Positions 1-64,000 of a DNA stretch of 64,000 bases are shown here, one piece after another. The DNA comes from Microcoleus sp. CAWBG506 (GTDB lineage Bacteria > Cyanobacteriota > Cyanobacteriia > Cyanobacteriales > Microcoleaceae). The stretch covers positions 35,599 to 99,598 of the forward strand of contig JAHREW010000001.1 of NCBI GenBank assembly GCA_020883125.1, written 5' to 3'. The translations under genes and the position numbers were made by a program. Each line of letters begins with the position of its first letter. Within the stretch, counting starts at the first letter, position 1. The notes beneath the pieces are model-generated. The model did not search any database, was not told the DNA's origin, and saw only the letters and a program-made list of their open reading frames with translations.

Positions 1-552
1 CAAGGCATTCTGTTTCCCATCAACGTCAAACCGACGCTGAACCGACTCAATTTCCGCCACATGGAAGAGATAGTAACCTGGGCAAAAAAAATTGGAGCGA
101 CAACGGTGAATTTCCAACCAGTAAATCACTGGACACAAGAAACCTATGAGGAATTGTGGGTGGAAGAAGAGGATGCAGAGGAGTTTTCGCAGGTAATTGA
201 GCGCCTAATTGAAATGAAGAAGAAAGGTGCGCCAATTATGAATAGTGACGAAGTATTGCGTCTAATGTTACCTCACTTCCGCGACGAAAAAGCCCCCGAT
301 GGGGTTCGCCCTTGTCGGGTAGGACTTCGCAATTACTGGATTGATACCCGTGGCGATGTAAAGCTTTGCGACGATTTTCCAGTAATTGGGAATGTGAAAG
401 AAGAAAGTGCTCGCGCTATTTGGTACGGCGAAAAAGCTCAGAAAGTCCGCCGGGATACTCTGAATTGCGGTAAGCTTTGCCTGATTACCTGTGTGTCGCA
501 AAAGACGATTTTGGACAAGGTAAAAATGGGTCTGAAATTGTTAAAAAATTAA
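1..552 (+). CDS. Radical SAM/SPASM domain protein, C-terminal part (5' end outside window)
   Basis: The frame is open from base 1 (QGILFPINVKPTL...) through the ATG at 61, so the ORF-track start is internal and the gene begins upstream of the window. The visible 183 residues end in a cysteine-rich tail: PCRVGLRNYWIDTRGDVKLC, then GNVKEES.RAIWYG, then CGKLCLITC. This spacing (C, about 18 residues, C, then a terminal C-x3-C-x3-C cluster) is typical of SPASM auxiliary Fe-S domains that follow a radical SAM barrel. The radical SAM CxxxCxxC motif would be upstream and is not visible. Substrate unknown; SPASM enzymes include peptide-modifying maturases and cofactor-biosynthesis enzymes. A hairpin with a long loop follows the stop. 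Confidence 0.75.
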   Translation, partial: QGILFPINVKPTLNRLNFRHMEEIVTWAKKIGATTVNFQPVNHWTQETYEELWVEEEDAEEFSQVIERLIEMKKKGAPIMNSDEVLRLMLPHFRDEKAPDGVRPCRVGLRNYWIDTRGDVKLCDDFPVIGNVKEESARAIWYGEKAQKVRRDTLNCGKLCLITCVSQKTILDKVKMGLKLLKN

Positions 553-602
553 AATATAACTACAACCTCAATCCTTTACAGGGACGAGACTAATCCTCGC
601 TC

Positions 603-669
603 AAATGCCGGAATGTCATTCTCTAAACCTTAGAAGATAGGGTGTTAGTCCATTGATATTCCGGCATTT
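603..669 (+). terminator. Long-loop inverted repeat after the radical SAM gene
   Basis: Arms AAATGCCGGAAT and ATTCCGGCATTT are perfectly complementary (12 bp) with a 43-nt loop, starting about 50 bases after the stop codon and ending in TTTT. It could terminate transcription of the upstream gene. The loop is longer than in standard intrinsic terminators, so it may instead be a small mobile palindromic repeat. Confidence 0.4.
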
Positions 670-924
670 TAATGACATAGTTAGTGCCAACTTTTTTCAA
701 TCGCAGATAGTGTACTTGGTGAAACTGGAATAGGCTGTAGGTTTTAACTCAAGTAGGACTTAAGCAGAGGAAACGAAAAATCTAGGGTTGGGGCACAGGC
801 TGTGGCAGAGTTCCGTCCATGGGGTACGGGGGAAGCGCTGTTGCTGAACCCTACGCGCTATGCTGCGTAAGTCATAATAAATTTTTAAAATTTGTGCTAA
901 GTCTTGACTTGCAGACTTACCAGA

Positions 925-1383
925 AATTTGGGTCTAAAGCCCCGTCCTTTTAGGACGGCTTTAATTATCCAAATTTGTTGTTCATTCAGGTGTGGTAATC
1001 AATCCTAAAGTAGAGTAGAATCAGGTAATACTACAGGTAGCATAACCGCCGATACACATGAGACATCAAGCTCAAACGACAGGTCGGAAAATAATAATGG
1101 TTAGTGGGTGGCGAACACCACGAAAAACATAGAATCGGCATCTAACGAAGCCGCTTGCCAGAAAAGTAAAACTTTAAGTATTGAAATGTACCGTGGGGCA
1201 CACGGAAACAAAGGAGTAATCCAAAAAGCTTGGGGAGATTAACCCTCTGGGGTTGTCTAAGTTAGGCTCGAAGCACAGGTTCGATCGAACGGGCTTTTGG
1301 TTTAAGTAATGCCGAAAGGATAGGCAATTTTAAGGTATGTCTGTGAACCAAGAATCCCCGTCCGCGACGGTCGGGGAGTGTCA
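925..1383 (+). mobile_element. Structured non-coding element, possibly a non-autonomous IS200/IS605-type insertion or an omega-RNA-like remnant
   Basis: The stretch has no useful ORF but many local hairpins. At the left is AAAGCCCCGTCCTTTTAGGA followed by CGGCTTT, a bulged stem. Inside are GGTG-gcgaa-CACC, CCGTG-gggca-CACGG, AACCC-tct-GGGTT and the 12-bp palindrome GTTCGATCGAAC flanked by AAGC/GCTT. At the right is CCCCGtCCG-cga-CGGtCGGGG followed by AGTGTCAA. GC-rich subterminal hairpins at both ends and a structured interior resemble the ends and guide-RNA region of IS200/IS605 (TnpB) elements, which are common in cyanobacteria. No TnpB coding remnant could be read in any frame. Alternatives are a HEARO/IscB-type RNA or a long structured leader of the transporter gene downstream. 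Confidence 0.4.
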
Positions 1384-1395
1384 AAGAGTGAAAAT

Positions 1396-2790
1396 ATGCT
1401 AAGACCCAAGCAACAAACCAACGCACCTATGAACCTGTCACCGAAGTTAGGGGGCAAAAGTCCCACACCCAAAAACACCAACCCAAAAGAGCATTTCAAC
1501 GCCATAGGGTTACGGACGTTATTCGTGGTGGCCTCCATAGCCTCTGTCTGCGCCAGTTGTCAAAGCCCGCAAACACCCACCGCCACAAGTTCTGGTAGCA
1601 CTCCTGGCGGCACTCCCGCAGCTACTCCTGTCGCAGTTAGCAGTCCTGCTGACCCAAACACTGTCAAAATTGTCTCTATGCTGCCGATGACAGGTAGTGC
1701 CTTGGGTCAAGCTCAAACAATGGTCAATGGGATTAAACAAGCCTTGGCTGAAACCGATTCCAAAGCCTGCGATGGCAAAATCAAAATGGAATACGAAGTG
1801 CTCGATGACGCCACTGCTGCGGCTGGCAAATGGGACCCAAGCCAAGTTACGTCCAATGCCAATAAAGTAGCAGCCGATGGTTCGGTAGTTGCTGCGATCG
1901 GTCACTATAACTCAGGCGCTGCCAAACTTTCAATTCCCGTGCTCAACCAGGCTAATGTAGTGATGGTGAGTCCGGCAAACACCTATCCGGGCTTGACAAA
2001 ACCAGGAAAAGGTGAGCCGAAAGAACCTAATGTTTATTACCCCGCAGGTACTCGTAATTTTAGTCGGGTTGTCCCGGCTGATGACCTCCAAGGTGCTGTG
2101 GCGGCCAACTGGGCGAAATCTTTAGGAGTTAAAAAAGTCTATATTCTCGATGACCAAGAGCTCTACGGCAAAGGTATTGCTGACATTTTTGAAGCAACGG
2201 CTAAAACTTTGGGAATTGAGGTCCTCGGTCGTGAGGGAATTGATATCAAAGCGAGTGATTACAAAGCTTTAATGAATAAGATCAAGGCTTTAAATCCAGA
2301 AATGATTTACTTTGGTGGTACGACCCAAAGCAATGCCGGACAAATAATTAAAGACATGAGAAATGTCGGCATGACACCTGAAGCAGTCAAATTCATGGGA
2401 CCTGACGGCATTAAAGAGCAAGCTTTAATTGATGCTGGAGGTAAAGATGCTGAAGGTGTTTATGCTACTTTTGGTGGCTTACCTCCAAAAGAATTGACTG
2501 GTGAGGGCGCGAAGTGGTACGCCGGTTACAAGGCAAAATATAATGCTGAACCGGAAGCTTATGCAGCTTATGCTTATGAATCTGCTAAGGTAATTATCGG
2601 CGCGATTAATAAGGTTTGTAAAAATGACCGCGCAGCTATCCGCGATGCTGTTTTGGCAACTAAAGATTTTAATGGGGTACTTGGTAATTGGAGTTTTGAT
2701 GCTAATGGCGACACTAGCTTGACTACTATGTCAGGAAATGTTGTTAAAGGTGGGAAGTGGGAGTTTGTTAGCCCGCTTAAGACTCAATAA
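1396..2790 (+). CDS. livJ: Substrate-binding protein of a branched-chain/neutral amino acid ABC transporter
   Basis: Periplasmic binding protein of the HAAT type (LivJ/LivK; NatB in the Anabaena N-I system). It begins with about 30 polar residues, then a hydrophobic segment (IGLRTLFVVASIASVCASC) that looks like a signal peptide with a weak lipobox, then a Thr/Pro/Ser-rich linker. The mature fold starts at VKIVSMLPMTGSALGQAQ and includes IGHYNSGAAKLSIPVLNQA, the region binding the amino acid alpha groups in this family. The ORF track starts at GTG 1378, which lies in the terminal hairpin of the preceding element. ATG 1396 is preferred; ATG 1429 is also possible. First gene of the importer cluster. 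Substrate specificity cannot be told from sequence. Confidence 0.88.
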   Translation: MLRPKQQTNAPMNLSPKLGGKSPTPKNTNPKEHFNAIGLRTLFVVASIASVCASCQSPQTPTATSSGSTPGGTPAATPVAVSSPADPNTVKIVSMLPMTGSALGQAQTMVNGIKQALAETDSKACDGKIKMEYEVLDDATAAAGKWDPSQVTSNANKVAADGSVVAAIGHYNSGAAKLSIPVLNQANVVMVSPANTYPGLTKPGKGEPKEPNVYYPAGTRNFSRVVPADDLQGAVAANWAKSLGVKKVYILDDQELYGKGIADIFEATAKTLGIEVLGREGIDIKASDYKALMNKIKALNPEMIYFGGTTQSNAGQIIKDMRNVGMTPEAVKFMGPDGIKEQALIDAGGKDAEGVYATFGGLPPKELTGEGAKWYAGYKAKYNAEPEAYAAYAYESAKVIIGAINKVCKNDRAAIRDAVLATKDFNGVLGNWSFDANGDTSLTTMSGNVVKGGKWEFVSPLKTQ

Positions 2791-2826
2791 TTAGTTAGTT
2801 GTCAGTTGTCTGTTGTCACTTAACTG

Positions 2827-2849
2827 GTTCCCAGGCAGAGCCTGGGAAC
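2827..2849. repeat. Perfect 10-bp hairpin GTTCCCAGGC/GCCTGGGAAC
   Basis: GTTCCCAGGC, loop AGA, GCCTGGGAAC in the livJ-livH spacer. It could attenuate or stabilise the livJ transcript, giving more binding protein than permease. No T-tract follows. Similar hairpins are dispersed repeats in many cyanobacterial genomes (general knowledge, not searched). Confidence 0.6.
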
Positions 2850-2896
2850 GAGTAGAATTCCCCATTTCCAATTCCCAATTCTCAATTGCCAAATAA

Positions 2897-3973
2897 ATGA
2901 AAAACTGGAAAAGTATTCTATTATATATAGGTGTAGTTTATATAGTTTTGCTGTTAGGTCCGATCGCCGGATTTGATTTGCCGAAAATTGTTGGTGAAAT
3001 AGTCAAAAATCCTGAAGTTTTGATTCAACAATTGTTAGTGGGTTTGGTCAACGGATCACTGATTGCAATTATTGCTTTGGGTTACACGATGGTTTATGGG
3101 ATTATTGAGTTAATCAATTTTGCTCATGGCGATTTGTATATGTTGGGGGCTTTTGCTTCCCTAACTGTATTTGGGGCTTTTGGCATTCAAGACGGCGCGC
3201 CTTTAGGTATTGCGATACCGGTGATGTTAGTCGCTTTAATTGTATGTTCGGTGTTTTGTGCGGGTCTGAATATTGTGGTGGAAAAGTATGCTTATCGACC
3301 TTTGCGAAATGCTCCTCGTTTGGCTCCGTTAATTTCGGCGATCGGGGTTTCGTTTATTTTCCAAAATATGGGATTATTTTGGGGAGGATTGAAAGCTTTT
3401 ATTCCGGTGATGGGTTCTAATTCGGCGGCTCCGAAAAGCTTCCCCGATTTGTTGCCAAGAGTTGATATTCTCAAAGCTATGGGAATTGAAACGACTATTG
3501 TATTTACTACTAAAGATTTAATTGTGTTGGTAGTGGCTTTGGTATTGATGGTTTTGCTTCATGTGTTTGTGCAGTACACTCGTCTGGGAAAGGCGATGCG
3601 GGCAACTGCTCAAAGCCGCGATGCTGCTAAAATTATGGGAATTAATGTGGATCAGATTATTGCTCTAACTTTTTTGATTGGTGGGGCTTTGGCTGGTTCG
3701 GCGGGAATTTTGGTGGGTTTGTATAACAATACTATTGTGTTTACGATGGGGTTTACGGCGGGTTTGAGGGCTTTTACGGCGGCGGTTTTGGGGGGAATTG
3801 GCAATATTGTGGGGGCGATGTTAGGAGGGGTTTTGATTGGGGTGTTGTCGTCTTTGAGCGACCAGTATTTGTCGAGTCGCTGGACTAATGCTTGGGTGTT
3901 TGGGGTTTTGGTGGTGATTTTGGCTTTTCGGCCGGGCGGTTTGTTGGGCGAGAATGTTCAGGAGAAGGTTTGA
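2897..3973 (+). CDS. livH: Branched-chain amino acid ABC transporter permease (LivH type)
   Basis: Inner-membrane permease of 358 residues, a little longer than typical LivH (about 300). A hydrophobic N-terminal segment is followed by the family signature LLVGLVNGSLIAIIALGYTM and INFAHGDLYMLGAF. The cytoplasmic coupling loop GKAMRATAQSRDAAKIMGI contacts the ATPases. The C-terminus LAFRPGGLLGENVQEKV is the expected permease tail. Homologous to NatD of the cyanobacterial N-I system. It pairs with the LivM-type permease 75 bp downstream. The spacer is a run of near-identical CTAATGA/CTAATAA heptamers. Confidence 0.9.
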   Translation: MKNWKSILLYIGVVYIVLLLGPIAGFDLPKIVGEIVKNPEVLIQQLLVGLVNGSLIAIIALGYTMVYGIIELINFAHGDLYMLGAFASLTVFGAFGIQDGAPLGIAIPVMLVALIVCSVFCAGLNIVVEKYAYRPLRNAPRLAPLISAIGVSFIFQNMGLFWGGLKAFIPVMGSNSAAPKSFPDLLPRVDILKAMGIETTIVFTTKDLIVLVVALVLMVLLHVFVQYTRLGKAMRATAQSRDAAKIMGINVDQIIALTFLIGGALAGSAGILVGLYNNTIVFTMGFTAGLRAFTAAVLGGIGNIVGAMLGGVLIGVLSSLSDQYLSSRWTNAWVFGVLVVILAFRPGGLLGENVQEKV

Positions 3974-4007
3974 AGGTGCAACTCCTAGCCTTCTTCCATT
4001 TAGCGCA

Positions 4008-4052
4008 TGACTAATAACTAATGACTAATGACTAATAACTAATAACTAATGA
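4008..4052. repeat. Heptameric tandem repeat (ACTAATR-type) in livH-livM spacer
   Basis: About six copies of a 7-bp unit, ACTAATA or ACTAATG, run directly into the livM ATG, which is itself inside a copy (CTAATGACTAATAAA). Short tandemly repeated heptamers are a recognised feature of filamentous cyanobacteria. The region lacks a good Shine-Dalgarno sequence. Confidence 0.7.
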
Positions 4053-5587
4053 CTAATAAAATAATCAAAGCAATTAAATCAAGTGGTATTTTAGGGGCGA
4101 TCGCCTCTTTGACTGTACTCCTATTCGGCGGTTGGAGTGGAACTGTCATCGGCTGGCTGATGGGTACGGCTGCGGGCTTTATGGCTGGTCAAGAACAGAA
4201 GGCTGACAACCCAAAAATGGGTGCGACTATCGGCAGTTTAGCGGGCTTGGGCTTGGGAGTTTGGCTATTAGTTGCTAGCGTGGTAGAAGGGGTGGTAGTT
4301 AGACCTTTTTCTGGTCAATCTGCGGTGGATTTGCCGACTACTTTGCTCTATGGAATTTGCTGTTTGGCGATCGCAATTTTTACCGCTACATTAATGGGTG
4401 CTTTGCAGGGTTTACCAAAGGAACGCCAGCGACAGGCTACTTTGGTGACATTAGCTTTTATTCTAATACTTTTTCCATTCATTGATATTCAGGCGAAAAC
4501 TGGCTGGATTGCGACTGTAGTGCAGATTCAAATCTTTATTATGTTGGCGCTGGGTTTAAACATTACTGTGGGTTTTGCGGGTTTGTTGGATTTGGGATAT
4601 GCGGCGTTTTTTGCGATCGGCGCTTACACGACGGCTTTGCTATCTTCCGGGCAGATAAATATTGCTTGGAATTTTTGGGTGGTTTTGCCGATCGCCGCCA
4701 CTGTAGCTGGCATATCGGGGGTAATCCTGGGTATTCCCACGCTGCGACTCAAAGGCGACTATTTGGCAATTGTTACCTTGGGCTTTGGCGAAATTATCCC
4801 GGTTGTGTTTAGAAACTTAACCGCGATTCGGATCGATGAACCAGTCTCGAAGATTGTGGCTTCGTTGTTGGGGAAACCAGAGTTGGTGTTATGTCTCGTT
4901 GGGTGCGATCGACCTTTCAACCTCACCGGTGGCGAAGCAGGAATAAACCCGATCGGGCGTCCATCTCTCCCCATCATAGGCACTTTCAGCACCGGCAACT
5001 ACTTTCCCTGGTACTACCTAATTTTACTATTAGTAGTCTTCTCATACTTTATGATTTCCCGACTCCGAGATTCCCGCCTAGGGAGGGCATGGAATGCCAT
5101 GCGCGAAGATGAATTAGCGGCTAGTGCCATGGGCATTAACCTCGTCAAAACCAAACTTTCGGCTTTTGCAATGGGAGCGACATTTTCGGGGTTTGCAGGC
5201 GCGTTTTACGCAGCTTATATCAGCGCCATTTTTCCCAGCGTCTTTGATTTTTCCGTCTCCGTAATCATCCTGTGCATGGTAATTTTAGGAGGCTTGGGCA
5301 ACATGACTGGTGTGATTTTGGGCGGTATCATTATCATGTCCGCCGATCGCCTTTATCTACCCCAACTAGCACAAGTCCTTAAAGGTTTTCTGAATACTTT
5401 TGTACTACCCAGGATTGCAATCCCCCAGTTAGCAGACTTTCTGGCTACCAGTTTAGACCCGATTCAAATGCGTTTATTTCTATTCGGTTTAACTTTAGTT
5501 GTCATGATGATTGTCCGCCCAGAAGGGCTAATTCCAGATAAAATTCATCAAGCTGAATTGCATGATGATGCTGAAGCGAGTAATTAG
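4049..5587 (+). CDS. livM: Branched-chain amino acid ABC transporter permease (LivM type) with N-terminal membrane extension
   Basis: Membrane permease of 512 residues. The LivM core begins near residue 130 and carries IMLALGLNITVGFAGLLDLG, GIPTLRLKGDYLAIVTLGFGEI and the coupling loop GRAWNAMREDELAASAMGIN, ending VRPEGLIPDKIHQAEL. The first 130 residues form an additional hydrophobic block with glycine-rich segments (GWLMGTAAGFMAGQ, GATIGSLAGLGLGVWLL) and about three membrane spans not found in compact LivM proteins. The glycine-zipper-like pattern hints at a packing or oligomerisation role, but this is inference. Homologous to NatC. Followed by a methyltransferase gene rather than directly by the ATPase genes. 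Confidence 0.9.
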   Translation: MTNKIIKAIKSSGILGAIASLTVLLFGGWSGTVIGWLMGTAAGFMAGQEQKADNPKMGATIGSLAGLGLGVWLLVASVVEGVVVRPFSGQSAVDLPTTLLYGICCLAIAIFTATLMGALQGLPKERQRQATLVTLAFILILFPFIDIQAKTGWIATVVQIQIFIMLALGLNITVGFAGLLDLGYAAFFAIGAYTTALLSSGQINIAWNFWVVLPIAATVAGISGVILGIPTLRLKGDYLAIVTLGFGEIIPVVFRNLTAIRIDEPVSKIVASLLGKPELVLCLVGCDRPFNLTGGEAGINPIGRPSLPIIGTFSTGNYFPWYYLILLLVVFSYFMISRLRDSRLGRAWNAMREDELAASAMGINLVKTKLSAFAMGATFSGFAGAFYAAYISAIFPSVFDFSVSVIILCMVILGGLGNMTGVILGGIIIMSADRLYLPQLAQVLKGFLNTFVLPRIAIPQLADFLATSLDPIQMRLFLFGLTLVVMMIVRPEGLIPDKIHQAELHDDAEASN

Positions 5588-5682
5588 TCTTTAGCAGATG
5601 TCAGCAGTCCATAGTAATATCAATTCTGGTTAATTGGCGATCGCTATTCAACAAAACATGAGATTAGGGAGGAAAATCAGCG

Positions 5683-6504
5683 ATGAGTAATAATTTAACT
5701 GGGACTGCTTTTATTGTGGCCGAGTTTAGATCCGAAGAAAATGCAGACACTGCCCCTCTTTACACCGATAATGTAGTAAAAATTTGGCTAAATGAAGAAA
5801 CCAGAAAAATTGCCAGCGAAATAGCTCAAAACTCTCCGGCTGCTAAAGAAATGATTAAGTTGCGGACCAAATATTTTGATGATGTTTTGTCCAATCAAAT
5901 TTTAGCAGGCTGCAAGCAAATCGTGATTTTAGGCTCTGGTTTGGATACTCGCGCTGCTAGAATAAATGGAGCAGGAGTGATTTATTTTGAAATAGACGAT
6001 CGCGCCACACTGGAACTAAAAGCAGAAACTCTCAAAGCTCATAAAATCAAGGCAAATGTCCGCTACATTCCCGGCGATTACGTCCAAAATAATTTAATCG
6101 CTTTGTTGAAACAGAGCGATTTTGATTTTGAGCAACCTACATATTTTTTGTGGGAAGGTAACACTACCTTAATTGCCCAAAAAAATGTCATCTTTGTATT
6201 AGAAACAATTCGCGACAATGTTAAGAATTTTAAATTTTCCTTTGATTATATGTCGGAAAAGGTGATTGCGAGAACCACGGGCTACCAAGATATCAATGAT
6301 TACATAGATAAATACGAAAGTATGTACACACCGTGGATTACTGGGTTTGAAAATATTGCTACTTTGGCTGAGGAACTCCATCTCAATATTATTGATAATT
6401 TCTCAACTGCCCAGTTGCACCAACAATATCGCCCTCACCGTTCGTTAGAATCTAATCTTTTAAAATTCTACTTTGTTTGTACGTTAGAACTTATATCTGA
6501 GTAA
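5683..6504 (+). CDS. SAM-dependent methyltransferase, leucine carboxyl methyltransferase (Ppm1/LCM) family
   Basis: 273 residues. Residues 79-93 read QIVILGSGLDTRAAR, the glycine-rich SAM-binding loop with the DTR signature of the LCM/TIGR00027 family. Next comes YFEIDDRATLELK (acidic residue after strand 2) and YIPGDYVQNNL, with TYFLWEGNTTLI as the expected W-E-G motif. Family members methylate carboxyl or hydroxyl groups, often in natural-product pathways; the substrate here is unknown. A good ribosome site (GGGAGG) lies about 10 bases before the ATG. The gene sits in the same orientation between livM and livG, which looks like an insertion into the importer operon. An N-terminal AEFRSEENADTAPLY stretch fits the family. 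Confidence 0.85.
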   Translation: MSNNLTGTAFIVAEFRSEENADTAPLYTDNVVKIWLNEETRKIASEIAQNSPAAKEMIKLRTKYFDDVLSNQILAGCKQIVILGSGLDTRAARINGAGVIYFEIDDRATLELKAETLKAHKIKANVRYIPGDYVQNNLIALLKQSDFDFEQPTYFLWEGNTTLIAQKNVIFVLETIRDNVKNFKFSFDYMSEKVIARTTGYQDINDYIDKYESMYTPWITGFENIATLAEELHLNIIDNFSTAQLHQQYRPHRSLESNLLKFYFVCTLELISE

Positions 6505-6607
6505 TAAACAACTATATTTAACCGCCGAATAGAATTCGGGGCCATACAAAGTTTCGTCCGCATGCACCCACTCGAAGAAAAGTAAAGTAATAGGAAATAG
6601 AACCAAA

Positions 6608-7387
6608 ATGTCATTATTAGAAGCACAACAACTTACCATGCGATTCGGTGGCTTGACTGCGGTAAATCAGGTCAGTTTAAGTTTGGAAAAAGGGTCGATC
6701 GCCAGTTTAATCGGCCCCAACGGTGCAGGTAAAACCACATTTTTTAATATGCTAACGGGCATCTACAAACCGAGTGCCGGTCAGTTGGTACTGGAAAATA
6801 AAAATATTACAGGCTTACCGCCCGATCGCCTGACAACTTTTGGCATTGCTAGAACCTTTCAAAATATCCGCTTGTTTAACAACATGACTGTGCTGGATAA
6901 TGTGTTAGTAGGTAGACACTGCCGCTTAAAAACAGGTTTGTTGGGTGCAATTCTCCGCCCTCCCACTGTGATTTTGGAGGAACGGGAAGCTAATAAAAAA
7001 GCCTTGACGATGCTGGAATTTGTCGGTTTAGGTGCTGCGAAAGCCCCGGAGTTGGCAAAAAACCTTTCCTACGGCGACCAGCGTAGATTGGAAATTGCCA
7101 GGGCTTTGGCATCGGACCCGAAAGTTTTGCTTTTAGATGAACCCACTGCGGGCATGAATCCGAACGAAACTGCCGATTTAACTCGCTTTATTTACCAGAT
7201 TCGGGATGAGTTGGATTTGAGTATTTTGCTAATTGAACATGATATGAAAGTGGTGATGGGAATTAGCGATCGGGTCAGTGTTATGGAATATGGCACTAAA
7301 ATTGCAGAGGGAACTCCCGATGAAGTTCGCGCTAATCCTCGCGTGATTGAGGCATATTTGGGAAAAGAAGAAGATGCTAACGGGTAA
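6608..7387 (+). CDS. livG: Branched-chain amino acid ABC transporter ATP-binding protein (LivG type)
   Basis: 259-residue ATPase. Walker A GPNGAGKTT (about residue 36), Q-loop in FGIARTFQNIRLF, ABC signature LSYGDQRR (the LivG/LptB variant rather than LSGGQ), Walker B VLLLDEPTAGMNP and switch histidine in LLIEHDMKVVMG. The C-terminal GTPDEVRANPRVIEAYLG is the standard LivG tail. Corresponds to NatA of the N-I system. Energises amino acid uptake together with LivF. Separated from livM by the methyltransferase gene and from livF by a gene on the other strand. Confidence 0.93.
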   Translation: MSLLEAQQLTMRFGGLTAVNQVSLSLEKGSIASLIGPNGAGKTTFFNMLTGIYKPSAGQLVLENKNITGLPPDRLTTFGIARTFQNIRLFNNMTVLDNVLVGRHCRLKTGLLGAILRPPTVILEEREANKKALTMLEFVGLGAAKAPELAKNLSYGDQRRLEIARALASDPKVLLLDEPTAGMNPNETADLTRFIYQIRDELDLSILLIEHDMKVVMGISDRVSVMEYGTKIAEGTPDEVRANPRVIEAYLGKEEDANG

Positions 7388-7448
7388 TAGTTCGAGTTGA
7401 ATTGCCAAAATAATTAGGACGGATTCGCGTGCCCATCCTAAAATTTGA

Positions 7449-7474
7449 TTGCCACAAATTTGGCAAGTTTTTCT
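7449..7474 (+). terminator. Probable intrinsic terminator after livG
   Basis: TTGCCA, loop CAAATT, TGGCAA, then GTTTTTCT. The short stem followed by a U-tract on the plus strand suits termination of livG transcription before the antiparallel PEP-CTERM gene. Confidence 0.5.
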
Positions 7475-7508
7475 GGGGACTTTACAGATTTATGTTGTGG
7501 GATTTTTG

Positions 7509-8372
7509 CTAAACTTTTGAGGGGATTTCAGAGAATTTATTTTTGAGTTTTAGCGACCTGACCAACAATCCAAAAAATAGTGCCGTACCTAATATTGTAC
7601 TGGGTTCTGGAACTGCTTCTGCTTGTGCTTCTGCTTGTACTGCTGCAAGATTGTTCTGAATTTCTACTAATCTTAAGCTAGTCGCGCTGTCGAAGGTCCG
7701 TGAATACCTCCACAAAGAAGTAAACAGGACGTTTTCTATAGTGTTTCCTTGTGCGTAAGTTGGTCTTAAAGTTAATTTAATTGCACCGAAATCGAACTTA
7801 TTGCTGCTGCTGTACAGGTTCCGAGTAAAGCCCTGAGAAGAGTCTAAATCACCAGAAATCTGAAAAGAATCTAATAAAATGTTGGTAACAGTGTCAATCA
7901 ACCCTAAAAATATACTTCCCCTGGCAATAGCGCGTTCAGATTGGCGGTTGTCAACTGATGCAAAAAGATTTAAATCTGTCATAGCACTGAAGGAAAAAGT
8001 TTCTTTGGCATCAATGTAGAAGTCGCCGATAACTGTTGCTTGACTTTGGGCTGAACCTGTATAGTTGCTGCCACTGCCTGTGACTTCGCTCTTGGAGAGG
8101 TTTGCAGCCAGCAATTCCTGACAGTTAGATATAAAAGCTGGATCAGCGCTGGCTTGGCTAATCACAACACCGTTGTTAGCTATCCTCGAAGTGTTAGTGT
8201 CAGTAGATGTATCTGTCTCTGTCGGTCTGTGACTGAAGTTCTTAATTCTTATTTGTGCGGTAGAACCTGCTATTGTAGCAGCACTGCTGGGCGCGATACC
8301 TACAGTCAAGCTGCTGACTAAGGGGGTTGCTAATAAAAATGCGATCGCTCCAGTGCTGTGATTTAATTTCAT
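7509..8372 (-). CDS. PEP-CTERM sorting domain exported protein
   Basis: 287 residues. The N-terminus is a signal peptide (AIAFLLATPLVSSLTVGIAPSSAA). The C-terminus has the complete sorting signal: VPEPSTILG, a hydrophobic stretch (TALFFGLLVR) and a basic end (SLKLKNK). Such proteins are processed by an exosortase/PEP-CTERM system and often go to the surface or extracellular polysaccharide. The middle is rich in Ser, Asn and Thr and predicted to be beta-rich (YIDAKETFSFSAMTDLNLFASVD); its function is not recognised. It lies head-to-head with livF and tail-to-tail with livG, interrupting the importer cluster. No exosortase gene is in the window. Confidence 0.85.
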   Translation of the reverse strand: MKLNHSTGAIAFLLATPLVSSLTVGIAPSSAATIAGSTAQIRIKNFSHRPTETDTSTDTNTSRIANNGVVISQASADPAFISNCQELLAANLSKSEVTGSGSNYTGSAQSQATVIGDFYIDAKETFSFSAMTDLNLFASVDNRQSERAIARGSIFLGLIDTVTNILLDSFQISGDLDSSQGFTRNLYSSSNKFDFGAIKLTLRPTYAQGNTIENVLFTSLWRYSRTFDSATSLRLVEIQNNLAAVQAEAQAEAVPEPSTILGTALFFGLLVRSLKLKNKFSEIPSKV

Positions 8373-8506
8373 GGCGGATATCCTAAAATTTGTACTTTTT
8401 TTAGTGCTGTTATTCTACTGTTTACTATAAAAACAGTTAATTGTAAATTAATGCAATAAAATTTTATAATTAGCCTGGATAATATAACAAAGCAGAAAGA
8501 GCAATT

Positions 8507-9214
8507 ATGCTAGAAATCAAAGACATTCACACCTACTACGGAAATATTCACGCCCTCAAAGGAGTATCGCTAACAGTCTCTCAGGGAGAAGTTGTGACAT
8601 TAATCGGTAGCAATGGGGCTGGGAAAACTACAACTCTCCGCACGATTCAAGGGCTGCTGCGCCCACGCCAAGGTACTGTGTTATTTGAAGGGAAGCCTTT
8701 GGAATCGCTGTCTACAGAGGCGATTGTCCGTTTGGGTATTTCTCAAAGTCCAGAAGGGCGACTAATTTTCCCGCGCATGACAGTACAAGAAAACCTAGAA
8801 ATGGGTGCTTATCTCCGTAATGATACTCTCGGTATTAAATCAGACATGGAAAAAGCATTAAATTTATTTCCCCGTTTGCGAGAAAGAATTAGTCAAAAAG
8901 GCGGTACTCTTAGTGGTGGTGAACAGCAAATGTTGGCGATCGCCCGCGCTTTGATGTCCCGCCCCCGTCTGTTATTATTGGACGAACCGAGTATGGGACT
9001 TGCACCGATGTTGGTTAGTCAAATTTTTGCAATTATCCGCGATATTAATGCCCAAGGTACTACTATTTTACTTGTCGAACAAAACGCGCGTATGGCTTTG
9101 AGTGTAGCTCACCGCGGCTATGTAATCCAAACAGGTCAAGTTGTAGTCGCCGGTAGTGCTACCGATTTGCAGTCAAATGAAACAGTTCGCAAAGCATATT
9201 TAGGCGAAAGTTAA
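8507..9214 (+). CDS. livF: Branched-chain amino acid ABC transporter ATP-binding protein (LivF type)
   Basis: 235-residue ATPase. Walker A GSNGAGKTT, Q-loop SQSPEGRLIFPRMTV, signature LSGGEQQML, Walker B LLLLDEPSMGLAP and switch histidine replaced in LLVEQNARMAL, which is normal for LivF proteins (Q-N rather than H-D). The C-terminal TVRKAYLGES is typical. Corresponds to NatE. Because a convergent and a divergent neighbour separate it from livG, it must have its own promoter in the 8373-8506 AT-rich spacer, unlike the usual livHMGF operon. Confidence 0.93.
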   Translation: MLEIKDIHTYYGNIHALKGVSLTVSQGEVVTLIGSNGAGKTTTLRTIQGLLRPRQGTVLFEGKPLESLSTEAIVRLGISQSPEGRLIFPRMTVQENLEMGAYLRNDTLGIKSDMEKALNLFPRLRERISQKGGTLSGGEQQMLAIARALMSRPRLLLLDEPSMGLAPMLVSQIFAIIRDINAQGTTILLVEQNARMALSVAHRGYVIQTGQVVVAGSATDLQSNETVRKAYLGES

Positions 9215-9320
9215 ATATGGGAATTGGGAATTGGGTAGTCTCCGTTTAGGCAATGATAATTATGTGTTATTTTGACAAGATAATAGCAGCATTTTGAAGT
9301 TCATTCTGGAGTAATAAACT

Positions 9321-9947
9321 ATGTCTATGATGACCGAAGCTCTTGAGCGAATCAGTATTTACTGTCATCTCAGCAAGCCAGATAGACGCAGAGAAGAAAT
9401 TGAAAGAGAACTCAGTTTTTTTCCACTTCAGCTATCTGATGAAGTATATGAATTTTATCAGTGGGCCGGCGCACCTGTAGGTATGACGTATGATGCCGAT
9501 GGTTCATACAGTAATCCTACATATTCCTGTGCGCTGGAGAGATTTTTAGGAAACGCCTGTGACTTAGTTCATTGGCTGTCTATTGAGGAGGCAGAAAGAT
9601 GTTATTCTTCATCTATTAATGATTCAAAGTATCTCCCATTTGTTTCCTATGAGAATGGCTGGCTAGCCATTGCTGGTTCGGAAACACAGGTTGCAAACTC
9701 ACCTGTGATACAAAGAGAATCAGAAGAAGATCGTGATTTTTTATGGTTTCCTAGTTTAACCAACATGATGTTAGCGATCGCCGAGTCTTTGGAAACAGTT
9801 GGAACTATATGGCCAGGAGTATTGGATTATCATGATGAAGATTATGCAACCAACAAATACCACCAAAGAATTCAACAACAAGAAATGCAAGTGTATGCAA
9901 TTGCTCAAAAGTACGGCTCCCCTAGAGGGATAATTATTACCAACTAA
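9321..9947 (+). CDS. SMI1/KNR4 (SUKH) family protein
   Basis: 208 residues with the SUKH pattern. An N-terminal helix with acidic patches is followed by LSFFPLQLSDEVYEFYQWAG, the hallmark start (P-x-x-L-x-x-F-Y-x-x-x-x-G). Next come YLPFVSYENGWLAIAGSETQ and a late aromatic FPSLTNMMLAIAESLE. SUKH proteins are often immunity proteins against polymorphic toxins but many are orphan scaffolds. No toxin gene is adjacent, so an immunity role is only possible. No signal peptide, so probably cytoplasmic. Stands alone between livF and a repeat-rich spacer. Confidence 0.7.
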   Translation: MSMMTEALERISIYCHLSKPDRRREEIERELSFFPLQLSDEVYEFYQWAGAPVGMTYDADGSYSNPTYSCALERFLGNACDLVHWLSIEEAERCYSSSINDSKYLPFVSYENGWLAIAGSETQVANSPVIQRESEEDRDFLWFPSLTNMMLAIAESLETVGTIWPGVLDYHDEDYATNKYHQRIQQQEMQVYAIAQKYGSPRGIIITN

Positions 9948-10050
9948 TTCTATTGATTCAACAGTCTTAAGATCGTTTCCCAGAAATCTTGAAAGAATCA
10001 TTAGTATTGGGCAAGATGCAGCGGAGGGTTTCTACGAACTCTGTTTGTCA

Positions 10051-10107
10051 GGTGCGTCGCTATTAGATTGTCTATTTTTCTGGGGAAGTTCAAGGTGGCG
10101 ACGCACC
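10051..10107. repeat. Inverted repeat GGTGCGTCGC/GCGACGCACC
   Basis: Ten-base perfect arms separated by a 37-nt AT-rich loop. Lies between the convergent SUKH and hybrid kinase genes, so it could terminate both. The arm resembles dispersed GTGCGTCGC repeats in cyanobacterial spacers (general knowledge). Confidence 0.55.
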
Positions 10108-10167
10108 CTACAGCTCGATTTGGTTTGTTAATAACCAATAACAGTCAACAATTAACAGTTAACAGCC

Positions 10168-10251
10168 AACAAATAACAAATAACAAATAACAAATAACAA
10201 ATAACAAATAACAAATAACAAATAACAAATAACAAATAACAAATAACAAAT
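10168..10251. repeat. Tandem heptamer array (AACAAAT)12
   Basis: Twelve uninterrupted copies of AACAAAT, preceded by imperfect AACAGTTAACAGCC units. It occupies the rest of the 9948-10264 spacer. A short tandemly repeated repetitive sequence of the class known from filamentous cyanobacteria. Copy number is expected to vary between strains. Every frame carries Asn/Lys/Thr/Gln-rich codons or stops, and nothing suggests coding. Confidence 0.92.
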
Positions 10252-10264
10252 AACAACTAACCAA

Positions 10265-13200
10265 TTACTCAATTGACGATCGCAAATTCCTAGTTTCCAA
10301 CTCCCGTTCAAAAGTCACCCGCACCTTTTCCCACTCTACTTCCGCTTCAAACAGCCAATCGCTGGCTATTCCAACATCAAAAGTCTGGCTCCCTCCCGAC
10401 TCAACCGCCACACGGCTAATCGACTCCAACTCCTTACAAACTTCCGAAAAAGACACCGCTCCCAAATTACTGCTACTGGATTTGAGCGTGTGAGAAGCCA
10501 GCTTCAAACTGTCAGCATCGCCACTAAAAATAGCCTCTTTCATTGCTTCTAAATGTCGCGGTGCATCTAACAAATAGATATTAATTAAATCCGCCAAAAA
10601 ATTCGGATCGTCATCATCATCTAGCTCGCTGAGATTTTGTAAAATTTGAAAATCTATCGGCGAAACATTTTCTGTTTTAACAATAGAAGAACCAGTCCCA
10701 TAGCCACTTTCTAATTTGCGAGAGACACTGCCATTTTTGGACTCATTAACCGCAGTCACTCCATCCCGATTGAGAGGTTGACATTTACTCAGGGCGATCG
10801 CCAACTCTTCCCGACGGACAGGTTTAGTAATATAATCATCCATCCCCGCTGCCATACATTTTTCGCGATCGCCCTGCATCGCATTAGCAGTCATAGCAAT
10901 AATTCTCGGCTTTTGGTGAGCCGGAAATTCCCGACAGATATGGCGCGTCGCTTCCAATCCATCCATTTCCGGCATCTGCACATCCATGAGCACAACATCA
11001 TAAGATTGTCGCTTCAGAATCTCCAAAACCTGCAACCCATTAGCAGCAATATCAGCCCGATATCCTATCCTATCGAGCAAATGTGTCGCCACTTTTTGAT
11101 TTACCACATTATCCTCTGCCAGCAAAATCCGGATCGGAGCTCTCTTCGATCCATCCGGGGAGGAAATCGCCCCCTGTGTCAACACCACAGGAGTTGCCTG
11201 CACGCGCTGTTGTGCCTGGGAATTTTCAAAATACTGCAATCTTGAAGTCAAAGTCGCCACACTTGAAACATCCCTCCGGCCATTTCTGGCAGCAACATAA
11301 CCAAAAACTTGCATCAAAACATTATAAAACTGAGACTGTTTCAGAGGCTTAGTTAAAAAAGCAGCAAAATGCACTTCTGTAGTTTCCAATTTTTTCCAAA
11401 CTTCCGCCTTACTCAAATAAGTAAATAGCACCAAAGGCAGTGGACTTTTGTGATTACTTTGAATATTTATCCCATTCCTATCTAGGCCTTCACCGTCGGC
11501 AAAAAAATTGCGCATTTCAAATTTACGAATTTCCACAGCCAGGGCTACACCATCCATATCTGATAAATTCATTGCCAAAATAGCCAAATCTATCTCGGAA
11601 TTGTGTTGAATTATTTCCAACGCCTCAGCGGCAGAACTTGCCGTGACAGGTATCATACCCCACGACTCAGCCTGGGCAATCAAAACTTGCCGATTAATTT
11701 CATGATTTTCCACAATTAACAGACGCTTTCCTATGACAAAATCGGGCTTTTGTTCCTCCGCACTACCTTCGATCGCTTCTGCCATCAGTGTAAAATAAAA
11801 AATGGAACCCGTTCCCGATATCGACGGCTCTACAAATTCCGGAGGTGCTTGTCCCACCACACTTTTTCTCAACTCAGGCAGTGATGTTTGGAAATGACTA
11901 TTTGGTCTAGATACCTGACTAAAAACCCACATTTTACCAGACATCATATCGCTAAGACGCTGACTGATTGCCAGTCCCAAACCCGTGCCGCCGTATTGTC
12001 GAGTAGTTGAAGCATCGACTTGTGAAAAAGCTTTAAACAGCCGATCCATCCGGTCTGGTGGAATACCTATTCCCGTATCTTGGACAGCGAATTGAATTTC
12101 GTATTGTTTATTAACTGTTAAGTCTTCCTGGTTAATTACGAACTGTTCTTGTTCTAAATTATTTTCATCTAACGGCGAATTTCCCACAGCATTGGGCTGA
12201 ATTTCTCTAGCGGTACAACGTACCACTATTTCTCCTGATTCGGTAAATTTAACGGCATTTCCCAACAAATTCACTAATATTTGGCGCAGTCTAGTAACAT
12301 CACCTAAAATCTTTTTAGGAACTGAATAATCAATTAAGTAAGCTAACTCTAAGCCTTTTTCGGAAGCTTTCGGTGCTAGCAATTCTAGAGATTCTTCTAT
12401 ACAGTTTTGTAATTCAAAAGGATGTTTTTCTAAATCTAATTTACCAGATTCTATTTTGGAAAAATCGAGGATGTCGTTAATAATAGTCAGTAAAGCATCG
12501 CCACTACTGCGAATCGTTTCGACAAAATCCCGCTGTTCAGGAGTCAGCGCCATATCTAGCAGCAAACCAGTCATGCCAATTACTGCATTCATGGGAGTGC
12601 GGATTTCGTGACTCATGGTAGCTAAAAATTCGCTCTTGGCTTGGTTAGCAACTTCCGCTGCTTGTCGGGCTTGATCTAAAGCTTCATTTTGCTCTGCCAG
12701 TTGCTGCTGTCGCTCAACTTCTTTTTCTAAAAGCTTTGCTTGAGCTAAAGTAATGCCGACTTGAGCGGCAACATCTTCTAAAAGTTCTATTTCGTCTGGA
12801 TTCCATTGACGAGTTGCATCGCACTGGTGCAAAGTAATAATTCCGTTGGGTTTGTTTTGATAGGAAGTGCGAACTGCTAGCATAGATTTCAGTCCGATGC
12901 GGCGACACATGGGTACTGAGGATTCGAGCAAAGGATCGGCAAACACATCGGGAGATGCTAGGGCTACATCTTCGGAAAGGAGTTTTTCGGTATAGGGGTT
13001 GTAAGTTACCGAGAGTTCTAAATCTAAAGCTGATTCGTAGGCTGGTTCTAAGTATTCTGCGACGCAAGGAAGGTGGGCATAGGGCTCGACTAGATAGGTG
13101 TGAATTGTACAGCGATTGACACCAAATACGCGGCCGATTTGGGTGGCGGTTGTTTGGACAATTTCTTGGGTATCTAAGGTCGATCGCACTTTTTGAGTGA

Positions 13201-15751
13201 TTTGTTTGAGCAACAAAACTCGCTGGTATTGCCGCTGCAAAGTTAGCTCTCGTTCCTCGCGGGCAATTTCCGAGCCGATGTAATTCCCCATCAACTTTAA
13301 GATTTCTAAATTGAGGGGTTTTATAGGAGGTTTAGCGGTGCGGGATGTAAAGCTCAAGGTGCCAAAAACTCGACCGCCTACCATTACCCGCGTACCCATA
13401 AATGCCTCCAGCCGACGCACTGTGTAAGCCGGGTGGTGTCGCCACTGAGTAGTACCCGCCGATTCGATGGAAATGGGTTCTGGCGATCGCAACACCTCTC
13501 GTTCAAAAGTTCTACTTAAAGCAAAACCGTCTCCTTTGGCAAATCCGAAGGGAAAATCTTCTGGTAAATAAGTTGCCATCACTTCGTAGCGATCGCCCAA
13601 AACCCGTCCCAACAGCCCAATATCCATGCCAAACTGACTGCAACCCATTGCCAGCAGCCTCGCCGTGCGCTCATCAAAGGAGCCTTGAGAGCTCACCATT
13701 ACCTCGTAGAGCGCTCGAATTGCCCTTTCACTTTCCCGGAGTTCCTCAACCCCTTCGACACGGCGGCTGACATCATGCAAAGTACCCAAAATTCCAACAA
13801 TTTCACCTTCGGAATTCAGTCTCGCCTGGGCAAATATTTCCACTGAAATAAAGCCGGAACAACTTTTATTGTCTAACTCATCAAAACCGATAGGATACCT
13901 TTTCAAAAATTGCACTTCTCGCCGATGAAATTCTGACTTGCGCGCCACCAAAGAATCGAATAATTTGGCACACTGCTGTCGCTCATTGATGTGTATCCAA
14001 TCTAAAAAATGAGTTTGTAAACTTTCTGCCACTGAATAACCAGTCATGTCCGCCCAAGCACGGCTCAGGAATGTCCAAGCCCCTCGCACATCCATCTGAA
14101 AAATTACAGTTGCTTTCAGAGAGTCAAATATTTCTGATTGCTGCTGCTCGCTTTCGCGGAGTTTTACCTCTAACTCCTTCTTTTGAGTAATATCTGTATG
14201 AGTTCCCACCATCCGCAGTGGTTTTCCCTCAGCATTTCGCAAAAGCTGACCCCGGTTGAGCAGCCAAATAATGCTACCGTCTTTGGATTGCATCCGGTAT
14301 TCTGTTACAAACTCCGCTGTTTTTCCGGCTAGGTGATCTTCTACAACTGCTTTGACTAAATCCAGATCGTCGGGGTGAATTCGGTTCCACCATTCGGAAC
14401 TGCGGTGGTCGATTTCACTCTCAGAGTAACCCAGCATTTGTTTCCAGCGATCGGAATAAAAACACTCATCAGTTTCAATATTCCAATTCCAAATCCCTTG
14501 ATTGTTGATTTGAAGCGCCAGATTTGCGAGGTCGGAACTTTTTTGAGAGATTTGTTCAATTTCTTGGCGATGCACCGCCGCCATTTTTATTTGTGCAGAT
14601 ATTTTTTTATATTGGGTGCTGGTAGATTCTAGCTGGCGCTGCAAAGCGATTAAACCCGAATGGAGAGACTTTGAATCCAGGGCTTGCAATAGGATGGTTT
14701 TAGGATTAACAATACCGATCGGGTGACTATTTTCGTTGACAACTAATAAAGGCAGTTGGCAGTAGGTTTTTTGCAAAAGACCGATCGCTGTTTCCAGAGT
14801 TTGGTAAGGCCGTATCAGGGCTGGCGGGCTGCTGCAAACCGTTCCCGCTTTAGTTTGGTTAGAGTCTATTCCCAGTGCTTGCAGCAGCACAATATCGCGG
14901 GTACTGACCACCCCAATCAGCTTGTTGTTGGTAAATTTTGAATTCTGAGTCGTCCCCGTCGCATTTTGTTCAGCGGTTTCGGCGATCAATACATAGTTAA
15001 CATTGTTTCTGAACATCAGTTGCGCCAAGTAACGAACTGAAGCACTCGCCGGAGCGTGTATAATCCGGGAGGCAGCGATGCGAGGGATTTGATAAAGTTT
15101 AATTGAGTTAGCTGGCAACTCTAATTTCGGATGCAAACTTGGCGCTGGCGGAGGGGGTGCCAATACCGTTTGAGATGACGAAACGCTACTAACTGCTTTT
15201 TTTTTCGAGTTCCCAGCATCCTGTAACATTTCTAGCAAACTTTGAGTGCTAATGATACCGACAAGTTCGTCAACTTCGTTGACAATTGGCAAGTGGCCTA
15301 TTTGGTTTTTTTCCAGCAGACTTCCCAAGGCGAAAATGTCGGTAATTTGCGATTCTCTGGCTACAGTTACCGTTCTGATCATAATTTGTTCGATCGCAAA
15401 TCCTTTCAAAGAAGCGCCGATCGAATTTAGCTGTACAATATCTCGTTCTGTGATGATACCCAGCACTGGGCCATCAGCCGGATAGCTTGGTTTTGAGCTC
15501 TTGAGACTCCGCCCATTTAAATCTGAGTGTACCGGACGGGGTACGGTATCGTAAAAACCTAAATTTTTCCTTGCTGGTGCTGCTTTCGGGTCCGTCCAAG
15601 TTTCTCGTTGAAAATTCCCGTGCTGTTCTAGCACTAGCACGTAACTCGCCCCCGTGCGACTCATCAGTTCTATCGCCTCTTCTATGGGTGTCTGAGGCGT
15701 TACAATGAGGGGATTCCGGTTAATTACCTGATTGAGGGAGGGAATAAACAT
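10265..15751 (-). CDS. CBS/PAS/GAF hybrid histidine kinase with two receivers and Hpt
   Basis: 1828 residues. Approximate domains in order: CBS pair 1-190, second CBS pair 225-375, PAS 415-530 and 540-660 (each ending in DITQKKE or LHDVSRR-type motifs), GAF 675-840 and 860-1000, HisKA with [14 protein letters not shown] (His near 1048), HATPase 1150-1330 with DTGIGIP and GGTGLGL, REC1 1340-1470, REC2 1536-1655 and Hpt 1700-1800 ([11 protein letters not shown]). REC1 reads [14 protein letters not shown] where DLAILDMxxP is expected, so its phospho-acceptor Asp is missing. REC2 keeps [13 protein letters not shown] and the lysine in YITKPV, so the relay probably runs H, REC2, Hpt. The output protein is not encoded beside it. 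The CBS domains suggest adenine nucleotide sensing (inference). Confidence 0.93.
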
Positions 15752-16241
15752 CAGGGGGCATAGGAGTGATATTGGTTAGAAAACCGCGACATCGTAAAGG
15801 TTCAGATATTTGGCCGCCGCCAATAGATGCTGACGGCTCTGGTAGTCGGGGTAATTGTCAGGATTTTGGCATCATAAACTTATGCGGTAACACTAGACCC
15901 AAAATCTCCGATTTTTTTGATTATAAGCGACACTACCAATTGTCTTAACTTTAATCTTCCTTTTGACTCTATCAAAGATTATACTAGAGGACTGTACTTT
16001 CCTGGTTAACTCTCTCACCTTTTTGTGGACCATACCGTAATTGCTTTCACCTAGGGAAGGGAACTCCCTGGAGTTGTGTCAGAGGTCTGAGACCTCAACA
16101 CTCAGAATTAACCAGGGATGGTCTGGCGATCGCCACCGGACGCATTTAAGTATTTGTACCGTAAAATAAGTATCACCAAGTAAGGTGGAGTAAAGCAATA
16201 ACAGAAGTAATACCACTATTTTTAATTTTTAAATAAATCGC

Positions 16242-16286
16242 ATAAATTTTTATCATTTTTTTCATAAAAAAATGATAAAAATTTAT
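16242..16286. repeat. Perfect 21-bp AT-rich inverted repeat with 3-nt loop
   Basis: The left arm begins ATAAATTTTTATCA and ends in seven T. The right arm begins with seven A and ends TGATAAAAATTTAT. All 21 positions pair, and the loop is CAT. The structure could act as a bidirectional terminator, since T-runs flank the axis, or extrude as a cruciform. Confidence 0.93.
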
Positions 16287-16441
16287 AGCCAAGTCTGAAT
16301 TAGCGCTGTATTTATTAAGTTGACATGAGTTATATTTCCTCAAGTTAAACAAGCTTGAGGAAAGGTTATTTACGAAATTTACACTAAAATTTATGACCAA
16401 ATCCCCATAGCTATACAGCCTCGTGCGATCGCAGCAAAATT

Positions 16442-16469
16442 TAGGTACGCTATCCTGTAATTGTACCTA
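16442..16469. promoter_or_regulatory. Candidate operator TAGGTAC-N14-GTACCTA
   Basis: Seven-base perfect inverted repeats separated by 14 bases, ending 17 bases before the ATG of the GAF gene. The spacer contains TATCCT, a plausible -10 element. Symmetry and position suggest a dimeric regulator binding over the promoter. The regulator is unknown, and the spacing does not match NtcA (GTA-N8-TAC). Confidence 0.4.
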
Positions 16470-16486
16470 TCTAAACCATTGATACC

Positions 16487-16981
16487 ATGTCTGTCGATCG
16501 CCTGCAAAAAATTGTTGATAGCTTGACAGTTCGTCTCAAGCGCGATGTATTAGTTGAAAAATCCCTATACGAAATTCGAGAAGTCTTACAAAGCGATCGC
16601 GCCATACTCTACTATTTTTACAGACAGTGGCATGGTCAAGTTACCTGCGAGATGTTAAGTGCGATCGAACTGTCAATTTTAGGTTCCACCGGGCCTAGTG
16701 ACTGTTTTAACGGCGAATATGCTACTTTGTACCAAGGGGGTAGAGTCAGAGCAATTACAGATATTGAACTAGAACCAATTCACGAATGTCACCGAGATTT
16801 TCTGCGTAGCCTGAAGGTTCGCGCTAATTTAGCAGTCCCAATTTTAACTGCGAAGGGGCTTTGGGGACTGTTAATTGCTCATCAGTGCACCGGGCCACGC
16901 ATTTGGTCGCGATCGGATATTGAATTCATGCAGACACAAGCACAAAATATAGCCATGTCTCCCACAGTTCAAAATAGCTAA
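16487..16981 (+). CDS. Free-standing GAF domain protein, possible cyanobacteriochrome
   Basis: 164 residues forming one GAF domain and nothing else. The pattern GPSDCFNGEYATLYQGGRVR then IHECHRDFLRSLKVRANLAV and LWGLLIAHQCTGPRIW matches bilin-binding GAF domains of cyanobacteria. Cys101-His102 is at the canonical chromophore-anchoring position. Cys73 is at the position of the second cysteine of DXCF cyanobacteriochromes, although the motif here is S-D-C-F rather than D-x-C-F. The two cysteines are 28 residues apart, as in the GAF domain of the giant kinase at 50223. With no output domain it would have to act through a partner, or it could be a relic of a larger photoreceptor. Chromophore binding is inference. 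Confidence 0.75.
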   Translation: MSVDRLQKIVDSLTVRLKRDVLVEKSLYEIREVLQSDRAILYYFYRQWHGQVTCEMLSAIELSILGSTGPSDCFNGEYATLYQGGRVRAITDIELEPIHECHRDFLRSLKVRANLAVPILTAKGLWGLLIAHQCTGPRIWSRSDIEFMQTQAQNIAMSPTVQNS

Positions 16982-17088
16982 ACATCACACCAATCACCCC
17001 TAATTCTTCAATCTCCATGGGCTGCTGAATCGTGATGCGCTCTTTGATAGCGAGCGCAAGTTTAGATTATGTTTGGGTGATGATAAGT

Positions 17089-17132
17089 AGAAGGAAGAAG
17101 ATCGATGTGAAGAAGGAAGAAGATCGATGTGA
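17089..17132. repeat. 22-bp tandem duplication
   Basis: AGAAGGAAGAAGATCGATGT GA occurs twice head to tail, with a third partial AGAAGA. Located in the 16982-17260 spacer after the GAF gene; nothing else recognisable there except HIP1 palindromes near 17204-17235. Confidence 0.85.
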
Positions 17133-17260
17133 AGAAGACTTATGCAGTCAGCTTTTCGGTCATCCGTATTTTACGTTTAATTAAGTGGATTTTACTTAGT
17201 TGAGCGATCGCCCATACACAAAAGATGCGCGATCGCCTCCGTGGTCACCATTACCCAATC

Positions 17261-18712
17261 TCAACTAGACTGCGAAATCAAATCCGAATCCTTTTTTTCC
17301 TTCGATCGATCTACTGAAAAATCTTCATAGTACGAGCGTTCAGTATTCACATCCCACAAATCGTGCTTTTCCCCCAAAATATTTCTCACAGCCAATATCC
17401 CCGTTAGCATAGAATGGTCTTGATTATTGTATCGGTGCATACCATTACGCCCGATCGTCTGCAAATTCTCAATTCCCTTCAAAAAACATTCCAGAACCTG
17501 CAAGTGTCCCCGATATTCGCCATCATAAACTGGATAAGCTTTGAGTTGCCGTATCACAACTCCATCCTCAACATCCGCAGATTTTGCTAAACCCAAACCA
17601 ACCAACTCGCGACTTGCCAATTCCACAAGTTCCGCATCCGACATTTCCCAAATCTCGTCACCTACACTACAGAAATATTCCATTCCCAAACAACTTTTGC
17701 TAGCGTCTGGAACTAAAGCAGCACTCCAATTCTTGAAATTTTGAATTCGTCCCACCTTAACTTCGGGAGAGTGAATATAAATCCAGTTGTCGGGAAACAA
17801 ATCTGGGCGATCGACAATCAGCGATACAATCAAAAAATCTCGATATTTGAGCGATCGCGCCGCGTGCAAAACCTCTGGTGGCGGTGGCGGATCCATTCTT
17901 GCTACCAGCGCCGATATCGGCATACTCGTCACAAAATTATCCGCCGAAAATTGCACTAATTCGCCATTATGTTCAGCAGTAATACTTTTAATTTTATTTC
18001 CTTCACGCTCCAAGCTAACTACTTTAGTATCGAGGTAAACTTTCCCCTCTTTACTTTCCACAGCTTCCGCGAACTTTTCCCACATCATCCCCGGCCCCAA
18101 AGCCGGATAATCAAACTCTTTAATTAAAGTTTTAGTATCATTGCTACCAAACAAAGCATTAACAATTGCTGTCTTCAATGACAATCCTTTAATTCGCTGT
18201 GCAGCCCAATCTGCTTGAATTTCCGAACAGGGAATGCCCCAAACTTTTTCAGTGTAAGTTTTGAAAAATGTTTTGTATAGTCGTTCCCCAAAACGATTAA
18301 TCACCCACTGTTCAAAAGTTTTTTCTTCAGGAAGTGGCTGAATTCTCACTTTCAGATAGCTCAACAAAATTAGCATACTTTCAAATATGCCCAAATTAAA
18401 TAGAGTATTGAAGGCACTTATCGGATAATCAAAAAAACGACCTCGATAATAAATTCTGGACAATCGTGGCACTTTGATAAAATCATTACCCAGCACCTCT
18501 TGCCACAACTGCTGCACAGCAGCAACTTTAGTATAAAAACGGTGGCCACCAATGTCGAAACGATAGCCCTTGTAAGTTTCGGTGCGAGCTATTCCCCCAA
18601 CTTTATCACCTTTTTCTAATACCACAGGGATGATACCTTGCTTGACTAGCTCGTAGGCTGCGGTCAAACCGGCAGGTCCAGCACCGACGATCGCAACAGG
18701 ATAATGTTTCAC
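17261..18712 (-). CDS. NAD(P)/FAD-dependent oxidoreductase, UDP-galactopyranose mutase-like/amine oxidase superfamily
   Basis: 483 residues. The N-terminal Rossmann motif VAIVGAGPAGLTAAYEL is followed by the FAD-ribose region VVLEKGDKVGGIARTE, then FDIGGHRFYTK, typical of a protoporphyrinogen oxidase/UGM-like clade found in polysaccharide clusters. Further matches are FFKTYTEKVWGIPCSEI and the C-terminal flavin-proximal NLQTIGRNGMHRYNNQDHSM. It sits on the same strand as, and 117 bases after, a family 2 glycosyltransferase, with a second glycosyltransferase divergent from that, which supports a role in sugar-nucleotide or cell-surface glycan metabolism. The exact reaction is not known. Confidence 0.85.
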   Translation of the reverse strand: MKHYPVAIVGAGPAGLTAAYELVKQGIIPVVLEKGDKVGGIARTETYKGYRFDIGGHRFYTKVAAVQQLWQEVLGNDFIKVPRLSRIYYRGRFFDYPISAFNTLFNLGIFESMLILLSYLKVRIQPLPEEKTFEQWVINRFGERLYKTFFKTYTEKVWGIPCSEIQADWAAQRIKGLSLKTAIVNALFGSNDTKTLIKEFDYPALGPGMMWEKFAEAVESKEGKVYLDTKVVSLEREGNKIKSITAEHNGELVQFSADNFVTSMPISALVARMDPPPPPEVLHAARSLKYRDFLIVSLIVDRPDLFPDNWIYIHSPEVKVGRIQNFKNWSAALVPDASKSCLGMEYFCSVGDEIWEMSDAELVELASRELVGLGLAKSADVEDGVVIRQLKAYPVYDGEYRGHLQVLECFLKGIENLQTIGRNGMHRYNNQDHSMLTGILAVRNILGEKHDLWDVNTERSYYEDFSVDRSKEKKDSDLISQSS

Positions 18713-18829
18713 ACTTGCCTACCTCTAGTTTTTTATATGACTATCTAATGCTGTTATAACTTGTGAACTTAGTAGATGCACCCGTGAATACCCTGAGACA
18801 TTATCGATCGATTGAAACATTTACCTTCT

Positions 18830-19882
18830 TCAGTTGGTCTTGAGCGGTTGAGCAGATACTGGCAAGCTAACCTTGACAGTCAAGGGCTTTTTTTGGGACA
18901 ACACATGGCGAGCAGTGCCGATCGCAAAGCCTAGTCCGCTGTAAAAGTAGTAAAGCCAGTGCCAAGGAATTGTTTTGAGCGCGAACATCATACCATGTTT
19001 CCGCCAAAAAAAGCCGTAAAGCGGAGCATTAATTACTACCAGCGGTACAGCCAGCAAGCTAGCCAATATCAGACAGCCGATCGACCACCAAGTACCCAAA
19101 AATGAGAGTAACATGGCATAAGTTAAAACTATGCTGAGGCGGCTCGAAACTTGCAAGTTGAGGTCATTGTTCAATTTGCGATCGCGCCAAATCAACTCAG
19201 TCCAAGGCAATGCTCGGTAGAAAAAATCAGCTCTCAGTAACGAAATCGGTTCCCACCGTTTTAAGTGTTTCACCTGTAATGTTTTACACAACCTAATTCT
19301 GTAACCTGCTTGTTTCAAACGGTAGCCTAGTTCAATATCTTCGATCGAAGGTCGGCGATAACTTTCATTAAAGCCACCCATCTGCAAAAAAATTTCCCGG
19401 CGGATCAATCCACAAGCACCCCAAAAAGTCGAAGCTTCTTCATTACCTGTTTGGTGGACGTAGTGGTGCATCAGATTTCTATATTGCGACAAAAAACCTG
19501 GATCTCCAGGAGCATCGTCGTAAGAACCAATTGCCGCAGCTAAATAAGGGTTATTTTTGAATACCGAAATTGCGTAGCCTATAGCTTCTGGACAAACAGC
19601 CACATCAGCATCCACGAAAAACAGAATATCTCCCTTCGCAGCCTGAGCGCCCAAATTCCTGGCCCGCGCCGGCCCCCCGGATTCTGGAATTCTGATTAAT
19701 TTAGCACCAAATTCCTTTGCCAAACGCCAGGAACCATCGCTGTCCCCATCTGCTACTACAATAATCTCCATCGGTCTCGGTACAGCTCGATCCAGTTTTG
19801 ACAAACAGGTGCGGAAGTAAGCCCCGCCGTTGTGGACTGGGATAATCACGGATACAGTTGGTTCAGGAGTATAAATCATCAC
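18830..19882 (-). CDS. Family 2 glycosyltransferase with C-terminal membrane segments
   Basis: 350 residues with a GT-A fold. SVIIPVHNGGAYFRTCL at the N-terminus, EIIVVADGDSDGSW (nucleotide-sugar binding), GPARARNLGAQAAKGDILFFVDADV (DxD-type metal site) and RPSIEDIELGYRLKQAGYRI (acceptor/catalytic ED motif). The last 120 residues contain hydrophobic helices (SIVLTYAMLLSFLGTWWSIG, LYYFYSGLGFAIGTARHVL), so the enzyme is probably membrane-bound and transfers sugar to a lipid-linked or exported acceptor. Likely co-transcribed with the FAD oxidoreductase downstream. Confidence 0.88.
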   Translation of the reverse strand: MMIYTPEPTVSVIIPVHNGGAYFRTCLSKLDRAVPRPMEIIVVADGDSDGSWRLAKEFGAKLIRIPESGGPARARNLGAQAAKGDILFFVDADVAVCPEAIGYAISVFKNNPYLAAAIGSYDDAPGDPGFLSQYRNLMHHYVHQTGNEEASTFWGACGLIRREIFLQMGGFNESYRRPSIEDIELGYRLKQAGYRIRLCKTLQVKHLKRWEPISLLRADFFYRALPWTELIWRDRKLNNDLNLQVSSRLSIVLTYAMLLSFLGTWWSIGCLILASLLAVPLVVINAPLYGFFWRKHGMMFALKTIPWHWLYYFYSGLGFAIGTARHVLSQKKPLTVKVSLPVSAQPLKTN

Positions 19883-20336
19883 CTAATTTCTTTAATTTTC
19901 CTAGCACAAACTTCGGTTAATTTTACAGATGCTACTTTACACAGGATAAAGACAGCTCTACTTTTTACTCAACAACCCGACCTTTGTTTCTCTTCAACGG
20001 CATTTTTTTCTGGGGCCTGTCGCTGCTTTTTCCCCAATTGCTACCCGTATTTTACGCCGGATTTGGCGCACACTGGTAGTATAAAAGCAACAGCTTTACA
20101 AAATCTTTAAAAATACCATGATTTGTGTAAACCTGATAACAAGCACGCTCCATCCTCTTCTGTGACTCTGTTGACAGACACCAAATTGCGAGGGCGAACT
20201 CCATTAAACGTATAAAAAAGCACATATACCAGAGATGCTTTTTGACAGTGTACGATCGACCTTTAGTCGTTTCCTAACATACCATTAGCTCAGCCTTTTT
20301 ACTCCACAATTTTACCAAAACCAGTTTAGACCATAT
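19883..20336. promoter_or_regulatory. Divergent promoter region between two glycosyltransferase genes
   Basis: Spacer of 454 bases feeding divergent glycosyltransferases. TTGACA occurs at about 20171 (CTGTTGACAGACACC) and again at about 20244 (TTTTTGACAGTGTACG), both on the plus strand. No convincing -10 at the right spacing was confirmed, and no RNA gene or repeat is obvious. Confidence 0.3.
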
Positions 20337-21446
20337 ATGAACATTTCCCACAACGATTTAGATTTGCCTTTAATTTCCGTCATCATACCTGCTTACAACG
20401 CTGAAAATTTTATTGCCAAAACACTCTTATCTGTATCATCTCAAACTTATCAAAACATAGAAATATTAGTTGTTAACGATGGGTCTACAGACACCACCGC
20501 AGACATAATCAAATCTTTCGCCAAAAAAGATAAGCGAGTTATCCTATTGGAACAATCAAATGCAGGCGTAGCAACCGCGCGCAACCTCGCCATCGAAAAA
20601 TCGAGAGGCGAATATATTGCTCCCATCGATGCCGACGATATTTGGTATCCTCAAAACCTAGAAAAACAATTAGACTGCTTAAGGAAATCAGAGCCATCCG
20701 TAGGAGTGGTCTATTCGTGGTCCCTTGATATCAACGAACAAGACTTACTCACAGGTGGATTTTACAACTCTATCGTAGAAGGAGAAGTTTACACAGCTTT
20801 AGTTTATAAATATTTTATGGGTAATGCGAGTTCATGTCTGATCCGCCGGATTTGTTTCGAGAAAGTCGGCGGTTACAATAGCCAATTGAAAGCCGAAAAT
20901 GCCCAAGGCTGCGAAGACTTGGAACTTTTCCTCCGCATCGCTGAACATTATCAATTTAAAGTAGTACCAGAATTTTTAGTTGGTTATCGACAGATTCCCA
21001 GCAGTATGTCTTGTAACTATGCAGCAATGGCAAAATCTCACTCTTTAATTATGGCAGATGTGCGGGAGCAGCATCCTGACATTCCTGCCAAGATTTATCG
21101 CTGGTCAAACAGCAGTTTTTATATGTACAATTTAGCAATAAAAAGCAACCGTAACGGCAACCATTTGAGTACATTATTTTGGCTCTATCGAGCTTTTAAA
21201 GAAGATTTATTCATGACTCTTTTGCGTCACAATTTTTATATTTTGTGTATGGAAAGTATCTTAAGAATTCTAGTTAAACCATTTACTCAATCTGGGTTAG
21301 AGTTGAAACAACAATTGCCATCCAGTGAAGGAACAACAATGGCCACCATCAACCAGCGAACCAGGATTCACAAAATACTCCCGTCCCAGGTGTATGAAAG
21401 AATGCGATTCAATCGTTTAGCAAATCGAGCTATGGAAGAAGGTTAA
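20337..21446 (+). CDS. Family 2 glycosyltransferase
   Basis: 369 residues. ISVIIPAYNAENFIAKTLLS then ILVVNDGSTDTTADIIKSF (UDP-sugar binding), GVATARNLAIEKSRGEYIAPIDADDIW (DxD motif as DADD) and GCEDLELFLRIAEHYQFKVV (catalytic ED). There are no strong membrane spans, so it is probably peripheral at the cytoplasmic face. The C-terminal 60 residues are basic and Ser/Thr-rich. Transcribed away from the glycosyltransferase at 18830; the pair plus the oxidoreductase make a small glycan-synthesis locus. Confidence 0.88.
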   Translation: MNISHNDLDLPLISVIIPAYNAENFIAKTLLSVSSQTYQNIEILVVNDGSTDTTADIIKSFAKKDKRVILLEQSNAGVATARNLAIEKSRGEYIAPIDADDIWYPQNLEKQLDCLRKSEPSVGVVYSWSLDINEQDLLTGGFYNSIVEGEVYTALVYKYFMGNASSCLIRRICFEKVGGYNSQLKAENAQGCEDLELFLRIAEHYQFKVVPEFLVGYRQIPSSMSCNYAAMAKSHSLIMADVREQHPDIPAKIYRWSNSSFYMYNLAIKSNRNGNHLSTLFWLYRAFKEDLFMTLLRHNFYILCMESILRILVKPFTQSGLELKQQLPSSEGTTMATINQRTRIHKILPSQVYERMRFNRLANRAMEEG

Positions 21447-21497
21447 AGAAACGAAAAGTTATTTTCCTTTTTCCTTCTACTTATAAAGCAGATTCCA

Positions 21498-21526
21498 GTA
21501 GGGACACGGCACTGCCGTCTCCCTAC
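21498..21526. repeat. Near-perfect hairpin GTAGGGAcACGGCA/TGCCGTcTCCCTAC
   Basis: Arms of 7 and 6 bp separated by one C-C mismatch, with a one-base loop. Lies between convergent glycosyltransferase and dps genes, so it may terminate one or both. Similar GTAGGGACACGGCA sequences are dispersed repeats in Oscillatoriales (general knowledge). Confidence 0.65.
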
Positions 21527-21577
21527 GGCACTCGAAGAGCGGGGGTGTACTTCATAAACCTGCAATCTGCTGTATTT

Positions 21578-22117
21578 CTAAGCGTGAGAAGCTGTAGGAG
21601 TTTGAGCTTTTGGCTGCTTACCATCGGGCGAAATAGATTCCCCTTCAATAAAAGACCGCAGCATCCAAGCCATTTGTTCGTGCTGTTCCATCAAACCAGT
21701 CAAAAAGTCTGCCGTTCCATCATCCTTAAACTCTTCACTGCACTGTTCGACGTGTTCACGGAGATTGCGAATAACCAACTCGTGGTCATCAACTAAACGC
21801 GATACCATTTCCGTAGCTAAAGGCAAATCGCCGATATGTTCTTTAATCGAACCATACTTCAGAAAACCCTCAGCAGTACCAATTGGATAGCCACCTAAAG
21901 TTCTCACCCGTTCCGCCATAGCATCGATATTTAGTGTTAACGCCTGATAGTGTTCTTCCCACAACTGATGGAGCGATCTAAACTGCGGGCCAACTACATC
22001 CCAGTGGTACTTCTTAGTTTTGATTAACAGCAGATAAGCATCTGAGAGGTCGTGATTCAACAGTTCGATGACTCCCGCACGTTGCTCTTCGGATAGACCT
22101 ATGTTTAACTTACGCAT
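21578..22117 (-). CDS. dps: Dps family DNA-binding ferritin-like protein
   Basis: 179 residues, a typical Dps four-helix bundle. The intersubunit ferroxidase centre is visible as KKYHWDVVGPQF (His39), LHQLWEEHYQ (His50) and NIDAMAERVRTLGG (Asp65, Glu69). Dps oxidises ferrous iron with peroxide and stores it in a 12-mer, protecting DNA. The C-terminal tail (GESISPDGKQPKAQTPTASHA) is short with few lysines. Long N-terminal lysine tails seen in DNA-binding Dps are absent, so DNA binding is uncertain. Monocistronic. Confidence 0.92.
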   Translation of the reverse strand: MRKLNIGLSEEQRAGVIELLNHDLSDAYLLLIKTKKYHWDVVGPQFRSLHQLWEEHYQALTLNIDAMAERVRTLGGYPIGTAEGFLKYGSIKEHIGDLPLATEMVSRLVDDHELVIRNLREHVEQCSEEFKDDGTADFLTGLMEQHEQMAWMLRSFIEGESISPDGKQPKAQTPTASHA

Positions 22118-22542
22118 TGAAACTGTTTCCTACAATCTAAGTTTCCATTCATTAAAACCGATTTACTCTCTCAATTACATCAACCCAAAGGACGATTGAA
22201 GTTTAGTAAAATAGCCTAGTTTTCTGTTACAATAATCGCCATATAGATACCTTTAGATAGATGCAATGAAACTTTTGGTTCCGAGCCGTTAGTGCCACTG
22301 TGGCGATCGCAAAGATGGGCAAGTCGGCGATCGCCCACTCAATATATATATGATGCTCTCATATCTGCCACCGTCTCCCAGATACCCAGACTCATCAGCT
22401 AGATTCCCTAGTTTGTCGTTTGAGAACCGAAATATTGTAACTAAATATTACAAAGTGACGTTAAAACTGTATAGAGTCTTGACAGCAAAGAAAGGAGCCG
22501 CTATTCTGATATACATACCCGGGTAAGTCAATTCACAGTCCT
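22118..22542. other. Spacer with HIP1 palindromes and a vegetative-type promoter
   Basis: Spacer of 425 bases between divergent dps and the ribbon-helix-helix gene. It contains two GGCGATCGC HIP1 sites at about 22302-22337 flanking GATGGGCAAGTC, an AT dinucleotide run (ATATATATATG) and the promoter annotated separately. No ORF of note. Confidence 0.5.
22479..22507 (+). promoter_or_regulatory. Sigma70-type promoter upstream of the ribbon-helix-helix/ycf46 genes
   Basis: TTGACA at 22479-22484, a 17-base spacer, then TATTCT at 22502-22507, which places a start near 22514 and a leader of about 30 bases before the ATG at 22543. A perfect -35 with ideal spacing is unusual in this AT-rich spacer and supports vegetative expression. 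Confidence 0.55.
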
Positions 22543-22893
22543 ATGCAAGAAAAGCAAAAAGTTACACTGTATCTTCCACCTGAACTGCATCGCCAGCTCA
22601 AAATCAAAGCCGCAGTTGAATCGGAACCGATGTCATCAATTGCCGAAAGGGCAATTGTCTTTTACCTAGGAAACTCCGAACTGGTTGACGAAGTAGAAGC
22701 CTCCTACGGACAAACCCATCGGGTATACACTTGTCCAGAATGCACGGGTTCAGTAGTAATGCGAGATGGAGAACTGGCATCGTTAACAAGTCAGCCAAGC
22801 GTATTGGCTGAGCAGGAGCTTCCAGTAAAGCAGGTGTCCGGCGTCAGCGCCAGCACAGCCCTACCGGGAGAGGAAGAATTAGTTCCCTGCTAA
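22543..22893 (+). CDS. Ribbon-helix-helix domain protein
   Basis: 116 residues. The first 45 (KVTLYLPPELHRQLKIKAAVESEPMSS...AERAIVFYL) have the ribbon-helix-helix (CopG/Arc) pattern: a beta strand with alternating polar residues, then two helices. Next is TCPECTGSVVMRDG, a half zinc-knuckle with one CxxC, and a low-complexity tail. It is the first gene after the predicted promoter and ends about 100 bases before the ycf46 start, so it is probably co-transcribed and may autoregulate the unit. It need not bind DNA, as similar N-termini also occur in adaptor proteins. Confidence 0.7.
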   Translation: MQEKQKVTLYLPPELHRQLKIKAAVESEPMSSIAERAIVFYLGNSELVDEVEASYGQTHRVYTCPECTGSVVMRDGELASLTSQPSVLAEQELPVKQVSGVSASTALPGEEELVPC

Positions 22894-22999
22894 GAATGCC
22901 TTGCTTCCGCAAGCGGCTAGAACTGAAATAGTCAGTTTTCAGCTAATGGCAGCATTGAGATTTAGCCAAGATAGCACCGTCTCTAGTGGGTCGAGGAAT

Positions 23000-24520
23000 A
23001 TGCAAGAAGAGATCAGTATTCTAATCCAAGCTCAATATCCTCTGATCTACCTCGTGACATCCGAGGAAGAGCGGTGTGAGCAAGCAATTTGGACAATCGC
23101 TCAAGGCAAACCACAACGGCAAGTCTTTGTCTGGACTGTAACCCAGGGTATGCTAAAGTACGGTGAACCTAGGACAAACGCCCAGCAAAACACGCTCTCG
23201 CCACAGGCAGCCCTGGAATGGGTGATCCGGCAGCGAGAACCCAACAGCAACCCCAGTATCTATATATTCAAGGATCTTCATCCTTTTAAAGATGATGCGG
23301 CTGTAACTAGGTTGTTGCGTGATGCGATCGCCAACTTCAAAGGAACACAAAAGACAATTATACTGATGTCTCCTTTGCAGCAAATTCCGATCGAGCTAGA
23401 AAAAGAAGTGGTAGTCTTAGACTTCGCCCTGCCAGACATGGCGGAACTAAACCAAGTATTGTCTAGCCAGTTGGAACAAACCAAATCGCGACGCATTACC
23501 ACAGAAGGGCGAGAAAAACTCTTGAAAGCAGCCTTGGGATTAACCAAGGATGAAGCCGAAAAAGTTTATCGCAAAGCCCAAGTTTGCAAAGGGCGCTTGA
23601 CAGAAGACGAAGTAGACATAGTTCTTTCGGAGAAAAAGCAGCTAATTCGGCGCAACGGTATTCTAGAGTTCATAGAAGAAGACGAAACCCTGGATGCAGT
23701 CGGCGGTTTAGAAGAACTCAAACGGTGGCTCAAGCAGCGTTCCAACGCTTTCACAGAGAGAGCGAGAGAATACGGTTTGCCCCAACCCAAAGGAATGCTG
23801 ATTCTTGGTGTACCAGGATGCGGAAAATCGCTGATTGCCAAGACTACATCCCGCCTCTGGGGACTGCCTCTGCTACGTCTCGATATGGGTAGAGTCTACG
23901 ACGGATCGATGGTAGGTCGATCGGAAGCTAACCTCCGTAACGCCCTAAAAACCGCAGAATCCATCTCTCCAGCCATCCTATTCATTGACGAACTAGATAA
24001 AGCCTTTGCAGGAGGCACTGGTTCTGCCGACTCAGACGGAGGCACATCCAGCCGAATTTTCGGTTCCTTCCTCACTTGGATGCAAGAAAAAACTTCCCCA
24101 GTTTTCGTCATGGCAACAGCCAACCGCATCGAGCGGCTACCGGGGGAATTCTTGAGGAAAGGGCGATTCGACGAGCTATTCTTTGTTGACCTGCCAACGA
24201 AAGAAGAACGCCAAGATATATTCAAAATTCACCTGTCAAAGCGGCGCATGGACATCTCTCGCTTCGATTTAGAGCAACTGTCCAACGTTTCCGATGGCTT
24301 TTCAGGCGCAGAGATTGAGCAAGGGCTAGTAGCAGCCATGTACGAAGCCTTCGCTCAAGATAGAGAGTTTACGCAGTTAGATATCATCGCGGCCATTAAA
24401 TCCACATTGCCACTGTCTAAAACCATGACCGAACAGGTCAGCGCCCTCCGAGATTGGGCGAGACAGCGCGCACGGCCCGCTGCGTCTTCCGTCGCTGAAT
24501 ACCAGCGCATGGAATTCTAA
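23000..24520 (+). CDS. ycf46: AAA+ ATPase, Ycf46 family
   Basis: 506 residues from the ATG at 23000. This start has GAGG about 5 bases upstream and begins MQEEISILIQAQYPLIYLVT, as Ycf46 proteins do; the TTG at 22901 in the ORF track adds 33 unlikely residues. The N-terminal 230 residues are the family's P-loop-less half. The C-terminal AAA module has Walker A GVPGCGKSLIAK, Walker B AILFIDELDKAF, the ATANRIERLPGEFLRKGRFDE region (sensor 1 and arginine fingers) and GFSGAEIEQGL (sensor 2). Ycf46 is conserved in cyanobacteria and some plastids; in Synechocystis it has been linked to photosynthesis and inorganic carbon use. Followed by ycf35. Confidence 0.92.
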   Translation: MQEEISILIQAQYPLIYLVTSEEERCEQAIWTIAQGKPQRQVFVWTVTQGMLKYGEPRTNAQQNTLSPQAALEWVIRQREPNSNPSIYIFKDLHPFKDDAAVTRLLRDAIANFKGTQKTIILMSPLQQIPIELEKEVVVLDFALPDMAELNQVLSSQLEQTKSRRITTEGREKLLKAALGLTKDEAEKVYRKAQVCKGRLTEDEVDIVLSEKKQLIRRNGILEFIEEDETLDAVGGLEELKRWLKQRSNAFTERAREYGLPQPKGMLILGVPGCGKSLIAKTTSRLWGLPLLRLDMGRVYDGSMVGRSEANLRNALKTAESISPAILFIDELDKAFAGGTGSADSDGGTSSRIFGSFLTWMQEKTSPVFVMATANRIERLPGEFLRKGRFDELFFVDLPTKEERQDIFKIHLSKRRMDISRFDLEQLSNVSDGFSGAEIEQGLVAAMYEAFAQDREFTQLDIIAAIKSTLPLSKTMTEQVSALRDWARQRARPAASSVAEYQRMEF

Positions 24521-24637
24521 AAGCTTTCTCCTGGTCCAAACAGGAGCAAAGGCTAGCCACAGCTAGCAGTTCGATTCAAGAGCCGCCCAGCGGCACCGTT
24601 AAGTCCAGACCGTTGTTGTTTCTCTCTCAGTTCTATT

Positions 24638-24643
24638 AGGAGG
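24638..24643 (+). promoter_or_regulatory. Strong Shine-Dalgarno AGGAGG before ycf35
   Basis: AGGAGG is followed by AAATCCA and the ATG at 24651, a perfect site at 7-base spacing. It is among the strongest in the window and implies higher expression of Ycf35 than of the upstream ATPase. Confidence 0.8.
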
Positions 24644-24650
24644 AAATCCA

Positions 24651-25004
24651 ATGTCTCACTTTAGCACTCTGCGTACCAAAATCACCGATGCCGAAATCCT
24701 GAAAGCTTCCCTACGCGACTTGGGTATCACAGTCAAGTCAGAAGCTGATGTTCGTGGCTACAACGGCCAACGTGTTCGCTCCGACATCGTAGCAACTCTC
24801 GAAGGCGAATATGACTTGGGTTGGTCTCGCAATAGCGACGGTTCTTTCGACTTGATTGCAGACTTGTGGGGCGTCGCCAAAAAGCACAATCAAACCGAGT
24901 TGATCAACTCGATCAACCAGAAGTACGCAGTTAACAAAACCTTGGCAGCAGTCAAGCAACGTGGTTTGCAAAACGCCAACGTTAAGCTGGTAGTTCAAAA
25001 CTAA
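24651..25004 (+). CDS. ycf35: Ycf35 family protein (DUF1257)
   Basis: 117 residues that match Ycf35 throughout: SHFSTLRTKITDAEILKASL, DVRGYNGQR, DLIADLWGVAKKHNQ, INQKYAVNKTLAAVKQRG. Function is not established. It is encoded in red-algal plastids and nearly all cyanobacteria and commonly sits near the Ycf46-type ATPase, suggesting joint action. The high-quality ribosome site and the strong terminator after it mark the end of a three-gene operon. Confidence 0.93.
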   Translation: MSHFSTLRTKITDAEILKASLRDLGITVKSEADVRGYNGQRVRSDIVATLEGEYDLGWSRNSDGSFDLIADLWGVAKKHNQTELINSINQKYAVNKTLAAVKQRGLQNANVKLVVQN

Positions 25005-25028
25005 TTGATCTGCGCGTTTCTAAGCTGG

Positions 25029-25062
25029 CGGGTTAACCTCATAGGGTTAACCCGTTTTTTAT
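25029..25062 (+). terminator. Intrinsic terminator of the ycf46-ycf35 operon
   Basis: CGGGTTAACC, loop TCATAG, GGTTAACCCG, then TTTTTTATT. A perfect 10-bp stem with a U-tract 25 bases after the ycf35 stop. Confidence 0.9.
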
Positions 25063-25089
25063 TGACAAAAACTGAATTTAACAGGACTT

Positions 25090-25320
25090 ATATCAAATCC
25101 GGTAGCATCTGATATCAAATCCGGTAACATCGGAATTATTCATCTCTCTTATCTCCCTCTGTGTTCTCTGCGTTCTCTGTGGTTAAATCATTCCGATGCA
25201 GCCGGAAACGATATGATACCAAATCCGGTAACATCGGAATTATTCATCTCTCTTATCTCCCTCTCTCGCCTGAGTTCTTGAGGCACAAACCGGGTTTTTG
25301 ACCCCCCGTGCGTCCAGGAC
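25090..25320. repeat. Dispersed repeat cluster (ATCAAATCCGGTAACATCGG family)
   Basis: A 50-bp segment beginning GATATCAAATCCGGTAACAT occurs at 25111-25160 and again, with one change, at 25215-25264. Between them is CTCTGCGTTCTCTGTGGTTAA then ATCATTCCGATGCAGCCGG. Read on the minus strand this is the same family as the repeats at 48630 and 60121 (GGAATGATTTAACC...GAGAAGAGAGA...ATTCCGATG). A third piece, TCTCGCCTGAG...GCACAAACCGGGT...CCCCCGT at 25263-25313, recurs at 61148. Confidence 0.8.
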
Positions 25321-25328
25321 TGTTTAAG

Positions 25329-27704
25329 TTAAAACCAGCGCTTTTTAAGTTTTTTTAAGTGAGATTTCCTCAAATTCTCCACCAACTGCCGCAACTGGTT
25401 CAAATTACCCATTTCCCCTCCGTACTTCCAGCGTACATAAGCCTGAGAAACCTCCTCAATCACATCTGCTTCATCAGTTCCCTGATTTTGGCGCATCGCC
25501 TCAGCATACTCCAAAGGCGTTTGAGCGCGAGGTTTCACAAATCCCCGACTCGCCAAATCCTTCAACATTTCCTGATAAACCCCCTCCACAGGCGGCAACT
25601 TCCCCAGCCAACGACGGTAGCGCCACTTGCGCCACAGTTGCCAAATTAACCAGCCAAGGAAGCCAAAGGCGATCGCAGCAATTAAGCCAGTAAACAGCCC
25701 CACCCAGCCCTTCGCCAACTGCGCCAAAAACCATCCCAGAATCAAACCGATCCAGCCGAACACAAAAGCGAACACTGAATCTAACCCACTTCTCAGAGGC
25801 GTTGGTAGCCAACCCGCTACCCACTTCCAAAATGATTCCAGGGCGCTAAAAGTCTGGTTATCTTCCACCGAAGCCGGAATCAGAGGATAACCGGGAATCG
25901 GATTAAAAGCAAACCAGCCGTAATTGGGAAAATATACCTCCGTCATCAAGAAAGCATCGGTATTTTTGACAATATATAAACCCGTAAACGGGTTGAATTC
26001 CCCCGTGTCAAATCCGCCCACCATCCGCGCCGGAATTCCGATCGACCTTAGCATAATTGTCAGCACCGTCGAAAAGTGGTCTGGATATCCACCAGTCACC
26101 TTTTTGCCATTCTGGGTGTTTTGATAACCAAACAGAAAACCCTCGACTAAATCTTCATTTTCTTCTAAATAAGGCAAGGCTTTTTCAATTTTATAATTCG
26201 GATTTTGCTTTAAATATTGAGCCAAATATAAAGCTTTTTCGTAGGGAGAGTCGATCGCTCTATCTGATTTAGCTACTCTAGTTCTAGCCAGCAATATTTC
26301 CTCGGTTTTTTCCCGCACCTTGGCCGCAATTTTAGGAGGCACATCTAAATAGAACTTGCGAATATTTTTCGGGTAATCAGTACCCGTTTTATCCAACAAA
26401 TCCCGATCGCGATAAGGCACATTAGAAATCACCGTATAAGTCGTACCTGCCGCCAATTCTATAGGCGATCGCAAACCGCCCTCCGCATCAAACGCCACCT
26501 CATTAGTCGGAAAATAAAGCTCTTTCGGCTTGTTTAAAGCCGGAATCAAATTCGGCAATTGAGCAACAATAGTATAACTTTGAATCACTTCTTGAGTCCG
26601 GGGTGCATTTGGAAACGGATTCAGATAAAATTGATAGGACCACCTTGGTCTGTTAATCTTTTGAGCTTGTTCGTTGCGAGAAATTTCCCAGCCCTGACCG
26701 GTGTATTTGTCAAAGCCTAATACCCGCCAAAAACCCGCCGCCTGCGATCGCACCCGCATCACCACTTGAGGTGTCATTTCCCCCCGTAAATTTTGATTGA
26801 TGCGCTGATTGAAACCGTAATAAAAAGTAGAATCTACCTCTCCTGGCCCTTTGTCTGGGTTTCTCCCCCTTCCTGTGCCACTTCCTTTTTGATTTCCCCC
26901 TCTGACATAGCCTGGATTCAGAATACTGCGGGAGTCAAACTCCCCCTTATATTCAATCGGAGCACTCACCGGAAAAGTCCGTAATTGATAACCAGGGAGG
27001 CGTGGTAAAAATGCAAATATAGTCAGCCCCAATCCCACAGTTATTAGCAACAATAAACCAAAAGATTTTGGAGATAAGGTGGCTGCAAATAATGACCAGT
27101 TTTTGTTTTTTTGATCTTGATTTTCTACATTTTGCTTAGTCTTTTCTAGCTGGGAGAGTCCCAAGCGCGATCGATAATCCAAAACTAAAGTCGGGAGCGC
27201 TAAAGCTAAAAACAGTAACAGCAGTGGTCCAAAAGTCAAGGTTTGGCTGAGAGTCCCTGCTACTCCCAACAAAATCAGCCCGATTACCATCGAGTAGCCT
27301 AAATCTTTGCGGCGCGGCAAATCGAAGCTGTGCAGCACTTGAACTTGAATTAATAGTTGGGCCAAAACTAACCTTGTATCGTTCAATTCTCCTACCAAAC
27401 GGCTGAAGAAGGCGAACAGGGCCACCAGCATACCAATGGCGATGCAGAATTTAGCTGCTACATTGCGATCGCGCCGGCGATACCAACTCCAAGTTGCCCC
27501 CACAATACTAACAGGCACTGCCCAAAGATTGAGATTCTCTTCCGAAGCAACATCCGTAGCCACAATTCCCACTATTACCAACAACTGAACTAGGATTCGC
27601 AGCAGTAAAGAATCCTCAGTCACCGGCGGAGGCATTGCCTCAATCTGCTCCCACAGCTTACCAAAAAAAGGTATCTTTCGCAGGTTATCAGTTGTCATTT
27701 GCAC
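25329..27704 (-). CDS. Membrane transglutaminase-like protein (TgpA/DUF3488 type), catalytic triad apparently lost
   Basis: 791 residues: about six N-terminal membrane spans (residues 25-240; LLRILVQLLVIVGIVATDVA, SFGLLLLITVGLGLTIFAFL), a large external domain, a transglutaminase-like core (480-610), a further span near 660-700 and a cytoplasmic DUF4129-like tail (LPPVEGVYQEMLKDLASRGFVKPR, QTPLEYAEAMR). In active family members the triad sits in GYC, DAHAW and FDPTP. Here the motifs are GGYPDHFS (Pro541 for Cys), NTDAFLMTEVYF (Phe585 for His) and FAFNPIPG (Asn601 for Asp). The fold motifs around them (RSIGIPARMVGGF) are intact, so this is probably a non-catalytic scaffold or binding protein. 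It ends close to the hetZ/patU unit but is probably a separate transcript. Confidence 0.85.
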   Translation of the reverse strand: MQMTTDNLRKIPFFGKLWEQIEAMPPPVTEDSLLLRILVQLLVIVGIVATDVASEENLNLWAVPVSIVGATWSWYRRRDRNVAAKFCIAIGMLVALFAFFSRLVGELNDTRLVLAQLLIQVQVLHSFDLPRRKDLGYSMVIGLILLGVAGTLSQTLTFGPLLLLFLALALPTLVLDYRSRLGLSQLEKTKQNVENQDQKNKNWSLFAATLSPKSFGLLLLITVGLGLTIFAFLPRLPGYQLRTFPVSAPIEYKGEFDSRSILNPGYVRGGNQKGSGTGRGRNPDKGPGEVDSTFYYGFNQRINQNLRGEMTPQVVMRVRSQAAGFWRVLGFDKYTGQGWEISRNEQAQKINRPRWSYQFYLNPFPNAPRTQEVIQSYTIVAQLPNLIPALNKPKELYFPTNEVAFDAEGGLRSPIELAAGTTYTVISNVPYRDRDLLDKTGTDYPKNIRKFYLDVPPKIAAKVREKTEEILLARTRVAKSDRAIDSPYEKALYLAQYLKQNPNYKIEKALPYLEENEDLVEGFLFGYQNTQNGKKVTGGYPDHFSTVLTIMLRSIGIPARMVGGFDTGEFNPFTGLYIVKNTDAFLMTEVYFPNYGWFAFNPIPGYPLIPASVEDNQTFSALESFWKWVAGWLPTPLRSGLDSVFAFVFGWIGLILGWFLAQLAKGWVGLFTGLIAAIAFGFLGWLIWQLWRKWRYRRWLGKLPPVEGVYQEMLKDLASRGFVKPRAQTPLEYAEAMRQNQGTDEADVIEEVSQAYVRWKYGGEMGNLNQLRQLVENLRKSHLKKLKKRWF

Positions 27705-27839
27705 CCCTTCGATTTTCCCTGGTTTATTTGTGATTGTTTATACCGATTGATTTGGCGGCTGATTACCAAATTGCGATCGGTAAAAATCCTATCCAAAAAC
27801 GCAGTTATTTATTTAATATTTGCCTTTTTAGTTGCAATT

Positions 27840-28904
27840 TTAGACGGACAAAGTAGGACGAATTGCAAACATCAAAGCTCTGGCATCGAAGTTTTGGAAG
27901 CGAACTTCTAGTGCATAGGTTTTGTCAGGTTGCGGGTCAAACAACTCCACACTTAAATTACCTGAATTTGGTCGCTGTGCACTTGCTTCTGCATTTTCTC
28001 CTTTAAGTTCCAAACTTCCTCCTCCGGGAAATTGACACTCAACTCTCAAAGATGTCATCGACTGTTCTGTGTCACTCCTTGACTGGTATTGGGCTTTTAG
28101 AGTGAGGGAACCCAATGCAGTCAGCCATTCTCGTGACACTGGCGACTGATTTGCTGGACAATTCAAAGTTAGAGAATCCAGAATTTCCCGCGCGGCCATC
28201 AGCGACAGTAGCATTTGTTGGTCGGCTGTTGCGGCTTCGTAATTCGGAAAATCCTCTATATCTAAAACTTCAACTCCGCGGACGGCACCTCTGAGCACTA
28301 AGCCAGCTAATTCGTTGAGTTCCTGAGATTGGTCGGGAAACAAGCTATCTACAGCCTGAACTAATTTCGATCCTTCTCGCAGCGACGACATTACCAGATT
28401 CTGACAGGGTTCTAGGAGTTGAGCAAATACCCCTTGGGCGATCGGAATTGGCAGGCGTCCCCATCTGATATTTTGGAGTTGGGGTGTCCAGAGGTGTAGG
28501 GGGGGAACCCATTGGGGGGTTACATCGTCTGGATAGTCGTGGTCGTAGCTTTGAATTTCTGTTTCCCAAGGAAACAGCGGCGGGTTGGATTCAATGGAGG
28601 CTCTTAGCCTCTGTTTTAACAAAGTCTGAAAACGATCTTGCACGGTCGGTATTTCTCCCATTGTCAGCGGTTGTGCGGTTTCATTGCTTTGGGTCCCAAC
28701 TTGATAGTCAAGTGGGTCTGGTTCGTCCCATTCCCAGTATTCCCTCTCGGAATGCTCTCCTGTGTCGTCCCACTCTTGGGAGGGAAACGGCCCAGTTAAG
28801 TTTTCCTCATCTTCACTCAAGGCATTCGCAGGCGCTTGCAATATCCAGTCTAAAAAATGGCGCTCGAAAGCCTCTGCATCCCTGTTCGTTTCGTTATTCA
28901 TCAC
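27840..28904 (-). CDS. patU: PatU-like protein
   Basis: 354 residues. An acidic N-terminus (EDEENLTGPFPSQEWDD) is followed by FQTLLKQRLRASIESNPPLFPWETE, QWVPPLHLWTPQLQNIRWGRLPIP and the conserved region QGVFAQLLEPCQNLV...LREGSKLVQAVDSLFPDQ, recognised as PatU/PatU3. The start overlaps the hetZ stop region by 11 bases. In Anabaena and Nostoc, patU genes lie directly downstream of hetZ and act in heterocyst pattern formation. hetZ and patU3 are also kept in non-heterocystous filamentous species, where the role is unknown. The C-terminal half (GGGSLELKGENAEA...YALEVRF) looks like a beta-rich domain. Confidence 0.82.
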   Translation of the reverse strand: MMNNETNRDAEAFERHFLDWILQAPANALSEDEENLTGPFPSQEWDDTGEHSEREYWEWDEPDPLDYQVGTQSNETAQPLTMGEIPTVQDRFQTLLKQRLRASIESNPPLFPWETEIQSYDHDYPDDVTPQWVPPLHLWTPQLQNIRWGRLPIPIAQGVFAQLLEPCQNLVMSSLREGSKLVQAVDSLFPDQSQELNELAGLVLRGAVRGVEVLDIEDFPNYEAATADQQMLLSLMAAREILDSLTLNCPANQSPVSREWLTALGSLTLKAQYQSRSDTEQSMTSLRVECQFPGGGSLELKGENAEASAQRPNSGNLSVELFDPQPDKTYALEVRFQNFDARALMFAIRPTLSV

Positions 28905-30075
28905 TAGATGCCCCTTCTCCGGAATCTGAACGATTACGCAATTCCCAGGCCAGTTCCAGCAACTTAAACCACCTTTTCTGTACCTGGGCTACCGTGCTGC
29001 CGAGGGTTTGTGCGATCGCTGAATCTGACAGACCCTGTTGCTTCAACTTTAGCAAACGCTGTCCCTCTGGGCCAATTTGCTCACAAAAAGCTTGCCACTG
29101 AGCCGGCAGCAAACCCAAGTTTCGATCTAAGTCTGCTTCTAGCCACTGGTGAACCAGTTCCCACCGGTGAGACATCGCAAACCGAAGCAAATGGTATTTG
29201 AAGCGCTGCTGCAAATAGTCTCTTTGGCGGGGAGTGATGCCCAGAATTGCCTCTATTTCCTGGGTTGGCAAATCTTGCAACCTCAGCACAAAATAATCGG
29301 CGCATTCTTCTTGGTTGCGCTCTTTCAAGTAAGCAACTAATTCGTCTATCACGTTCTGTCGCAGAGACTCTGACTCCTCGCCGTAGGGGCGAATTCCAGT
29401 GGCACCTTGTCCGGCCATCGCCTCTCGTACTGAGTGTACTGAAGAGTCGTTCCAGGTTTGGTCAGAATCTGTAGCCCCTCCGTCTGCGGCTTGTTCCATA
29501 TCTACGGAGGTTTCTTTGGGCTGCTGCTGGGAAAAGGTTTGGGCCCGCAAAATAATTAGTTGCTGGCTGCGGTTCCGAGGCAAAGGAATACGCCGTTTAC
29601 CAAAGCGCTCTACAAATGCCATGTACTCTGCTAATTCTAAGCGAGTGCGGGGGCTGTAGGTGGGTGGCAGTTGCGTTTCGCGCCGGAATGCTTTTAAAGC
29701 TTCGAGATAAAATCCTTGCAAGAAATCTTTGATCAGCTCAATCCGCGCCTGGTAGCTAGACTGCACCTGGGGTGGAGTGATGTAGCGATAGACGATCGCA
29801 CTGAGGGTACTGTGTAATTCTACTCGTCCTGGCCCGGAGCCTAAATTGTAATAATGGAGGCATTGTTGCAAGCGGTGCTGGGCGAGACCTAGGGCAGAAC
29901 CTTCTATGTCTCCAGAGGCTTGAATCCGCTGGCTTTCTGTGCATATCCTGTTGACTTCTGCTGCGAGTCGTCCTGCTACATCCCGGCAATTCTGCTCAGA
30001 CGCGCGAGTGGACTTTGTAAGTTCGTCTAACAGCAGTTGAAAGATGGTTTCCACGCTCTGGCAGATTTCCCGCAT
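28894..30075 (-). CDS. hetZ: HetZ, filamentous cyanobacterial transcription regulator
   Basis: 393 residues, near the length of Anabaena HetZ (about 400). The N-terminal MREICQSVETIFQLLLDELTKS, YNLGSGPGRVELHSTLSAIVYRYI and ELAEYMAFVERFGKRRIPLPRNRSQQLIIL blocks are HetZ-like. The C-terminus has a helix-turn-helix: LKLKQQGLSDSAIAQTLGSTVAQVQKRWFKLLELAW. In Anabaena HetZ acts with HetR early in heterocyst differentiation and binds DNA. The gene overlaps patU, so the two are transcribed together from the 170-base spacer shared with the divergent gene at 30247. Confidence 0.88.
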   Translation of the reverse strand: MREICQSVETIFQLLLDELTKSTRASEQNCRDVAGRLAAEVNRICTESQRIQASGDIEGSALGLAQHRLQQCLHYYNLGSGPGRVELHSTLSAIVYRYITPPQVQSSYQARIELIKDFLQGFYLEALKAFRRETQLPPTYSPRTRLELAEYMAFVERFGKRRIPLPRNRSQQLIILRAQTFSQQQPKETSVDMEQAADGGATDSDQTWNDSSVHSVREAMAGQGATGIRPYGEESESLRQNVIDELVAYLKERNQEECADYFVLRLQDLPTQEIEAILGITPRQRDYLQQRFKYHLLRFAMSHRWELVHQWLEADLDRNLGLLPAQWQAFCEQIGPEGQRLLKLKQQGLSDSAIAQTLGSTVAQVQKRWFKLLELAWELRNRSDSGEGASSDE

Positions 30076-30246
30076 GATTGTTTACAACTAACCTTGAAAT
30101 TAGCACACTCATTTGACTTTAGATGGAAGATTTTAGATTTGTGAGATGCAAGCAGGTGGCCCCAGCTATCCCATAGTTTTACAATACTTGGACGCGCACC
30201 TGCTAACCTGAAATTCTGAATATCCAATCTCAAATTATAGCGACCG

Positions 30247-30732
30247 ATGGATTTAGATCTACAGATTCGATCTCTGATCGACAAAGCTCCCCCTGACGGT
30301 TCGACACCACAAATTCTAGAGGCGATCTCCCCGGCGCTACGATTACTTGCCCAACAGCTTGAGCATCTCGAATACTTTATTTTGCAAAACTTCGATCGAA
30401 GTTGGGCCATGACGGTTTTGAGCAATCTCAAGCAACCGGGGCGAGAGAAGAGGGTGATTTACGCTTGGAGTAATTTGAAAGATGCTTCCCAGGCTCCGGC
30501 TGCTGCGGGCGATCGTGTCTTGCCTGTATCGATACCTGTTACTCACATTTTATTTCAGATGCTAGCTCTCGAAGGTCTTGACAGTATTGTTTTTTTTGAA
30601 ACTCCGGGCAATCTCGAAGTCGGCACCCAAGTCAGTCGCGAGCAAGTGCAGAACTTAATTAATGTTTACTTGCAACAGTATCGATCGACTTTACTGTCAA
30701 ATTCTAGCAATCTCCCCCCGGATATCGCTTAG
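30247..30732 (+). CDS. Conserved hypothetical protein divergent from hetZ
   Basis: 161 residues, not recognised. Soluble, mixed alpha/beta with no signal peptide or membrane span. MDLDLQIRSLIDKAPPDGST and ISPALRLLAQQLEHLEYFILQNFDRSWAMTVLSN look helical. LPVSIPVTHILFQMLALEGLDSIVFFETPGNLEVG looks strand-rich. Shares its upstream spacer with hetZ, so it could be co-regulated. The stop is followed at once by TTGGGAATTGGGAA repeats. Confidence 0.7.
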   Translation: MDLDLQIRSLIDKAPPDGSTPQILEAISPALRLLAQQLEHLEYFILQNFDRSWAMTVLSNLKQPGREKRVIYAWSNLKDASQAPAAAGDRVLPVSIPVTHILFQMLALEGLDSIVFFETPGNLEVGTQVSREQVQNLINVYLQQYRSTLLSNSSNLPPDIA

Positions 30733-30896
30733 TTGGGAATTGGGAATTGGGAATTGTTCATGGGGCAACCCCCCAGCCCCCCAGGGGGGAAGGAATGGGG
30801 AATGGGGAATTGGCATTGGGCATTGGGCCGAAGAGCATTGCTCTCCCACTGTCCCCTCTTCCTTCTTCCTTCTTCCTTCTTCCTTCTTCCTTCTAA
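30733..30896. repeat. Heptameric low-complexity repeats (TTGGGAA and CTTCCTT)
   Basis: Two heptamer arrays fill the space between convergent genes: TTGGGAATTGGGAATTGGGA near 30733 with GGGGAATGGGGAATTGGCAT degenerating after it, and five copies of TTCCTTC/CTTCCTT at about 30858-30893. CCCCCCAGCCCCCCAGGGGG at about 30770-30789 is a G/C hairpin. Confidence 0.85.
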
Positions 30897-31864
30897 TAAA
30901 GTCGGCTCAAAACGTACTCCGCCAAATCAATCAAAGCTTGGCGGGACTCTGAATGGGGCATGGATGCCAAGTATTGGACTGCTTTCTGTGCGTGATTTGT
31001 GGCTAATTCTCGCGATCTTGCTATACCTTGAGAATCTGCCACCAGTGCTAGGGCCTGCTCTAAATCTCCTTCTTGGGCAAACTCTCGTTCTATGAGAACT
31101 TCCAAGTAAGGCTTTTCTTCCAGGGCAAATAGTGCTGGTGCTGTCAGATTACCGCTGATCAAATCGGAACCGGCGGGTTTCCCCAAAGTTTCTGTTGAAG
31201 CGGTGAAATCTAATATATCATCTACTATTTGGAATGCCAAACCAATGTTGCGACCGTAGTTGTACAAATCGTCTGCTACTTCCGCTGAAACCTCGCTCAA
31301 ACAGCCCGCTGCTTTGGAGCTGTTGGCAATTAAAGAGGCTGTTTTGTAATAACTTTTTTCTAGGTACGCTTCGATCGACAAACTGGTATCAAACCCATTT
31401 AGTCCCTGTTGAATTTCTCCCTCTGCTAAATCCATAATCACTTCTGAAAGCAGTTTGACTACTGTCAGGTTGTCGAGATTTGCCAAATGCCAGGAGGATT
31501 GAGCAAACAGAAAATCTCCCGCCAATACTGCCACTCGATTGTTAAACCGACTGTGCACCGTCGGCACTCCCCGCCTGAGATCCGACTCGTCCACCACGTC
31601 GTCGTGGACTAGACTTGCCGTGTGGATCATTTCCGTGATTTCGGCGAGGCGACGGTGTTTTTCCGTGATTTCCCCATCGGGCATCGTCGCCTTGGCGACC
31701 AACAAGACTATTGCGGGTCTCACCCGTTTTCCCTTTGTGCCGAATAAGTATTCCGCAGCCGCGTACAAAATGGGATGACGGGCGCCCACTAACTGTTTCA
31801 AGTTTTCTGTCAACAGTCGCAGGTCTTCTTCAACCGAGGAAAATAGGAGAGTGCTAGAGATCAT
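30893..31864 (-). CDS. sds: Solanesyl/polyprenyl diphosphate synthase
   Basis: 323 residues, trans-prenyltransferase fold. First Asp-rich motif in TASLVHDDVVDESDLRRG (DDxxD) with the conserved RRG. Second in GLAFQIVDDILDFTAS. KGKRVRPAIVLLVAKA is the isopentenyl diphosphate-binding block. LAGDFLFAQSSWHLA upstream of the chain-length region has no bulky stop residue, consistent with long C40-C45 products for plastoquinone. In cyanobacteria this 323-residue form is usually Sds, distinct from CrtE. The stop is reached in the repeat-rich spacer after the unknown gene at 30247 (tail-to-tail). Confidence 0.9.
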   Translation of the reverse strand: MISSTLLFSSVEEDLRLLTENLKQLVGARHPILYAAAEYLFGTKGKRVRPAIVLLVAKATMPDGEITEKHRRLAEITEMIHTASLVHDDVVDESDLRRGVPTVHSRFNNRVAVLAGDFLFAQSSWHLANLDNLTVVKLLSEVIMDLAEGEIQQGLNGFDTSLSIEAYLEKSYYKTASLIANSSKAAGCLSEVSAEVADDLYNYGRNIGLAFQIVDDILDFTASTETLGKPAGSDLISGNLTAPALFALEEKPYLEVLIEREFAQEGDLEQALALVADSQGIARSRELATNHAQKAVQYLASMPHSESRQALIDLAEYVLSRLY

Positions 31865-32515
31865 GGATACGCCGACTCAAGCCGTAAAGTAACAAAATTT
31901 TACATATCATATCTTTATTTTAAGGTAATTCTCTGCGATCTGGAACAAAAATCTCTGCGATCGATAGCGATCGATCGTCTGTCATCAGCCACAAGTTATG
32001 GGGCTGAGGGTGAGCAGTAGCAGGCTACCAGAGACGTGACCCTATTGTATCGAATTGTTAAGGACTTTGGGGAAAAATCTTTAAATCCCATAAAACCTGT
32101 GCTATACTAAATATTAAGGATTTAAACAATTCCATACATTAAGCCTAGCTAAATCAGCAGGCAGCTTTAGAGTATCTGCAAGAGGTTGTTAGAGCCAGCC
32201 TTGTTAACCCGATCGCGACCAAAAACTGTGGCAAATATTTTATGCTCATGGGAGCAAAAAAAACACGAGTTAATGGTAGCGCATTGTATGTGTGCGGTAG
32301 CTCAAGGCAGCTAGAGTAGAATACTTTAGGCTGTTAAAGCATCAATAAAGCAGTAAATGATAGTGGATAGGGAAAGGTTTATTTTTCCCTAGCGCTTTAT
32401 ATGAAAAAGCAGCCTTTAGAGTCAAGGCGTTGTTTTGTGTGCTGGCTTAATGTAGTGGTTTTGAACCCGTCCTCCTCCTGTTTGACCTTCTCCTCCTCGA
32501 CTGGTGGCTCTAATT
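31865..32515. other. Non-coding spacer upstream of a small membrane ORF
   Basis: Spacer of 651 bases. It contains HIP1-like CGATCG clusters at 31940-31980, a short hairpin GGGAAAGG...TTTTTCCC at about 32368-32390, and no ORF above 50 codons. A long leader or small RNA for the downstream small gene is possible, but nothing specific was recognised. Confidence 0.4.
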
Positions 32516-32674
32516 ATGATTTACCGTGATATTCCTCTAATTATTCCCATTCTGGCCACGGGCTATGTAATGACTATTTATTTACTGCTAATGTTGGCCG
32601 AACGCAGCGCTAAAATAACTCGACTGGGTGGGTGGCGCTTGCCGGAAGCTGAATCCCGAAGCACCGTGCGCTAA
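32516..32674 (+). CDS. Small single-span membrane protein (52 aa)
   Basis: Too short for the ORF track. MIYRDIPLIIPILATGYVMT then IYLLLMLAERSAKITRLGGW and a basic tail RLPEAESRSTVR. It has one hydrophobic helix followed by a positively charged cytoplasmic end. It is followed 32 bases later by a perfect 16-bp inverted repeat that looks like its terminator, which supports its being a gene. It does not match the small photosystem or NDH subunits I know. Confidence 0.5.
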   Translation: MIYRDIPLIIPILATGYVMTIYLLLMLAERSAKITRLGGWRLPEAESRSTVR

Positions 32675-32706
32675 GCTACGACTAAATAATTCTCCATAGT
32701 CAATTG

Positions 32707-32746
32707 ATAACCCTGCCTCTGTGCTGACATACAGAGGCAGGGTTAT
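32707..32746. terminator. Perfect 16-bp inverted repeat, terminator-like
   Basis: ATAACCCTGCCTCTGT, loop GCTGACAT, ACAGAGGCAGGGTTAT. GC-rich core with AT edges, no long T-run. Positioned after the small membrane ORF. Confidence 0.75.
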
Positions 32747-32986
32747 GATTAGATAGACTCCTAAAAATGATAAAATCCTAGTGGCCGAAACGGTGAAGAG
32801 CGCTATGCAGCAAATTATAAAAGCTAACATCTACTAATAAGTTTGTATTAATTTTCGCGGACGCCTGCATCTCTACCCAGGTTTGCCCATGTCAACCTTA
32901 GTTTTTGATACGCATAACTTGCCAAAAGAGGCGATCGACCCCCCACACCAAGGGCGGGCGACACACTCTTGAATAAGGCGGTCACG

Positions 32987-34996
32987 ATGATTAAGACCCC
33001 AGACAGTTATATTTTAATCGATCAACAGCCACAATTGCTGGGTATGTTTAGAAAAAACGATATTGTAAAAACAATTGCTAGCAAAATACCTCTTTTAGAT
33101 GTGGCTATTTCTGAGGTCATAATTCACAAGCAAATTGTCCTTGACTTGGTGCAGCAGCAACCTATCGGGCGCTTGGTGGTATACGAGGCGACGGAATATT
33201 TAACCAGGCTTGTGATGCAAAGTACCTTGCAGCCAACCTTAGATCCACCAGAAATGCAAGGGAAGGTTGAGGTTTTGCAGCCCATAGTTGCCGAAAAAAA
33301 CCAGGAGTCGATCGCAGTGAACGAACAATTGCAAAAAGAAACGATCCCAAGCCGAGAAATAGCAGAAGAGTTACGGCTGTTAAATGAAAATTTGGAAGCA
33401 CAAATTAAGCAGCGAACTTTAGAATTAATCAGTGCCAACAATCAATTGAAAGCCGAAATACAAGAGCGTGCCGCTGCCGAAGCAGAAGTGCGACGTCTCA
33501 ATGCCGAACTCGAACAACGAGTCCGGGAACGCACCGCTGAGCTAGCATTTAGCAACGAAAAATTGCACCAAGAAATTAACGATCGCCAATTGCTGGAAGC
33601 AAAATTGCACTTTTCTGAAAATAAAGTCCGCGCGGTGTTTGAAGCGATGACAGACATCGTACTCGTCCTCGATAGCCAAGGGAATATAGAAGTTTTGCCG
33701 ACCAATACGGCGGGGTTTTCCGAAGCAGATAGCGATATTGTCAGCCTCACAATAGAACATTTTTTTGACGACGAAAACCCCGATGATTGGTGGATGTTAA
33801 TTCAACAAGTTTTAGAGACGGAGCAAACACTTAATTTCGACTACAGCTTCACAGTTGGCGATCGCGAACTGTGGTTTACGGCCTGTATTTCTATGTTTTC
33901 CAAAGATGCGGTTATTTGGGTAGCCCGCAATATTAGCGATCGCAAACTAGCGGAGTCAGTTTTATCAAAAAGAAATGAAGAACTCGCTAACACTCTTCAA
34001 GAACTCAAGCGCACCCAAAAAGAACTGGTTCAATCGGAAAAAATGGCTGCTTTGGGACAACTAATAGCCGGAGTTGCTCACGAAATCAATTCTCCTTTGG
34101 GTGCGATTCGATCGTCTGTGCAGAATATCGGCGAATTCTGGGCAGAAAATCTGGCTCAGTTGCCAAAATTTTTCCAGCAACTGTCCCTAGAACGCCTGGA
34201 GGATTTCTTTGCTCTACTCCACAGATCCAGCCAAGAACAAGATACATTATCTAGCAAAGAAAAACGTCAATTAAAAAAAGCAGTACAACGCCAGTTAGAA
34301 ACCGAAGGAATTGAAAGTGCTGACAGCCTTGCCTGTACTTTATTGGATATCGGTATTGGCAGTGACATAGCACCTTTTTTAGATTTATTTCAAGCTCCTG
34401 ATAGCCACCAAATTTTACAAACAGCTTATCAATTTGCTACAGTACAAAAAAGCACTAAAAATATCGCGACAGCGATAGATAGGGCGGCGAAAATAGTCTT
34501 TGCTTTAAAAAGCTACGCTCGCTATGACCAATCGGGTAGCAAGGTCATCGCTAAGATCACCGACGGTATAGAAACTGTATTGACCCTTTACCATTATCAA
34601 ATCAAACACGGAGTAGAAGTAATTAGAAACTATGATACTAATTTACCTTCTGTGTTATGCTATCCTGATGAACTAAATCAAGTGTGGACGAATTTAGTTC
34701 ACAATGCTTTACAAGCCATGGATAATAAAGGAGTGTTAAAAATTGATGTCAAGTACCGAAATAATGCAGTCTCAGTTAGCATTACCGACAGTGGTAAAGG
34801 CATTCCCCCAGAAATCATGCCCAGAATTTTCGAGCCTTTCTTCACCACTAAACCTCCTGGGGAAGGTAGTGGCTTGGGATTGGATATAGTGATGAAAATT
34901 ATTCACAAACATGAAGGTAAACTGCAAGTAGAAAGTGTACCGGGTAAAACGACATTTAGTGTATCCTTACCAGTGCCAACCATTGACGGTAATTAA
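32987..34996 (+). CDS. Sensor histidine kinase with N-terminal CBS remnant
   Basis: 669 residues from ATG 32987; the TTG at 32969 in the track is less likely. The N-terminal 90 residues (LLGMFRKNDIVKTIASKIPL, DVAISEVIIHKQIVLDLVQQ) resemble half of a CBS pair. Next is a long coiled coil with two RERTAEL/QRTLELI motifs, a PAS domain ending in VARNISDRK, and a kinase core with the H-box GQLIAGVAHEINSPLGAI. An insertion of about 120 residues (LEDFFALLHRSS...KEKRQLKKAVQR) follows the H-box before NALQAMDN (N-box) and GSGLGLDIV. No receiver is fused; the CheY-like regulator 60 bases downstream is the likely partner. It opens the signalling island. Confidence 0.9.
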   Translation: MIKTPDSYILIDQQPQLLGMFRKNDIVKTIASKIPLLDVAISEVIIHKQIVLDLVQQQPIGRLVVYEATEYLTRLVMQSTLQPTLDPPEMQGKVEVLQPIVAEKNQESIAVNEQLQKETIPSREIAEELRLLNENLEAQIKQRTLELISANNQLKAEIQERAAAEAEVRRLNAELEQRVRERTAELAFSNEKLHQEINDRQLLEAKLHFSENKVRAVFEAMTDIVLVLDSQGNIEVLPTNTAGFSEADSDIVSLTIEHFFDDENPDDWWMLIQQVLETEQTLNFDYSFTVGDRELWFTACISMFSKDAVIWVARNISDRKLAESVLSKRNEELANTLQELKRTQKELVQSEKMAALGQLIAGVAHEINSPLGAIRSSVQNIGEFWAENLAQLPKFFQQLSLERLEDFFALLHRSSQEQDTLSSKEKRQLKKAVQRQLETEGIESADSLACTLLDIGIGSDIAPFLDLFQAPDSHQILQTAYQFATVQKSTKNIATAIDRAAKIVFALKSYARYDQSGSKVIAKITDGIETVLTLYHYQIKHGVEVIRNYDTNLPSVLCYPDELNQVWTNLVHNALQAMDNKGVLKIDVKYRNNAVSVSITDSGKGIPPEIMPRIFEPFFTTKPPGEGSGLGLDIVMKIIHKHEGKLQVESVPGKTTFSVSLPVPTIDGN

Positions 34997-35055
34997 GGAT
35001 CCAAAACTTTCCTGGCAAATCCACAATTTTCATAAAATCACAGGGATAAAAGTTT

Positions 35056-35457
35056 ATGAGAAAACCAGTAATTTTGTGTGTTGACGATGAAATAGTTGTT
35101 TTAAACAGTTTAAAAATTCAATTAAAAAAAGAATTTGGAGATACTTACCTTTATGAAATAGCAGAAAATGCAGATGAAGCTATGGAAATCATTCAGGAAA
35201 TTGAAGAAGAAGCCGAAGAAAGTCATATTTTGGTAATCGTATCTGACTGGTTAATGCCCGGTATTAAAGGAGATGAATTTCTGATAGATGTTCACAAAAA
35301 ATATCCGAAGATTGTGAAGGTAATCTTGACAGGTCAAGCCGACGCAGTAGCCATAGAAAGGGTAAAAAAACAAGCAAATTTGCACCAATGTTTGTATAAA
35401 CCCTGGGATGGCAAAGAATTAGTAGAAATAATAAAATCTGGTTTAGCAAAAGCATGA
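35056..35457 (+). CDS. CheY-like response regulator
   Basis: 133 residues, receiver only. Acidic pocket CVDDE, phospho-acceptor in LVIVSDWLMPGIKGDEF, conserved Thr in VILTGQADA and Lys in LYKPWD. The sequence is close in pattern to the receiver that begins the next protein (VISDYLMPNIKGDEL, MLTGQADLEAV, IAKPWQ), so the two probably arose by duplication. Its stop overlaps the next start by four bases (ATGA), implying translational coupling. No DNA-binding output, so it acts on a partner protein. Confidence 0.92.
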   Translation: MRKPVILCVDDEIVVLNSLKIQLKKEFGDTYLYEIAENADEAMEIIQEIEEEAEESHILVIVSDWLMPGIKGDEFLIDVHKKYPKIVKVILTGQADAVAIERVKKQANLHQCLYKPWDGKELVEIIKSGLAKA

Positions 35458-38400
35458 ACAACAAACCTGTGATTATTTGTGTCGATGACGAACCTATAAT
35501 CCTTGAAAGTTTAAAAATTGAGTTAAAAAAAGCCCTCGGAGAAGAACATTTATTAGAAACTGCTGAAGGTGGTGAAGATGCTTTGGAGTTGGCGGAGGAA
35601 CTGCTCGCAGAGGGAAGTGAAATTGTGGCGGTGATTTCCGACTATTTGATGCCTAATATCAAAGGGGACGAGTTACTAAAACAGATTCACCGCATTTCAC
35701 CAAAAACTATCAAAATTATGCTGACAGGACAAGCAGACCTAGAAGCAGTAGCGAATACTATTAAACACGCCAAATTGTACCGCTACATAGCGAAACCTTG
35801 GCAGTCAGAAGACTTGAAGTTGACCGTAAAAGAAGCGATTAATAGCTATTTTATGGAAAAACAATTAGCGGAACAAAACACTAAATTACAAAAATTAAAT
35901 CAAGAATTAGAAAGTTTAGTTGAAGAACGGACTACACAATTGCGTTTTTCGGAAGAAAAGTTCGCTAAAGCTTTTCGTTCTTCTCCTAATCCAATTACCC
36001 TTACCAGACTTAAAGATGGCAGCCACCTGGAAATCAATGATGCTTTTTGCCAAACCATAGGTTATTCGACAGCCGAAATTATTGGTCGAACTGCAATTGA
36101 TTTGAATATTTGGGTCAGCCAAGAAGCCCGAATAAAATTATTTTTGATGTTACAAGAAAAAGAAATAGTGCGTAACTATGAGTTTAATTTTAGAACTAAA
36201 ACAGGTGAAATAAGGACGGCTTTATTGTCAGCAGAAATTATTGAAATTAATCACGAAACCTGCGTGATTTCTGTCAGTCAGGATATTAGCGAGCGCAAAT
36301 TAGCAGAAGAAAAACTCCGGGCTTTAGCTACTTCTCTCGCCGCAGCCCAAAGACTCGCCCACGTCGGCAATTGGGAATGGGATTTGTCCACAAATACAAC
36401 TATTTGGTCAGAAGAATTATCCCGGATTTTTGGTCTGGATTCAAGCCAGCCAGCACCCACACTAGCTGAGTTTGCTCAATACGTTCATCCCGACGATCTA
36501 GAAAAGTGGCAAAGCGGGATAAATGCTGCGATGACTACCGGGGAACCATACACGTTGGAATATCGAATTTTGCAGCCGGAATCAATAATTACCGATGGTA
36601 ATTTACCTTCCCAAACAAATCAAGGAAGCTTCATTCGCTACATCGAAGCCAGGGGAGAACCTGTGGTAAACCAGCAAGGACAAGTGACAAAGATATTCAC
36701 AACATTGATGGATATTACTCTGCGCAAGTTGGCAGAAATAGCCCTGGTTGAAAGTGAAGAAAAATATCGGAACTTAGTCGAAACTTCGCAAGATATCATT
36801 TGGTCTTGCGATGCGACAGGACACCTTACTTTTGTCAATCAAGCGGTAAAACAGATTTATGGTTATGAGCCTGAAGAAATGATTGGTTGTTCTTTTAGCG
36901 ATTTTTTTGCACCGGGATCAACAGCTCCCGATCTGGAAATTCAGCAGTATTTATTGAGTGGTAATTCAGTATTTCAGTATGAAAGTATTGTATTAGGAAA
37001 AGATGGGAAAATAATTGATATAAATACCAAGGCGATAGCCCATTTAAACTCGGAAGGAAATGTTATCGGTGCGACAGGTACTGCCAGTGATATTACGGAA
37101 AGAAAACAAGCAGAAATAACTTTGCGACAAGCAAAAGAAGAAGCGGACAGAGCCAATAAAGCCAAAAGTGAGTTTCTCTCGAATATGAGTCATGAATTGC
37201 GTACTCCTCTCAACGCGATTCTGGGTTTCAGTCAACTGCTATCTCGCGACACAGGCTTGGGTGAAGAGCAACAGCAATACTTAGGTATTGTCATCCGCAG
37301 TGCGGAACATTTGCTGATTTTAATTAATAATATTCTGCAAATGTCAAAAATTGAAGTGGGGCTGGTGACGCTTAACAACAGCACTTTTGACCTGCAAAAA
37401 ATGCTAAATAATACAGAAGAAATGTTGATAATCCAAGCACAAAAAAAAGGATTGCAGTTTATTTTTGATGGTGCACCAAATTTACCTAAGTATATAGAAA
37501 CAGACGAGAGTAAATTGCGCCAAGTTTTGATTAATATTATTGGTAATGCACTCAAGTTCACCTCGGAAGGTGGGGTAAATTTAAGGGTGAAACATGAGGT
37601 TTTCAACAGCGGGCATACACTTACTCATTCACCAGAAATTAAGAATTGCTGTTTGCTATTTGAAGTAGAGGACACTGGACCGGGAATTTCTCCTGAAGAG
37701 ATGGACAGTTTATTTAAACCTTTTGCACAAACAGAAAGCGGGAGAAAAGCTCAAGAAGGAACAGGTTTGGGCTTGCCAATCAGCAAACAGTTTGTGAATT
37801 TAATGGGAGGGGAAATGAGTGTGGTGAGCACTGTGGGTGAGGGCAGCATTTTTAAGTTTGATATTAAAGTTTCTCTCCCCAATACAGTGGAAATTCAGAT
37901 GACCCAAACAGCTCGTCGTGTCGTCGGTATCGAGCCCGGACAGCCGGAATACCGAATTTTAGCTGTTGACGATCGCCTGGAAAGTCGCTTATTGCTGGTG
38001 AGAATGCTTTCATCTTTGGGTTTTGTTGTCCGGGAAGCGGAAAATGGGGTTGAGGCGATCGATGTTTGGTCGAGTTGGGAACCTCATCTGATTTGGATGG
38101 ATATGCGGATGCCGGTGATGGATGGTTATGAAGCTACGAAACGGATCAAAGCGCATTTGAAGGGTCAAGCCACCGTAATTATTGCTTTGACGGCTAGTGC
38201 TTTTGATGAAGAGCGATCGGTGATTTTGTCTGTGGGTTGCGATGATTTTGTCGCGAAGCCTTTTCGAGAACAGGTGATTCTGGAAAAGATTGCAAAATAT
38301 CTGGGAGTCCGCTATGTTTACGATCGCGAACTTGCGGGTAATTCTCACGGTAGTCAGTTTGCTGGGGGTTTGTTTACTGGTGAAATGGGTGAAAATGAAA

Positions 38401-38639
38401 ATATGGGAACAGCGGATTTACCTTTTACGCTGAGTGCTTCGTCCTTTGAAGTGATGCCTGGTGAATGGATTGATGAATTGTATGAGGCGGCGGAAGAAGT
38501 GGACAATGATTGGATTTTCCGGTTAATTTTGGCTATTCCTCCTATTCATGCTAATTTCGGCAGCGCGATCGCAGAATTGGCTAATAACTTCCGGTGCGAT
38601 CGGATTATTGATTTAATTGAAGAATTTAGAAATTATTAA
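35454..38639 (+). CDS. Hybrid histidine kinase REC-PAS-PAS-PAS-HK-REC
   Basis: 1061 residues. N-terminal receiver 1-120 (SDYLMPNIKGDEL), coiled linker, PAS near 165-280, 300-420 and 440-560 (each ending in a D-I-[ST]-x-R-K motif), HisKA with FLSNMSHELRTPLNAILG, HATPase (INIIGNALKFTSEGG, DTGPGIS, GTGLGLPIS), and a second receiver with IWMDMRMPVMDGYEATKRI and VAKPF. The C-terminal 100 residues (WIDELYEAAEEVDNDWIFRLI...FRCDRIIDLIEEFRNY) are helical but have no Hpt histidine. Start overlaps the previous gene (ATGA). The core and tail are paralogous to the gene at 38736. Confidence 0.92.
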   Translation: MNNKPVIICVDDEPIILESLKIELKKALGEEHLLETAEGGEDALELAEELLAEGSEIVAVISDYLMPNIKGDELLKQIHRISPKTIKIMLTGQADLEAVANTIKHAKLYRYIAKPWQSEDLKLTVKEAINSYFMEKQLAEQNTKLQKLNQELESLVEERTTQLRFSEEKFAKAFRSSPNPITLTRLKDGSHLEINDAFCQTIGYSTAEIIGRTAIDLNIWVSQEARIKLFLMLQEKEIVRNYEFNFRTKTGEIRTALLSAEIIEINHETCVISVSQDISERKLAEEKLRALATSLAAAQRLAHVGNWEWDLSTNTTIWSEELSRIFGLDSSQPAPTLAEFAQYVHPDDLEKWQSGINAAMTTGEPYTLEYRILQPESIITDGNLPSQTNQGSFIRYIEARGEPVVNQQGQVTKIFTTLMDITLRKLAEIALVESEEKYRNLVETSQDIIWSCDATGHLTFVNQAVKQIYGYEPEEMIGCSFSDFFAPGSTAPDLEIQQYLLSGNSVFQYESIVLGKDGKIIDINTKAIAHLNSEGNVIGATGTASDITERKQAEITLRQAKEEADRANKAKSEFLSNMSHELRTPLNAILGFSQLLSRDTGLGEEQQQYLGIVIRSAEHLLILINNILQMSKIEVGLVTLNNSTFDLQKMLNNTEEMLIIQAQKKGLQFIFDGAPNLPKYIETDESKLRQVLINIIGNALKFTSEGGVNLRVKHEVFNSGHTLTHSPEIKNCCLLFEVEDTGPGISPEEMDSLFKPFAQTESGRKAQEGTGLGLPISKQFVNLMGGEMSVVSTVGEGSIFKFDIKVSLPNTVEIQMTQTARRVVGIEPGQPEYRILAVDDRLESRLLLVRMLSSLGFVVREAENGVEAIDVWSSWEPHLIWMDMRMPVMDGYEATKRIKAHLKGQATVIIALTASAFDEERSVILSVGCDDFVAKPFREQVILEKIAKYLGVRYVYDRELAGNSHGSQFAGGLFTGEMGENENMGTADLPFTLSASSFEVMPGEWIDELYEAAEEVDNDWIFRLILAIPPIHANFGSAIAELANNFRCDRIIDLIEEFRNY

Positions 38640-38735
38640 AATTAGAAATATGCCAGAATAATTACAGCTTGTGCTAGGATATCAAATTGAAAACTTTTTT
38701 AAAATCAGCAATCTCACAACAAAAATTAACAATCG

Positions 38736-40676
38736 ATGACTAAAAATATTACCAAAGAAAATAGAGGCAACATATTAATTGTTGACGACACTCCAGAAAA
38801 TTTGCAAGTTTTATCAGCCACACTGTTAGATCGCGGATATAAAGTTCGGGGTGTAATCAATGGTAAAATGGCAATTAGAGCTGCAAAATCTGGTTCTCCC
38901 GATCTAATTTTACTCGATATCAAAATGCCGGAGATGAACGGCTACGAAGTCTGTGCTCAACTCAAAGCCGATGGGCAAACATCAGAAATTCCGGTGATTT
39001 TTATTAGCGCTTTAGATGAAGTTTTAGATAAACTCAAAGCATTTCAAATTGGTGGAGTGGATTACATCACCAAACCGTTTCAGGTTGAAGAAGTTTTAGC
39101 AAGAGTTGAACACCAACTGACTATAAAAAGACTACAAAAAGAAATAATTTATCGCAATAATCAACTGCAAAAAGAAATAGTTGAACGCAAAAAAGCCGAA
39201 GAACAAGCAGCCGCAGCTTCTCAAGCAAAAAGTCAATTTGTTGCCAATATGAGCCACGAATTAAGGACTCCCCTGAATGCGATTCTGGGTTTTACTCAAG
39301 TAATGAGTCGTGATTCTTTACTGAGTAATGAAAATATAGAAAATCTCAGAATCATTAACCGTAGCGGTCAACATTTGCTGGAATTAATTAATGATGTTTT
39401 AGACTTGTCAAAAATTGAAGCTGGGATAGTTGCTTTAGATGAAAGTAGTTTTGATTTGTATCAAGCTTTAGACACTTTGGAAGAGATGTTTCAAATCAAA
39501 GCTGAAACTAAGAATTTGCACCTCAAATTTTCCGTGGAATCCCAGGTTCCCCAATATATTAAAACCGATGAAAAAAAACTACGTGTCTGCTTAATTAATC
39601 TGCTGGGAAATTCCATAAAATTTACTGAAAACGGTGGTGAGATTTTGCTAAGAGTGGCTCTGGCAACTGTTCCATTCCAATCAGTAGAAACAGAAATTGA
39701 TTGTAACTCGATTTCCAACGAACGATGTGTAATATTTTTTGAGGTTCAAGACACTGGAGTTGGCATAGCAGCCGAAGAAATGGATACTTTATTTAATGCT
39801 TTTGTGCAAACAGAAGCTGGGAAAAAATCGGCTGACGGCACGGGTTTGGGGTTAAATATTACCAAAAAATACGTGGAAATTATGGGAGGTAATATTGAAG
39901 TAAGTAGTATTTTAGGTGAGGGAACTACTTTTAAATTTAATATTAAACTCTGTGCGGTGGCTCCCTCGGAAGTAAATATCACGAGATTGCAACGGGTGCT
40001 GGGGCTAGAACCAGAGCAGCGAATTTATCGAATTTTAGCAGTGGATGATAATACTGAAAATCGGCTGCTGCTAATTAAAATGCTCGAACCCATTGGCTTT
40101 GAAGTCAGAGAAGCTGAAAATGGTAGACAAGCAATTGAAATCTGGGAAAGTTGGCAGCCGGATTTAATCTGGCTGGATACGCGAATGCCAGTAATGAATG
40201 GTTTTGAAGCTGTGGCTGAAATTAGAGCTAGGGAGAAAAATACTCGATCGCATACTGTAGTTATTGCTCTGACTGCTAGCATTTTTGAGGAAAGAAGAGG
40301 CGAAATTATCGCAGCAGGCTGCGACGATTTTGTACGTAAACCTTTTCAAGAACAAATCATTTTTGACAAAATTGCTCACTATTTGGGAGTGCGCTATATT
40401 TATCAAGAGTTGTCTATACCTTTTGGGGTGGGGGGGAGGCGTTATTTGAACGGCGAAAAACCAGATTCATTTTTTTTACCACTGCTGGCAGAGATGCCAA
40501 AAAGTTGGTTAGAGGAACTGGACGAGGCTGCTAATGATGTTAATGAAGAGTTGGTGATTCAAGTTGTCGATCGCATTTCCGAAAGTCATCCAACTTTAGC
40601 GAATGCTTTAAAGGATTTACTTGAGGATTACCGACTTGACAAAATAGTGAATTTAACTCAATCAATTTTAGAATAA
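38736..40676 (+). CDS. Hybrid histidine kinase REC-HK-REC
   Basis: 646 residues. N-terminal receiver (LILLDIKMPEMNGYEVCAQL, YITKPFQVEEVLARVEHQL), coiled coil, HisKA FVANMSHELRTPLNAILGFT, HATPase (NLLGNSIKFTENGG, DTGVGIA, GTGLGLNIT), second receiver with IWLDTRMPVMNGFEAVAEI and VRKPFQEQ, and a C-terminal helical tail (SWLEELDEAANDVNEELVIQ...LDKIVNLTQSILE) like that of the preceding protein. No sensory domain, so input may come through the first receiver from another kinase. The stop TAA abuts the next ATG directly, indicating an operon with the frameshifted kinase. Confidence 0.92.
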   Translation: MTKNITKENRGNILIVDDTPENLQVLSATLLDRGYKVRGVINGKMAIRAAKSGSPDLILLDIKMPEMNGYEVCAQLKADGQTSEIPVIFISALDEVLDKLKAFQIGGVDYITKPFQVEEVLARVEHQLTIKRLQKEIIYRNNQLQKEIVERKKAEEQAAAASQAKSQFVANMSHELRTPLNAILGFTQVMSRDSLLSNENIENLRIINRSGQHLLELINDVLDLSKIEAGIVALDESSFDLYQALDTLEEMFQIKAETKNLHLKFSVESQVPQYIKTDEKKLRVCLINLLGNSIKFTENGGEILLRVALATVPFQSVETEIDCNSISNERCVIFFEVQDTGVGIAAEEMDTLFNAFVQTEAGKKSADGTGLGLNITKKYVEIMGGNIEVSSILGEGTTFKFNIKLCAVAPSEVNITRLQRVLGLEPEQRIYRILAVDDNTENRLLLIKMLEPIGFEVREAENGRQAIEIWESWQPDLIWLDTRMPVMNGFEAVAEIRAREKNTRSHTVVIALTASIFEERRGEIIAAGCDDFVRKPFQEQIIFDKIAHYLGVRYIYQELSIPFGVGGRRYLNGEKPDSFFLPLLAEMPKSWLEELDEAANDVNEELVIQVVDRISESHPTLANALKDLLEDYRLDKIVNLTQSILE

Positions 40677-42555
40677 ATGGATAGTAGCGGAATTAAAATA
40701 TTGATGGTTGATGATCAACCGATTAATCTGCGTTTTTTATCTAATTTACTAAGCTCTCATGGCTATCAAGTTTACAGAGCTATTTCTGGACAACTAGCTT
40801 TGAATGCTGCAATTGCCTATGCTCCTGATTTGATTTTGTTGGATATCCGAATGCCAGAAATGGACGGATATGAAGTATGGGCTAAAAAATATACCAGAAA
40901 CAGCGCATATTCCGGTAATTTTTTTAAGCGTATTAGATGATATTAACGATAAAATAGAAGCTTTTAGAGTGGGGGGATTAGACTACATTACTAAACCTTT
41001 TCAAGGGGAAGAAATTTTAGCAAGAATCGAAACGCAAATAGATTTACAAAGACTGCAACAGCAATTAAAAAATCAAATTCTTCAACTGCAACAGTCGCAA
41101 TTATTGCTAGCAAGCGTCTTGAATAGTTCCCTAGACGGTGTGGTAGCTTTTTCTGCTGTTCGCAACAGTCAGGGAAATATTGTTGATTTCAAATGGATTT
41201 TGCTGAACCGGGCTGCGGAAAAAATGCTGAGTATGGTGTCCCAGGATTTAATAGGGAAGTATTTGTTAGAACAAATTCCTCAAGTCTGCAAAAATGGTCT
41301 ATTTGATGTGTATGTTTCTGTGGTAGAAACAGGAGAAACTGTAGAGCGAGAATTTTATTACGAACACGATCGCAAATTCAGTGCTTGGCTGCACATTGTG
41401 GCTGTCAAATTAAATGACGGTTTGGCTGTCACATTTCGGGATATTAGCGGACGAAAACGATCGGAAGCCGCCCTTAGAGCCAGCGAAGCTCGCTTTCTGG
41501 CCCTGACTCAAGTCTCCTCAGATATGATTACCCTGGCGGATGCAAATTGTCATGTCATCTATCAAAGTTCAGCCGTAGAAAGAGTTTTGGGCTATTCTCC
41601 AGCAGAATTTATGGGTAAAATGCCTTTGCAAGTGCTGCACCCTGATGATTTGGCTTCCCAAAAAGAGGCAATTGCTTGGATGCGAGCAAATCCGGGTATT
41701 TCTAAACTTATGGAATATCGGTTGCTGCACAAAAATGGTAATTGGGTATGGCTAGAGGGAGTTGCTACTAACTGGCTTGAGGATGCTGATATTGGTGCTT
41801 TTGTGGTACTCACCCGCGATATTAGCGAACGCAAACAAGCAGAAATAACTCTGACTCGCTATGATCGAGAATTAAGTCGCTCTAATGCAGAATTACAACA
41901 GTTTGCTTATATTGCTTCCCATGATTTGCAAGCACCTTTGGGAACGATTTCCGGTTACGCTAAGTTATTAGAAAGGCGCTGTCAAGACAAATTTGATGCT
42001 CAAACTTATAAATTTATTAGTAATATAATTAGTTCGTGTATAAGAATGCAGGACTTGATTGATGATTTACTGGAATATTCACGAGTTGGCAGAAGCCAGA
42101 AACCTTTTGCATTGACTGATTGCAATTTAGTGTTTGAGGAGGCTTGTGCTAATTTGCAGTGGGCTATTCGTAAGAATCAAGCTATTGTTAGTAAGGCGAA
42201 TTTGCCGTTGGTTATGGCTGATAGTTCTCGATTAGTGCAACTATTTCAGAATTTAATTGGCAATGCTATTAAGTACCGCGGGGGCGATCGACCGATGGTC
42301 CACGTAAGTGTTTCCCGACAGGGGGATAACTGGCTGTTTTCTGTAGAGGACAACGGTATTGGTATTGCAGAACAGTATCAGGAGAGTATTTTTCAGATTT
42401 TTCAGCGCTTGCATACTGAAAAAAAATGTTCGGGAACTGGTATTGGTTTAGCGATTTGTAAAAAAATTGTCGATCGCCACGGCGGTTGTATTTGGGTGCA
42501 ATCAGCACCCAATGGAGGAGCGATTTTTTATTTTTGTCTTCCTGTAGGGGAGTGA
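40677..42555 (+). pseudogene. Phytochrome-type hybrid kinase split by a frameshift in its receiver
   Basis: The 5' part (40677-40940) encodes the first half of a receiver: ILMVDDQPINLRFLSNLL...LILLDIRMPEMDGYEVWA. The rest, in another frame from about 40870, continues it: NIPETAHIPVIFLSVLDDIN then DYITKPFQGEE. Two PAS domains follow (ending DISGRKRSE and DISERKQAE), then a phytochrome-type kinase core with ASHDLQAPLGTISGYAKLLE and GTGIGLAICKKIVDRHGG. Comparison with GYEVCAQLK in the paralogue just upstream suggests five bases (CAACT or equivalent) were lost between GCT and AAAAAAT. The ATG at 40870 could restart translation and make a kinase without a complete receiver, so the gene may still be functional. 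It abuts the previous gene's stop codon. Confidence 0.85.
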
Positions 42556-43096
42556 AGCTATAAGCTATAAGCTGCTGGGGTTTTGCTCCGGTGAAAAATC
42601 CGGATGGAGGAAGCAACAGAAAGGAAAAAGTAATTGCTTTAGTGATTTTGGGAAAATATTTGTATTTACTTTACATAATTGTGAGAAAAATGTAGCATAT
42701 TTACTGATGACAAAAAACAAATAAATAGCTCATAATCAATTTATTAACTCAAATCTTGTAAAAGTTAAACATCCGCGGTGCACGGCATAATTTTCAATTT
42801 ATTTCAACTGTATCGAGAGTATCTGACTTTCCCCTACAGTAATTTAGACTATATTTCGGGGGCAAGCCTTGGCGATAGTTCTATTTGTGTGGGTTGTGCA
42901 GTTCTTAAAGAAATGCTAAGTGAAACAAGTATTAATGACAACGGTTTGCCTGCAAGGCAAATAAAAGAATTTTTGCTATACAAACTCAGCCCGGTTGGTC
43001 AAACCAGCAAAATTATGGCAACAGATGTTGACATATCCTTGGATGTTTGTTCAATTTATACCAGGTCAGAATATTCGTTGCTAGTGAGTCAAAGCA
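42556..43096. other. Spacer, possible weak ORF
   Basis: The track offers a 108-codon GTG frame at 42778-43104 that overlaps the next gene by eight bases. It has no recognisable domain (MHGIIFNLFQLYREYLTFPY; one CxxC in ICVGCAVL) and no Shine-Dalgarno site. The rest is AT-rich with nothing else seen. It may be the leader of the Rcp1-like gene. Confidence 0.35.
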
Positions 43097-43552
43097 GTGA
43101 ATAATCAAAACAAAACCTTCACTATTTTAATGGCTAATGATGACGAAGATACCCGCTTTTTCGTGCAGGAATCACTCCGAGAGATTCCCATAGCAATTAG
43201 AATCGAATTTGTGGAAAATGGGGAACAGGTGCTAGACTATTTGTACTGTCGCGACTCCTATGCCGAGGCGAGCAATTGGCGCTTCCCCGACCTGATACTT
43301 TTAGATCTGAATATGCCGAGGCTTGACGGGCCAGAAGCACTAACTTTGATTAGATCGGACCCAGACTTGCAACAGATTCCGGTAGTGATACTGACTACAT
43401 CGCAAAGCAGCGGAGATATTTTGCTTTGTTACCGCTTGGGTGCGAATTCTTTCATATCCAAACCAGTGACTTTTGAAGGATTGGTTGAAGTAATGCAGAC
43501 TTTGTGTCAGTATTGGTTTGAAATCGTTTCGCTCCCGTCGGAGGCTCTATAA
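43097..43552 (+). CDS. Rcp1-like response regulator
   Basis: 151 residues with GTG start, receiver only, of the phytochrome-partner (Rcp1) class. ILMANDDEDTRFFVQESLRE, the extended loop YCRDSYAEASNWRFPDLILLDLNMPRLDGPEAL typical of Rcp1, then VVILTTSQSSGDILLCYRLGANSFISKPV. The phospho-acceptor Asp, Thr and Lys are all present. In the first acidic cluster the usual VEDD reads ANDD, keeping both acidic residues. It follows the phytochrome-type kinase, so it is likely the kinase's original partner, now left beside a frameshifted gene. Confidence 0.88.
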   Translation: MNNQNKTFTILMANDDEDTRFFVQESLREIPIAIRIEFVENGEQVLDYLYCRDSYAEASNWRFPDLILLDLNMPRLDGPEALTLIRSDPDLQQIPVVILTTSQSSGDILLCYRLGANSFISKPVTFEGLVEVMQTLCQYWFEIVSLPSEAL

Positions 43553-43738
43553 GCTAAGTTGTAGGGGGCAAGGATTGGAGGAATTAATCTCTGAGTAAAA
43601 CCCAAAGTTTTCTGCCCCAATGCAATCTTCCCTAGGGGGGTTTCCCAAAATGAGATGGTCTCCGTTGCTAGTGGCTATATCGGCTATTAGTTAAAAGTTC
43701 TCAATAGTTGTTGTCAACCCGCTCGAATTGCTATAGTT

Positions 43739-45457
43739 GTGTTAACGTCTAACCACTTGATAAAAGTTTTGTTGGTGGAGGATAACCTCGCAGATGCGAC
43801 TCTGATTGAAGACCTTTTAGGGTCGTTCAGTGACGCTACATTTCTGCTTGAAATTGTTAAGTCTATGGAGGAGGGAATACAATGTCTGCAAGGAGCAGAG
43901 TTTGATGCCATACTATTAGATTTTTCCGTGGAAGATAGTTTGGAGGAAAGCGATCCGATCGCGACGCTGAAAGCCCGATCGCCCACAGTGCCAATTGTGG
44001 TACTAACAGATATGAATGATGAACATACGGCACTGTCAGTATTGCGATCGGGCGCTCAAGATTGTTTGGTGAAGGGCAGATTTCATAGAACTCTTCTGGT
44101 GCGGGCAATCCACTATGCGATCGAACGGCAACGCATAGAGGAACAATTGCGACAACAAGCTCAAAGAGAGCGGCTTTTGGCTAAAACGATCGAAAATATC
44201 CGATCGTCCATTGATGCTACAAGTATTCTCCACAGTACCGTGGCAGAAGTACGTCAATTTCTGAAAACAGACCGGGTTTTAATTTATCGCTGTCACAATT
44301 CTGCGACAAAACTCGACAGCGAAGAGCAAAAATGCGAGATTGTCGCAGGTGATGGATTGCCACAAGGTTATATTGAAAACCCAAATATTTGTTCTGCTTT
44401 GGCGGTATCTTGTCTGTTGTTGGCGGAGTCTCAGTCGGTACAAGCAATATCAGATGTCAGGGAGACGGAATTGACTGGTAGTTGTAAAAAAATGCTCGCT
44501 GATTGTGAAATTGCAGCAGTTTTAAGTGTTCCAATCTGGCAATCTGAAGGCAAGGAAGCGACAAATAAAATATCTTCAGACTCTAGGTGGGAAGAAGAAC
44601 AAGATGAGGATTATTCCGAAGATTTAATGACGCTGCTGTGTGGTGGGACACCGCAGATAATTCTCAAAAATGAATCTGACTCTGGCGCAGAAAATAAAAA
44701 TTATTTGTGGGGAATGCTGACAGCATACAATTGTACTGGAGCTAGGCAGTGGCAGGCATGGGAAATAGAATTTTTAACACATTTGGCAAATCAAGTGGCG
44801 ATCGCGATCGAACAATCTGAACTTTACCGCAAGTTAGCAATTGCCAACCAAAAATTGCAGCAACTGGCAACTACAGACGCACTGACACGGATTGCTAACC
44901 GCCGCCAGTTCGATCGAATTTTGAGGTTAGAGTGGCGTAGGCTAGCAAGAGAGGAATTGCCCATCTCTTTGATCCTGCTTGACATCGACTTTTTTAAATA
45001 TTACAACGACTTTTATGGGCATCTTGCCGGCGATGACTGCTTGTATCAAGTGGCTGGGGCGATCGCCTCTGCTGTCAAGCGGGCTGGAGATTTGTCAGCC
45101 CGTTATGGTGGTGAAGAATTTGCCGTACTACTTCCCAACACTGAAGCCGAGGGGGCCAACGTTGTCGCCCGGACAATTTGCGATCGCCTCGGTGCCCTAA
45201 AACTCCCCCACGCGCGATCGGAAATCGATCCCTACGTTACCCTCAGTTGTGGGATTGCTACCACGATTCCTTCTCCAGATCAATCTCCCGACAGCCTAAT
45301 TCACAGTGCTGACAGAGCTCTCTATCAAGCTAAAAGTGAAGGCAAAAATCGCATTTGTCACGCCAGCAGCAACCCTCACTCATCGGCTAACAAACCCCCA
45401 GATTTATCCCTAGAGTCGGTTTCTTCAATCTCAAATCTCAAATCTCAAATCCCTTGA
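43739..45457 (+). CDS. Diguanylate cyclase with receiver and GAF domains (REC-GAF-GGDEF)
   Basis: 572 residues with GTG start. Receiver 5-125 (LVEDNLADATLIEDLL, ILLDFSVEDSLEE, LVKGRFHR), GAF about 150-360 (DATSILHSTVAEVRQFLKTD, LWGMLTAYNCTGARQW) and GGDEF about 380-540 (TTDALTRIANRRQFDRIL, LLDIDFFKYYNDFYGHLAGD). The active-site loop is SARYGGEEFAVLLP, a functional GG[DE]EF. Five residues before it is RAGD, a complete RxxD inhibitory site, so c-di-GMP feedback is expected. The GAF lacks the DXCF and CH motifs of bilin-binding domains and has a long acidic insertion (SDSRWEEEQDEDYSED). Likely makes c-di-GMP under control of the neighbouring phosphorelay. Confidence 0.92.
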   Translation: MLTSNHLIKVLLVEDNLADATLIEDLLGSFSDATFLLEIVKSMEEGIQCLQGAEFDAILLDFSVEDSLEESDPIATLKARSPTVPIVVLTDMNDEHTALSVLRSGAQDCLVKGRFHRTLLVRAIHYAIERQRIEEQLRQQAQRERLLAKTIENIRSSIDATSILHSTVAEVRQFLKTDRVLIYRCHNSATKLDSEEQKCEIVAGDGLPQGYIENPNICSALAVSCLLLAESQSVQAISDVRETELTGSCKKMLADCEIAAVLSVPIWQSEGKEATNKISSDSRWEEEQDEDYSEDLMTLLCGGTPQIILKNESDSGAENKNYLWGMLTAYNCTGARQWQAWEIEFLTHLANQVAIAIEQSELYRKLAIANQKLQQLATTDALTRIANRRQFDRILRLEWRRLAREELPISLILLDIDFFKYYNDFYGHLAGDDCLYQVAGAIASAVKRAGDLSARYGGEEFAVLLPNTEAEGANVVARTICDRLGALKLPHARSEIDPYVTLSCGIATTIPSPDQSPDSLIHSADRALYQAKSEGKNRICHASSNPHSSANKPPDLSLESVSSISNLKSQIP

Positions 45458-45481
45458 CTCTCATCAATCTAAAATCTGAAA

Positions 45482-47956
45482 TCACAAATCTAAAATCCCT
45501 TGACGGATCGGTATTTCGATCGCAAATTCTGTCCCCACCCCTAACTGAGAATTGCATTCCAAAGTTCCGTGATGTTTTTCAACTACGATTTCATAACTAA
45601 TAGCCAATCCCAATCCCGTACCTTTTCCCACAGGTTTGGTAGTAAAAAAAGGATCGAACAACCGCTGCTTTACTGATTCTGGAATGCCAGTACCGCTATC
45701 GGCAAACGTAATTCTCACCCGCTCCTCATCCACAACTTCTGTGTGAATCTTAATTGTATAAACAGAAGATTTATCCTCGGCAGATTCAAGTTCTTTAGCC
45801 TTTTCTTCCAAAGCATCAATCGCATTGCTCAATAAGTTCATAAACACCTGATTTAATTGACCAGAGTAACATTCCACCAGGGGTAAATCGCCGTACTCTT
45901 TAATTAGCGAAATAGTAGCTTGTTCCCGTTTCTGCTTCAAACGGTGAGCCAAAATCATCAAAGTGCTATCAATGCCTGCATGAATATTAACCGCCTTAAA
46001 TTCGGCTTCGTCAAGGCGAGAAAAAGTCCGTAAAGATTTAACAATTTCCTGAATTCTTTCTGCTCCAACTTCCATTGAATCCAACAGCTTCGGTAAATCT
46101 TCTCGGATAAAATCTAATTCGCATTCTTCAAGTTCTGCCTCAATTTCTGCCGTAGGTTTAGGGTATGCTGCACGGTAAAGTTCCAGAATTTTTAACAAAT
46201 CTTTGGTATAATCTTTGGCATAGGTAATATTTCCAAAGATAAAACTGACAGGATTATTGATTTCGTGGGCGACGCCAGCAACCAATTGACCCAAGGAAGA
46301 CATTTTTTCACTTTGGACGAGCTGCGCTTGGGTATTACCCAGAGTGTTAAAAGCCAATTCTAATTCCACTGCTTGTTCTCTGAGTCTAGCTTCGGATTCT
46401 CGCAGTGCTATTTCTGCTGCTGTGCGCTCGGTAACATCGACGCCAATTCCCCAAAAATCCCAGCCTGGAACCGAAAATTCAGCGGAAATATTAGACCAAG
46501 CAATTGTTTTTACACTCCCGTCAGCAGCCTGTATTTCTAATTCTAAATCACGAAAATTATGTTCAAGTTTGACAATTTCTTTAAAGACTTTTTGGCGGTA
46601 TTGAAAATCTGGTATTAGTAGTTGTATCGCTTGCTGATTGGCGACCATTTCTGAGGTATTGTAACCCAAAACTTGTTCGCATTCTCGGTTCCAGACTATG
46701 ATATTGCGTTCGGCATCAACAGCGCTGAGCATTACTGGCATATTTTCGAGAATTAAGCGTAGTCTTGCTTCACTTTCCCTGAGAGCTTCTTCAACTCGCG
46801 CCCTCTCCGTGATGTCCACAGAAACAGCAATTAATCCTAGAATTTCTCCTTTTTCATCGAAGATTGGGGTGCCACGAGTTTCGTAAATGTGACCAGAGAA
46901 TTCAGCCGACCAAATTTTTTCTTCGCCAGCCAAAACGAAATTAATATTTTCGATAATTTGGGGGTACTTTTCGTACAGTCCGTACACCGATAAGCCAACT
47001 ACTTGTGCTGGAACTAATCCTAAAGGTTCTAACGCTTTTCCTTCGGAAAGTGTAAAGATGCCTCGGCGGTCAATGCAAGACAAAATTATGGGTGCATTGT
47101 TGACAACGGCACGGAGGCGTTTTTGACTCATTTGCAGTGCTAATTCTGCTTGTTTGCGATCGGTAATATCGAGGGCAGCTCCGAATAATTTGATGACTTC
47201 CCCTTGATGGTTTTGGACAATTTGTCCCCAACCGATTAGATATCTCATTTCTCCGTTTAAACGATAAATGCGGTGGTCAATTTCGTAGGGTTGGCGGTGG
47301 GTGATGGCATCATTTATAGTTTGTTGAAAGCGTTCTCTATCGTTAGGATGAATTTGTTGCACCAGTTCAGGATAACTTGGTGTTGGTGCGTTTATTTCTA
47401 GAGCGTAAATTCTTTTTAATTCATCTGACCAAGTAACTTCGCCAGTAGTGAGGTCGAATTCCCAGTTGCCGATATGGGCAACTTTTTGAGTTTCTTCTAG
47501 TTTTTGCTGGTATTCTAAGAGTTCGTCAGTGGCTTTTTTTTGTCCGCTAATATCCGTCGCCGTACCTATAAATCCTTGAAATTTACCTGCTGGTGTCAAC
47601 TTAGGAACTACTGTTTCTTCAATCCACCGATATTCGCCGTCGGCTCTTTTTAGGCGGTATTGTCTCTGGAACTTGCTAGGGGAATTCCAAGCAGTTGCAT
47701 ACATTTGTTCCCAGCTATCTAAATCTTCGGGGTGGATGTTTTGCGTCCATCCGCTGGCTGAAATTTGTTCCTGACTAAGCCCTGTAAATTCTGTCCACTG
47801 AGAATTAAAGTAATGACAATTGCTATCTGCATCTGCTATCCACAGCATGGTTGGTACTAGATCTGCCCAGTCGCGCCAAGAATTTTCGCCGACATCTGAA
47901 AAATTGGCGATCGGGGCTTGTTTGGGTAGTTTAGCTTCCCTGGGAGAACCAGTCAT
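45482..47956 (-). CDS. Multi-PAS sensor histidine kinase
   Basis: 824 residues: four PAS domains (about 25-140, 150-275, 285-400, 410-530) separated by DISGQKKA, DITDRKQAE, DITERARVE and DVTERTAAE linkers, then a coiled coil and a kinase core with H-box GQLVAGVAHEINNPVSFIFG, N-box [36 protein letters not shown] and [16 protein letters not shown] 1 and 2 carry HPEDLDSWEQMY and HPNDRERFQQTI motifs of PAS_3 type. No receiver. Soluble, no membrane span. The kinase core is very close to the broken fragment at 48067 next door, which looks like a decayed tandem copy. Confidence 0.9.
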   Translation of the reverse strand: MTGSPREAKLPKQAPIANFSDVGENSWRDWADLVPTMLWIADADSNCHYFNSQWTEFTGLSQEQISASGWTQNIHPEDLDSWEQMYATAWNSPSKFQRQYRLKRADGEYRWIEETVVPKLTPAGKFQGFIGTATDISGQKKATDELLEYQQKLEETQKVAHIGNWEFDLTTGEVTWSDELKRIYALEINAPTPSYPELVQQIHPNDRERFQQTINDAITHRQPYEIDHRIYRLNGEMRYLIGWGQIVQNHQGEVIKLFGAALDITDRKQAELALQMSQKRLRAVVNNAPIILSCIDRRGIFTLSEGKALEPLGLVPAQVVGLSVYGLYEKYPQIIENINFVLAGEEKIWSAEFSGHIYETRGTPIFDEKGEILGLIAVSVDITERARVEEALRESEARLRLILENMPVMLSAVDAERNIIVWNRECEQVLGYNTSEMVANQQAIQLLIPDFQYRQKVFKEIVKLEHNFRDLELEIQAADGSVKTIAWSNISAEFSVPGWDFWGIGVDVTERTAAEIALRESEARLREQAVELELAFNTLGNTQAQLVQSEKMSSLGQLVAGVAHEINNPVSFIFGNITYAKDYTKDLLKILELYRAAYPKPTAEIEAELEECELDFIREDLPKLLDSMEVGAERIQEIVKSLRTFSRLDEAEFKAVNIHAGIDSTLMILAHRLKQKREQATISLIKEYGDLPLVECYSGQLNQVFMNLLSNAIDALEEKAKELESAEDKSSVYTIKIHTEVVDEERVRITFADSGTGIPESVKQRLFDPFFTTKPVGKGTGLGLAISYEIVVEKHHGTLECNSQLGVGTEFAIEIPIRQGILDL

Positions 47957-48066
47957 AACTTGACAAGGGGTAAGTTGACATTTGCTGTTTTTATTGTGAC
48001 ACTGAGATGCAATTTCATGTAAAAAATCATCGGCTTTTCATAATCAATATATCAATCCAAACTCGT

Positions 48067-48579
48067 CTAGGTTAAATTTTGCTGGACTGGAATTTCTAGC
48101 AAAAACTCCGAACCCTCTCCCACGGTGGAAGTACAGCTCAATTTGCCACCATGTCGATCGACTATAATTGAATGAGAAATCGATAGCCCCAAACCAGTCC
48201 CCCTACCCACAGGTTTAGTGGTGAAAAATGGGTCAAACAGCCTAGACCTAACAGATTCTGGTATCCCCCCTCCATTGTCAGCAATTGATACCGCTACGAA
48301 GCCCCCAGCAGTCAAATAAGTGCGAATAGTGATGGTGCTTGGAGGTCGATCGCACTCCTGCATGGTCTCCTGGTTATCCCGTTCTTCCAAAGCATCGATC
48401 GCATTAATCAGAATATTCATAAATACCTGATTTAACAGACCAGGAAAACATTCCACATTTTGCAGTTCTTGGTAATCTTTAATTACCTTAATTCCCGCAG
48501 AGTTGCTGTGAGATTTCAGGCGATTGGGAATATTTATACTATAATTTTGCAGATTTAAGAAAGCATCGAAGCGTTATGG
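48067..48579 (-). pseudogene. Truncated histidine kinase C-terminal fragment
   Basis: The 129-codon ORF (48067-48456) encodes only an N-box and ATPase region: [53 protein letters not shown]. The reading frame continues upstream of the ORF-track ATG to about 48579 as RFDAFLNLQNYSINIPNRLK...IKVIKDYQELQNV, matching the region between H-box and N-box in the neighbouring kinase (LDEAEFKAVNIHAGIDSTLM). It then breaks off at a stop next to low-complexity sequence. The H-box, sensory domains and start codon are missing, so this is a remnant of a kinase similar to the one at 45482. Confidence 0.85.
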
Positions 48580-48629
48580 GCATTGGGCCTAAGAGCTATG
48601 ATTGTTTAGGGGATGACTTCTCCCTTCTT

Positions 48630-48736
48630 ATATCAATTCCGGTTGTATCGGAATGATTTAACCGCGAAGGCGCCAAGGACGCGAAGGAAGAGAAGAGAGA
48701 GTTTAATACAGGACGATGAAGAGAGGATTTTATATT
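48630..48736. repeat. Dispersed 107-bp repeat, copy 2
   Basis: ATCAATTCCGGTTGTATCGG, GATTTAACCGCGAAGGCG, GAGAAGAGAGAGTTTAATA and GATGAAGAGAGGATTTTATA occur in the same order at 60121-60229 with only scattered changes; the 25090 cluster carries the same family reversed. It is immediately followed by the palindromic element at 48736. Confidence 0.88.
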
Positions 48737-48806
48737 AGACATCTCCCAAAAAGCGAGTCTTGAACAGGCATCCTGCCTGTTCCACAATAATTATGGGAGA
48801 TGTCTA
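48736..48806. repeat. MITE-like nested palindrome
   Basis: Outer 13-bp arms TAGACATCTCCCA and TGGGAGATGTCTA enclose an inner 9-bp hairpin GAACAGGCA-tcc-TGCCTGTTC. The whole 71-base unit folds into a cruciform with a terminal stem. AGACATCTCCCATAAT recurs at about 59858 after ppsA. It is followed by G/C homopolymer-like CCCCCCAAGGGGGGGGG tracts at 48814-48875. Confidence 0.8.
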
Positions 48807-48906
48807 TTACTTCCCCCCAAGGGGGGGGGTAGGGGGGGTTCTTCTTCCTTCTTACTTCCCCCCTTGGGGGGGTTTTCTTCCTTGTTGCTTCTGCCTCCTT
48901 CTGCCT

Positions 48907-50118
48907 TCAATCTTGCTGCCGTTTTGGCAACACAACTGCAAATATGCTACCCTTGCCGAGATTACTGCTAATAGCAATCTCGCCCTTAAAAGGTTTGAGC
49001 AGTTCAATACAAGTATAAAGTCCCAAGCCTGTTCCTGTTGGTTCACCCTCTTTTTGTTCCTCGCCTTTAGCTGGTTTTGATGTGTAAAAAGGATCGAATA
49101 TTTTTGAAAAATCTTCTGGTGCTATCCCGCATCCCGTATCCGCAATCTCCAGATAAATTTTCGATTCATCTTGTCGAGTCACAATAGTCAGTTCTCGATT
49201 TTTTTTATCCCACATAGCATCCATGGCATTATTTATTAAGTTATAAAAAACTTGAGAAATATAGGAATAAATTAATGGGATATTTGGCACTTGATCGTCA
49301 TAAAAATATTTTTTCTTTATTTTATTTTTAAAATACAGATTCCCTTCCAATAGCTGAATTTCTCGCTGCACTAATTCGTTTATATTCACAGGCTGCAAAT
49401 CTTGCTCTTGCTCTTTTCTGCTTTTCACCATCAGAGTGTCCATAATCTGATTGACTTTTGTGATGGCTTGTAAAATATACTTAGTGTAACTAAAAAAGGA
49501 ATAGTCGTTAATTTTTGTTGCTTTTGTTTCAATGAGATCCACGCTAGTCTGCATCACTTGCAGCGGACTTTTCAGGTTGTGTACCATGCCCTGAGTTAAG
49601 CGACCGATGATGGCTGTTTTTTCCTGGTCGATGAGTTGCTTACTTTTTTGTTCGACAAGTCTTTCCAGATTTTGGTTGAGGTGAGCAAGCTCTACATTTT
49701 TCTCTTCGAGTTTTTTTTGTAAACTACGAATAGTCAAGTGAGTTTCAATTCGGCTCAATACTTCTTCGTGCTGGAACGGCTTAGTGATGTAATCAACTGC
49801 TCCTGTTTGAAAGCCTTTTACTTTGTCAAGGGTATCGGAAAGGGCGCTCATAAATATGATGGGAATGTCTTGCGTCGGCGGGTCTGCTTTCAAGCGACGG
49901 CAAGTTTCAAACCCGTCAATTCCAGGCATCATGATATCTAAAAGAATCAAGTCTGGATGGATATATTCAATTTGCTCGATCGCACTTTCGCCGTCCTGGG
50001 CTACTAATACCTTAAACCCATAATTTCTCAACAACTCGAAAAGTACATCCAGATTGGTCTGGTTGTCATCGACAATTAATATAATGCTTCTTTCGGAATT
50101 TTTATCTTTCATATTCAA
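48907..50118 (-). CDS. REC-HK response regulator/histidine kinase
   Basis: 403 residues. Receiver 12-130 (ILLDIMMPGIDGFETCRRLK, DYITKPFQHEEVLSRIETHL), coiled linker, then a kinase core with GRLTQGMVHNLKSPLQVMQT as the H-box. The phospho-acceptor is His in HNLKSP rather than the usual HEI/DNNP/RTP contexts, so it belongs to a divergent HisKA class. The ATPase domain is standard: INNAMDAMWDKKN, DTGCGIAPEDFSKIFDPFY and GTGLGLYTCIELL. Lacks sensory domains; its receiver is probably phosphorylated by another kinase of the island such as the giant kinase upstream. Confidence 0.9.
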   Translation of the reverse strand: MNMKDKNSERSIILIVDDNQTNLDVLFELLRNYGFKVLVAQDGESAIEQIEYIHPDLILLDIMMPGIDGFETCRRLKADPPTQDIPIIFMSALSDTLDKVKGFQTGAVDYITKPFQHEEVLSRIETHLTIRSLQKKLEEKNVELAHLNQNLERLVEQKSKQLIDQEKTAIIGRLTQGMVHNLKSPLQVMQTSVDLIETKATKINDYSFFSYTKYILQAITKVNQIMDTLMVKSRKEQEQDLQPVNINELVQREIQLLEGNLYFKNKIKKKYFYDDQVPNIPLIYSYISQVFYNLINNAMDAMWDKKNRELTIVTRQDESKIYLEIADTGCGIAPEDFSKIFDPFYTSKPAKGEEQKEGEPTGTGLGLYTCIELLKPFKGEIAISSNLGKGSIFAVVLPKRQQD

Positions 50119-50222
50119 GGAAAAAAATCAAGTTGAATAGTATAGTTGTGAATTTTGACTTGTGAAGTGTGACTTGTGAATTAAAATCCCAGTCGAATGA
50201 TTTTGATTTGATCGCTTTAATC

Positions 50223-53200
50223 CTAAGACAAATGTTCCTTTAAAAAAGCTCGAATTTGCTTGATCTGAAATCCCTTAGCTAGTTGGCGGACGTGGTGAGC
50301 GAAAGGCACTAATTTGGGGTCAGAATTTTCAAGTTTAGCAATTTCCTCCAGAATAGCTTCTATATCGCCCATGGCACACAGTCTTAACAAAGCCAAGACT
50401 GACTCGCAGGGGGGAGACACGATCTTTGAGTCAGCAGCAGCCAAGTCTGATGCTGTTTTTGGGGTTGGAGCTTTGCGTTTGTTAGCCGATGCTCCCTCTT
50501 CGTAAACCCATTCTAGTCCCAAATTAACTCGCAACGATTCTAAAAGCTCGTTGTTTTGAAGAGGCTTACTGAGAAAACCATTGCAGCCTGCAAGTATGCT
50601 CTCTTGCCTGGTAGTCTCATAAACACTAGCAGACAAAGCAAGGATAACCGCATCTTTTAATTCCGGCAAGTGTCGCAGCCGCCTGGTAGCTTCCCAGCCG
50701 TCCATTACTGGCATCAGCAAGTCCATTAAAATTAGATCCGGTTGAAATTGCAGTGCTTTGTGCAAACAGTCTTCGCCGTCTGTGGCTTCTACAATTTCAA
50801 AGCCCAAACGAGAGAGCATTTTATGCAGCATTGCCCGATTTGCTTCGTTGTCGTCTACTACCAACACTTTGCGCTTGAGGCTGACAAAACCAACAATCCG
50901 ATGTTTTTCGGGTGGAGAGGGGATTTCTGAACACTGGGCGACGGCGGGCAAATCTATATCTAACCAAAAAATGCTGCCTATGCCAGAGGTACTTTCGACG
51001 TGAATTTGGCTGCCCATCATGTTTACTATTTTTTGGCTGATGGAAAGGCCCAATCCGGTACCTTCAACCACATTACTATGATCGCCCACTTGGTGAAAAG
51101 GCAAAAATATTTCTGCTAATTTGTTCTCTCTGATACCAATGCCACTATCTTCGACTTGAAAGCGGATTTTAGTTGGTGGTAATTTTGCTAAGTTTGGTGC
51201 TTCTGTGGCGTCACCTGGGGCGATGGACTGCTTCTGTGGTTCTAGATTAGGGGCCAAAGTTGCCATTCCATCACGATTTGCAGCCGTTGAACTGGAATTT
51301 ATGAAGCTGATGGGACTGGCATATTCAGCGACATTATCCACATAACCCACTTTCAATGTCACTCCACCACGATCGGTGAACTTAACAGCATTGCTGAGCA
51401 AATTAATCAAAACTTGTCGGACTCTTTTTTCATCAGCTAAAACGTAGTTAGGCAGAACAGATAGCTCCTCGTAATTAAATGCAATTCCTTTTTGGTCGGA
51501 ACGCATCTTAAATAAGTCAACAATGTTTTTGATTAAGTTTCTAAAATCTACCTCGCTCACCGACAGATCCATTTTATTAGCTTCGATTTTTGCCAGGTCT
51601 AAAACATCATTAATCAGCGTCAGTAAGTGGTTGCCACACTGTAGAGCGTTAGTCAGGATATCCAGTTGTTCTGTTGTTAAATTACGCTCATTTTTTAGGA
51701 GTTGAATATATCCTAAAATACCGTTCAAAGGTGTGCGCAATTCGTGGCTCATATTGGCGAGAAAGTCGCTTTTAGCGCGGTTTGCAGCTTCGGCGGCTTC
51801 TTTTGCTAATTGCAGGGCCGCTTCTGCTTGTTTGCGATCGGTAATTTCAGTTTGCGCCTTTTGAAACAAAGTAGATTGTTGGATGGCGATCGCCAATTGC
51901 ACGGCTAATTGTTGCAGACAATCTGCCTCAAATTTATGCCAAGGACGGGGGTCAGTGCAGTGGTGCGCAATTAGCAGCCCCCACAATTTTTCGCCTTGCA
52001 AAATCGGTACTACCAGACTAGCTCTGACGTGCAGCTCAGTTAACAGAATCAAGTAGCATTCAGCGATACCAGCGTTGTAAACATCATCTGTAGCTCTAAT
52101 TCTGCCGTCTTTGTAAAGGTCAACGTAGGCTTCGCCAAAACAGGGGTCGTAAATTTCCCTTCCCGCAATTGCCATGCAATCTTCCTTTACCGACTCCACA
52201 GCGATAAACCCGCTCCAACTAGGAGTAAATTGGTAAATCACTGTGCGGTCTACTTGCAAAAATAGCCGCACTTCTTCCACAGTTGTGGTTAAAATTTCTT
52301 CTAAGTTTAAAGAACCCCGAATGCGTTCTAGCATGGCGACTGCTAGTTGCTCCCGATTTAATTGCTGGCGCAAAGTTTTTTCTACTTTTTTGCGCTGGCT
52401 AATATCGGTAATTACTCCCACAGAACCTATAAAATTGCCATTTTCATCTTTTATATTATCGGCTCTCACCAGAGTAGTTACTGCTTCACCATTCTTAGTT
52501 TTTAGTTCAATTTCATCGCTCCATGACAGCCCTGTGCGAAGGGTCTTATAGATTTGTTTATAAATTTTAGGTTGGACGTACATCGCCTCGGCTGCATTAA
52601 CCGTGTTGAGTTCTTCGACTGTGTAGCCGTACCGTTGAATGAATGCTTGGTTGTGGTAAATAGAGCGTCCTTTCAAGTCGGTAATCGCGATCGCGTCGCT
52701 GGTACTTTCAACGGCTTGAGTAACTTTCAACAGCTCTAGTTCTGCTTGTTTGCGATCGCTGATATCAGTCATGGAACCCACCATCCGCAGCGGATTTCCG
52801 GCTTGGTCCCACACTGCTTGAGCCCTGGCTAGTACCCACTTGTACCTGCCGTCTTTGCATAGCAGACGGTATTCTGAGGCGTAATTCGGGGTTTTGCGAT
52901 CGAGGTAATCTTGGATAGCGGTTTGTACGCGCCAAGCATCTTCCGGGTGAATTCGCTCAGTCCATTCGCTGTTGTTAGTGTCAATTTCTGTGTCTGAGTA
53001 ACCGATAATTTCCTTCCAGCGAGCCGAGCGAAAAATTTCATTAGTTTGGAGGTTGAAATCCCAAATTCCGTCTTGATTTCCCTTAAGAACTAACTGCCAG
53101 CGTTCTTCGCTTTTTCTTAATTGTTCTTCGGCTTGTTTGCGCTGAATATGGGAACCCAATTGAGTTGCCACTGCTTTTACTAAATCTACTATACGGCCCT

Positions 53201-56200
53201 CTAGAGCCGAGCGGTTTCGCTGGTAAAATACTAAAATTGCCAGCACTTCTCCCTCAGCCATAATTGGTATGCCGAAACAAGCTTTTAGTCCACTTTTTAT
53301 TGCCAGTTGCCATCGCGAGAAAACGGGATTTACGCTATCGGATATATCTTCTCTCCACTCCATTTGTTTAGTCAGCCAAATTCGCCCCGGTAGTCCGACT
53401 CCCAGTGGCAATACAAATTGAGCGCTTTCACGTCCAAAAGCCTGCAAAGTTTGGTCGCTAGCATACCAACTTTGACTAGGTTCTAAAACAGTGCCGTTAG
53501 CAGCAGGTATCCAAGCTTCGGCAAAATTCCAACCGATGGCGTTGCACAAAAAGCGCAAAACATTGGCGATCGCGATCTCGAAGTCTGGCGACTGACTAAT
53601 TGCTTGAGTTGCTGCTAGCAACAACTTGATTTCATCTTCTGTTTGCTTACTTTCAGTAATATCAGTTCCCGCGCCCAAAATTTGTTTTAATCGACCGTCT
53701 GGGGTTTTCATAAATACAGTATCTCGGCTGACAATCCAGCGCCAAGAACCATCCTTATGCTGCACTCTGTATTCAACTTCAAATATATCCCCTTGGCAAC
53801 CTGTTTCTACTTGCTGTAAATAATCAGGAATTTTGCTCAAATCTTCGGGGTGCATCAATTGAGAAATCATCTCCAAACCCATATCCTGAAGCTCTTGTAC
53901 TGTATAGCCTAAAACGTGAGACATGGAAGCATTAGCATAAATAATTTTATGTTCAATCAAGTCGTAAACATACAAAATATTAGGACTAGCTTCAGCAATT
54001 TTTTCAGCGAACCGCTGACTATCTTGTAGCTTTAATTCGGCTTGTTTTTTAGCAGAAAGATCGCGGACAATGGAAATAATTTCGCCCCCTGCCAGCATTG
54101 TCAGGGATAGTTCTTGAGGAAAGTTGGAGCCGTCGCGGCGACATCCCATGGCTTCGGTGTTGCAATATCCTTTTGCGGTTAAAGTGGGCAGGATTTCTTG
54201 CTCCAACCTTTGTAGTTCTGCACTTTCATAGCATATTTTCCAGCTTTGAGCGAACATGGCTTCGGGAGATTCGTAACCATACATTTTGAGTTGAGCTGCA
54301 TTGCAATAAATGAACTCTCCGCCAGCACCGATGATGGCGATTCCCTCGGAAGCAGCGGACATGGCGGCGGCTTGTCGCTGGATTGCGGACTCAGAACGTT
54401 TGCGATCGCTGATATTACGGACGATCGCGATAATGTCGTCATCGCTACAAAATACAATTCTTGCTTCAAAATCGTACAGTTCACCATTAACTGACATGGG
54501 ATATTCTACGATTTGAATTTCACCATCGTCGATCGCTTGTTTGTTACCAGATACGATCTTGTCAGCAAAAATCGACGGTAAGATGTCTTGGACTTTTTTG
54601 CCAATAAATATACTTTGTTTAAGTGTAATATTCGGTTCTTTTGCAGGTTTGAAGTCTACAAAAGTGCCATCGGCGCGACAGCGAAACATCATGTCGGGTA
54701 TGGCGTTTAAAAGAGCTCGATTGGTGGCTTCACTTTTGCGTAATTCTGTTTCTGCTTGCTTGTTTAATGTAACGTCGCGGGCCACTGCATAAATTAAACC
54801 TTCTTCAGCAAAGGGCGATGCCGTCCAGGACAGCCATTTATAAGTACCATCTTGGCAAAGGTAGCGGTTTTCTAAGTTGATAACTGGGTTGCCACTTTTG
54901 AGTGTTTCCAATTTAGCTATGGTTATTGCTCGGTCTTCGGGATGCACAAATTCTATAAAAGGTTTGGCTATAAGTTCCCCTTCGCTGTAACCTAAAGCAT
55001 TTGACCAAGCAGGATTTAAGCGTCTGAAATAGCCGTCTAAACCCGCAATGCAAAGTAAATCTAGGGAAATGTTAAAGAAGCGATCGCGCTCTTTTTGAGT
55101 TTGTTTTAATTCGGTGATATCCATCACCAAGCCGTCCCAAACTAAATCGCCATTGGCTTGCTTTTCCGGTTTAGCAGCGCCTTGCAGCCACTTCACTTTG
55201 TCCGGCATAATTTGCCGCCACTGCTGGTGCCATGGCAGCAGGGTCGTCGCCGAGTTTTTTATGGATTTGTGGAATTCTTCTAGGTCATCTGGATGAATAT
55301 TTTCAAACCCCAATTCTGCATTTTTTTCAAGCTCTTTAGGTGCTAGTTCATAAATTTTAGTGCAACCCGAAGAAACGTAGGAAAATTTCTTGTGTCCATC
55401 CTTATTGATGCGGAATTGATAAATCATTCCCGGTACGTTAGCTGTCATTTTGTCCAGCCGAAACTGGGTTTGCTTCAATGCTATTTGCTGCCGCTTGTAC
55501 TCGGTGACATCTCGGATAGTACCTACTAACATTTTAGTGCCTTCGGCTGTTTTAAAAATAAGTTTTTTAGTAGAAATAATTCTTTTTTTGCCACTCCTAT
55601 CTATAAAAATTTCTTCTGTTTGATCGGGTATTCCTGTTTTCAATACCGCTGCGTCTTTTTGTAAAAACAAGTTCGCTGTTTCTTCCGGTAAAAATTCGTA
55701 TCCAGATTTACCTATAAGTTCTGTTCGCGGTTTACCCATTAACTCGCAAAAAGCATCATTTAATACTACCCAACGGTGTTGTTCGTCTTTGACAAAAATT
55801 GGGTCTGGTGTGGCATTAATCGTGTGCTTTAAAAATTGTCTAGATGCTTTGAGTTGGACTTCATAGCGGTGGCGATCGCTCACATCCAAGACCACTTTAA
55901 TCATCCGATCTATCGACCCGTCTTGGCTGCGGATGCAGCGCAGCGACACTCTAGTATACACTATTCCACCGTCTTTTTTGCGCCATCTTTTGTCTAAAAC
56001 GTAACCTTCACTATTACCTGTTAAAATTTTCTTGAGCTGCTCTGAACTAGCTTGCCAATCTTCAGGAAAAGTCAATTTCTCCCAATTACCCTGCAACAGT
56101 TCTTCGCGATCGTATCCCAGCAAATTGCACAAAGCATCGTTGACTTCCAACCACTCACATTTTTCTGGTTGTGAGGGAGAAAGTGGTGCTGCTAGAATGG

Positions 56201-56696
56201 CGATTCCGACTAGGGAATTCTCCACTACGGAGCGATATTTTGCTTCACTTTTTCGCAAAGCTTCTTGGTTGTGTTGTCTTTCCACTGCGTAACGCAGCGA
56301 TCGCATTAACACTTCGCTGTCTATTTTTCTTTTGACTAGATAATCTTGAGCTCCTGTTTGGATCGACTGCACGGCTAATTCTTCATCGTTGCGAGCCGTG
56401 AGCACCACGATCGGAGTATTGACGCTGTATTCTTGAATTTTAACAATTGTACTTAAGTCTTGACTGTCCGGCAGCGACAGATCTAGTAATATGACATCAA
56501 ATTTTTCCTTTAGTAAAAGCTCCTGTGCTTTACTCAGGCGATCGGCGCGACTTATCCATAGCCTTTGGGACAACGATCGGGAAACATTGGTATCTAATAA
56601 TAATTCTTCGATCAGCTCAGCTTCGGCCCGATTGTCTTCGACGAGGAGAACCTTAAAGCCATTGCGCTCTGCGGTTGGGTTCAAAACTGATATCAT
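50223..56696 (-). CDS. Giant hybrid histidine kinase: REC, nine PAS, two GAF, HK, REC
   Basis: 2157 residues from the ATG at 56696 (MISVLNPTAERNGFKVLLVEDNRAE). The track's extra 99 N-terminal residues are basic, unlike any domain, and are dropped. Order: receiver (DVILLDLSLPDSQDL), seven PAS, GAF (DFEIAIANVLRFLCNAIGWN), two PAS, second GAF, HisKA (MSHELRTPLNGILGYIQLL, His near 1651), HATPase ([27 protein letters not shown]) and C-terminal receiver (LILMDLLMPVMDGWEATRRL, LSKPL). The second GAF has DPCF (Cys1519) and AECY (Cys1547), the paired cysteines of DXCF cyanobacteriochromes, with ILQGEKLWGLLIAHHCTDPRPW. It may therefore be a blue/green-type photosensor embedded in a phosphorelay; this is inference. 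The C-terminal 100 residues form a helical tail. Confidence 0.92.
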   Translation of the reverse strand: MISVLNPTAERNGFKVLLVEDNRAEAELIEELLLDTNVSRSLSQRLWISRADRLSKAQELLLKEKFDVILLDLSLPDSQDLSTIVKIQEYSVNTPIVVLTARNDEELAVQSIQTGAQDYLVKRKIDSEVLMRSLRYAVERQHNQEALRKSEAKYRSVVENSLVGIAILAAPLSPSQPEKCEWLEVNDALCNLLGYDREELLQGNWEKLTFPEDWQASSEQLKKILTGNSEGYVLDKRWRKKDGGIVYTRVSLRCIRSQDGSIDRMIKVVLDVSDRHRYEVQLKASRQFLKHTINATPDPIFVKDEQHRWVVLNDAFCELMGKPRTELIGKSGYEFLPEETANLFLQKDAAVLKTGIPDQTEEIFIDRSGKKRIISTKKLIFKTAEGTKMLVGTIRDVTEYKRQQIALKQTQFRLDKMTANVPGMIYQFRINKDGHKKFSYVSSGCTKIYELAPKELEKNAELGFENIHPDDLEEFHKSIKNSATTLLPWHQQWRQIMPDKVKWLQGAAKPEKQANGDLVWDGLVMDITELKQTQKERDRFFNISLDLLCIAGLDGYFRRLNPAWSNALGYSEGELIAKPFIEFVHPEDRAITIAKLETLKSGNPVINLENRYLCQDGTYKWLSWTASPFAEEGLIYAVARDVTLNKQAETELRKSEATNRALLNAIPDMMFRCRADGTFVDFKPAKEPNITLKQSIFIGKKVQDILPSIFADKIVSGNKQAIDDGEIQIVEYPMSVNGELYDFEARIVFCSDDDIIAIVRNISDRKRSESAIQRQAAAMSAASEGIAIIGAGGEFIYCNAAQLKMYGYESPEAMFAQSWKICYESAELQRLEQEILPTLTAKGYCNTEAMGCRRDGSNFPQELSLTMLAGGEIISIVRDLSAKKQAELKLQDSQRFAEKIAEASPNILYVYDLIEHKIIYANASMSHVLGYTVQELQDMGLEMISQLMHPEDLSKIPDYLQQVETGCQGDIFEVEYRVQHKDGSWRWIVSRDTVFMKTPDGRLKQILGAGTDITESKQTEDEIKLLLAATQAISQSPDFEIAIANVLRFLCNAIGWNFAEAWIPAANGTVLEPSQSWYASDQTLQAFGRESAQFVLPLGVGLPGRIWLTKQMEWREDISDSVNPVFSRWQLAIKSGLKACFGIPIMAEGEVLAILVFYQRNRSALEGRIVDLVKAVATQLGSHIQRKQAEEQLRKSEERWQLVLKGNQDGIWDFNLQTNEIFRSARWKEIIGYSDTEIDTNNSEWTERIHPEDAWRVQTAIQDYLDRKTPNYASEYRLLCKDGRYKWVLARAQAVWDQAGNPLRMVGSMTDISDRKQAELELLKVTQAVESTSDAIAITDLKGRSIYHNQAFIQRYGYTVEELNTVNAAEAMYVQPKIYKQIYKTLRTGLSWSDEIELKTKNGEAVTTLVRADNIKDENGNFIGSVGVITDISQRKKVEKTLRQQLNREQLAVAMLERIRGSLNLEEILTTTVEEVRLFLQVDRTVIYQFTPSWSGFIAVESVKEDCMAIAGREIYDPCFGEAYVDLYKDGRIRATDDVYNAGIAECYLILLTELHVRASLVVPILQGEKLWGLLIAHHCTDPRPWHKFEADCLQQLAVQLAIAIQQSTLFQKAQTEITDRKQAEAALQLAKEAAEAANRAKSDFLANMSHELRTPLNGILGYIQLLKNERNLTTEQLDILTNALQCGNHLLTLINDVLDLAKIEANKMDLSVSEVDFRNLIKNIVDLFKMRSDQKGIAFNYEELSVLPNYVLADEKRVRQVLINLLSNAVKFTDRGGVTLKVGYVDNVAEYASPISFINSSSTAANRDGMATLAPNLEPQKQSIAPGDATEAPNLAKLPPTKIRFQVEDSGIGIRENKLAEIFLPFHQVGDHSNVVEGTGLGLSISQKIVNMMGSQIHVESTSGIGSIFWLDIDLPAVAQCSEIPSPPEKHRIVGFVSLKRKVLVVDDNEANRAMLHKMLSRLGFEIVEATDGEDCLHKALQFQPDLILMDLLMPVMDGWEATRRLRHLPELKDAVILALSASVYETTRQESILAGCNGFLSKPLQNNELLESLRVNLGLEWVYEEGASANKRKAPTPKTASDLAAADSKIVSPPCESVLALLRLCAMGDIEAILEEIAKLENSDPKLVPFAHHVRQLAKGFQIKQIRAFLKEHLS

Positions 56697-57355
56697 AAAT
56701 ACCCAGATTTTTATCGTAAAGCAGTCGTAGTAACCATTATAGCATATAAGCAATTCTATATTGAAATATGCAAGTGGGAATAGTTTAAAACTTGTTGACT
56801 GAATTCTACCTGACTCAGCGGAAATTTGCGACTCCCCTGAGTAAGAAAATCGTTGACACACCTTTAAAAGCGATCGTCCCCTCAAAATCCACAGGAGGGA
56901 TGAATACGGGGGTTGTGACCTAGTTCTTTTGTCTTTGCTTGATGATAGCTGATACCTCCTAGTCGCTGCCATCTTTTTACTTGTCGCAACCAAGGAAATT
57001 TTTCTCGTGTCTATTGTGTTTTACCAAAAAAGTGATAATCTATAAATAGAGGCAATAAACAATATTGAGCTAGGGAGCCTCTGGCACGCTCTGTGCATAA
57101 ATACACTTAAATTAACTTTAAGGAGCCGGGGATCAAGGTTTTAGTGATAATTAAATAGTTTTACTTGGAGACAATCTTAGCTGTTAAGGTTAGTAATTCA
57201 TTGGATTGAATGATTAGCAGGCGGGATACAGCTAATAAATAGTGACGGAAAAATCAATAATTCGGGATATTTAGAGATTGACTTCGTAAGAAAACTAAGT
57301 TCAAACTTTTTGCTGTCCTTTGACCGAAATGAGCTAAAAAGTAGAGGAAAAAGCA
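56697..57355. other. Divergent spacer between giant kinase and ppsA
   Basis: Spacer of 659 bases. AT-rich with the small palindrome TCATTGGATTGAATGA at about 57199-57214 and GAGG about 9 bases before the ppsA ATG (AGAGGAAAAAGCAATG). No RNA gene was recognised, and no clear -35/-10 pair could be assigned. The long ppsA leader suggests post-transcriptional control, which is speculative. Confidence 0.4.
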
Positions 57356-59833
57356 ATGACCCAAAAATTAGCAATTCCAGAAAAGCAGCTTCAAATTCCC
57401 AAAGACAAAGCCTTAATATTATGGTTCGATGAAGTCGGCATCGCTGACATCCCCTTAGTTGGTGGCAAAAATGCTTCCTTGGGGGAAATGATTCAACAGC
57501 TAACCCCCAAAGGAGTGAATGTTCCCAACGGGTTTGCAACTACAGCATACGCTTACCGCTACTTCATCGAGTCGGCGGGTTTAGATAGTAAACTGCGCGA
57601 ACTTTTTGCTGACTTGGAAGTCGAAAATGTCAACAACCTGCGCCAAAAAGGCAAGCAAGCGCGATCGCTAATTCTGGAAACGCCGTTTCCGCAAGACTTG
57701 CAAGCGGCGATCGCCAGCGCTTACGATAAATTGTGCGATCGCTATGGCGAGAGTACAGATGTAGCAGTTCGTTCCTCCGCCACCGCCGAAGACTTACCAG
57801 ACGCCAGCTTCGCCGGACAACAAGAAACCTACCTCAACGTACATGGCTGCACCAGCGTGCTCGAATGCAGCCACAAATGCTTTGCTTCCATATTCACCGA
57901 CAGGGCGATTTCCTACCGTCAACTCCGAGGCTTCGACCATTTTGATGTGGCCTTATCAGTAGGTGTGCAAAAAATGGTGCGATCGGACTTAGCATCCTCC
58001 GGTGTCATGTTCAGCATCGACACAGAAACCGGTTTCAAAAATGCCGCCCTGATCACCGCAGCCTATGGATTGGGGGAAAACATCGTTCAAGGTGCCGTAA
58101 ACCCCGATGAATACCTAGTCTTCAAACCAACCTTGAAACAAGGTTTCCGCCCAATTCTCGACAAACGACTCGGCACCAAAAAAATTAAAATGGTGTACGA
58201 TATTGGCGGTTCCAAATACACCAAAAACGTCTCAGTAGCAACCACAGAACGGGAAAAATTTGCCATTAACGATGACGAAATTCTGCAATTAGCACAGTGG
58301 GCAGTATTAATAGAAGAACACTACTCCCAAGTGCGCGGAACTCCCACGCCCATGGACATCGAGTGGGCAAAAGACGGTAATACCGGCGAATTATTCATCG
58401 TCCAAGCGCGACCGGAAACAGTACAATCTCAAAAATCAGTTACGGTTTTGCGGAGTTACAAACTGCAAGGTTCTAGCGCTGTTTTGGCGAAGGGACGGGC
58501 TGTGGGCGAGGCTATTGGACAAGGGAAAGCCCGCGTAATTTTAGAAGTTAGCGAAATCGCGGAATTTGAAGCAGGGGAAGTTTTAGTTACCAACAAAACA
58601 GACCCCGATTGGGAACCCATTATGAAAAAAGCCAGTGCGATTGTCACCAACTCTGGCGGCCGCACTTGTCATGCAGCAATCATTGCGCGAGAAATGGGAA
58701 TTCCGGCAATTGTTGGCACCAGTGATGGGACAAAACTCTTAAAGAATGGTCAAGAAATCACTATTTCTTGTGCCGAAGGAGAGGAAGGCAAAGTTTATTC
58801 TGGTTTGGTGCCGTTTGTAGTACAAGAAAGTGCGATCGACAATTTACCCCGCACTCGCACTCAAATCTTAATGAATGTCGGCAACCCCGAAGAAGCCTTT
58901 GGTTTATCAGCAATTCCTTGCGACGGCGTGGGATTGGCGCGACTGGAATTCATCATTGCCAATCACATTAAAGCACACCCCTTAGCACTGATTCACTTTA
59001 ACAAATTGGTAGATAAATCCGTCAAACGCGAAATTGCCAAACTCACAGCGCTTTACGAACACAAGCCCGATTTCTTTACCGACAAATTAGCCCACGGAAT
59101 TGGCACCATTGCCGCTGCATTCTATCCCAATCCTGTCATCGTGCGGATGAGCGATTTCAAGAGCAATGAATACGCTAATCTGTTAGGAGGGCGACAGTTT
59201 GAACCCAAAGAAGAAAACCCCATGATTGGGTGGCGGGGTGCCTCTCGCTATTACGACCCAAATTACCGCGAAGCTTATGCTTTGGAATGCAAAGCCCTGA
59301 AGCGAGTTCGCAATGAAATGGGCTTGACAAATGTGATTCCGATGATTCCGTTTTGCCGCACCCCGGAGGAGGGGCGAAAGGTGTTAGCGGAGATGGCCAA
59401 ACACGGTTTAGTCAAGGGCGAAAATGGCTTGCAGGTATATGTGATGTGCGAATTGCCTAGCAATGTCATATTTGCTGATGAATTCGCCCAGGTATTTGAT
59501 GGATTCTCGATCGGCTCTAACGATCTGACTCAGCTAACATTGGGATTAGACCGGGATTCTGCTTTAGTTGCGCACATTTTTGACGAACGAAATGAAGCTG
59601 TGAAGCGGATGGTGGAAATTGCGATTAAAGCGGCGAAAAAATACGGCCGCAAGATTGGAATTTGCGGTCAAGCCCCTAGTGATTATCCTGAATTTGCTCG
59701 GTTCTTGGTTGAGTTGGGAATTGATTCGATTAGTTTGAATCCTGATTCTGTTTTGAAGACTTTGTTGGATGTTGCTAAGGTTGAGAGTACGGCTTCGATG
59801 ATGGACTTGGTGATGAATGTAGCGCCTGTTTAA
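57356..59833 (+). CDS. ppsA: Phosphoenolpyruvate synthase
   Basis: 825 residues, the expected size. Converts pyruvate, ATP and water to PEP, AMP and phosphate in gluconeogenic metabolism. The N-terminal ATP-binding domain (PLVGGKNASLGEMIQQLTPK, AVRSSATAEDLPDASFAGQQ) spans about 1-360. The phosphohistidine domain has the catalytic GGRTCHAAIIAREMGIPAIV (His439). The C-terminal PEP/pyruvate TIM-barrel domain has RMSDFKSNEYANLLGG, FSIGSNDLTQLTLGLDRD and CGQAPSDYPEFARFLVELGI, the last carrying the proton-donor Cys. All catalytic residues appear intact. Monocistronic, with its own terminator. Confidence 0.95.
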   Translation: MTQKLAIPEKQLQIPKDKALILWFDEVGIADIPLVGGKNASLGEMIQQLTPKGVNVPNGFATTAYAYRYFIESAGLDSKLRELFADLEVENVNNLRQKGKQARSLILETPFPQDLQAAIASAYDKLCDRYGESTDVAVRSSATAEDLPDASFAGQQETYLNVHGCTSVLECSHKCFASIFTDRAISYRQLRGFDHFDVALSVGVQKMVRSDLASSGVMFSIDTETGFKNAALITAAYGLGENIVQGAVNPDEYLVFKPTLKQGFRPILDKRLGTKKIKMVYDIGGSKYTKNVSVATTEREKFAINDDEILQLAQWAVLIEEHYSQVRGTPTPMDIEWAKDGNTGELFIVQARPETVQSQKSVTVLRSYKLQGSSAVLAKGRAVGEAIGQGKARVILEVSEIAEFEAGEVLVTNKTDPDWEPIMKKASAIVTNSGGRTCHAAIIAREMGIPAIVGTSDGTKLLKNGQEITISCAEGEEGKVYSGLVPFVVQESAIDNLPRTRTQILMNVGNPEEAFGLSAIPCDGVGLARLEFIIANHIKAHPLALIHFNKLVDKSVKREIAKLTALYEHKPDFFTDKLAHGIGTIAAAFYPNPVIVRMSDFKSNEYANLLGGRQFEPKEENPMIGWRGASRYYDPNYREAYALECKALKRVRNEMGLTNVIPMIPFCRTPEEGRKVLAEMAKHGLVKGENGLQVYVMCELPSNVIFADEFAQVFDGFSIGSNDLTQLTLGLDRDSALVAHIFDERNEAVKRMVEIAIKAAKKYGRKIGICGQAPSDYPEFARFLVELGIDSISLNPDSVLKTLLDVAKVESTASMMDLVMNVAPV

Positions 59834-59940
59834 CAGATAATTTTATCTCTGTGAGACATCTCCCATAATCCCTAGGGAGGATTGTAGAGGGCGATGCAGC
59901 CTCAAGCTACTGTTGCATGATTTTGGATAATTGGCCTTAG

Positions 59941-59973
59941 AACCCCGACTTCACCCTCAGAAGTCGGGGTTTT
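59941..59973 (+). terminator. Intrinsic terminator after ppsA
   Basis: AACCCCGACTTC, loop ACCCTCA, GAAGTCGGGGTT, then TT. A perfect 12-bp stem about 110 bases after the ppsA stop. The intervening segment carries the AGACATCTCCCATAAT repeat half. Confidence 0.8.
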
Positions 59974-60120
59974 ACCGTCAGGTGATTGTTGACTGTTGAC
60001 TGCTATCTGCAAATTCTCTTGTGGGATCTCAACTCGCAGCCACGCACGCGGACGATTCATACTCTACTTGATGAACCTGCAATATGCTGTATGACTTATA
60101 ACTAATGACTGATGACTAAT

Positions 60121-60229
60121 GATATCAATTCCGGTTGTATCGTCAGGTGATTTAACCGCGAAGGCGCGAAGTACGCGAAGGCAGAGAAGAGAGAGTTTAA
60201 TAATTCCGATGAAGAGAGGATTTTATATG
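60121..60229. repeat. Dispersed 107-bp repeat, copy 3
   Basis: Same sequence order as 48630-48736 (GATATCAATTCCGGTTGTAT to GAGAGGATTTTATATGA) with a few substitutions and short indels. The track ORF 60119-60355 runs through it and is not considered real. Confidence 0.88.
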
Positions 60230-60682
60230 ACTATCGCCTCTTTTTTTAAAAAAAATCCGGTTACAAATCCCCTAATTTCTTGTTATATTTATGTGAAAAA
60301 AAGCTTGTATAGTATAACTTTAAAGGCTTTCAACTACCCAGGTATTGAGGGGTAATAAACCCGGATTTAAATTAAATTTAATACGGCTATCAACTCAACT
60401 ATAAACGGGCGTTCTAATTTATATAGAAGGCATCGGTTAGGCGATCGCAGATATTACTCCCGAAACTATTGACGTTCCCCTTTAAAAGGTCTAACTTATA
60501 TAAGGGATTGCATCTACGAGTATTTGCGGATAGGCTAATTATAAGTTACTATGTACTTAGGTGTGAAGAGTTTTGTTTCAAATTGTTCTGAATCAGGAGA
60601 TTTAATACCGACTACTTAAAACCTCATAGAAGCTAGGGCTAGCTTAGGCTTGACAGCACTGGCATTGTAGAAAGTGTTTTTT

Positions 60683-60820
60683 ATGGTTAAGCAAATTAAC
60701 CCTAAAGATTTGCCCTTAGACAGATGGCAAATCTCCAACCTACTTTCTCAAACAGAGTCGGAAAAAAAATCACACTCCTGGATGCAATTGTTACAATTGC
60801 TATGGTGTTCTAAAGTATAG
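60683..60820 (+). CDS. Possible small protein (45 aa)
   Basis: MVKQINPKDLPLDRWQISNL followed by a polar helix and WMQLLQLLWCSKV. It has an ATG start and a mixed, protein-like composition, but no clear ribosome site. Lies in the spacer upstream of the surface-protein gene. No family recognised, so this is a low-confidence candidate. Confidence 0.25.
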   Translation: MVKQINPKDLPLDRWQISNLLSQTESEKKSHSWMQLLQLLWCSKV

Positions 60821-60852
60821 ATTTTGCTTTTCCGGGTTACAATTCATCAATT

Positions 60853-61034
60853 TTTGAGCATCCTCATCGATACAGGGTATGTCTATTTCCAGAGGATGAA
60901 TTATCAGCCGCCTAATTTTGAGCATCCTCATCGATACAGGGTACATCTATTTCCAGAGGATGAATTATCAGCCGCCTAATTTTGAGCATCCTCATCGATA
61001 CAGGGTACATCTATTTCCAGAGGATGAATTATCA
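60853..61034. repeat. Three tandem copies of a 64-bp unit
   Basis: Unit TTTGAGCATCCTCATCGATA, CAGGGTAYRTCTATTTCCAG, AGGATGAATTATCAGCCGCC starts at 60853, 60917 and 60981; copy 3 is incomplete after GAATTATCA. Copies 2 and 3 are identical over their shared length. Each contains CATCCTC...GAGGATG, seven-base inverted arms about 26 bases apart. No spacer diversity, so it is not a CRISPR. Confidence 0.93.
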
Positions 61035-61147
61035 ACAGCCAAGGGTGAAATTAGGTCAACGGATTCTGCAAGGTAGCAATCCTAACCATTTAATTTTCCG
61101 TGTAGCACTAAGGCAAAAAAAGCCATTTTCTAGGAAATATCGTGGAT

Positions 61148-61197
61148 ATCTCGCCTGAGATATGGATGCACAAACCGGGTGTGTGAACCCCCGTTCG
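61148..61197. repeat. Repeat shared with 25263-25313
   Basis: TCTCGCCTGAG, GCACAAACCGGGT and CCCCCGTTCGT occur in the same order and spacing as near 25263. This indicates a dispersed element of about 50 bases in the genome. Confidence 0.65.
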
Positions 61198-61702
61198 TAA
61201 ATTTGTGGTAATTATTGCTACCTGTTTGTGGAAATCAGGGCTATAGCGATTTTCAATACATGGAAGTATGAGTCGATCGCTCGCCAATCACCGATGAATT
61301 GTTACCTAGAACACCATGGCTAAATCAGACTGTCTATCGTAGAGGCTAACGAGGGAGAATACCATCAAAAACTTTTTGATAATTCCTGTTTTTGCCGACG
61401 GGTGGACGTAATAGATCTTTGTTAACCCCAATTGCACTTCCAAACAGAATGTAAACAGCACTAATAAATTGATAGCAATAAATCTAACTTGGGGCTTGGG
61501 CTTCTAAAATATTCTCCCTCGTTTGGTAATACTTGCAACGCTATCAAATACCAATTAATAGACTATTAATTTGAATGTGTAAATTCATTTTTAAAGTAGT
61601 CACCCACAACTCAAAAGAGCTGAATGTATTACTTTAAATGCCCAATAAATCGGTTGTCCAAAAAATACTTTTTGTTTAGAAATTTTCTGAGTTTTTTTAA
61701 TC

Positions 61703-64000
61703 ATGAAAAGCATCTACCGCACCCTTTCCACAACCCAAAACCTTGGTAAATACACCAACTTTGTAGGGAACCACCGTTCCCATCCTGTTAAAAATCTACT
61801 GATAGTCGATAGAAGAGTAGAAAATAGTGACAGCTTGGCAAAAGGAGCAACGGAGGGTACAGAGGTATTCATGCTTGCTCCTCACCTGGATGGAGTCAAG
61901 CAAATTACTAGAATTTTGGCTAATTGGAGAGATTTAGAAAGCCTCCAGATAGTTTCTCACGGCCAAGAAGGGCGACTACAAGTAGGGTCGATGGAACTTA
62001 ATAGCAACAACATAGAAAGCTACAGCGATTTGTTGCAACAGTGGGGAAAATCTCTCAGCGAGAGAGGGGATATTTTGTTGTTGGGATGCAACATTGCAGC
62101 AGGGAAAAGCGGCCAAGCTTTCCTGGGGAGACTGAGTGAAATTACTGGTGCAGATATTGCAGCTTCCGATGATTTGACGGGGAGTGCGGCCCTTGGTGGC
62201 GACTGGGAATTAGAATTTGCGATCGGCAACATAGAAGCTAGCATCGCGATCGATCGCCAAGTACAGCAAGAATATAGCGGTATCCTGGGGACATTAGTCA
62301 GCGAAACATTCAAAAACGATACAGTCATCGGCCCCTGGATTTATCGAGGCACTAACGGAACACTTTACGATCCCACAATCCCCATCACCAGGCAAATGGT
62401 TCCTGGTATTACCGGAGGAACCATATCCGGCGTAATTCCTGCTTTGGGTGAAGACACACCAGGGAACGGAGTCCTGCGACTGACTCCATCAATTAGAAGA
62501 CAGGAAGCTTTTGTACTCTATGACAAGGCTATCCCAGCTACTGAGGGTCTAAAAGTTACTTTTGATTTTTTTGCTTATGGTACCGTCGCCGCAGAGGATG
62601 GTACTCTTTTTGGTGCTGATGGTATTAGTTTTTTCCTGGTGGATGGAACAGCTACACCAACAAAAGCAGGAGGCTTTGGAGGGTCTCTTGGCTATGCCCA
62701 AAACACCAGTAGTACCCCTGTTTCCGCCGGCATTTCTGGAGGCTATTTAGGCGTTGGGTTAGATGAGTTTGGTAATTTCTCAAATCCTACGGCCGGGCGA
62801 GTTGGTGGCACGGGATTGTCCCCGGATACTGTAGGTATTAGGGGTAGCGAAAAAAATTCTTACCAGTTTTTAACTAATGCTTCTATTGCTATTGGTATAG
62901 ACAATAAAGATACAACGATTCGGAGTGTGGCGAAAAGAAGTGTTCAAATCACTCTGTTTCCGGTGCGTTCTGCAACACCGAACCGTCTTAGCGTTGGCTT
63001 CGATCTCAATGGTGATGGAGTATTTGATGCCGGGGAGACTGTTATTGATATACCAGATTTAAAGGCCGTAAATGGAGAAGTACCATCTACGCTGAAGTTT
63101 GGATTTGCGGCGGCTACAGGAGGTAATACTAATATCCATGAGCTAAACAATGTAATTGTAGAAAGTATTAATGAGTTAACTTTGACCGCCGATCTTTCTG
63201 TTGTCAAAACAGGACCACTATCTGCGAAAGCTGGTGAAACGGTGACTTATACGATCGCCACTGCGAACAAAGGGCCAAGTCCGGCAGCAGGAGTGACGAT
63301 TACAGATAGCATCATTCCGGGGTTAACGGGAGTCACGGCATCGGATGGTGGCACTTACGACGCAGTTACTGGGATAGTGACTTGGAAACCCGTGGCGATC
63401 GACAATGGCGCTACAATCACTCGGACGGTTGGGGTAGTGGTGCCAGGGACCCTGAGTGCCATCAGCAACACGGCTAGAAGCAGTGCTGTGACCATGGACC
63501 CAGACCTGAGCAATAACAACGGTACTGACCCCAAGGCTAAGGTGTCTACGACGATTGGGGCTGTGGCAGACCTGATAACTACTAAAAGTGGGTCTACTTC
63601 GAGTCAAGCTGGTGAGACGGTGACTTATACGATCGCCACTGCGAACAAAGGGCCAAGTCCGGCAGCAGGAGTGACGATTACAGATAGCATCATTCCGGGA
63701 TTAACGGGAGTCACGGCATCTGATGGTGGAACCTACGATGCAGTTACGGGGATAGTGACTTTTCCAACAGTGGCGATCGACAATGGCGCTACAATCACTC
63801 GAACTGTTGGGATAGTGCTTCCAGGGACCCTGAGTGCGATTAGCAACACGGCTAGAAGCAGTGCTGTGACCACGGACCCAGACCTGAGCAATAACAACGG
63901 TACTGACCCCAAGGCTAAGGTGTCTACGACGATTGGGGCTGTGGCAGACCTGATAACTACTAAAAGTGGGTCTACTTCGAGTCAAGCTGGTGAGACGGTG
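61703..64000 (+). CDS. Giant surface protein: DUF4347, lectin-like region and DUF11 repeats (3' end outside window)
   Basis: Continuous open frame of 766 codons to the window end, missing from the ORF track because it has no stop. ATG at 61703 (MKSIYRTLSTTQNLGKY) follows a weak AT-rich leader. Residues 30-180 are DUF4347: LQIVSHGQEG (His86) and DILLLGCNIAAG (Cys129), each after a hydrophobic strand, as in clan CD caspase-like peptidases. Residues about 196-490 look like an L-type lectin/beta-sandwich (GADGISFFLVDG, GGYLGVGLDEFGNF) and include a calcium-loop-like DLNGDGVFDAGE. From about 498, repeats of 126 residues (KAGETVTYTIATANKGPSPA, VTITDSIIPGLTGV) are DUF11 modules with near-identical DNA. 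Probably an exported adhesin or sheath protein; no standard signal peptide is seen. Confidence 0.88.
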   Translation, partial: MKSIYRTLSTTQNLGKYTNFVGNHRSHPVKNLLIVDRRVENSDSLAKGATEGTEVFMLAPHLDGVKQITRILANWRDLESLQIVSHGQEGRLQVGSMELNSNNIESYSDLLQQWGKSLSERGDILLLGCNIAAGKSGQAFLGRLSEITGADIAASDDLTGSAALGGDWELEFAIGNIEASIAIDRQVQQEYSGILGTLVSETFKNDTVIGPWIYRGTNGTLYDPTIPITRQMVPGITGGTISGVIPALGEDTPGNGVLRLTPSIRRQEAFVLYDKAIPATEGLKVTFDFFAYGTVAAEDGTLFGADGISFFLVDGTATPTKAGGFGGSLGYAQNTSSTPVSAGISGGYLGVGLDEFGNFSNPTAGRVGGTGLSPDTVGIRGSEKNSYQFLTNASIAIGIDNKDTTIRSVAKRSVQITLFPVRSATPNRLSVGFDLNGDGVFDAGETVIDIPDLKAVNGEVPSTLKFGFAAATGGNTNIHELNNVIVESINELTLTADLSVVKTGPLSAKAGETVTYTIATANKGPSPAAGVTITDSIIPGLTGVTASDGGTYDAVTGIVTWKPVAIDNGATITRTVGVVVPGTLSAISNTARSSAVTMDPDLSNNNGTDPKAKVSTTIGAVADLITTKSGSTSSQAGETVTYTIATANKGPSPAAGVTITDSIIPGLTGVTASDGGTYDAVTGIVTFPTVAIDNGATITRTVGIVLPGTLSAISNTARSSAVTTDPDLSNNNGTDPKAKVSTTIGAVADLITTKSGSTSSQAGETV
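63195..64000 (+). repeat. 378-bp tandem coding repeats (DUF11)
   Basis: GGTGAAACGGTGACTTATAC recurs at an interval of 378 bases (126 codons), and a third unit starts at about 63986. Units 1 and 2 are nearly identical at DNA level, including synonymous sites; differences cluster around GGAAACCCGT versus TTTCCAACAG. This indicates recent duplication or gene conversion. Confidence 0.92.

Follow-up and report, generated by a model that had tools for sequence, protein, structure and literature searches.

The window analysed here, a stretch of 64,000 nucleotides from the filamentous cyanobacterium Microcoleus sp. CAWBG506, carries near its beginning livJ, the gene for the substrate-binding lipoprotein of a branched-chain amino acid ABC transporter. 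The likely start of this gene is the ATG at 1429, because an upstream ATG homologous to that at 1396 lies out of frame in several orthologues. The genome of origin comprises 6.03 Mb in 81 contigs, and close records of this kind that bear a name are from Microcoleus, Tychonema and “Oscillatoriales”. Upstream of livJ lies a 464 bp insertion of the IS200/IS605 type with IS608-type ends (TTAC|...TCAA) and neither tnpA nor tnpB (Table 1). A first-pass annotation, made from the letters alone, had described the region as rich in hairpins and devoid of any ORF, with the GTG of the ORF track at the edge of the last hairpin, and it was right on each point. The longest stop-to-stop frame in 921-1384 has 51 codons, the + strand of 925-1400 reaches a folding energy of -133.4 kcal/mol against -119.9 +/- 5.8 in shuffled sequences (z -2.3; 0/100 as good), and the GTG at 1378 falls within the right end of the element. 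The folding of the - strand of the same segment was not exceptional compared with shuffles (z -1.4). The region proposed originally, 925-1383, is thus real, but its exact boundaries are 921-1384, and what had been seen as a fusion with the transporter operon is indeed adjacent to livJ, although rather inserted between the TTAC at 917-920 and the AGAGTG that now starts at 1385.

Table 1. Positions of the element, its RNA domains and the neighbouring features in the window.
Feature	Position	Strand	Basis
Whole element, IS200/IS605-type without tnpB or tnpA	921..1384	+	Empty site in G011/G029; full-length copies elsewhere
TTGACT, part of the conserved livJ upstream block	904..909	+	Conserved in genus; promoter role inferred
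TTAC left flank, IS608-type target and left cleavage site (C_L), presumed TnpB TAM	917..920	+	Sequence; flank shared by most copies; PMC5934647
AAAG left guide motif (G_L)	936..939	+	Identical to IS608 G_L
Left-end hairpin CCGTCC-tttta-GGACGG	942..958	+	In many tnpB elements of the genome and one tnpA+tnpB element
Presumed RNA promoter region	966..1029	+	Inferred from other copies: -10-like TATAAT/TACAAT; some with RHH gene
5′ RNA domain, ~155-157 nt, five covarying helices	1030..1186	+	Not in Rfam; never with tnpB; R2 model
3′ RNA domain, omega-RNA (reRNA) scaffold, 197 nt, to right end	1188..1384	+	R1 homology to tnpB 3′ ends; covariation
Stem 1, CCGTG...CACGG, loop GGGCA	1191..1205 (1191-1195/1201-1205)	+	98.9% paired; compensatory changes in 4/5 pairs
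GGCA, pseudoknot 5′ side, in stem 1 loop	1197..1200	+	Pairs with 1379-1382; ISDra2 topology
GAAT right guide motif (G_R)	1352..1355	+	Identical to IS608 G_R; in nearly all copies
Right-end hairpin CCCCGTCCG-cga-CGGTCGGGG	1356..1376	+	Sequence; right-end helix of the covariation structure
TGTC, pseudoknot 3′ side, positions -6 to -3	1379..1382	+	Covariation
TCAA right cleavage site (C_R), final bases of the element	1381..1384	+	IS608 C_R; TGTCAA ends all extracted genus copies
Predicted guide segment (flanking DNA) AGAGTGAAAATATGCTAAGA	1385..1404	+	Equals empty-site sequence beside TTAC; PMC8612924
livJ, from its likely start ATG; substrate-binding lipoprotein of a branched-chain amino acid ABC transporter	1429..2790	+	Orthologue comparison

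The insertion can be read directly from two close relatives, G011 and G029 (livJ protein identity 96% and 95%), which preserve an exact empty site. In both of them the sequence upstream of livJ is ...GACTTACAGACTTAC|AGAGTGAAAATATGCTAAGAC..., the same that is interrupted by 464 bp in the window, and the junction GACTTAC|AGAGTG is intact in loci L112 and L113. The element therefore lies 3′ of a tetranucleotide target, as our test demanded, and there is no target duplication. None of the 28 other livJ orthologues of the genus carries it upstream (0/28). The rival view, in which a leader RNA, as had been offered earlier, or a riboswitch would regulate the livJ operon in cis, can cite the position and orientation just upstream of livJ; it is contradicted by this absence and by the occurrence of the same RNA at unrelated loci, so that it retains practically no credibility. 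The sequence 921-1384 is a mobile element and not an evolved livJ leader; the orthologues refute only the latter, and an incidental effect of the insertion on livJ is not excluded.

The closest model for the ends of this mobile element is IS608, which is cut at TTAC on the left and TCAA on the right, carries 5′ of its end hairpins the guide motifs AAAG and GAAT, by which these cleavage sites are recognised, and inserts 3′ of TTAC (PMC5934647). The C_L, G_L, C_R and G_R motifs and the subterminal hairpins are all in place in the window, which fulfils the test for membership and reproduces the IS608 combination of TTAC/AAAG, TCAA/GAAT, subterminal hairpins and insertion 3′ of TTAC without target duplication (PMC5934647). 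Among copies with a TTAT flank, most (L152, L158, L032, L051) have AAAA in place of AAAG, the co-variation predicted by target recognition through base pairing. The difference from IS608 lies in the transposase. The element, which has no ORF, encodes no Y1 TnpA (test not met), and Y1 TnpA genes are present elsewhere in the genome, one of them in an element with 26/26 identical left-end bases; for these reasons we call it non-autonomous. Other non-autonomous elements with IS605-type ends are known in outline, such as the PATEs and IS200/IS605-derived MITEs of Haloquadratum and Halanaerobium. The present family shares both characteristics with PATEs and departs from them in having a long structured RNA conserved by covariation across genera, although PATE sequences were not compared.

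This RNA has a core of ~355 nt with 67 predicted pairs, 30 of which show compensatory changes in an alignment of 24 copies (A1). For its 3′ domain, a second alignment of 37 divergent copies (A4, named structure) gives 94.3% of cells paired and double changes in 27/46 pairs, with 188 double-change cells versus 48.8 in shuffles and <=41 in slid structures. The 5′ domain has 40 such cells, versus 11.5 when shuffled and <=4 when slid. These counts come from related copies and do not represent independent events, and the slid controls retain that relatedness. The same data bear on whether the element is merely a passive MITE, with ends moved by TnpA in trans and an RNA that is just a decaying omega-RNA relic. 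Ends alone suffice for TnpA-mediated movement, and short, odd omega-RNA remnants occur in this genome; however, compensatory changes, in 188 cells among divergent genera and in 30 pairs inside the genus, indicate continuing selection on the RNA fold, which makes a passive relic quite improbable.

Searches of Rfam, at the gathering threshold and at E<=10, returned nothing meaningful for either domain of the RNA, HEARO and introns included. The comparison with Rfam that had been recommended at first reading thus gave no match, and the kinship with omega-RNAs emerges only with a purpose-built covariance model of the 3′ domain (R1), constructed exclusively from tnpB-less copies. In the same genome R1 matches tnpB genes at their 3′ end and right end, with matches that stop at the right-end TGTCAA. 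The E-values of the best tnpB-locus matches run from 1.9e-21 to 1e-6, which meets the homology test; they include L090 (1.9e-21, the best), L083 (1.8e-19), L080 (5e-14), L082 (6e-11) and L098 (7.5e-10). L082 and L098 are loci with an intact tnpB frame, and in this genome the highest scores fall on broken tnpB genes, whereas loci with intact TnpB score lower.

The topology of the 3′ domain leads to the same family. The ISDra2 omega-RNA forms its pseudoknot between bases -5 to -3 and part of the stem 1 loop (PMC10097598). The corresponding GGCA x TGTC pseudoknot of our alignment is 99.3% paired; in four distant copies a double change has put G-C in place of its A-U pair, and the tnpB-bearing element L101 has its own version, GGCAT/ATGTC. 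With ISDra2-type omega-RNAs the window RNA shares stem 1, the guide-adjacent pseudoknot and, in its own genome, homology to tnpB 3′ ends (PMC8612924, PMC10097598), as well as a scaffold that ends exactly at the right end, a guide made of flanking DNA and a TAM that is the left-flank target site (PMC8612924). Judged by sequence, three tests (tnpB-3′-end homology, stem 1 plus pseudoknot topology, and covariation) identify the 3′ ~200 nt as an omega-RNA, and the whole passes as a TnpB-type guide RNA element in every such test except the presence of tnpB in cis. The initial impression of IS200/IS605 (TnpB) ends and RNA region without the protein is therefore supported by the end motifs, the empty site, the further copies and the homology to tnpB 3′ ends. 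An IscB/HEARO-type omega-RNA or an IStron (group I intron) element could be invoked for a large ornate RNA within an IS605-type element, yet it can be virtually dismissed: Rfam yields neither HEARO nor intron hits even with the threshold relaxed to E<=10, the right end and not the left is the guide side, as it is with TnpB, and the 3′ domain matches TnpB omega-RNAs.

From the known TnpB guide RNA elements the family departs in its missing proteins, its extra RNA domain and an occasional regulatory gene. There is no tnpB in cis, a conserved 5′ domain of ~155 nt replaces the tnpB coding region, and the RNA has a presumed promoter of its own and measures 355 nt in all; processed omega-RNAs have been reported at 79-466 nt (PMC10278001). 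In several copies a good -10 (TGGTATAAT, TATACT) closely precedes the RNA, and a consensus scan found no sigma-70 consensus site in the window copy. In about nine copies (L044 in this genus, and L194, L197, L198, L199, L206, L207, L209 and L210) a short divergent gene lies between the left end and the RNA promoter, on the - strand and upstream of the RNA, with a product of about 46-63 aa of the ribbon-helix-helix (RHH) type. Two of the four products tested resemble NikA in Pfam (E 1.7e-8 and 1.2e-6), with weaker matches to RHH_1/CopG. The gene start faces the RNA promoter, from which we infer that the RHH protein controls RNA production; this suggests a possible dedicated guide-RNA regulator. 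The window copy has no RHH gene.

Nothing equivalent to the 5′ domain exists in tnpB-linked omega-RNAs, and its role could be a different one. One may then ask whether the RNA has been kept for a different job altogether, as a decoy or regulator of TnpB or TnpA that, for example, inhibits cutting at its own site through an active 5′ domain and without any guiding. This large conserved domain, the divergent RHH gene of some copies, which suggests regulated RNA production, and the reported ability of part of the TnpB mRNA to inhibit cleavage (PMC10278001) all agree with such a role. A pure decoy, however, would not need the 3′ end, the pseudoknot and the TAM/RE geometry, which are kept in nearly all copies, and we consider it unlikely, though worth keeping in mind. 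A separate possibility, that the 5′ domain is a remnant of broken tnpB coding sequence, was rejected, as blastx gave only E>=0.046.

The element belongs to a large family of protein-less copies. In its own genome it has a relative at C34:138.7 kb, without this left end, and a more distant copy at C34:63.8 kb; related tnpB-less copies occur in many genomes of the genus, where full-length ones are found. The annotation that preceded this work would have been refuted by a lack of other copies and of covariation, and neither is lacking: related copies exist, and the covariation among mobile copies is strong. All 30 copies extracted from the genus terminate in TGTCAA and 22 have a recognisable TTAC/TTAT flank; their flanks all differ, except for one site common to two genomes. 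A covariance model of the 5′ domain (R2) detected the same RNA in 8/291 sampled genomes of the class and in 28/193 genomes of another family (by name Nostoc, Tolypothrix, Scytonema, Hassallia and Desmonostoc), and many of these loci keep left end, RNA and right end. The carriers include Nostoc-type cyanobacteria and members of other cyanobacterial families. When 75 loci were compared by tblastn with the TnpB proteins of this genome, including ~1.5 kb of flanks (less at contig ends), no tnpB was found inside any element (0/75). Nothing at all appeared in 71 of them, and in the other four a tnpB lies outside only, as a neighbour or as the gene hit by the insertion. A plasmid collection contained no match, and viral contigs gave one pattern match (L277) without a match to R1. 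Those matches of a 19-mer outside cyanobacteria that were compared with R1 (Citrobacter, Taibaiella, Chloroflexi and others) also lacked similarity to it and were set aside as most likely due to chance. A literature search that did not cover subscription papers turned up no account of omega-RNA elements lacking tnpB. Some stand-alone omega-RNAs were reportedly described by Altae-Tran et al. in 2021, so such elements may have been noticed before.

Two observations on individual copies can be added. Loci L187, L188, L189 and L190 hold a copy at one common insertion site in four genomes of one Nostoc-type genus, which suggests an old insertion that has been vertically inherited. In L038 (C34:138.7 kb) and L143, the loop of the right-end hairpin contains a palindromic repeat of 25-27 nt, ACTTCGACTACGCTCAGTGCGTCGCTT.

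The RNAs of TnpB systems end in ~16 nt that derive from flanking DNA, and the target site is at the same time the TAM (PMC8612924). In the window the 3′ end of the scaffold coincides with the right end and the guide would come from the flank, so the geometry test is met, although the transcript itself has not been seen. The predicted guide (AGAGTGAAAATATGCT...) matches the empty livJ site beside TTAC perfectly, in agreement with the early suggestion that an omega-RNA placed here would be guided by the livJ start region; the guiding as such is inferred. Its only perfect match in its own genome is its own flank, where TTAC no longer adjoins the guide match, and the inserted copy is therefore protected. 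TnpB candidates that share these ends and have open frames of 399-401 aa are encoded in the genome, among them one at C34:200.5-201.9 kb with RuvC motifs that are intact by eye, so that a partner would be available for action in trans, itself an inference. In a different copy, L158 (1720-2182), the element sits directly before a tnpB-like coding stretch, and its predicted guide would target that tnpB sequence.

The insertion, the end motifs, the tnpB-less family, the omega-RNA homology, the pseudoknot, the covariation and the match between guide and empty site are observations, and on them rests our main reading, to which we assign a probability of roughly 70%: a non-autonomous IS200/IS605 element brings along its own guide RNA, directed at the empty livJ site, for use by a TnpB whose gene lies elsewhere. 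Transcription, the binding and guiding of TnpB in trans, cleavage, the action of TnpA and the effect on livJ are inferred. Weighing against this reading are the missing sigma-70 consensus site of the window copy, the 5′ domain without equivalent, and the broken state of those tnpB genes in the genome whose omega-RNAs come closest. The element would have lost, or never had, tnpA and tnpB while keeping the omega-RNA gene, and the TnpA of another element would move it into TTAC sites by the single-strand “peel and paste” of IS608. Its RNA would start inside the element and read out across the right end, the last ~16-20 nt being flanking DNA that serves as guide. Bound in trans, the TnpB of another element would then cut sister chromosomes at their empty TTAC-livJ site. 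Cyanobacteria often hold several copies of the chromosome, and we propose that repair of such cuts would copy the element back, resulting in retention or, in a multi-copy genome, in drive. For plasmids it has been demonstrated that TnpB drives insertion sequences through multicopy replicons; there, as proposed here, the guide is recorded from the insertion site and element-free copies are removed, but tnpB acts in cis, whereas the window element needs a TnpB in trans (PMC11870625).

A wider hypothesis, which we advance tentatively and with slightly less than even confidence, is that of a cyanobacterial lineage of “RNA-only” OMEGA transposons, without transposase or nuclease and with a guide RNA of ~355 nt, a new 5′ domain and, in some, an RHH regulator. 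These would parasitise TnpA and TnpB in trans, directing the latter to their own empty sites, and in this form would have persisted and reached several cyanobacterial families. TnpB nucleases are the ancestors of Cas12, and their guide RNAs are normally carved from the tnpB message. If the hypothesis holds, a widespread, separate and independently conserved guide-RNA gene on a protein-less element would imply that a guide RNA can part from its nuclease in nature, an arrangement resembling later CRISPR systems, and “non-autonomous gene drives” would be directly testable. The 5′ ~155 nt constitute a new RNA domain absent from Rfam, and each copy with its empty site offers a natural guide/target pair for finding the partner TnpB.

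The insertion also splits the conserved upstream block of the livJ orthologues of the genus (TTGACT...AAATATGC). As the RNA points in the same direction as livJ, the element probably changes livJ transcription, an inference made without transcription data, and with the block separated and a co-directional RNA gene ahead, livJ may depend on read-through. Read-through from the element promoter would in that case replace the split block. TnpB processes its RNA at the 5′ side (PMC10278001), and 5′ processing by TnpB or by host RNases could sever the joint transcript inside the 44-nt leader without touching the livJ coding region. In L118 (G021), ~70-90 nt upstream of livJ, a sequence like an IS200/IS605-type right end (CCGGAGAGTGTCAA) ends close upstream of the conserved livJ block, and the region may thus be hit repeatedly.

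Other small elements were also found. Four short omega-RNA-like sequences of 129-147 nt, with right-end-like hairpins and no tnpB match nearby, are present in the same genome (G000) at C40:46815-46961 (L036), C29:33924-34067 (L166), C7:11726-11854 (L034) and C22:26538-26678 (L169), and may represent further stand-alone omega-RNAs or elements in decay. A second repeat family, with ends GTCCTGGACGC/GCGTCCAGGAC and cores ACCCGGTTT, occurs in the flanks of L112 and L101 and in the window at ~25312, 54823 and 38681 (- strand count), and is apparently another MITE of the genus.
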